Shown: piece by piece, positions 1 through 21,050 of the stretch
How positions within the stretch are numbered: position 1 is the first letter of the stretch
How the letters are laid out: the number at the start of each line of letters is the position of its first letter
Program-made: the position numbers and the translations under genes
Virus record (IMG/VR): IMGVR_UViG_3300030389_003890
Coordinates: 1-21,050 of that record
Source: a virus
DNA: 21,050 nt
Reading direction: 5' to 3' (one strand)
Notes under the pieces: generated by a model
What the model saw: the letters and a program-made list of their open reading frames with translations, nothing else
Database searches by the model: none
What the model was told of the DNA's origin: nothing

Positions 1-1555
1 AAGCAACAAAAGAAGTAGGCAGGCTTGTGTCTAATTCTTCAGCTGGTGCGTCCAGGTCGAAACTGTAAACGCTGCCGTCGTATTCTGTGGCTGTTACTTT
101 TATTGTGTCTTCGCTTTCTAGTTTCATTTCTACAACTCTAAATTTTTTACCATTTGGAAAAGTTGCATCGGTCCAACCTGCCAGGCTGTTTTTTATTCCT
201 ACAACGTCGCCGACTTCTACGTCTAAACCTTCAAGCGTTGCGGTAAACTGAACAGTCCAGCCCTGGCGGCTTTGTTTTAAATTTTGAACAGATAAAAACT
301 GGGCTCGTTGTGGTGCTGTTGTGAATGCGTAGCGTAGTTCTTTTTTGTGTAGTTCGTCGTTGTCTTCGTTTTGTTTTGCTTCGTCATCTGCTACTATGTC
401 CAACGTCTCTAGAAAATTGTTAAAAGCTGAAAAATAACGACTTACGACGCGGTTCATTATTGAGCGTTTGTTTGCTCCTGTTATGGACCAGTCCCCGACT
501 ATGTTGCTTTCATCAAAAACAAAAGTCGAAACCTCGGGCTTGTCTATTATTAGTTTATATTTTCCAGCTGAAAAAATAACCATACCCCGGCAACAGGTTA
601 GAAGTTCGTTTAAATTTTCTAGGCAGGTGTTGTCTGTGTTTATTACTCCGTTGCATGTGTAGCGCTTTTGTCCTGGTATGCTTGTTCCGTCTGCTTTTTT
701 GTAGTCGTCTATCTCCTGGTCGCAATAGTTCGCCGCTTCTATAAATGAGTCTTCGTCTATTAAATCTTGAGTAATACCGCAGCCGTAGCGTTTGTTTTCC
801 ATATAATCCAAAACACATAGCGCCGGGTTATTGCTCCAGGCTTTCGCTGCTGTTGGGTAGCGTGGGTCTCTAACTATGACGCCTTTCAAATCTACCGTGA
901 TTTGCGGGATACCGTTAGGGTAAACGTCCCGGTCAAATTCTAAACGACAAGCCAGGATCGCCAGCCCGTTTCCTTTGTGGTTTGCGGTCCATTTTTCGGC
1001 GGGCATTAAAGTAGGCGCTGCTTCTTGTTGTTCTTTTCCTGTTAATAATTCGACGCTTATCTTTTGTTGCAGCTTCTCAATTTGTTTTTTAAATTTGCCA
1101 GGCTTTGCATATTTAAACTGGCCAAAATAATTATACTTTGCGTTTCCTTCTCGTGGCTCCATTTGGTCGTAAATTTCTACTTCTGTGCTAGTTGGCACGT
1201 CGTTTATGTAAACAGTCTCCGCCTTAAATACTTCGCCTTCGCTGACAGCCATTGCCTGGTATAAATATTTATTAGAGCTGCCCCCCGTATCTCTAAAACA
1301 AACCGCGCCGCCTACGGTCCTTCTGCCATAAACGACTGGGATTGGTGCCACCGGGTCAATTTTATTTACTTTTATTCCGTTGTCAAACGCTCCCGCTGCT
1401 TTGTCCTGGGCTTTGCTGCCTAGTACTGTTGCGACTGCTTGCAAGCCAAAACTTATCATAGTAGAAAGGCTCATACTTGCAATGTAGCCACCAATGGCGG
1501 CCGCCGCTGCACCTATTCCGCTTACTACTGCCGCCGCTGCTGCTATAACTGGCAT
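1..1555 (-). CDS. Tail tip / host-specificity protein, lambda gpJ-like (partial, C-terminus outside window)
   Basis: The reading frame is open from an ATG at 1555 to the left edge, giving 518 codons with no stop, so the C-terminal part is missing. The N-terminus is Ala/Gly-rich and hydrophobic (about residues 1-45), followed by a segment containing IPVVYGRRTVGG, typical of siphovirus central tail-tip proteins of the gpJ type. Such proteins form the tip of the tail and usually bind the receptor. Further on there are Trp/Tyr-rich beta segments (for example KRYGCGITQDLID) that recur in these proteins. It overlaps the upstream peptidase gene by 13 bases and is the last gene of the tail module seen here, the expected lambda order (L, K, J). 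The receptor-binding part would lie in the missing C-terminus. Two other minus-strand ORFs inside it (555-818 and 1383-1565) are shadows. Confidence 0.85.
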   Translation of the reverse strand, partial: MPVIAAAAAVVSGIGAAAAAIGGYIASMSLSTMISFGLQAVATVLGSKAQDKAAGAFDNGIKVNKIDPVAPIPVVYGRRTVGGAVCFRDTGGSSNKYLYQAMAVSEGEVFKAETVYINDVPTSTEVEIYDQMEPREGNAKYNYFGQFKYAKPGKFKKQIEKLQQKISVELLTGKEQQEAAPTLMPAEKWTANHKGNGLAILACRLEFDRDVYPNGIPQITVDLKGVIVRDPRYPTAAKAWSNNPALCVLDYMENKRYGCGITQDLIDEDSFIEAANYCDQEIDDYKKADGTSIPGQKRYTCNGVINTDNTCLENLNELLTCCRGMVIFSAGKYKLIIDKPEVSTFVFDESNIVGDWSITGANKRSIMNRVVSRYFSAFNNFLETLDIVADDEAKQNEDNDELHKKELRYAFTTAPQRAQFLSVQNLKQSRQGWTVQFTATLEGLDVEVGDVVGIKNSLAGWTDATFPNGKKFRVVEMKLESEDTIKVTATEYDGSVYSFDLDAPAEELDTSLPTSFVA

Positions 1556-1971
1556 CGCAACCCAACCCCTTCTTTATCCCTTACTGCTCTTTTTATTAGT
1601 TTTGTTTGGAATTTTTCAACTTTACCGCCAACAGTTGAGCCAATACATAAAGCCCCAACACATAAGTGGAAACACTCCATACCGTCGTCGACTCCGTAAA
1701 TAATGTCCCCGGTTGTTGCTAGTTGTAAATCGATTACCTTAAAACCATTTTTTAAAAAAAAGTTTTTGCCTTCTCTTTTCGCGCTTAATTCTAACGCCTT
1801 TTCTGTTGAATCACAAGCTATCATAGCTTCCGTATATTTTAAGCCTGTTTTATAGGCTGCGTCATAAGCACCAGCGCAAAAAGCCGCGCAGCTAGTCTCT
1901 CCCCATTCGAAGTCTTGACCTAGTTTGTTTCCTGCATAATCGCAAATAGTCGCTAGCTTGTTGCTTAACAT
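1543..1971 (-). CDS. Tail-tip Cys/His peptidase-like protein (DUF6950 / NlpC-P60-like, gpK position)
   Basis: This 142-residue protein begins with a segment carrying WGETSCAAFC (Cys28 the likely nucleophile). After a helical middle it has TGDIIYG and then CFHLCVGAL, with His102 in the place of the catalytic His of NlpC/P60-like enzymes. The pattern W-x-x-x-x-C, then GD, then a hydrophobic strand matches the DUF6950 proteins that sit just before the gpJ-like gene in many siphoviruses, equivalent to lambda gpK. The likely role is cell-wall peptide cleavage during tail assembly or DNA entry. It starts at an ATG overlapping the previous stop (TAATG at 1971). Six to seven cysteines in so short a protein is high. 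Function is assigned from motif and gene order; catalytic activity is inference. Confidence 0.65.
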   Translation of the reverse strand: MLSNKLATICDYAGNKLGQDFEWGETSCAAFCAGAYDAAYKTGLKYTEAMIACDSTEKALELSAKREGKNFFLKNGFKVIDLQLATTGDIIYGVDDGMECFHLCVGALCIGSTVGGKVEKFQTKLIKRAVRDKEGVGLRCQL

Positions 1972-2618
1972 TATGAAGCCCCCCAGGTTACGTTGCTGTC
2001 CATATTTCCCACCATTTGGAAAATTTTATCGCCTGGCGAAAATGCCTGCTGTTCGCTGTGGTTGCTATGTCTTCCGTTTCTTTTTTGAAAATCTGAAAAC
2101 GTGCTAGACGCTCCAACTTGGACGGTTACTTCTCCGCTTTTTGGGCTTTCTGTTATTTGTGGCGAGTCCATTGTACCGGAAAAAATAAGAATAGGCTCCT
2201 GGAATAAAAAAGACGAACGGCTGCCGCTTGTATTTGTTGGGTAGTTTGCGTTTACAAAAATACGGTAAATTTTTAGGGGCTGGTCTATAAATTGATAAGT
2301 TAAAACGTCGCCGATTAGTTCGTCTTGTGTGCCGCTTAAGGTTACTTTAATGTCTGCTATCCTGCTGTCGTTAAATTCTTCGACGCCGTCAATATTAACG
2401 AGCGGACCAACAGCTAGGTACTGGTTATTGTCAAAAGTCACGTCGGTGTAAAGGTCAGTCCAGCGGTACGTCTCAACTTTTGAAACTGTCTGCGTGTTAC
2501 CTGCCGAGTCTGTTTCCTGGTAGTTTAAATTAACAACACTAGCCTCGAACAAATGAGCCGTGATTATGCGCATTGTCGCTAGGTCGGCTTTTGTTGCGTC
2601 TGACAGTCCCCGCGCCAT
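1971..2618 (-). CDS. Tail tip (hub/minor tail) protein, gpL-like position
   Basis: A 215-residue protein lying between the candidate distal tail protein and the peptidase, the place of lambda gpL or of the baseplate hub proteins of other siphoviruses. The N-terminus (residues 1-110) has the pattern of these proteins: short helices, then beta strands with ETYRWTDLYTDV and YLAVGPLVNI. The C-terminal part contains SSTFSDFQKRNGRHSNHSEQ and then FSPGDKIFQMV. The RRNGRHSNxSQ plus PGDKxF arrangement recurs in this tail-tip family. It starts in a TAATG overlap with the gene upstream. I recognise the family by pattern and position only, so the detailed role (hub or connector to the tip) is inferred. 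Confidence 0.6.
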   Translation of the reverse strand: MARGLSDATKADLATMRIITAHLFEASVVNLNYQETDSAGNTQTVSKVETYRWTDLYTDVTFDNNQYLAVGPLVNIDGVEEFNDSRIADIKVTLSGTQDELIGDVLTYQFIDQPLKIYRIFVNANYPTNTSGSRSSFLFQEPILIFSGTMDSPQITESPKSGEVTVQVGASSTFSDFQKRNGRHSNHSEQQAFSPGDKIFQMVGNMDSNVTWGAS

Positions 2619-3271
2619 TATGTTATTGTCTCCACTAGTTTAAGTTTAAGCGTGTAAGTTTTGTTTAGGTCGTATTCGGTTTCTAGTTCGTTTTCTGTTA
2701 ATGAGACAGCAAAAAGACCCGTGCAGTCTATGTTTGAAGTTCCGCCGCTAATTTGTGCAGGTTTTACCAGGGAAGGCTCGATTTCTAGCGTTGCTTCCTG
2801 GCTAGCAACTACGGGCGCGTTTGTTATCATGTAAACTTTAGGGTGACTTGAAAACCTTATAAAATCGCCAGGCATGAAGACAGTTTCACCGTTTGCAGCT
2901 GCTCCAAAACCTTGAATTACTACGGTGTTACCTGTTCCCCCGGACTTTACGTTTGCGCTGTTATATTTAGAGTCGGTGCCGTCTCCATAAGTTCCGCGCG
3001 ATTGGTGCCCTGGAATAGTAAAGTTAAAGCGTTTAAATTTTCCGCGTCTAGCTACTAAAAAAGCCCAGGCGTTGCCAAATTGCGCGCGTGTTAGGGGCGG
3101 GTATTCTACTTCTATTTGCCAACGCTGCCCGCCACGTTCTGAAACAAAACGGTTAAGGTTGTGAGTTATGTGTTCGTTGATTTGTACCAGGGACGTAATT
3201 TTTAAAGTCCGCGGCTCTATCGTATTACCTGCCGAGTCTGTTATGTTTGGGAAATCTTCAATATCTGGCAT
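2618..3271 (-). CDS. Minor / distal tail protein (gpM-like position)
   Basis: This 217-residue protein follows the tape measure gene. A strong ribosome site (AAGGAG) sits 6 bases before its ATG, in the 9-base gap. The N-terminal half holds SERGGQRWQIEVEYPPLTRAQ and later FLVARRGKFKRFNFTIPG, a pattern known from phage distal or minor tail proteins that cap the tube and join it to the tip complex. The middle contains a Gly/Ser/Asn-rich stretch. The C-terminus (TYTLKLKLVETIT) is a beta strand like those ending related proteins. Position after the tape measure and before the hub supports the assignment. The exact equivalence to lambda gpM or to Dit proteins cannot be settled by eye. Confidence 0.6.
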   Translation of the reverse strand: MPDIEDFPNITDSAGNTIEPRTLKITSLVQINEHITHNLNRFVSERGGQRWQIEVEYPPLTRAQFGNAWAFLVARRGKFKRFNFTIPGHQSRGTYGDGTDSKYNSANVKSGGTGNTVVIQGFGAAANGETVFMPGDFIRFSSHPKVYMITNAPVVASQEATLEIEPSLVKPAQISGGTSNIDCTGLFAVSLTENELETEYDLNKTYTLKLKLVETIT

Positions 3272-3280
3272 AGTTTCTCC

Positions 3281-5905
3281 TTATCCGTTTATTCCTACTT
3301 TTGCGCGTTTGTGCATGGCTGAATCAACCACGCTAATAAGTAGTTCTTTATTTTTCAACATGTGAGAGTTAAAACTGGCGGCGTCTACTGCGTCCACTTT
3401 AAAGTTTACAGTAACGGGACCCGCTCCAGTTGATCCACCGTTTGGAATTATTGCGCCGCTTTGTCTTGGTGTGTAAATCTCTGGCCCTCTTTCTCCTACT
3501 ACGATTGGTTGCCCACCTACGACAGGGCCACCGTTTGCAAAAAATCCGCCGAATACTTTACCGATACCAGACAAGAACCCGCCGCCTTTTCCACCGCCGC
3601 CGAATAAACCGCCCAGGGAAGATAAAAAGCCGCCTTTTCCACCGCCACCGCTAAACATGCTGCCAATACCTGCCACGGCTTTGTTTACTACTTGAGTTTG
3701 CAAAATCATTCTTGCCGTTTGCCTTAAAAAGTCCGCGACAAAATCCTTAAAACTAGACTTGCTGCCGTCAAAAAATCCCATAAGGGCGTCAGTCATTCCG
3801 TCGCTTGCTCTTTCCATACTATGCAAGGCAAGCTCGCCCATTGTTTCAGCGTCGCCGCTAAATGCTTTGACTGCGTCGCCAAGTGTTCTAACTCTGTCGT
3901 CTTCTTCTTCTTCTTTTTCTCCGGTTCCTGTAAATAAATCTTCCTTGCTTGGCATTATGACTTCTTGCATTTGTGCCGTTTGGTCCATTGCTGCGGCTAG
4001 TTGTTCTTCTAGTTCCGGGTTTAATTCCATACCGCTTAAAGATTTTTTAATATCTGCCAGGGTTTCTTTCCAACCTTTCAACGTAGTGCCTAGCGTTTCG
4101 TTCATGTTGTCTTGTACGTCGCCGCTGCGTTTGTCTAGGTCCTGGAAGTAGTCCTGTGTTTTTAATTTTAACCCGTTGAATCCTTCTTTTACTTTATCCA
4201 GGGAACCTTTTAATTTTCCGAATACGTTAGGGAATTTTTCGGCTAGTTTGTTTAGTTGAGTTTGGAAAAATTCAATAACTGAAAAGAAAGCGTTTTTTAT
4301 TCCGTCGACTACTTTGTTAAAAACTTCAGCTACTGGCTCGGTTATTTTTTGGAATGCTTTAACAATAAAGTCCCGGGCTTTTCCTATTGCTTCAACTATT
4401 ACGTTTTTTACCTGCGTAAAAGTGTTTTTTATAAAATCAAAGACAGCAGTAAAAACAGGGCCAAAAACTTTTTCATGTAAGAAAACTACGGCGTCCTTTA
4501 TTGCTAAAACTGCCATAATAAAACCCTTCTGCATAAACAGGGCCGCCCTTTTGACTGCGTTGACTCCTTCTTCCCATTGCATGAATGCTTTGACTGCAAA
4601 AACAACCCCGGCAACTACTGCAACAATAGCGGCTAAAATTAAATAAAATTTTGCGCTAGCAATAATGCTTAAAATTGTCGTTTTTAGTAATACCAGGTTA
4701 AAAGATTTTAGCGCTATGATTGCCAGGCGTAGTTTGCTGCTCATCATAACCAGTAGGTTGTTTATGTTTACAACTGCAAAAGCAAACTTGCCAAGTCCCA
4801 TAAATGCAACGCCTATAAGTGAAACAACTAGCCCAATTTTTACGCCTGTTGTTGCCAGGCTTGCAATTAGTCCCTGGTTGTTTTGTAAAAATGCAGCGAC
4901 TGCCTGGGCAACTGCTCTAATCCTGGGTTCTAGTTCTTCGCGCATTGCTATAGCTACGGCTTCAGCTGCTGACCTTACTTTCATTAGGTCGCCAGTTAGT
5001 GAGTCGTCTATTGTTGCTGCCATGTTTTTGGCTGCGTCTTCGCTGTCAAAAAATGATAGTGCCAGGTCTCGGAGTGTGTCTTCTTGTTCTGCTAAAATTA
5101 TCAGCGAATCTTTAGCCCTGGCGCCTACTAAATCAAAAGCCGTGCCGGATTTGTCGCTGCTTTCGTTTACCATGTCGAAGGCTTGTTCTAGTGTTATTCC
5201 TTCTTTGCTTAAATCTGTAAAAATTTTGCGCAGGTCAGTTCCTGCCTTGCTCGCGTCAATACCTCGATCGGCTAACGTTGCAAGCATTGCGCTAGTTTCT
5301 TCTAATCCTAGCCCAAATATTCGCGCCGAAGTTTGCGAGTTTGCCATTCCTATTGCGAATTTTTCCAGGTCCAAAGCTGAAGACGTAAATGACTTTGCCA
5401 TTACGTCGGTAATTTTTTTCATGTCTTGCGCTTCTAAATTAAACCCGCGCATTGTACTAGCTGCAACCTCTGCGGCTCTGCCTAGTTCTGCTTCCTGGGA
5501 AAGGGCTAGGTTCGTTGTCGCTTCTGTTGCGTCTAGTATTTGGTCCGGTTTTAATCCTAATTTAGAAAATGCTAGCTGTAGGTCTGCAACATTTGAAGCG
5601 GTAAACCTAGTCGAAGCTCCTAAATCTTTTGCGTTTTGTTCTAGGGCTGCAAATTCTGCGCCTGTTGCTCCACTTACAGCTTTTACGCGCTGCATAGACT
5701 GGCCAAATTCTGCAAAGGTTTTAGTTGCCAGGACTCCAAGCCCAACCAATGGCGCGCCTATGCCTATCGTCATGTCTCGGCCGACGTTGTTCATATTACG
5801 GCCAAACTGCGATAGGTTGCGGTTTGCTTTCTTTATCCCTGCTTCAAATTTTTCAGTCCTTAAACTGATTTCACCGAACAGGCTGCCTATTGATATTTTC
5901 GCCAC
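3281..5905 (-). CDS. Tape measure protein
   Basis: At 874 residues this is the longest gene of the window and has the architecture of siphovirus tape measure proteins. The start is a basic, coiled N-terminus (GIKKANRNLSQFGRNM). Next is a PhageMin_Tail-like region (about 85-290) with the GxGLEETSAMLATLADRGI type motif. Hydrophobic segments lie around 345-460 and helical repeats at 460-600. A lambda gpH-like C-terminal region follows (FKDFVADFLRQTARMILQ near 715-735), then a Gly-rich stretch (about 753-800) and GERGPEIYTP. It sets tail length; at roughly 0.15 nm per residue it predicts a tail near 130 nm. The start is GTG at 5905, 3 bases after the GT chaperone stop, without a strong ribosome site, so translational coupling is likely. 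A long plus-strand ORF (4665-6026) over it is an antisense shadow. Confidence 0.93.
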   Translation of the reverse strand: MAKISIGSLFGEISLRTEKFEAGIKKANRNLSQFGRNMNNVGRDMTIGIGAPLVGLGVLATKTFAEFGQSMQRVKAVSGATGAEFAALEQNAKDLGASTRFTASNVADLQLAFSKLGLKPDQILDATEATTNLALSQEAELGRAAEVAASTMRGFNLEAQDMKKITDVMAKSFTSSALDLEKFAIGMANSQTSARIFGLGLEETSAMLATLADRGIDASKAGTDLRKIFTDLSKEGITLEQAFDMVNESSDKSGTAFDLVGARAKDSLIILAEQEDTLRDLALSFFDSEDAAKNMAATIDDSLTGDLMKVRSAAEAVAIAMREELEPRIRAVAQAVAAFLQNNQGLIASLATTGVKIGLVVSLIGVAFMGLGKFAFAVVNINNLLVMMSSKLRLAIIALKSFNLVLLKTTILSIIASAKFYLILAAIVAVVAGVVFAVKAFMQWEEGVNAVKRAALFMQKGFIMAVLAIKDAVVFLHEKVFGPVFTAVFDFIKNTFTQVKNVIVEAIGKARDFIVKAFQKITEPVAEVFNKVVDGIKNAFFSVIEFFQTQLNKLAEKFPNVFGKLKGSLDKVKEGFNGLKLKTQDYFQDLDKRSGDVQDNMNETLGTTLKGWKETLADIKKSLSGMELNPELEEQLAAAMDQTAQMQEVIMPSKEDLFTGTGEKEEEEDDRVRTLGDAVKAFSGDAETMGELALHSMERASDGMTDALMGFFDGSKSSFKDFVADFLRQTARMILQTQVVNKAVAGIGSMFSGGGGKGGFLSSLGGLFGGGGKGGGFLSGIGKVFGGFFANGGPVVGGQPIVVGERGPEIYTPRQSGAIIPNGGSTGAGPVTVNFKVDAVDAASFNSHMLKNKELLISVVDSAMHKRAKVGING

Positions 5906-5908
5906 TTT

Positions 5909-6516
5909 CTATTCTTTCTTTTTTATCTGTCCAATTAGTGCCGCCATTTGTCCGAGTTTTTTTGCTCTCCTGGTCAACTCGGCTACACTTGGCGGCCTTT
6001 TCGGCATAAAGTCTTCAATTTTGTAAGCACTTGTTTTTTTCGGGTCCCTGTTAATATTTGCTAAAACTGAACAAATTAACGCAGCCCTTGCGTGCTTTCT
6101 ATCTTGCTCTTTCTGCCATGCTTCCTCGTAGGCTTTTATTTCCCAACCGGTCGCGTCTAAAAATTCTTTTTTACTCAACCCGTACGCTATCCTGGCGTGA
6201 GCCATTCCGCGCAGGGTTGTTATTCCTTTCCCGCTGCTACTTCGTCTTCTAAATCTTTAGTATCTGAAAAACCACTTACGGCCATCAACTCTTTCATTTC
6301 TTCCGCTAATTCGGACAAAGGCAAAAAGTCGTCGGCGTGGTCCAGTATGTCGCCTTTTAGCCCTAATACTGAACAGGCTAGCTGCATGCTTGTCTGGACT
6401 GGCTTTTGCTCAAACTCCGTAAAACTTCCGCCGTTCATTTCAAACTGCAACAAAACGCGGTTAGTTATTTCAACTTCTTTTCTTTCCCCTTTGTAGGTTA
6501 TGCTTCCTTTTGCCAT
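5909..6516 (-). CDS. Tail assembly chaperone GT fusion made by -1 ribosomal frameshifting
   Basis: The second chaperone frame (5909-6205, 98 residues from its first ATG) lies exactly in the minus-one frame relative to the preceding chaperone gene. It is open upstream through that gene's stop codon. Slippage at 6226-6232 joins 97 residues of the first protein to 105 residues of the second, giving a 202-residue product read as complement(6226-6516) then complement(5909-6226). The join reads ...AAGK then GITTLRGMAHAR. The T part contains KIEDFMPKRPP, like the DFxP motif of lambda/HK97 T domains, and ends in a basic helix. In lambda the G and GT proteins coat the tape measure protein and recruit tube subunits; both are absent from the mature tail. 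The position immediately before the tape measure gene fits. Confidence 0.88.
6220..6516 (-). CDS. Tail assembly chaperone G-like protein (zero-frame product)
   Basis: A 98-residue protein beginning MAKGSITYKGERKEVEI, with a central helical region (FEMNGGSFTEFEQKP, LACSVLGLKGDILDH) and an acidic C-terminus ending VAAGKE. This is the expected size and placement for the G chaperone, between the tail tube and tape measure genes with only the PEP-CTERM gene intervening. Its ribosome site (AAGGAG, 5 bases before the ATG) is formed by the last two sense codons of the PEP-CTERM gene (AAG GAG, then TAA). Most ribosomes should end at the TAA at 6220-6222; a minority should slip into the T frame just before it. 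Confidence 0.82.
   Translation of the reverse strand: MAKGSITYKGERKEVEITNRVLLQFEMNGGSFTEFEQKPVQTSMQLACSVLGLKGDILDHADDFLPLSELAEEMKELMAVSGFSDTKDLEDEVAAGKE
6226..6232 (-). promoter_or_regulatory. Programmed -1 frameshift site GGGAAAG
   Basis: Read on the minus strand, the zero frame is GCG GGA AAG GAA TAA. This places the heptamer G-GGA-AAG in the canonical X-XXY-YYZ phase, two codons before the stop. The same heptamer is the known slippery site of lambda gene G. Slipping back one base re-pairs both tRNAs (GGG AAA) and continues into the T frame, which is open from here to its stop at 5909. Confidence 0.9.
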
Positions 6517-6518
6517 TT

Positions 6519-7082
6519 TTACTCCTTAATTAATTTTCTTTTTAATAATAACAAAACCGCCCCGGCTGTCATAATTAAGCCGATAGCTTGCGGTTCCGGT
6601 ATGGTGTTTATACTTAAAGCGTTCGCGCTTGTAATTTCAAAGTCAACCGTTCCAGTTGCTTCTTCGTCGTATGTACTTATTAAAATAATAAACGGACTGG
6701 CTGCCTGGTACTGAACATTTGGCAAATAAAAGAAAAGACCCTCGCCTAATTGTTCCGGGTGTCCGTCGTCGTCTTCGTAAATCCAGTTTTCAAAATCTGT
6801 TACGGTAGGTCCTGCGTAAACATAAACATAGGGGTCATTGTATGGCTGCAAATTTGCGGCGTTGTTAATTATTGAAAGGCTGCCGCTGCTTTGTGCTGTT
6901 ACCTGGTAGGCTTCGTAGTAATATGTGCCGCCGTCTAGTTCAAATTGTAAGTCGTCAGTTATGTTTGCCTGGTACTCATAAACAAAGTCGGCCCAGGCAG
7001 CCGAACAAAAAAAGACACAACAGAACCAGGCCCGCAACAATGCTGCGGGTTTCTTTGCCTGGCTTGTCGTGTTGTTAGTCAT
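6519..7082 (-). CDS. Secreted PEP-CTERM (exosortase-substrate) protein with PPC-like beta domain, inside the tail operon
   Basis: This 187-residue protein has all parts of an exosortase substrate. It has a basic N-terminus and a signal peptide (hydrophobic core about 19-29, likely cleavage after AWA at 31), then an acidic all-beta ectodomain. At the C-terminus are IPEP (161-164), a hydrophobic helix (165-180) and the basic end KRK. The ectodomain has DPYVYVY (83-89), EDDDG (103-107) and FIILISTYDE, resembling bacterial pre-peptidase C-terminal (PPC) domains found in many PEP-CTERM proteins. In cells these proteins are exported, cut at PEP by exosortase and anchored or released at the surface. 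Its start overlaps the tail tube stop (TAATG at 7082) and its last codons form the ribosome site of the chaperone gene, so it is an integral operon member. No exosortase gene is present here. Its role in the phage is unknown; surface masking or superinfection exclusion are guesses. Confidence 0.82.
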   Translation of the reverse strand: MTNNTTSQAKKPAALLRAWFCCVFFCSAAWADFVYEYQANITDDLQFELDGGTYYYEAYQVTAQSSGSLSIINNAANLQPYNDPYVYVYAGPTVTDFENWIYEDDDGHPEQLGEGLFFYLPNVQYQAASPFIILISTYDEEATGTVDFEITSANALSINTIPEPQAIGLIMTAGAVLLLLKRKLIKE

Positions 7083-7540
7083 TAACTGTCGTCGTCCGTA
7101 TAAGTTACCGCGCCGCTGACTTTAATTGTGAAGGTTGCAGTTATGATTTCGTCTACTGGTGTTCCCATTTCAAACCCAGTAACAATTCCCTTAAACTCCT
7201 GCTTGTCGCCGTCTGGGAAATTTATCTCGAAAACATTAGCCGTTGGTGTTGCTTCGTATGCTGTCGCTGCAAGCGCTCGTAGTCCGGTGTGCCCTTGTGC
7301 GTCTGCACTTGCGCCGCCGTCTTTTCCGCCGTCATACTGAACAACTACTGTAGCTTCGCCCATGTCGACGAGTCCGCCCATAAATTCACGATGTCCCGCG
7401 CTTCCGTGGTTGGTCACTTCGATTGAGTCCTTGCTTATTGTTGGGACTGTAATATCGACTAACTGCCCAAGGGTAGTCATTGTCGAGCCCCCGTCGTCGG
7501 AATACTTAAAAGTAATCCCGTTGCTTTTTTCTATTGCCAT
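7082..7540 (-). CDS. Major tail tube protein
   Basis: I place the start at the ATG at 7540, preceded by AAGGAG at 8 bases, rather than at an upstream in-frame ATG (7573) that has no ribosome site and lies inside the previous gene. The resulting 152-residue protein starts MAIEKSNGITFKYSDDGG and has the all-beta pattern of siphovirus tube proteins. Typical elements are a SIEVTNHGS segment, GEATVVVQYDGG, INFPDGDKQEFKGIVTGFE and ITATFTIKVSGAV near the C-terminus. This matches the TP901-1/lambda gpV-like tail tube superfamily. It polymerises around the tape measure to form the tail shaft. The strong ribosome site fits a high-copy virion protein. The C-terminal DDD and stop overlap the start of the PEP-CTERM gene. 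Confidence 0.8.
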   Translation of the reverse strand: MAIEKSNGITFKYSDDGGSTMTTLGQLVDITVPTISKDSIEVTNHGSAGHREFMGGLVDMGEATVVVQYDGGKDGGASADAQGHTGLRALAATAYEATPTANVFEINFPDGDKQEFKGIVTGFEMGTPVDEIITATFTIKVSGAVTYTDDDS

Positions 7541-7541
7541 G

Positions 7542-7946
7542 TTAATTCTCCTTAATATATCTAGCCCTAACATCTAGGCTTCTTATGTATGTTCTTGTTG
7601 GTAGGTCAAACTCGTCTACTTCGTTAATAGCTTCAGCGATCGTAATTTCAACGCCTGCGCCTAGGTCTCGACTTTGTCCTATAAAATAATTTTTGAAACT
7701 TTCTACTAGGCTGTCCACTTCTTCCAAATTTGAGCCGTAAAAATCAAACTGCACTTGAATTACTCCCGTCTTGAACCCGGCATAATGTGCAACCTGTGGC
7801 TCGTCATCTTGCAAAGAAAAAACAACCCGGAGTCCTTTGTTGGCTGGGTCCGCCATAACCGGGTAAAATTTAGCGCCATTTGTCCAGGCTTGCGCTTGTT
7901 CAAGCTGAACCAAAAACCTAGCTAAAGATGAATAAACCGACGCCAC
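7542..7946 (-). CDS. Probable tail terminator / tail-completion protein
   Basis: A 134-residue protein directly before the tail tube gene, the usual place of the tail terminator (lambda gpU, HK97 gp11). It opens with a helix (VYSSLARFLVQLEQAQAW), continues with strands containing VVFSLQDDEPQ and GVIQVQFDFYGSNLEEVDSLVE, and ends with TYIRSLDVRARYIKE. This alternation, with a helix that could pack on a mixed sheet, is typical of the terminator fold, but I do not recognise a specific family. The start is GTG at 7946, just after the stop of the small membrane-protein gene; no strong ribosome site is seen. The stop lies one base from the tail tube ATG. Assignment rests mainly on position and size. 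Confidence 0.6.
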   Translation of the reverse strand: MASVYSSLARFLVQLEQAQAWTNGAKFYPVMADPANKGLRVVFSLQDDEPQVAHYAGFKTGVIQVQFDFYGSNLEEVDSLVESFKNYFIGQSRDLGAGVEITIAEAINEVDEFDLPTRTYIRSLDVRARYIKEN

Positions 7947-7949
7947 TTT

Positions 7950-8105
7950 TTAGCCTTTCTTCTTTGTTAAAAAATTTAGGAATTTATATAGCTTTGAATC
8001 TTTAGGCAAAAACATGCAAAGGGTAGCAGCTAAACCTAACAAACCCAGACCAATTCCGACTAGATTGTTTTTAATTTGTTCTAAAATTATTTCTAAAAAA
8101 ATCAT
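7950..8105 (-). CDS. Small single-span membrane protein (51 aa)
   Basis: This short frame starts with an ATG that overlaps the previous stop (ATGA at 8102-8105) and runs for 51 residues. It begins MIFLEIILEQIKNN, has one strongly hydrophobic segment at about 15-33 (LVGIGLGLLGLAATLC) and ends with a basic tail (LTKKKG). The start/stop overlap on one side and the close spacing to the next gene on the other (3 bases) argue that it is translated. It could be a lysis accessory protein or small holin, but nothing in the sequence fixes its function. It lies among neck genes. Confidence 0.6.
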   Translation of the reverse strand: MIFLEIILEQIKNNLVGIGLGLLGLAATLCMFLPKDSKLYKFLNFLTKKKG

Positions 8106-8677
8106 ATCTGGCTCCCGTCTTCGTCGTCTGTTAAATTGCCCGGCGCTGTGGGACCCATTGACTTTCTAAATGCTTCGCGCACTTGTTTTTCTTCTTCTGT
8201 TAAATTTTTTTCAGCGTCTATTGCTTTTTTATACTCTCCGACTGGTATTCCTAAAACTGTTTCGGCTGCGGGTATTTCTTGCCCTGCATATTTTGAACCT
8301 TCCGGCGGTACTATTGTTCCGGTTTCTATTAACTCGGCAACTAATGGCGCAGCTGTTGCGTGTGCTTGCCTGGCGTTGTCTATAATATGTTCTCCCTGGA
8401 AGCCAGCCGCTGACGCTAGACTTATACAACCGGCAGCGCCTAAATTCTGCGCTTGTGCCGTGACAGCTTGTAAAATGCCTTGTGACGCGTTACCTGCTGT
8501 TTGGCTTATTGTTTCCCCTACTGCGGCTTCTTTTTGCTTTAAATCGAATTTAACGCGTTCTTTGCCTGGCTTTTCGTATATGTCGCCGGGTCTTTCTGTT
8601 TTGTGCGCTCTGTATAAGTAGCCTTCAATTGTTACTTTTTCGCCTATCGGTTCTTTGTTGTCTTTTTTCTTGGCCAT
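8102..8677 (-). CDS. Hypothetical neck-module protein
   Basis: A 191-residue hydrophilic protein that I do not recognise. It begins with a lysine-rich stretch (MAKKKDNKEPIGEKV), then GYLYRAHKTERPGDIYEKPG. A central Ala/Gln-rich helical region follows (about 60-125). The C-terminal part contains PAAETVLGIPVGEYKKAID and an acidic end (LTDDEDGSQI). There is no signal peptide or membrane segment. The start is in a TAATG overlap with the gp10-like gene and the stop in an ATGA overlap with the small membrane-protein gene, so it is a genuine member of the operon. It sits between the HK97 gp10-like gene and the tail terminator candidate, which suggests a structural or assembly role; that is inference from position only. 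Confidence 0.65.
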   Translation of the reverse strand: MAKKKDNKEPIGEKVTIEGYLYRAHKTERPGDIYEKPGKERVKFDLKQKEAAVGETISQTAGNASQGILQAVTAQAQNLGAAGCISLASAAGFQGEHIIDNARQAHATAAPLVAELIETGTIVPPEGSKYAGQEIPAAETVLGIPVGEYKKAIDAEKNLTEEEKQVREAFRKSMGPTAPGNLTDDEDGSQI

Positions 8678-9132
8678 TATCTAGCCCCCGCTACTGCTTT
8701 TTCAAATCCTGCGCGCATTTTATCAATTAACGCCTGGCGCGCCCTGGGTGTTGTGCTTTTCCAGCCGTCCCGGGCAAAGGGATTAATTCGGTTTTTGTTT
8801 TTGTCTTTTTGGTTTCCGCCTGTCTCCAAAACTAAACTATAAATGGCAGGGTTATTTGGTCCTTCTATCCATTTTGCGCCAATGTAGGCCCTGTGTAGTT
8901 GAGAACCTGCCCTGGATCGTGTTATTATCTTGTGCGTTAGGCTGTCGCGTAGTCTTCCAGTCTTGTTTACTTTTCCCGCTGCATTTTTTAAACCTGGGAC
9001 CATAACGTCGGCCCCGGCTTTTACTGCTGCCCTGGTAACTCTTGCCCCTACGCTTTTATTAATTTTATTTAATGTTTTGCGCATGTCTTGAATACTTTTT
9101 AAGTCTGCTTTTATTTCAATGTGGGGCTTCAT
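8677..9132 (-). CDS. HK97 gp10-like neck / head-tail joining protein
   Basis: The 151-residue product matches the HK97 gp10 family, a neck protein found between the head-tail adaptor and the tail terminator. Typical features are the N-terminal IEIKADLKSIQDMRKTLNK helix, then RVTRAAVKAGADVMVPGLK. Next come KTGRLRDSLTHKI and an AIYSLVLETGG segment, and finally NPFARDGWKSTTPRARQAL, where the family usually has PFLRPA. The protein is strongly basic. It overlaps the adaptor gene by four bases (ATGA at 9129-9132) and the next gene by one base. Order, size and motifs agree, so the family call is good; its exact structural role differs between phages. Confidence 0.82.
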   Translation of the reverse strand: MKPHIEIKADLKSIQDMRKTLNKINKSVGARVTRAAVKAGADVMVPGLKNAAGKVNKTGRLRDSLTHKIITRSRAGSQLHRAYIGAKWIEGPNNPAIYSLVLETGGNQKDKNKNRINPFARDGWKSTTPRARQALIDKMRAGFEKAVAGAR

Positions 9133-9590
9133 ACTGCTTCAACCCCTCTAACTTTTAAAAAATCCCGGCGCCCAACTTCCACAACGCTAATAATTTCAAA
9201 ATATCTAGTGCCGTATTTTATGCGGCTGCTTTTTGTTTTTATTGCTGTTGTTGGATTGTAACGAATAACAAAGTCGGCTACTTGTCTTCCTAATTCTGCG
9301 CCTACGTCTAGTTTTTCGCTAGCTTCTTTCATTACTACTTGCGCCCATACTGTCAAAACGTCTTGCCATAAAGTATCTACTAGGTTAGTCATTCCGCTGT
9401 CGTCGTCTCCTGGTGTGAACGGGTCCGAAACGTCAGCGCTTGGGTTTAAGTCTATGTTAAACGTTCCCCAGGTTTGCCCAAACTGTCCGCGTCCGTCTGC
9501 TGCTGGCGGATTTCCTAAAATACCCGAGACGTCCTGCTGTGTGCGTTCCTGGTATGTTATTCTTTCGTCTAGTCTGCCAATGTTTCTCAT
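9129..9590 (-). CDS. Head-tail adaptor (SPP1 gp16 / phage H-T joining family)
   Basis: I start this gene at the ATG at 9590, which overlaps the stop of the holin-like gene (ATGA at 9587-9590). The start gives MRNIGRLDERITYQERTQ, the classic opening of head-tail adaptor proteins; a longer frame from 9683 lies inside the upstream gene. The 153-residue product then has an acidic Asp/Pro-rich insertion (about 30-65) and a middle helix with VWAQVVMKEASEKLDVGAEL. It ends with strands RIKYGTRYFEIISVVEVGRR and DFLKVRGVEAV, as is usual. It binds below the connector and helps close the neck. The insertion with the DPFTPGDDDSG segment is unusual for the family, which is normally about 110 residues. Confidence 0.78.
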   Translation of the reverse strand: MRNIGRLDERITYQERTQQDVSGILGNPPAADGRGQFGQTWGTFNIDLNPSADVSDPFTPGDDDSGMTNLVDTLWQDVLTVWAQVVMKEASEKLDVGAELGRQVADFVIRYNPTTAIKTKSSRIKYGTRYFEIISVVEVGRRDFLKVRGVEAV

Positions 9591-10012
9591 TTTACTTGTG
9601 AGCTCCCAAAATAAAAACCAACAAGGGCTAACATTGTTTGCCGTACTTCCGGCAATAAAACGTAGCCGTTTAATTCTATCCAACCGTTACCCTTTGCGAA
9701 TAAGTCGCCAAATAAAAACCCAAACAGTCCGCTGTTTTTTCCTGCTTCAATAGTTACGGGCTCATTAAAAAAAGCCAAAATAAACGGCGCAAAAATAACA
9801 GCAAACAAAGTACAAAGCGCAATAGTTCTGCGCACTACTTGCCCAGCTACTCCGTCGCGTTTAGCTGCTTTGTCTGCGCTTTCATCTGCTAGCCCTTGTT
9901 TTTTTATCATGCTTTCTAGTTGTTGCGTCTGCGCTTGTGCCTGGGCTGCGATTAATTTCATTACAAACCCCGACAAGCTACCGCCTAGCATTGCTATTAG
10001 TTCCATGCTCAC
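9587..10012 (-). CDS. Holin-like membrane protein
   Basis: The 141-residue product starts at GTG (10012), with GGAG 6 bases upstream; a second possible start is the ATG two codons on. It has a hydrophobic N-terminal segment (3-22), a Gln/Ala-rich helix and a charged linker. A clear membrane segment follows at about 63-82 (TIALCTLFAVIFAPFILAFF), and a second near 124-137 ending GFYFGSSQ. The arrangement (amphipathic head, basic RR before the first span, last span ending GxYFGS) resembles phage holin-like proteins. It overlaps the small membrane-protein gene before it (GTGA) and the adaptor gene after it. No endolysin gene is near, so a lysis role is a reasonable but unproven reading. Confidence 0.55.
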   Translation of the reverse strand: MSMELIAMLGGSLSGFVMKLIAAQAQAQTQQLESMIKKQGLADESADKAAKRDGVAGQVVRRTIALCTLFAVIFAPFILAFFNEPVTIEAGKNSGLFGFLFGDLFAKGNGWIELNGYVLLPEVRQTMLALVGFYFGSSQVK

Positions 10013-10188
10013 TTTTTTCTCCAGGCTTTGGCTATGTTATAAAATGTTGAAAGTCCGACTAGTATTGCAACAAGACTCGCAGCAATAGAAGCCACGTAGC
10101 TTATATCCTGCAAACCCCAGGACGCCCCGGCGCTTGCTGCGCTTACTAGCGCTTTTGTTCCTGTGTCTATTATTTCGTTTGTTGTCAT
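10009..10188 (-). CDS. Small membrane protein, possible holin partner (59 aa)
   Basis: This 59-codon gene begins with an ATG in an ATGA overlap with the gene before it (10185-10188) and stops in a GTGA overlap with the holin-like gene (10009-10012). The product has a polar N-terminus (MTTNEIIDTGTKALVSAASAG), one membrane segment at about 31-49 (YVASIAASLVAILVGLST) and a basic end (AKAWRKK). Its stop region also carries the ribosome site (GGAG) of the next gene. Size and topology fit a small holin or antiholin-type protein made together with the adjacent 141-residue membrane protein. Function is inferred. Confidence 0.65.
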   Translation of the reverse strand: MTTNEIIDTGTKALVSAASAGASWGLQDISYVASIAASLVAILVGLSTFYNIAKAWRKK

Positions 10189-10511
10189 GTGTCTTTGTCC
10201 ATTGTTAAAACCATTTCGCTTTCGTGGTCGTAAGTGCTCGCCTGTCTATATAATAAAGGACTGGCGCAGCAGTGTATTTTATGGTCCCGCTGGTCGTCAT
10301 GTATGACAAAGTAAAGCGGCCCCCTTCTTCCTCTTGCTGTCGTCAAATTAAATAATTTTTTTAGCCCTGGGTCTGGGTTGCCCCATTTAAAAAATAGGCT
10401 TAATTCTTTAGGCTTGCCTGGTATAATGTCCCGGGCTTCAAAATAAAACCTAAAGTCATCTAAACAAGTCACGTCCCATTTGTCGTTGTTGTGTTGACAC
10501 TCCAAAAGCAC
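10185..10511 (-). CDS. Hypothetical protein
   Basis: A 108-residue protein of unknown function. It starts at GTG (10511), one base after the stop of the connector gene. The product begins MLLECQHNNDKWDVTCLDDF and includes FYFEARDIIPGKPKELSLFF, a basic patch (TARGRRGPLYFV) and a His/Cys-rich segment (HDDQRDHKIHCCASPLLY). No signal peptide or membrane span is visible. The five cysteines and several histidines could bind metal, but no standard zinc motif is seen. The frame is tightly packed between two genes (1-base gap and 4-base overlap), supporting that it is real. I cannot assign a role; the location suggests neck assembly or lysis. Confidence 0.55.
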   Translation of the reverse strand: MLLECQHNNDKWDVTCLDDFRFYFEARDIIPGKPKELSLFFKWGNPDPGLKKLFNLTTARGRRGPLYFVIHDDQRDHKIHCCASPLLYRQASTYDHESEMVLTMDKDT

Positions 10512-10512
10512 C

Positions 10513-11133
10513 TTAAACCCTCACTTTTTTATGCTGCCCTAGTAAATAATCAATGGACCGCGGAACCTTCATAGGCTGCGCATTGTATGCAACCGGCTCC
10601 CTGGTATCGTAAAAATGCGCCACTAATAATTTCAGCGCGTGTTTTAATGTTTCGGGTACTAGTTGTTCCGGTAATGGCGCGAAGGCTGGCGGACCTGCTA
10701 CAAATTGAATAAATACTCGGGCTTCTGTGTCTTTGGTAAGTGTAGGGAGTGAAAATTGTTTTTCGTTTCGTACTGCTAAAATGTGAGTGGGTCCGTAATC
10801 TGTAACTATAAAGTTCGACGTTGCGACTGTTTGCGCTGCGTTTTCGTGGTCGTAATAGCTAACGTTTGAAAGACTAACAAACGGACTCCGGGGTAATTCT
10901 AAACGTTCAAAATTACGCGGCCAAAATGTAAAAGCTGCCTCGTAGGTTTGATACGCCAGGGCTCGGCCTGTTTCGTGCTCTATTGCTTCCTGTGCTGCAT
11001 AAATTAGGCTATTTATTAAACTGTCGTCGTCGCTGTGGTCTACTCTTAAATGTGCCTTAACTTCTGCAAGCGTTGGCGTTGCTGTTGTGGCTAGCGTGTT
11101 TACTTTTTTTAATTTAATAGGTTTTATTAGCAT
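10513..11133 (-). CDS. Head-tail connector protein (HK97 gp6-like)
   Basis: The 206-residue product contains PTLAEVKAHLRVDHSDDDSL followed by INSLIYAAQEAIEHETGRAL. This is the signature N-terminal helical region of gp6-like head-tail connectors, which form a ring under the portal. Later strands include FERLELPRSPFVSLSNVSYY (YDxxG-like), VFIQFVAGPP and a C-terminal helix LKHALKLLVAHFYDTREPVA, also typical. The ATG at 11133 lies only 7 bases after the T-run of a terminator hairpin, with no recognisable Shine-Dalgarno site, which is unlike its neighbours. No alternative start codon nearby improves this. It is the first gene after that terminator and begins the neck module. Confidence 0.82.
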   Translation of the reverse strand: MLIKPIKLKKVNTLATTATPTLAEVKAHLRVDHSDDDSLINSLIYAAQEAIEHETGRALAYQTYEAAFTFWPRNFERLELPRSPFVSLSNVSYYDHENAAQTVATSNFIVTDYGPTHILAVRNEKQFSLPTLTKDTEARVFIQFVAGPPAFAPLPEQLVPETLKHALKLLVAHFYDTREPVAYNAQPMKVPRSIDYLLGQHKKVRV

Positions 11134-11140
11134 AATTTAT

Positions 11141-11161
11141 AAAAAGCCGCCCGAAGGCGGC
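11141..11161 (-). terminator. Intrinsic terminator with UUCG tetraloop after the capsid genes
   Basis: On the minus strand GCCGCC-TTCG-GGCGGC (11146-11161) is followed at once by five T residues (11141-11145). This is a compact stem of six GC pairs closed by the very stable UUCG loop. It lies 5 bases after the stop of the small gene at 11167-11391 and 7 bases before the ATG of the connector gene. It should cut transcription after the capsid genes, letting more capsid than neck mRNA be made. Confidence 0.88.
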
Positions 11162-11166
11162 CCCCT

Positions 11167-11391
11167 TTATTCTGTGGCCGCTTCCTCTGTAGTTTTCTTT
11201 TTCTTTTCCTGGCTTTTTTGAAGGTCCTTGTTTGTAACCGTCAAAGTTTCCAGCTCTTTTACAACATGGAAAGTAACCTTGAAATTATGAAGGGCAAGCG
11301 CCTGCCCTAACTCTTTTGCTTTGTTATCCTCAACAATAGAGTCAAAAACTTTCGGCGCTTTGCCGCTTTTTTGTGTGAAAACTGCTAACAT
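11167..11391 (-). CDS. Small hypothetical protein following the capsid gene
   Basis: A 74-residue protein that starts in a TAATG overlap with the major capsid stop and ends just before a terminator. Residues 1-50 look like a small alpha/beta domain (MLAVFTQKSGKAPKVFDSIV, then ALALHNFKVTFHVVKELETL). The last 22 residues are a charged Lys/Glu/Thr tail (QEKKKKTTEEAATE). I do not recognise the family. Being co-translated with the capsid protein and upstream of the terminator suggests it is needed at a similar level, for example as a head accessory or decoration protein; this is inference. Confidence 0.65.
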   Translation of the reverse strand: MLAVFTQKSGKAPKVFDSIVEDNKAKELGQALALHNFKVTFHVVKELETLTVTNKDLQKSQEKKKKTTEEAATE

Positions 11392-12404
11392 TAGCTAGTT
11401 GCTGCGTCTGATATTAATAGAACGCCGCCCTTGTCTGTTTGTGCGTTAGCTGATCCGCCGTTTTTACCGGAACGGATACCGTAAACAGTCTCAACACTAG
11501 TAACAATGTTAAAGCTGTCTGGTCTCATATAAGAAACCCCACGTAGTGGCATTCCGCTAGCTGGGTCCTGTACTATTGAAGTTGCCGCGATTGCTGGCGC
11601 TCCGCTGCTAGCTGCTACCGCTGAAAAGTCATGGGGTAGACGTGCTGCAATGTTAATAGCTGACTTATCGCCGAAGAATCCAAGCGTGTTTTCTGACGCG
11701 CTGCCTACTCCGTCTGGGTCGTTGTCATCTGCTGCGCTGTACTCGTAGATAGCTTCAAAACCTGCAATGTTTCTTAAAATGCCGGTTCCGTTACCTGTTC
11801 CGATTACTCCGCCGAAGAAGTCTCCGCTTGCGATTTTGTCGTCTTGTAAAAGTGCGCTCATCACGTCAGTATTTACAATTCCGAAACGTCCCGCTGGGTT
11901 TGCGCCTTGGCTGTTTAGCTGTTTGCGTAAATCCATAAGCGTTGAAAGTCCCCACTTTTCGTTTGTGCTGCTGCCGTCAGCTACTACGTTGTTTGAGAAG
12001 TTCGCGCTTACGCATGTGTCCCAAACTGCCGCCATAATTGAAGACCCTAACGAATAAGCTAAAGTAGAAACAGACTCCGCGAGCATGTCGCGTTTTGTCG
12101 CGATAGCGTTTAGGTAGGCTTGTTCTACGTTTACGAATTTGTGCTGGTCAACAACAATAGGTAAGTCGCTTGTTAAGTCGACCGCTGCCGTTGCACCTGT
12201 TGAGTAATTACCCGAGAAGGTGTTTACTGCTGGGTTTGATAATATGCGGGCTATAATTGTTTGCCCTACTGTGATTTCGTCAGTTGAAAAGTCAGTCGCA
12301 AACTGCCCAATTTGGGGGAACTGGTCTTTATAACTGGCCAAAACGTCGGCCAACAACTCATCTGTTGAGATAGTGTTGTCCGTGCTCTTTACTACATTTG
12401 CCAT
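11391..12404 (-). CDS. Major capsid protein
   Basis: The 337-residue product is encoded right after the protease-scaffold gene and has the strongest ribosome site of the region (AAGGAG, 9 bases before the ATG at 12404). The sequence is a typical coat: STDELLADVLASYKDQFPQIGQF at the start, then PIVVDQHKFVNVEQAYLNAI and ESVSTLAYSLGSSIMAAVWD (the long spine-helix-like part). FGIVNTDVMSALLQDDKI, NIAGFEAIYEY and GVSYMRPDSFNIVTSVETVYG follow. These match HK97-fold capsid proteins in pattern and order. No clear maturation cleavage point is seen; the N-terminus is short, agreeing with a separate scaffold. Gene order (portal, protease, capsid, connector) makes the role very likely. Confidence 0.88.
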   Translation of the reverse strand: MANVVKSTDNTISTDELLADVLASYKDQFPQIGQFATDFSTDEITVGQTIIARILSNPAVNTFSGNYSTGATAAVDLTSDLPIVVDQHKFVNVEQAYLNAIATKRDMLAESVSTLAYSLGSSIMAAVWDTCVSANFSNNVVADGSSTNEKWGLSTLMDLRKQLNSQGANPAGRFGIVNTDVMSALLQDDKIASGDFFGGVIGTGNGTGILRNIAGFEAIYEYSAADDNDPDGVGSASENTLGFFGDKSAINIAARLPHDFSAVAASSGAPAIAATSIVQDPASGMPLRGVSYMRPDSFNIVTSVETVYGIRSGKNGGSANAQTDKGGVLLISDAATS

Positions 12405-12416
12405 AATTTTAACTCC

Positions 12417-12944
12417 TTATCTAATTTCTTTTAATTTTTGGCTAATTCTGAATTTTTCAGCGGGTGTTGCGTTTTTTAATTCTTCGCGTAATTCTGCCGC
12501 TGTCTTGCTTACTTTGTGGCCTTCAACTTTTCTAGTTGTTGGTCTTTGTGCGATTGCTTCTAGAACCTTGTCTTTAAATTCTGCGACTGGTGTTCTATCT
12601 ACTAGCGCTTCAATTACTAGCTGTTGTAAGTCCCCTTCTTGGTCGTACTGTTTGGCTAGTTCTACGATTGCCTGGGCGTTTACTTGTTCCGCTTCCAGGG
12701 CTTCTACTACTTCGTCGTCCGCTTCTTCAACTTCTTCAACTTCTTCGTCTTCTTCGTCGGCCGCTATTACTGCTTCCTCTACTACTTCGACTTCTTCGGT
12801 TGCTTCTGTTTCAGTCACTTCTGCTGCTACTTCTTCGCTAGCTTCGGCAATAGCTTCGTCGTTGTTTTCTGCTACTACTTCCGCTGCTACTTCTTCGGTT
12901 GCTGCTTCCGCTTTTACTTCCGACTCTACTTTGCTTTGCTCCAT
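12417..12944 (-). CDS. Probable nested scaffold gene (internal start, Nu3-like)
   Basis: Within the protease gene an in-frame ATG (codon 220, at 12944) follows AGGAG with a 6-base spacer (12945-12955), a better ribosome site than that of many genes here. It sits exactly at the border between the protease domain and the acidic region. Starting here gives a 175-residue protein beginning MEQSKVESEVKAEAA with the whole scaffold region and no protease. In lambda the scaffold Nu3 is made in this way from inside the protease gene C. That the site is used is inference from its strength and placement. Confidence 0.68.
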   Translation of the reverse strand: MEQSKVESEVKAEAATEEVAAEVVAENNDEAIAEASEEVAAEVTETEATEEVEVVEEAVIAADEEDEEVEEVEEADDEVVEALEAEQVNAQAIVELAKQYDQEGDLQQLVIEALVDRTPVAEFKDKVLEAIAQRPTTRKVEGHKVSKTAAELREELKNATPAEKFRISQKLKEIR

Positions 12945-13601
12945 GCGAGTCTCCTGTGTTGGTGTTTCTTGTTCTGCCGTTTTTGCGGCTTTTAAAAATT
13001 CGTAATTTTCGGGGTTATATTGTGCAGCAATAGCTACCGAATCAATTAACTCTGTAGCAAAGCCCGCCTCGACTGCTTCTTGTCCAAAAAACCAAGTCTC
13101 GTTTGCCATCCAGTTTGTTACTGTTTCAGTATCTGCCCCGGTATGTTTGGAATATATACCAGCCAGGACGTTTTCAAATCTTCCCAGGGTTTCGATCCCT
13201 TCTTCTAAATTCTCACGGTTTGGCATTTCAAGATAGGCAAGCATTGGCAAGTGAGTATAAATTCCGGCGTTTTCTGGAATGTAGACGTTATCGCCTGCAA
13301 GAATAATAACGGAAGCAATACTGGCAGCCACTCCGTCAATATAAACGTCAACGCTGCGCCCTGGTTGTGCCTGGCTCCAACCTCTCAAGGCGTTATAAAT
13401 TGCTACGCCGTCGGTAATTGAACCGCCCGGACTGTCAACGTGCAGGTTTATTGTGTCCGCGTCAATTTGTAGAAGGTCCCTAACAAAGTTTGCAGCTGTT
13501 AAACCGCCGTAACCTATCTCGTTCATAATTAAAACGTCGCGGTACTTTCTCTTTTGTTTTATGTTTAGTTTGTTTTCTTTGTTTATTGTGTACCAGTTCA
13601 C
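12417..13601 (-). CDS. ClpP-like prohead protease with C-terminal scaffold
   Basis: The gene starts at GTG (13601) in a GTGA overlap with the portal stop, with AAGGAG nearby. Residues 20-185 are a ClpP-type serine protease of the phage prohead class: NEIGYGGLTAANFVRDL, then INLHVDSPGGSITDGVAIYN. DGVAASIASVI holds the likely nucleophile Ser94, and IYTHLPM the His117. The third position falls in ANETWFFGQEAVEAG. A very acidic, low-complexity Glu/Ala/Val region follows (about 225-306). The C-terminal helical part ends KFRISQKLKEIR. This acidic and helical half is the expected scaffold, which fills the prohead and is removed by the protease. The fused protease-scaffold design is known from lambda (C/Nu3). 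The plus-strand Ser-rich ORF opposite (12373-13005) is a shadow of the acidic repeats. Confidence 0.88.
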   Translation of the reverse strand: MNWYTINKENKLNIKQKRKYRDVLIMNEIGYGGLTAANFVRDLLQIDADTINLHVDSPGGSITDGVAIYNALRGWSQAQPGRSVDVYIDGVAASIASVIILAGDNVYIPENAGIYTHLPMLAYLEMPNRENLEEGIETLGRFENVLAGIYSKHTGADTETVTNWMANETWFFGQEAVEAGFATELIDSVAIAAQYNPENYEFLKAAKTAEQETPTQETRMEQSKVESEVKAEAATEEVAAEVVAENNDEAIAEASEEVAAEVTETEATEEVEVVEEAVIAADEEDEEVEEVEEADDEVVEALEAEQVNAQAIVELAKQYDQEGDLQQLVIEALVDRTPVAEFKDKVLEAIAQRPTTRKVEGHKVSKTAAELREELKNATPAEKFRISQKLKEIR

Positions 13602-15130
13602 GAATCCTTCTCCTTGTCTATCTGTTTAAGTTTTTTAATCGCCCAATTTATCCCAGCGTCTCCGCCCCAACAGTCCCACATTATACCGCCGCAACCTTCG
13701 TCGTAGGGTACGTCTTTGTGTTGTTGGTGTCTTTTAAAACTTGCCATTCTTGCTATCGTGTCACGACTTAACGCCTGGCGGTTTGCTAATTGTTTTGCGC
13801 GTGTCCAACCCACATTAGTTCCGCAACTTGAGCCGTTTTCTTTTTTATATTTTAGGGCTCGTTTTGCGTTTGTTGTGGCAGCTTGTGGATAATCAGAATA
13901 AGTTTTATTTTCGACGTCTGCCAAAGCCTGGGCGTCTTGGTCCTGGTCAACAGGTCGAAGCGCGCCATTCACGAAATATTGGTCCCCCTCTACTCCGTAA
14001 ACTGGCTCGTCCTCTTTGCGTCTTACGTCGTTTGGCGATAAAATGCCGTTCTGGATTGCCTGGCTGTATGCCTGGTAACGAGAAGGCAAATCGCCCCGCA
14101 GTAGGTCGTTGGTGTCATGCTTAAAATAATAGTTAGATTTTTCGGCGTCTGACAGTAAAGTCATACGGAGCCGCTGTTCCCAGTTGCACAACCACGGCCG
14201 CAGCGTGTGTTTCACAAACCCCAAGTCCTGGTGCTCAATATTGCTAAAAGTCGCCTTCTCTAGGTCGTTTATTAAGTGCGCCGGCACTCTAAACAAGCCA
14301 GCTATTTGGCTTCTTGTGTACTTGCGGGACTCTAGCATTTGGGTTTCTTGGTGGTTTGGAAACGGTATATTTTTAAAAGTTGCGCCGCCTTCAAGTATCG
14401 GCGTTTTGTGTGCGTTGCTGCTTCCCTGGTAAGTGTCTTGCCAGTCTTGTTTTAATCTTTGAAAAGTGTCTTCGCTCATACTGTCGGGAAACTCTATAAT
14501 TCCACTTATGCTTGTTCCCTGTTTAAAAAACTCTCTCGTGTATTCTTCCGCATGTTTGCCGCCAGTTAGTAAGTCTTCGCCTAACTCAATCAAGCTAGAC
14601 CCTAAAAGGCTGCCAGTATTAAAACACTTTATTATTAAAACTTCGTCATTTTCTAAATATAACAAGTCGCCGGGATTGTCCGGGTCCGGGTATGTATAAA
14701 AAAGCCGGCCGCTTTCGCTGTACTCGTAGCCAAGTTTTGAAGCGTAGAGTGGGTGCAATTCTAAAACCTGCCCGCTGCCGTTTCTGATTACCTGGGCGCA
14801 GCCGTTACCTCGCAACAGCGCGTCGGTCATCATAAAAACCCGCAAGTCGTAGCTGGTCATTTCCTGGTTTGGCTGCCACCTGGTCAAATTATATAGTTCG
14901 TGGTCTTTAGCTTTGTAGCCGCCTTTGTCTGTGTTGGCATATAAACAAAGCGGCAAACTTGCCACACTTTCCGCTAGGACCCTAACGCAAGTTAAAATAT
15001 CGCTCATTTCTAGGGCATTGTCTGCCGTTACTCTTTTCCTATCAAAAACAAAACTAGACAAAGAGCCCTGCCGTTTTCCTGGCGTGTTGAAGATTGGAAC
15101 CGCTTTTTGTAAGTAGTTAAATATTCCCAT
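13598..15130 (-). CDS. Portal protein (HK97 family) with extra C-terminal domain
   Basis: The 510-residue product opens with MGIFNYLQKAV and has the HK97-type portal core. Hallmarks are ILTCVRVLAESVASLPLCLY, LTRWQPNQEMTSYDLRVFMM, LLRGNGCAQV, VLIIKCFNTGSLLGSSLIEL, TYQGSSNAHKTPILEGGATF and FRVPAHLINDLEKATFSNIE. TLRPWLCNWEQRL, ILSPNDVRRKEDEPVY and YFVNGALRPV complete the set. The portal forms the dodecameric DNA channel and docks terminase. After the normal end (about residue 400) it continues for some 104 residues with YPQAATTNAKRALKYKKENG, VGWTRAKQLANRQALSRDTI, ARMASFKRH, CGGIMWDCWGGDAGINWA and KKLKQID. I know this as an uncharacterised domain in phage head proteins, often fused to other partners. 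The start lies within the near-palindrome CATAGGTGCCTATG and has only a weak ribosome site. Confidence 0.9.
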   Translation of the reverse strand: MGIFNYLQKAVPIFNTPGKRQGSLSSFVFDRKRVTADNALEMSDILTCVRVLAESVASLPLCLYANTDKGGYKAKDHELYNLTRWQPNQEMTSYDLRVFMMTDALLRGNGCAQVIRNGSGQVLELHPLYASKLGYEYSESGRLFYTYPDPDNPGDLLYLENDEVLIIKCFNTGSLLGSSLIELGEDLLTGGKHAEEYTREFFKQGTSISGIIEFPDSMSEDTFQRLKQDWQDTYQGSSNAHKTPILEGGATFKNIPFPNHQETQMLESRKYTRSQIAGLFRVPAHLINDLEKATFSNIEHQDLGFVKHTLRPWLCNWEQRLRMTLLSDAEKSNYYFKHDTNDLLRGDLPSRYQAYSQAIQNGILSPNDVRRKEDEPVYGVEGDQYFVNGALRPVDQDQDAQALADVENKTYSDYPQAATTNAKRALKYKKENGSSCGTNVGWTRAKQLANRQALSRDTIARMASFKRHQQHKDVPYDEGCGGIMWDCWGGDAGINWAIKKLKQIDKEKDS

Positions 15131-15141
15131 AGGTGCCTATG
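15128..15141. repeat. Short palindrome over the portal start codon
   Basis: CATAGG-TG-CCTATG has two 6-base arms with a 2-base centre and includes the portal ATG (15128-15130). It could bind a dimeric regulator or be chance; no second copy was noticed. Confidence 0.3.
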
Positions 15142-15302
15142 TTACTTATTTTGTGCAAAATGTCTAATTTTTAGAAGTTGGCAATAGTTTGCAATCCTTG
15201 ACAAAAAAACCGCGGGCGTTTATTGTGTTTTTTACGTTTGGCATTACGCCGGAAGTAGGCAATTCAGCCGAAGAAACGCGCTAACTAAAAAGGGGTTAAA
15301 TT
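15142..15302. other. Divergent intergenic region between the portal gene and the plus-strand gene
   Basis: This is the only sizeable non-coding gap. It holds the plus-strand promoter and leader of the small YRG gene. On the minus strand I looked for the promoter of the structural genes and found only weak possibilities (for example TTGCAA followed 17 bases on by AAAATT), none convincing. An imperfect inverted repeat, TTGGCAATAGTTTGCAA (15179-15195), lies just before the plus-strand -35 box and could be an operator. Confidence 0.5.
15198..15226 (+). promoter_or_regulatory. Strong sigma70-type promoter for the plus-strand small gene
   Basis: TTGACA at 15198-15203 is the exact -35 consensus. 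It is followed after 17 bases by TATTGT at 15221-15226, matching five of six -10 positions. It points to the right, towards the small gene whose ATG is at 15303, leaving a leader of about 70 bases. It is the clearest promoter in the window. Confidence 0.85.
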
Positions 15303-15464
15303 ATGAAAGTAATTCAATACCGTGGCGCACCGGTAACGGCAGTCGAAGACAAGAAAGACGAAAAAACCGTTAGAAGTTATCGCGGCGCTACTTATGTTGC
15401 AAAGAAACAACAAAAAGAAAAGACAGGACCGCTAAACTACCGGGGCACTACCTGGGAAGCGTAA
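15303..15464 (+). CDS. Small YRG-repeat protein, DUF4278-like; only plus-strand gene
   Basis: This 53-codon gene is the only convincing plus-strand gene. It has its own sigma70 promoter, a good ribosome site (AAGGGG, 8 bases before the ATG) and a terminator hairpin just after the stop. The product is highly charged and contains three copies of a short motif: QYRGAPV near the start, SYRGATY at about 25-31 and NYRGTTW at the end, separated by Lys/Glu-rich linkers. YRG followed by one or two residues and an aromatic is the hallmark of DUF4278 proteins, small proteins of unknown function common in cyanobacteria and also found elsewhere. Its independent expression and orientation, opposite to all virion genes, mark it as a possible moron, that is, cargo expressed apart from the lytic programme. 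Function unknown. Confidence 0.72.
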   Translation: MKVIQYRGAPVTAVEDKKDEKTVRSYRGATYVAKKQQKEKTGPLNYRGTTWEA

Positions 15465-15466
15465 CC

Positions 15467-15492
15467 AAAAAAAAAGGCGCCGCAATGGCGCC
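15467..15492 (-). terminator. Intrinsic terminator ending the packaging module (possibly bidirectional)
   Basis: GGCGCC-GCAAT-GGCGCC (15476-15492) forms a six-pair GC stem with a 5-base loop. On the minus strand it is followed directly by nine T residues (15467-15475), an excellent terminator for the genes to the right. On the plus strand a T9 run also follows, but only 11 bases later (15504-15512), so termination of the small plus-strand gene is likely but weaker. Confidence 0.87.
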
Positions 15493-15514
15493 CGTCTCCT
15501 TTCTTTTTTTTTCG

Positions 15515-15685
15515 CTAGATTTCTATTTTATGTTTAAGGATTTTTTCAGCTAATACGTCGTAGATTTCTTGCCCGTCTGTTGTTAGGCGGTCATAATCCC
15601 AACCTAACTCGTTCAGTAAAAAACGCGGCGATTTTTCGCGTAGTTTGTTTATTCTTGTTTTTTTGTCTTCTAGGTGTGGTCTCAT
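15515..15685 (-). CDS. Small hypothetical protein (56 aa)
   Basis: This short frame starts with an ATG in a TAATG overlap with the previous gene and has a GGGGCG ribosome-like site upstream. It ends 22 bases before the terminator hairpin. The 56-residue product begins MRPHLEDKKTRINKLREKSP and continues RFLLNELGWDYDRLTTDGQE before IYDVLAEKILKHKIEI. It is charged and helical, with no membrane segment. I do not recognise it. The overlap and the terminator behind it support that it is a real last gene of the operon. Confidence 0.6.
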   Translation of the reverse strand: MRPHLEDKKTRINKLREKSPRFLLNELGWDYDRLTTDGQEIYDVLAEKILKHKIEI

Positions 15686-15888
15686 TATTTCGCCCCTTCC
15701 GCTGCCTGGATTGACTCCGCTAGTTTTCTTATAGTTAGCGAGATTTTTTCGATATGATAAACAGCGAAATCGCTTCGCTTTCTTTCAATATCTCGCGACA
15801 ATTTGCCGGCTTTGTAGTCCATTGTTTGAATTGATTTTTTTAATTTTATAAAAAACAAAATAGAAATTTTAATTAGTAAATTTTTCAT
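15685..15888 (-). CDS. Small hypothetical protein (67 aa), N-terminal hydrophobic segment
   Basis: A 67-residue product with an N-terminal hydrophobic segment (MKNLLIKISILFFIKLKKS) that could be a membrane anchor or signal-like helix. A basic/acidic helical part follows (DYKAGKLSRDIERKRSDFAV) and a C-terminal heptad-like helix (IEKISLTIRKLAESIQAAEG). The ATG at 15888 has AAAGGGG about 8 bases upstream. An alternative start at the internal Met of TMDYKAGK would remove the hydrophobic part. It overlaps the next gene by one base. No family recognised; a small membrane-anchored coiled-coil protein is the simplest description. Confidence 0.55.
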   Translation of the reverse strand: MKNLLIKISILFFIKLKKSIQTMDYKAGKLSRDIERKRSDFAVYHIEKISLTIRKLAESIQAAEGAK

Positions 15889-15906
15889 TTTTTGCGCCCC
15901 TTTCTT

Positions 15907-16236
15907 TTATATTCTACGACCTAAAAACTTTTCAACTTCCCAGACTGCTTCAACGTCTCCCAGGGCGTCGATTTGGCTGTCTTCAATTATTGAATGTTCC
16001 CCACCTGGTCCGAATGTGTCGCAAAAATTCATAATTTTGCCGCGAGTCATTCCGCTTTCGCTAAAAAGTTCTTCCTCGTGTCCTTTTCTAAAGTTTCGCA
16101 TTGTATCAAAGAACAAAGCCCAGCTGGCAACGTGTAAAATGTCGTCTACTTGGTCCATTTTATACTGCACGGCTTCGCGGATTACTTCTAGTGTTGTTGT
16201 TTCTTCTTGGTTTTTTGTTTTTTCTGCTGCGTTCAT
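15907..16236 (-). CDS. Hypothetical protein (109 aa)
   Basis: I choose the ATG at 16236 because GGAG lies 8 bases upstream; the longer frame from 16278 has no ribosome site. The 109-residue product begins MNAAEKTKNQEETTTLEVIR and continues with helices VQYKMDQVDDILHVASWALF and FDTMRNFRKGHEEELFSESG. It then has FCDTFGPGGEHSIIEDSQID and ends VWEVEKFLGRRI. It is acidic and all-helical in appearance, with no membrane segment or known motif. It is the first gene after the 101-base gap behind the Dam-like gene, followed by two further small genes up to the terminator. I cannot assign a function. Confidence 0.6.
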   Translation of the reverse strand: MNAAEKTKNQEETTTLEVIREAVQYKMDQVDDILHVASWALFFDTMRNFRKGHEEELFSESGMTRGKIMNFCDTFGPGGEHSIIEDSQIDALGDVEAVWEVEKFLGRRI

Positions 16237-16340
16237 TTTTTTTTCTCCATAAGTGGCAGGCACCGCGCCCGCCTTCATTATTAAAGTGCCTTACTTTTGG
16301 GGTGTTTGTCTATCCCTAATGTCACTTTTTTTTTACATTA
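16237..16340 (-). promoter_or_regulatory. Intergenic leader with inverted repeats before the 109-aa gene
   Basis: The gap between the Dam-like gene and the next gene holds two inverted repeats. TAATGT (16317-16322) and ACATTA (16335-16340) flank a T-rich centre. AGGCAC (16258-16263) can pair with GTGCCT (16286-16291), extended by AAGT/ACTT outside. The second would form a leader hairpin just ahead of the ribosome site at 16245-16248. No convincing promoter boxes are seen on the minus strand. A regulatory role is a guess. Confidence 0.3.
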
Positions 16341-16727
16341 CAACACAAAAAGTAGACAGGGGTGAAGTTCTCTTTGTGGGCATGGGTTCGGCTCTAGTGT
16401 TTTTAAGTCTAGCCACCTGGGGCAGCCTATAAATTCAACTTCAGCCCCGGCATAATGTAAGACGTTTGCAGCTTTTGACTGATAACTTGGCAAAATTAAA
16501 GCCGTTAACTTGTTGTTTTCGTCTCTTTCTTTTATTGCTTTTCTAACCCACTTCATTACTCCACCAGTAAAAGGCGGATTAACGTAGTTTCTTTCTCCCC
16601 AGGCAACAGCTAAACCGTCAAAGCCTGGCGGCCGCGGATTTGGGCACGGGTCAAAATCAAATAAAAATCTTGAGTTTAGTTCGTTGTATAGTTCGGGCGG
16701 TGTTACCCAGTAAAGTTTCTCGCTCAT
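16338..16727 (-). CDS. Phage Dam-like DNA N6-adenine methyltransferase (short form)
   Basis: The 129-residue product matches the phage Dam family of adenine methyltransferases. It has W-x-TPPELYNELNSRF at the start, FDFDPCPNP (residues 23-31), where the family has its Asp-rich AdoMet-contacting loop, and the catalytic NPPF at 50-53 preceded by W43 and N47. ALILPSYQSKAANVLHYAG and EVEFIGCPRWL follow. It transfers a methyl group from AdoMet to adenine. Family members are usually about 150-170 residues, so this is short and may lack part of the C-terminus, ending HPCLLFVL. The ATG is in a TAATG overlap with the HTH gene and has GGAG 8 bases upstream. Specificity cannot be read from the sequence; the striking shortage of GATC in this genome is relevant. 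Confidence 0.75.
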   Translation of the reverse strand: MSEKLYWVTPPELYNELNSRFLFDFDPCPNPRPPGFDGLAVAWGERNYVNPPFTGGVMKWVRKAIKERDENNKLTALILPSYQSKAANVLHYAGAEVEFIGCPRWLDLKTLEPNPCPQRELHPCLLFVL

Positions 16728-16945
16728 TATATGCTCCTAATTCTTGGCCTGTTGTAGTCACTAGCTACAAAGTCCGGGTTTTTTTCAAAAAATTCATCGA
16801 CCCAGTTTTTTTTAGTCCTGGGCGGGCTTCCTTTTACTTTGCCGCCGCTTGCTTGCAGTCCTGCTTTCTGCATTGCTGTAACCGTCCAAACTGAAACCCC
16901 GGCGTAGTCTGCTATTTCCTGGCGTCCAACTAACCACTCACTCAT
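16727..16945 (-). CDS. Small helix-turn-helix DNA-binding protein
   Basis: The 72-residue product starts MSEWLVGRQEIADYAGVSVW, with a helix-turn-helix at about residues 7-30 (VGRQEIADYAGVSVWTVTAM then QKAGL). This is the winged-helix type shared by excisionases, MerR-like proteins and the DNA-binding domain of lambda terminase small subunit Nu1. A basic wing follows (SGGKVKGSPPRTKKNWVDEF). It overlaps the large terminase stop (ATGA at 16942-16945). Being next to the terminase it may bind the packaging site or regulate packaging genes, but an excisionase-like or other role is possible. The fold call is firm; the role is inference. Confidence 0.7.
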   Translation of the reverse strand: MSEWLVGRQEIADYAGVSVWTVTAMQKAGLQASGGKVKGSPPRTKKNWVDEFFEKNPDFVASDYNRPRIRSI

Positions 16946-18633
16946 AAGACACGCAGCCCCCTGTCTTCGTATGGTGTTTCTTTTGGTTTGTCCTGGTTCA
17001 AATACATTCCCAGGGCAACAATAGCGGCAACAAGTCCGTCAATTCTTCCGCCGCTGCTTTTTGCTTTGTCGGGTTTTTTATTCCCGGCAGCGTCTAGGCT
17101 TATGGTGCAATTCGCCAGGTTATATTTTAGCACCGGGTCCCCCAAGTGCTGCAACTCTCCGCCTACTACTAAACGTTCAAACTCTGACGTTGGGCTAGCC
17201 ATAGAAACGAAGCCCATTCCGAAACCTTTAAGTTCTTTTCCTTCTCTCTCCAGGCTGGAGACTAGTTCCCCGGCAAAATGTCGATCGTATCCAAAATCTA
17301 AAACGTTAAACTGGCCGTACCTGGTCAAAATACTTTCTTTTATAAAATCCCAGTCGGTTGTCTTTCCTAGTGTAAGCGTTAGGCTGTGTTCAGCTGCCCA
17401 ATATCCATAAGGGACGCCGTCGCGGTCTTCTCTTAATTTTAAGTCATGTTCTGGAATAAAAAAGTCAACCAGCACGGTTGCTTTGCCTAGTCCTTTTTGA
17501 ACCGGGAAAAAATAAGCGCAAGCCGACAGGTCGTTTACCCTGGCAAGGTCCATTCCGCCGTAACATTGCAAGCCGTAAAGGTCAGACTCTTTCAGTTGTT
17601 TGTTTTCGCATGCGTCCCATGCTGCTGTTCTCAACCATTGCGAAGCCGTATCGGTCCAAATGTTAAGTTCTTTGTTCATAAACTGCGACAACGTGCTAGG
17701 TACTTGTGCTACTTTTTTTGCTTGTTGTTTCATGTAGGCTAGTTCTTTGCCCTGGTTTAAGTTTGGGTTTGCAATGAACCAGGTTTTCTCGTCGTTCCAC
17801 TTTTCTTCGTCTTCTTCGTCGCAAGTATAGATAACGCCGAACTTATTTTCTGCGTCTATTTGATTTTCTAAAATTCTTATTAAGTGCGCCCGCTCCTGGT
17901 AACAAATACCTTCCCGGTCGTAGCCTGCGGTTGTAATGCTAATCATGTGATAATTACTACGAGCGCCGAAAGACTGCGCAAAAACTGCCCACAAATCGCC
18001 GCCATTTTTTCCCCAGTTGTGCAACTCGTCTGCATATATAGCTAACGGGTTCAATCCGTCCAGGCGTCGCGAGTCTGAACCGACAGGACGCAAAAAACTA
18101 CTTCGCCCGGTGTTTGATACAAACAAAGTGCTGCGGCCTGTTAAATGTTCGTAGACCGCCTGCAATTCTTCCGACTGTCTCACATACTGAACCGCATCAC
18201 TAAACAACAACTTCGCCTGGTCCTCTTTAGTTGCTACGCAATAAGTCTCGCAGCCTGTTCTTTCAATAAAAGCCGAGTCATAAAGCGCAGCACCTGCAAG
18301 CATTGTAGTTTTGCCGTTCTTCCTGGGTATCTCAATATAGGAAAAGTTAAAACGCCACTCGTCTGTTTCTTTTTTTAGCCAGCCATATATTGAACCAAAA
18401 ACAAAATACTGCCAGGGCAACAACTCGAAAACTTGCCCGGCGTACTGTCCTTTGTAATGTTTTAAATATTTAGTAAATTTATAAAACCGCGCCGCAGCTT
18501 CCGGGCTCCAATAATAGGGCCAGTCTTTTTTTTCTAAATCTTTCAGATGCCTTTCACATGCTAAACGAACAAAACGACAAGCCGCCTGTTTTCCGTTTAC
18601 TACATCTTCGGCGTATTTAGTCGCTGGGTCCAA
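16942..18633 (-). CDS. Terminase large subunit
   Basis: The 563-residue product is an HK97-type large terminase, the motor that pumps DNA into the prohead and cuts it. The ATPase half has an adenine-motif-like LLPWQYFVFGSIYGW (72-86) and Walker A PRKNGKTT (103-110). Walker B is LAIYADELH (197-205, with D202 and E203) and the coupling motif ISITTAG is near 231-237. The nuclease half has GGMDLARVNDLSA (D362), VLDFGYDRH (D446, D450) and RIDGLVAAI (D532) as metal-binding acids. The start appears to be TTG at 18633, because GGAGG lies 6 bases upstream and no ATG is near; it overlaps the small subunit gene by 17 bases. All key residues are present, so the enzyme should be active. Confidence 0.95.
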   Translation of the reverse strand: MDPATKYAEDVVNGKQAACRFVRLACERHLKDLEKKDWPYYWSPEAAARFYKFTKYLKHYKGQYAGQVFELLPWQYFVFGSIYGWLKKETDEWRFNFSYIEIPRKNGKTTMLAGAALYDSAFIERTGCETYCVATKEDQAKLLFSDAVQYVRQSEELQAVYEHLTGRSTLFVSNTGRSSFLRPVGSDSRRLDGLNPLAIYADELHNWGKNGGDLWAVFAQSFGARSNYHMISITTAGYDREGICYQERAHLIRILENQIDAENKFGVIYTCDEEDEEKWNDEKTWFIANPNLNQGKELAYMKQQAKKVAQVPSTLSQFMNKELNIWTDTASQWLRTAAWDACENKQLKESDLYGLQCYGGMDLARVNDLSACAYFFPVQKGLGKATVLVDFFIPEHDLKLREDRDGVPYGYWAAEHSLTLTLGKTTDWDFIKESILTRYGQFNVLDFGYDRHFAGELVSSLEREGKELKGFGMGFVSMASPTSEFERLVVGGELQHLGDPVLKYNLANCTISLDAAGNKKPDKAKSSGGRIDGLVAAIVALGMYLNQDKPKETPYEDRGLRVL

Positions 18634-19267
18634 AAAATTCCTCCCGTATGTCTGTTGTTCCGGTTATGTTTTTTGCTTCTGCTGGGAATATTTTATCGCG
18701 CAGCTTATCCATTCGAGCAAGGACCGACTGTAGTTGCGTATAGAGTGGGTTTGTATATTGTCCGCCTGTCTTGTCGCTAATTAGTACGGGTCCCGTTATT
18801 TGAAGGTTTCTTCTTAACATTGCAGCCTCTGCCTTTGTTGCTGCGTACTCATTAACCCTTTCCAGGTCGTCTTCTGTGTATGCCCTCAATTTTAGCAAGG
18901 AGTCCAGTTCGGCGTTGCGTATTTTCTCAAATAAAGCCGCCTCGTCTAGTCGTTTCTTTTCGTCTATTGTTGTTCTGTCTACTTTGTCCAAATACCACAA
19001 GATAGCCTGGCGGTCTCCGTTTTTTATAAGCTGCACTAGCTGGTTCTTTGCTTCTAGCGGTAGCTTTTGTTTTAAAAATGCCATTCGCTCCGCAAATTCG
19101 GGGTTTTTTTGCAAATGGCTGTAGAAAGTTTGCCGGGCTATTCCTGCATACGCGCAAGCCTGGGAATCATTAGCACCAATAGAAAAAGCCTGTTCGAGTT
19201 TTTGGACAACTGACTCGCTAAACGCGCTAGGTCTTCCGCCTTTACTTTTTGCGGGTTTGTTAGTCAC
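18617..19267 (-). CDS. Terminase small subunit
   Basis: The 216-residue product sits immediately before the large subunit gene. It starts at GTG (19267) with AGGAG 8 bases upstream. Residues 12-55 are a helix-turn-helix region (GRPSAFSESVVQKLEQAFSI, then ACAYAGIARQTFYSHLQKNP), the DNA-recognition domain of many small terminases. A helical middle follows (about 70-150). The last part, YTNPLYTQLQSVLARMDKLR with DKIFPAEAKNITGTTD, resembles the C-terminal motif of P27-type small subunits. It would bind the packaging site and present DNA to the large subunit. The mix of an N-terminal HTH with a P27-like C-terminus is notable but may be normal for this group. Confidence 0.8.
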   Translation of the reverse strand: MTNKPAKSKGGRPSAFSESVVQKLEQAFSIGANDSQACAYAGIARQTFYSHLQKNPEFAERMAFLKQKLPLEAKNQLVQLIKNGDRQAILWYLDKVDRTTIDEKKRLDEAALFEKIRNAELDSLLKLRAYTEDDLERVNEYAATKAEAAMLRRNLQITGPVLISDKTGGQYTNPLYTQLQSVLARMDKLRDKIFPAEAKNITGTTDIREEFFGPSD

Positions 19268-19323
19268 TTGCTTCTCTCCTGGTTCTTTTATGTAAAAAAT
19301 AACACAACAAAAAACAAAGCCAT

Positions 19324-20883
19324 TTAGTCTTCATCTTTTACCGCCTTTTCTCCTGTCATATCTTCCCAGCGTTTAATTGTTGTTTCAATGTATTCGGGTT
19401 TTAATTCTAGCCCGTAACATATCCGCCCGGTTTTTTCTGCTGCTACTAATGTTGAGCCAGAACCTAGGAACGGTTCGAGTACAATATCCCCAGGCGCTGC
19501 GCTTGTTTTTAGAATCCTTGCCATTAGGTCGACTGGTTTTGGTGTTGCGTGTCCGTGTCTATCTTCCCCCCAGACTCTTTCAAAGTTCCAAACGTCGCGC
19601 ATAATATCGTGCCCGTTATCAAAGTAACTCCGCATTTCTTCGTGCCCTTCTCTAAAGAAAGTAACGCCTTTCTTTTCCCACTCTGTTTTTATTTCTCTGT
19701 GTGGTTTCTCAAAACAACCAGGACAAGCCAGCGCTAGTTTTCTGTAATGGTGCCTGGCTATTATTTGAAATTGTGACTCTGTGAACCAATGACTCCACAT
19801 TTGAACCCCTGTAATTTCTTTTAGTCTTTCTTTGTTTGGTTTTCCGTTTTCAAAAATAAGCCCGGCTTTTTTAGCTTCCTCTTGTTGATACGTTAAAAGC
19901 GGCCGCCATATTTCCGGAAAATCATAGCTGTTTATGTTGCCGATAAATTGTTGCCCAAATTGAAAAAATAAAATTCTTTCGGTTGCTTCTGCGTACTGTG
20001 TCATAAGTTCGGACTTCATGCCTGGCGTAGTTCCTTTGTCCCAAATTATCTCGTTTCTTAATTCTAGGCGCTCACTATCTGCCAGTCCTGCTTTATACCA
20101 CAAACGCCATAGCTGCGGCGCCTGTCCCCAAATGTACGCGCTGCCTTTATCTGTCACATGTGGGCGGCATGCTGTCCACCAGCTCATTTGAAACGCGTCT
20201 AGTTTGTCGTCGTAAAGGTTGTCATTTTCTACGCCGTCGCTTTCTTTTCCCATTCCGTAGGGTGGGTCTGCGTGTAGCAGGGTTGCTTTTTCTGTTTTAA
20301 ATAAACGCGCTAAATTTTCGGCGCTTGTGCAGTCATCACATAAAACACGATGGGACCCTAAAACATACAAGTCGCCAGGTTTAACATAAACGGCCGCGCT
20401 TTCTATTTCGACTTCGTCCAGTTCGTGTTCTTCGTCTTCTTCCTGGTCTTCGACAAGCTGCGGCCCCTCGTAGCCTGTTAGTTCAATGTCAAAATTTTCA
20501 AAAACTGGATCGAGTAACAGGTCGTCGATTAAATCTAGGTCAATTTGTGCAAATTCTGCCAGTCTATTGTCTGCGATTAGGTCCGCATATTCTGACGCCT
20601 GGTTCTCGTAGTCTTGATATTCTACGGGGACTTTTTCAACCTGCAACAATTTAGCCGCTTCTAGTCTTCCGTGTCCTTTTACAATAAAACCGGAAAGGTT
20701 ACTTATTGTTATATTTTGCCGCCAGCCCTGGTTCCTAATAATTTTTGCCAGGGTTGCCACTTGGTTGTCCGGGTGTATGTTTGGGTTTTTTGGGTTTGGT
20801 ACTAGTTCCGTTATGTCTTTTAACTCGTCAAAGCTGCAAAAGACCGGAACCCCGCTAGCTTCTGTTCTTGGTTTTATGCTCAT
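19324..20883 (-). CDS. ParB-like nuclease domain / DNA methyltransferase fusion
   Basis: I place the start at the ATG at 20883 (AGGAAA just upstream), overlapping the preceding stop in ATGA; a longer frame from 20931 has no ribosome site. Residues 22-140 are a ParB/sulfiredoxin-like domain (ELVPNPKNPNIHPDNQVATL, VKGHGRLEAAKLL, LIADNRLAE). After an acidic linker (142-162) comes a beta-class AdoMet methyltransferase. The catalytic DPPY (206-209) precedes the AdoMet motif FLGSGST (472-478), with HATPKPVDLMARIL just before. It should methylate adenine N6 or cytosine N4. The insertion between motifs (about 230-440) is long and includes CPGCFEKPH. ParB-methyltransferase fusions are frequent in phages and prophages, next to terminase genes; they may protect or mark phage DNA. 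Target sequence unknown. Confidence 0.88.
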   Translation of the reverse strand: MSIKPRTEASGVPVFCSFDELKDITELVPNPKNPNIHPDNQVATLAKIIRNQGWRQNITISNLSGFIVKGHGRLEAAKLLQVEKVPVEYQDYENQASEYADLIADNRLAEFAQIDLDLIDDLLLDPVFENFDIELTGYEGPQLVEDQEEDEEHELDEVEIESAAVYVKPGDLYVLGSHRVLCDDCTSAENLARLFKTEKATLLHADPPYGMGKESDGVENDNLYDDKLDAFQMSWWTACRPHVTDKGSAYIWGQAPQLWRLWYKAGLADSERLELRNEIIWDKGTTPGMKSELMTQYAEATERILFFQFGQQFIGNINSYDFPEIWRPLLTYQQEEAKKAGLIFENGKPNKERLKEITGVQMWSHWFTESQFQIIARHHYRKLALACPGCFEKPHREIKTEWEKKGVTFFREGHEEMRSYFDNGHDIMRDVWNFERVWGEDRHGHATPKPVDLMARILKTSAAPGDIVLEPFLGSGSTLVAAEKTGRICYGLELKPEYIETTIKRWEDMTGEKAVKDED

Positions 20884-21050
20884 GTCGTTTCCTTTTCCTT
20901 TTTGTTTAAAATTTTTAGGCTGGGGTCGCATATTGGGCAGAAATGCTTTTTAAACTGCTTCATTCCATAACAAAACACCAAAAGCCCCTGTTTTTGCTGT
21001 ATTTTTCGACACTCCCGCCCCCCCTGGGTGTCGTGCACGTTTAGCGAAGG
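20880..21050 (-). CDS. Partial Cys-rich ORF (C-terminal end only)
   Basis: From the right edge a minus-strand frame is open for 56 codons and stops in an ATGA overlap with the methyltransferase fusion, the same coupling used throughout the window. The visible end contains HDTQGGRECRKIQQKQGLLV, then FCYGMKQFKKHFCPICDP. It has Cys, His and a CPIC pair that could form a zinc ribbon, and the basic end LKILNKKEKETT. The start lies outside the window. Family not recognised. Confidence 0.5.
   Translation of the reverse strand, partial: PSLNVHDTQGGRECRKIQQKQGLLVFCYGMKQFKKHFCPICDPSLKILNKKEKETT

Follow-up and report, generated by a model that had tools for sequence, protein, structure and literature searches.

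Marine phages of a family with at least two virion plans share a conserved gene encoding a secreted PEP-CTERM protein, and the conserved unit is a three-gene cassette, W12-W11-PEP, and not a position among tail genes. The gene was studied in a 21,050-base IMG/VR virus record (the window), where its reading frame runs on the minus strand from 7082 down to 6519. An earlier note had described it as a PEP-CTERM exosortase-substrate gene built into a phage tail operon; the sorting signal withstood scrutiny, and the operon did not.

Anatomy of the PEP gene

The gene, its parts and its immediate neighbours in the window are as follows.

7082..7573 (-), tail tube protein, its stop overlapping the PEP start (PF16461, phrog_158)
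6519..7082 (-), phage PEP-CTERM protein gene, 187 aa
6990..7082 (-), predicted N-terminal Sec-type signal peptide, residues 1-31, predicted cleavage between AWA and D (from the sequence and relatives)
6603..6989 (-), predicted acidic beta-sandwich domain (jelly-roll, plausibly PPC-like), residues 32-160
6522..6602 (-), PEP-CTERM sorting signal (IPEP, TM helix, KRK tail), residues 161-187 (TIGR02595)
6522..6527 (-), AAGGAG, the last two PEP sense codons and ribosome site for the next gene
6220..6516 (-), tail assembly chaperone-like gene in the G position (by position; kept in sipho relatives)

The compact junctions reported earlier are present: the PEP ATG overlaps the tail-tube stop (TAATG at 7084-7080), and 5 nt separate the final AAG GAG codons (6527-6522) from the ATG that opens the next gene (6516). 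Profiles identify the window neighbours as lambda-like tail genes (tail tube, PF16461/PF16460; Phage_tail_T; tape measure), whereas the 98-aa 'chaperone G' has no profile match and takes its identity from position and conservation in relatives.

The protein begins with KK..R and a hydrophobic stretch leading to AWA-D, as expected of the signal peptide first proposed; a small residue precedes the conserved D at the signal end in most of 24 relatives, signal peptides being judged here from hydropathy and cleavage pattern. Its C-terminus reads IPEP-QAIGLIMTAGAVLLLL-KRKLIKE and matches TIGR02595 over residues 161-183, marginally, at 16.4 bits against a curated cut-off of 16. With the second PEP-CTERM model, PF07589, there is no match in the window copy but there are matches in 8/24 family members (E up to 1), among them that of L015 at 20.8 bits against a cut-off of 20.7.

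The AlphaFold model of the protein (pLDDT 74.8) predicts a beta sandwich flanked by an N-terminal and a C-terminal helix, in agreement with the beta domain read from the sequence, which contains the motifs YNDPY, EDDDG, GLFFYL and YD..ATGTVDF. Its PDB neighbours (E 2e-4 to 3e-3, TM 0.4-0.5) include calcium-bound LipL32, the Tk-SP subtilisin of Thermococcus, of which the matched part is presumably the C-terminal jelly roll, calpain C2-like domains and CBM6. As these are mostly calcium-binding or C2-like jelly rolls, the label 'PPC-like' is plausible but weak: the PPC profile (PF04151) matches none of 24 members, and any likeness lies at the level of the fold only. The acidic EDDDG motif would suit calcium binding.

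A conserved phage protein family

Membership of the window PEP protein in a real phage family with a PEP-CTERM tail is confirmed. The family was reached through a tail-tube query, which gave a relative (L002) whose PEP-family protein is 37% identical to the window copy, and alignment scans enlarged it to 16 and then 27 contigs, which with the window makes 28 from IMG/VR; two further members, L123 and L124, came to light later through a scan with W12. Scanning viral contigs with P0001 or TerL as single-protein queries gave no match, nor did a genome-contig scan with the first family alignment; tblastn searches of the cultured-phage collection INPHARED with the PEP protein and W12 returned nothing even at E 10 and 0.1. 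In BFVD, the viral protein A0A516MBN4 is 40% identical to it.

P162 and E163 are invariant in 24/24 aligned members, spanning 12 clusters at 70% identity, with the full PEP in 21 and PEA in the other three. A hydrophobic N-terminus, a C-terminal TM stretch and two to four K/R in the tail are common to all 24. TIGR02595 is matched by 18/24 members (E up to 0.5), and scanned at the DNA level it matches 16 of 17 records, 12 of them over the cut-off, at one site apiece. The family is under purifying selection (median pairwise dN/dS 0.215), its highly variable part being the N-terminal region. The three PEA members have IPEA instead of IPEP in an otherwise intact tail (L013:29-604, L060:7992-8567 and L065:7917-8537), and such natural variants are useful for testing exosortase recognition.

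A window score just over the cut-off is what might be expected if a tail or virion protein had a C-terminal TM stretch that merely happens to contain PEP. The invariance across the family and the breadth of TIGR02595 matches oppose such a coincidence, as do linkage to the cassette instead of to tail genes and an empty background: PEP-CTERM-like tails number 0 among 2,022 ORFs (482 kb) from 64 W15-sharing phage loci without the cassette, and in cassette contigs put through the same test the family gene accounts for every match. Chance resemblance is accordingly an extremely improbable explanation.

The W12-W11-PEP cassette

The other cassette genes, and a neighbour frequently found with them, lie upstream of the PEP gene in the window.

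8102..8677 (-), W12, 191 aa, cassette gene 1
7950..8105 (-), W11, 51 aa, one TM, cassette gene 2
9587..10012 (-), W15, 141-aa TM protein, holin-like by appearance (phrog_38283)

In each of the 26 contigs that extend upstream of PEP, W12 and W11 precede it in the same orientation. W11 and PEP are usually directly adjacent, and a minority of contigs, the window included, have up to about 2 kb of intervening genes. The AlphaFold model of W12 (pLDDT 45) is unusable. W15 is present in 23/28 family contigs, at mostly 81-87% identity among cassette phages and 52% to verrucophage P8625; more than 550 relatives occur in IMG/VR, distant ones in pelagiphages and roseophages, in late regions. An 'exosortase-like' reading of W15 (TIGR04128, E 0.1) was not significant and was dropped. 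Also in the window, positions 10009-10188 encode a 59-aa TM protein that is conserved in sipho relatives and has weak SLATT/DUF4231 similarity (Pfam E 8e-4, below cut-off), and positions 15303-15464 (+) hold a 53-aa ORF that has a good ribosome site, contains YRG[AT] repeats and runs against all virion genes.

The virion genes around the cassette differ in kind. Some cassette contigs are lambda-like siphoviruses, and others have T7-like tail genes or another virion plan: five share the lambda-like tail, which the others lack, and T7-like tubular or internal virion proteins were found in two examined contigs. The search of relatives for a gene between tail tube and chaperone, which the earlier note had called for, recovered the gene but in another position: in sipho relatives with the same tail it lies between two tube genes, beside W12-W11. 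A second, longer tail-tube paralogue follows PEP at L002:3381-4475, L020:17296-18330, L022:18850-19941 and L055:8510-9580, and is lacking in the window. In several podo-type contigs the cassette falls between the tail-fibre region and W15. The siphovirus copies do not form one group in the PEP-protein tree, in which well-supported branches require virion type to have changed at least twice. The tail-operon reading is not supported, and the PEP gene also occurs in phages with T7-like tail genes, which have no tube-to-chaperone interval; with the cassette present in unlike virion plans and the siphovirus copies scattered, that interval is incidental.

Substitute third genes

The W12-based scan gave 40 loci, and substitutes were judged where enough downstream sequence was available, L116 being left out at a contig end. 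About nine W12-W11 contigs lack the jelly-roll protein and have an unrelated PEP-CTERM-ended ORF in its place, so that the phage group which the gene had been thought to mark extends from at least 28 contigs to these as well. The substitute at L149 encodes 116 aa with a signal present and a weak match to the family model. At eight loci, and as a partial ORF at L156, a PEP-CTERM-ended ORF lies in the -1 frame across W11.

L120:2439-2762, -1-frame ORF
L121:1348-1671, -1-frame ORF
L129:6365-6727, -1-frame ORF
L130:3433-3750, -1-frame ORF
L133:1697-2071, -1-frame ORF
L135:6413-6739, -1-frame ORF
L136:6413-6739, -1-frame ORF
L146:3318-3647, -1-frame ORF

Of the eight full ORFs, five score above the TIGR02595 cut-off, and the -1 frame of W11 has no stops in these eight, against one to seven in all other W11 genes tested. 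The case for an overlapping gene that replaces the jelly-roll PEP protein is suggestive only, because synonymous sites in W11 of this group show no constraint, the nearest W11 genes outside the group are interrupted in that frame by a single stop, and the alternative-frame ORFs have no visible signal peptide. A frameshift origin for these ORFs was rejected on inspection, as the eight do not share a conserved T6 slippery site.

A replaceable mature domain beside a conserved tail is what would be seen if the protein served as a decoy which, as an abundant substrate or through a poorly cleaved tail, would saturate or block host exosortase and so halt renewal of the surface or exopolysaccharide (EPS) layer, and the PEA variants might be read in the same way. 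The strong conservation of the main family's mature domain (dN/dS about 0.2) would nonetheless be unexpected in a pure decoy, and we hold this explanation to be very unlikely.

Probable hosts and their exosortases

The hosts of the cassette phages are probably marine Opitutae (Verrucomicrobiota), because genes are shared with verrucophage P8625, whose host is Puniceicoccales sp. IMCC8625 (PMC4642752). One or other cassette phage has in common with P8625 a phosphoesterase, a capsid protein, a protease, a methylase and cassette-flanking genes, and in some relatives the cassette adjoins equivalents of P8625 genes 26 and 27. GTDB contigs with W15 belong to an Opitutae MAG and a Verrucomicrobiota MAG with two exosortases each; W15 relatives also occur in exosortase-free bins labelled Rhodobacteraceae and Rickettsiales, which are possibly misbinned phage.

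Exosortase is encoded in 93/132 genomes from the order of the Opitutae MAG, so that the probable host lineage commonly possesses the enzyme that the earlier proposal required. TIGR02595 proteins occur in 21/35 genomes of this order, at up to about 30 per genome, with tails resembling those of the phages (for example VPEPSTYALLGG..RRRK). Beyond two tail-only matches, no homologue of the phage PEP protein was found in 373 genomes of the order, and none of W12 in 388 Verrucomicrobiota genomes, a search made without a positive control. Apart from low-complexity sequence and W15, searches of host DNA for spacers or prophage turned up only a 35-bp match in G160, which by eye looked like unrelated host coding sequence.

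Proposed function

Exosortase substrates are exported by Sec and anchored through the PEP-CTERM region, with processing thought to occur via exosortase, and in Nostoc the loss of exosortase depletes several substrates from the exoproteome (PMC12188702). If the phage protein behaves likewise, it would end up on the host surface or be released from it. We propose a late, Sec-exported phage substrate of the host exosortase that acts on the host envelope, and put the chances of this whole proposal at about even. The PEP protein would be made late, together with virion genes, exported by Sec and cleaved at its signal between A and D (x-A-D); the C-terminal PEP-TM-basic tail would anchor it in the inner membrane, with the acidic, probably calcium-binding jelly-roll domain in the periplasm. 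Host exosortase would then cut at PEP, and the cleaved protein could pass to the cell surface or exopolysaccharide. The likeliest outcome of such late-infection action would be a loosened or remodelled outer envelope or EPS and thereby virion release, with W12, W11 and perhaps the holin-like W15 as partners. We favour a role in release or envelope change because the PEP gene sits among virion genes, and because podo-type copies lie between the tail-fibre region and W15.

That same placement, after the tail-fibre region and near W15, could also be that of a spanin-like lysis protein, an anchored beta protein that disrupts the outer membrane without exosortase and for which the PEP tail is a TM anchor or mimic. 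No recognisable spanin is encoded by the near-full contigs G010 and G011; on their coding strand, the products that could plausibly act on the envelope are PEP, W11, W15 and W16, together with a small lysozyme-like ORF in the case of G010. Unimolecular spanins likewise combine a beta-rich periplasmic domain with a C-terminal TMD (PMC6139136). They also have an N-terminal lipoylation signal, however, whereas the window copy has no lipobox and a search of the family gave one chance match, in L034; moreover, a spanin would leave unexplained both the invariant P-E and the PEP-CTERM ends of the replacement ORFs. We therefore consider a spanin unlikely. The lysozyme/SLT-like ORF (ESGG...GALQIQ; L022:6556-6963, minus strand) is, by eye, a candidate endolysin of G010.

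Superinfection exclusion or receptor masking, whereby a domain displayed through exosortase covers or changes the infected cell's surface, would draw on the surface-sorting signal, the variable N-terminal region and the sharing of the gene by unlike phages whose hosts are probably related. Genes for exclusion are usually early or lysogenic, whereas this gene lies in a late, structural cluster, always linked to W12-W11, with no evidence of lysogeny, and we judge exclusion or masking to be distinctly unlikely.

Returning to exosortase-dependent action on the envelope, a broader version would have a guild of unrelated phages, probably of marine Verrucomicrobiota, carry the cassette with any exosortase-tagged protein as its third gene, the tag having been acquired at least twice, once in a frame overlapping W11. 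If any tagged protein will serve, then the phages would require host exosortase for envelope remodelling or release; we advance this only tentatively, and would sooner doubt than assume it.

Comparison with known systems

The phage proteins resemble bacterial PEP-CTERM/exosortase substrates (TIGR02595, PF07589; Haft et al.; PMC3237569, PMC4960237, PMC12188702) in their N-terminal signal, divergent mature domain, and PEP, TM and basic cluster. They differ in being phage-encoded, in a fixed three-gene cassette with one per phage, and in a mature domain lacking homologues in the 373 candidate-host-order genomes. LPXTG/sortase substrates on Gram-positive prophages are likewise phage-borne substrates of a host sorting enzyme, but there the enzyme is unrelated, and a Gram-negative host is expected for the cassette phages. 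With unimolecular spanins (phage T1 gp11 family; PMC6139136) they have in common secretion, a beta-rich periplasmic domain, a C-terminal TMD and a late gene position close to holin-like genes, and on this comparison of features they are set apart through the conserved PEP and the lack of a lipobox. The late region of P8625 (KP792622, genes 26-29) shares W15, the equivalents of genes 26 and 27 and the phosphoesterase with the cassette phages, unlike which it has none of W12, W11 and the PEP gene.

In the open literature we found nothing linking phages with PEP-CTERM and no phage-encoded exosortase substrate; a Microcystis paper considered as such a link deals with host genes. Exosortase substrates are known so far as bacterial surface and EPS proteins. 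The tag is of a known kind, and the phage cassette built around it appears new. The conserved tagged gene suggests that these viruses use the host surface-protein machinery late in infection. If this is true, phages exploit a poorly understood Gram-negative sorting system, and would offer a genetic handle both on exosortase function and on phage release from EPS-coated marine bacteria, with the cassette as a marker that links uncultured phages to exosortase-bearing hosts.
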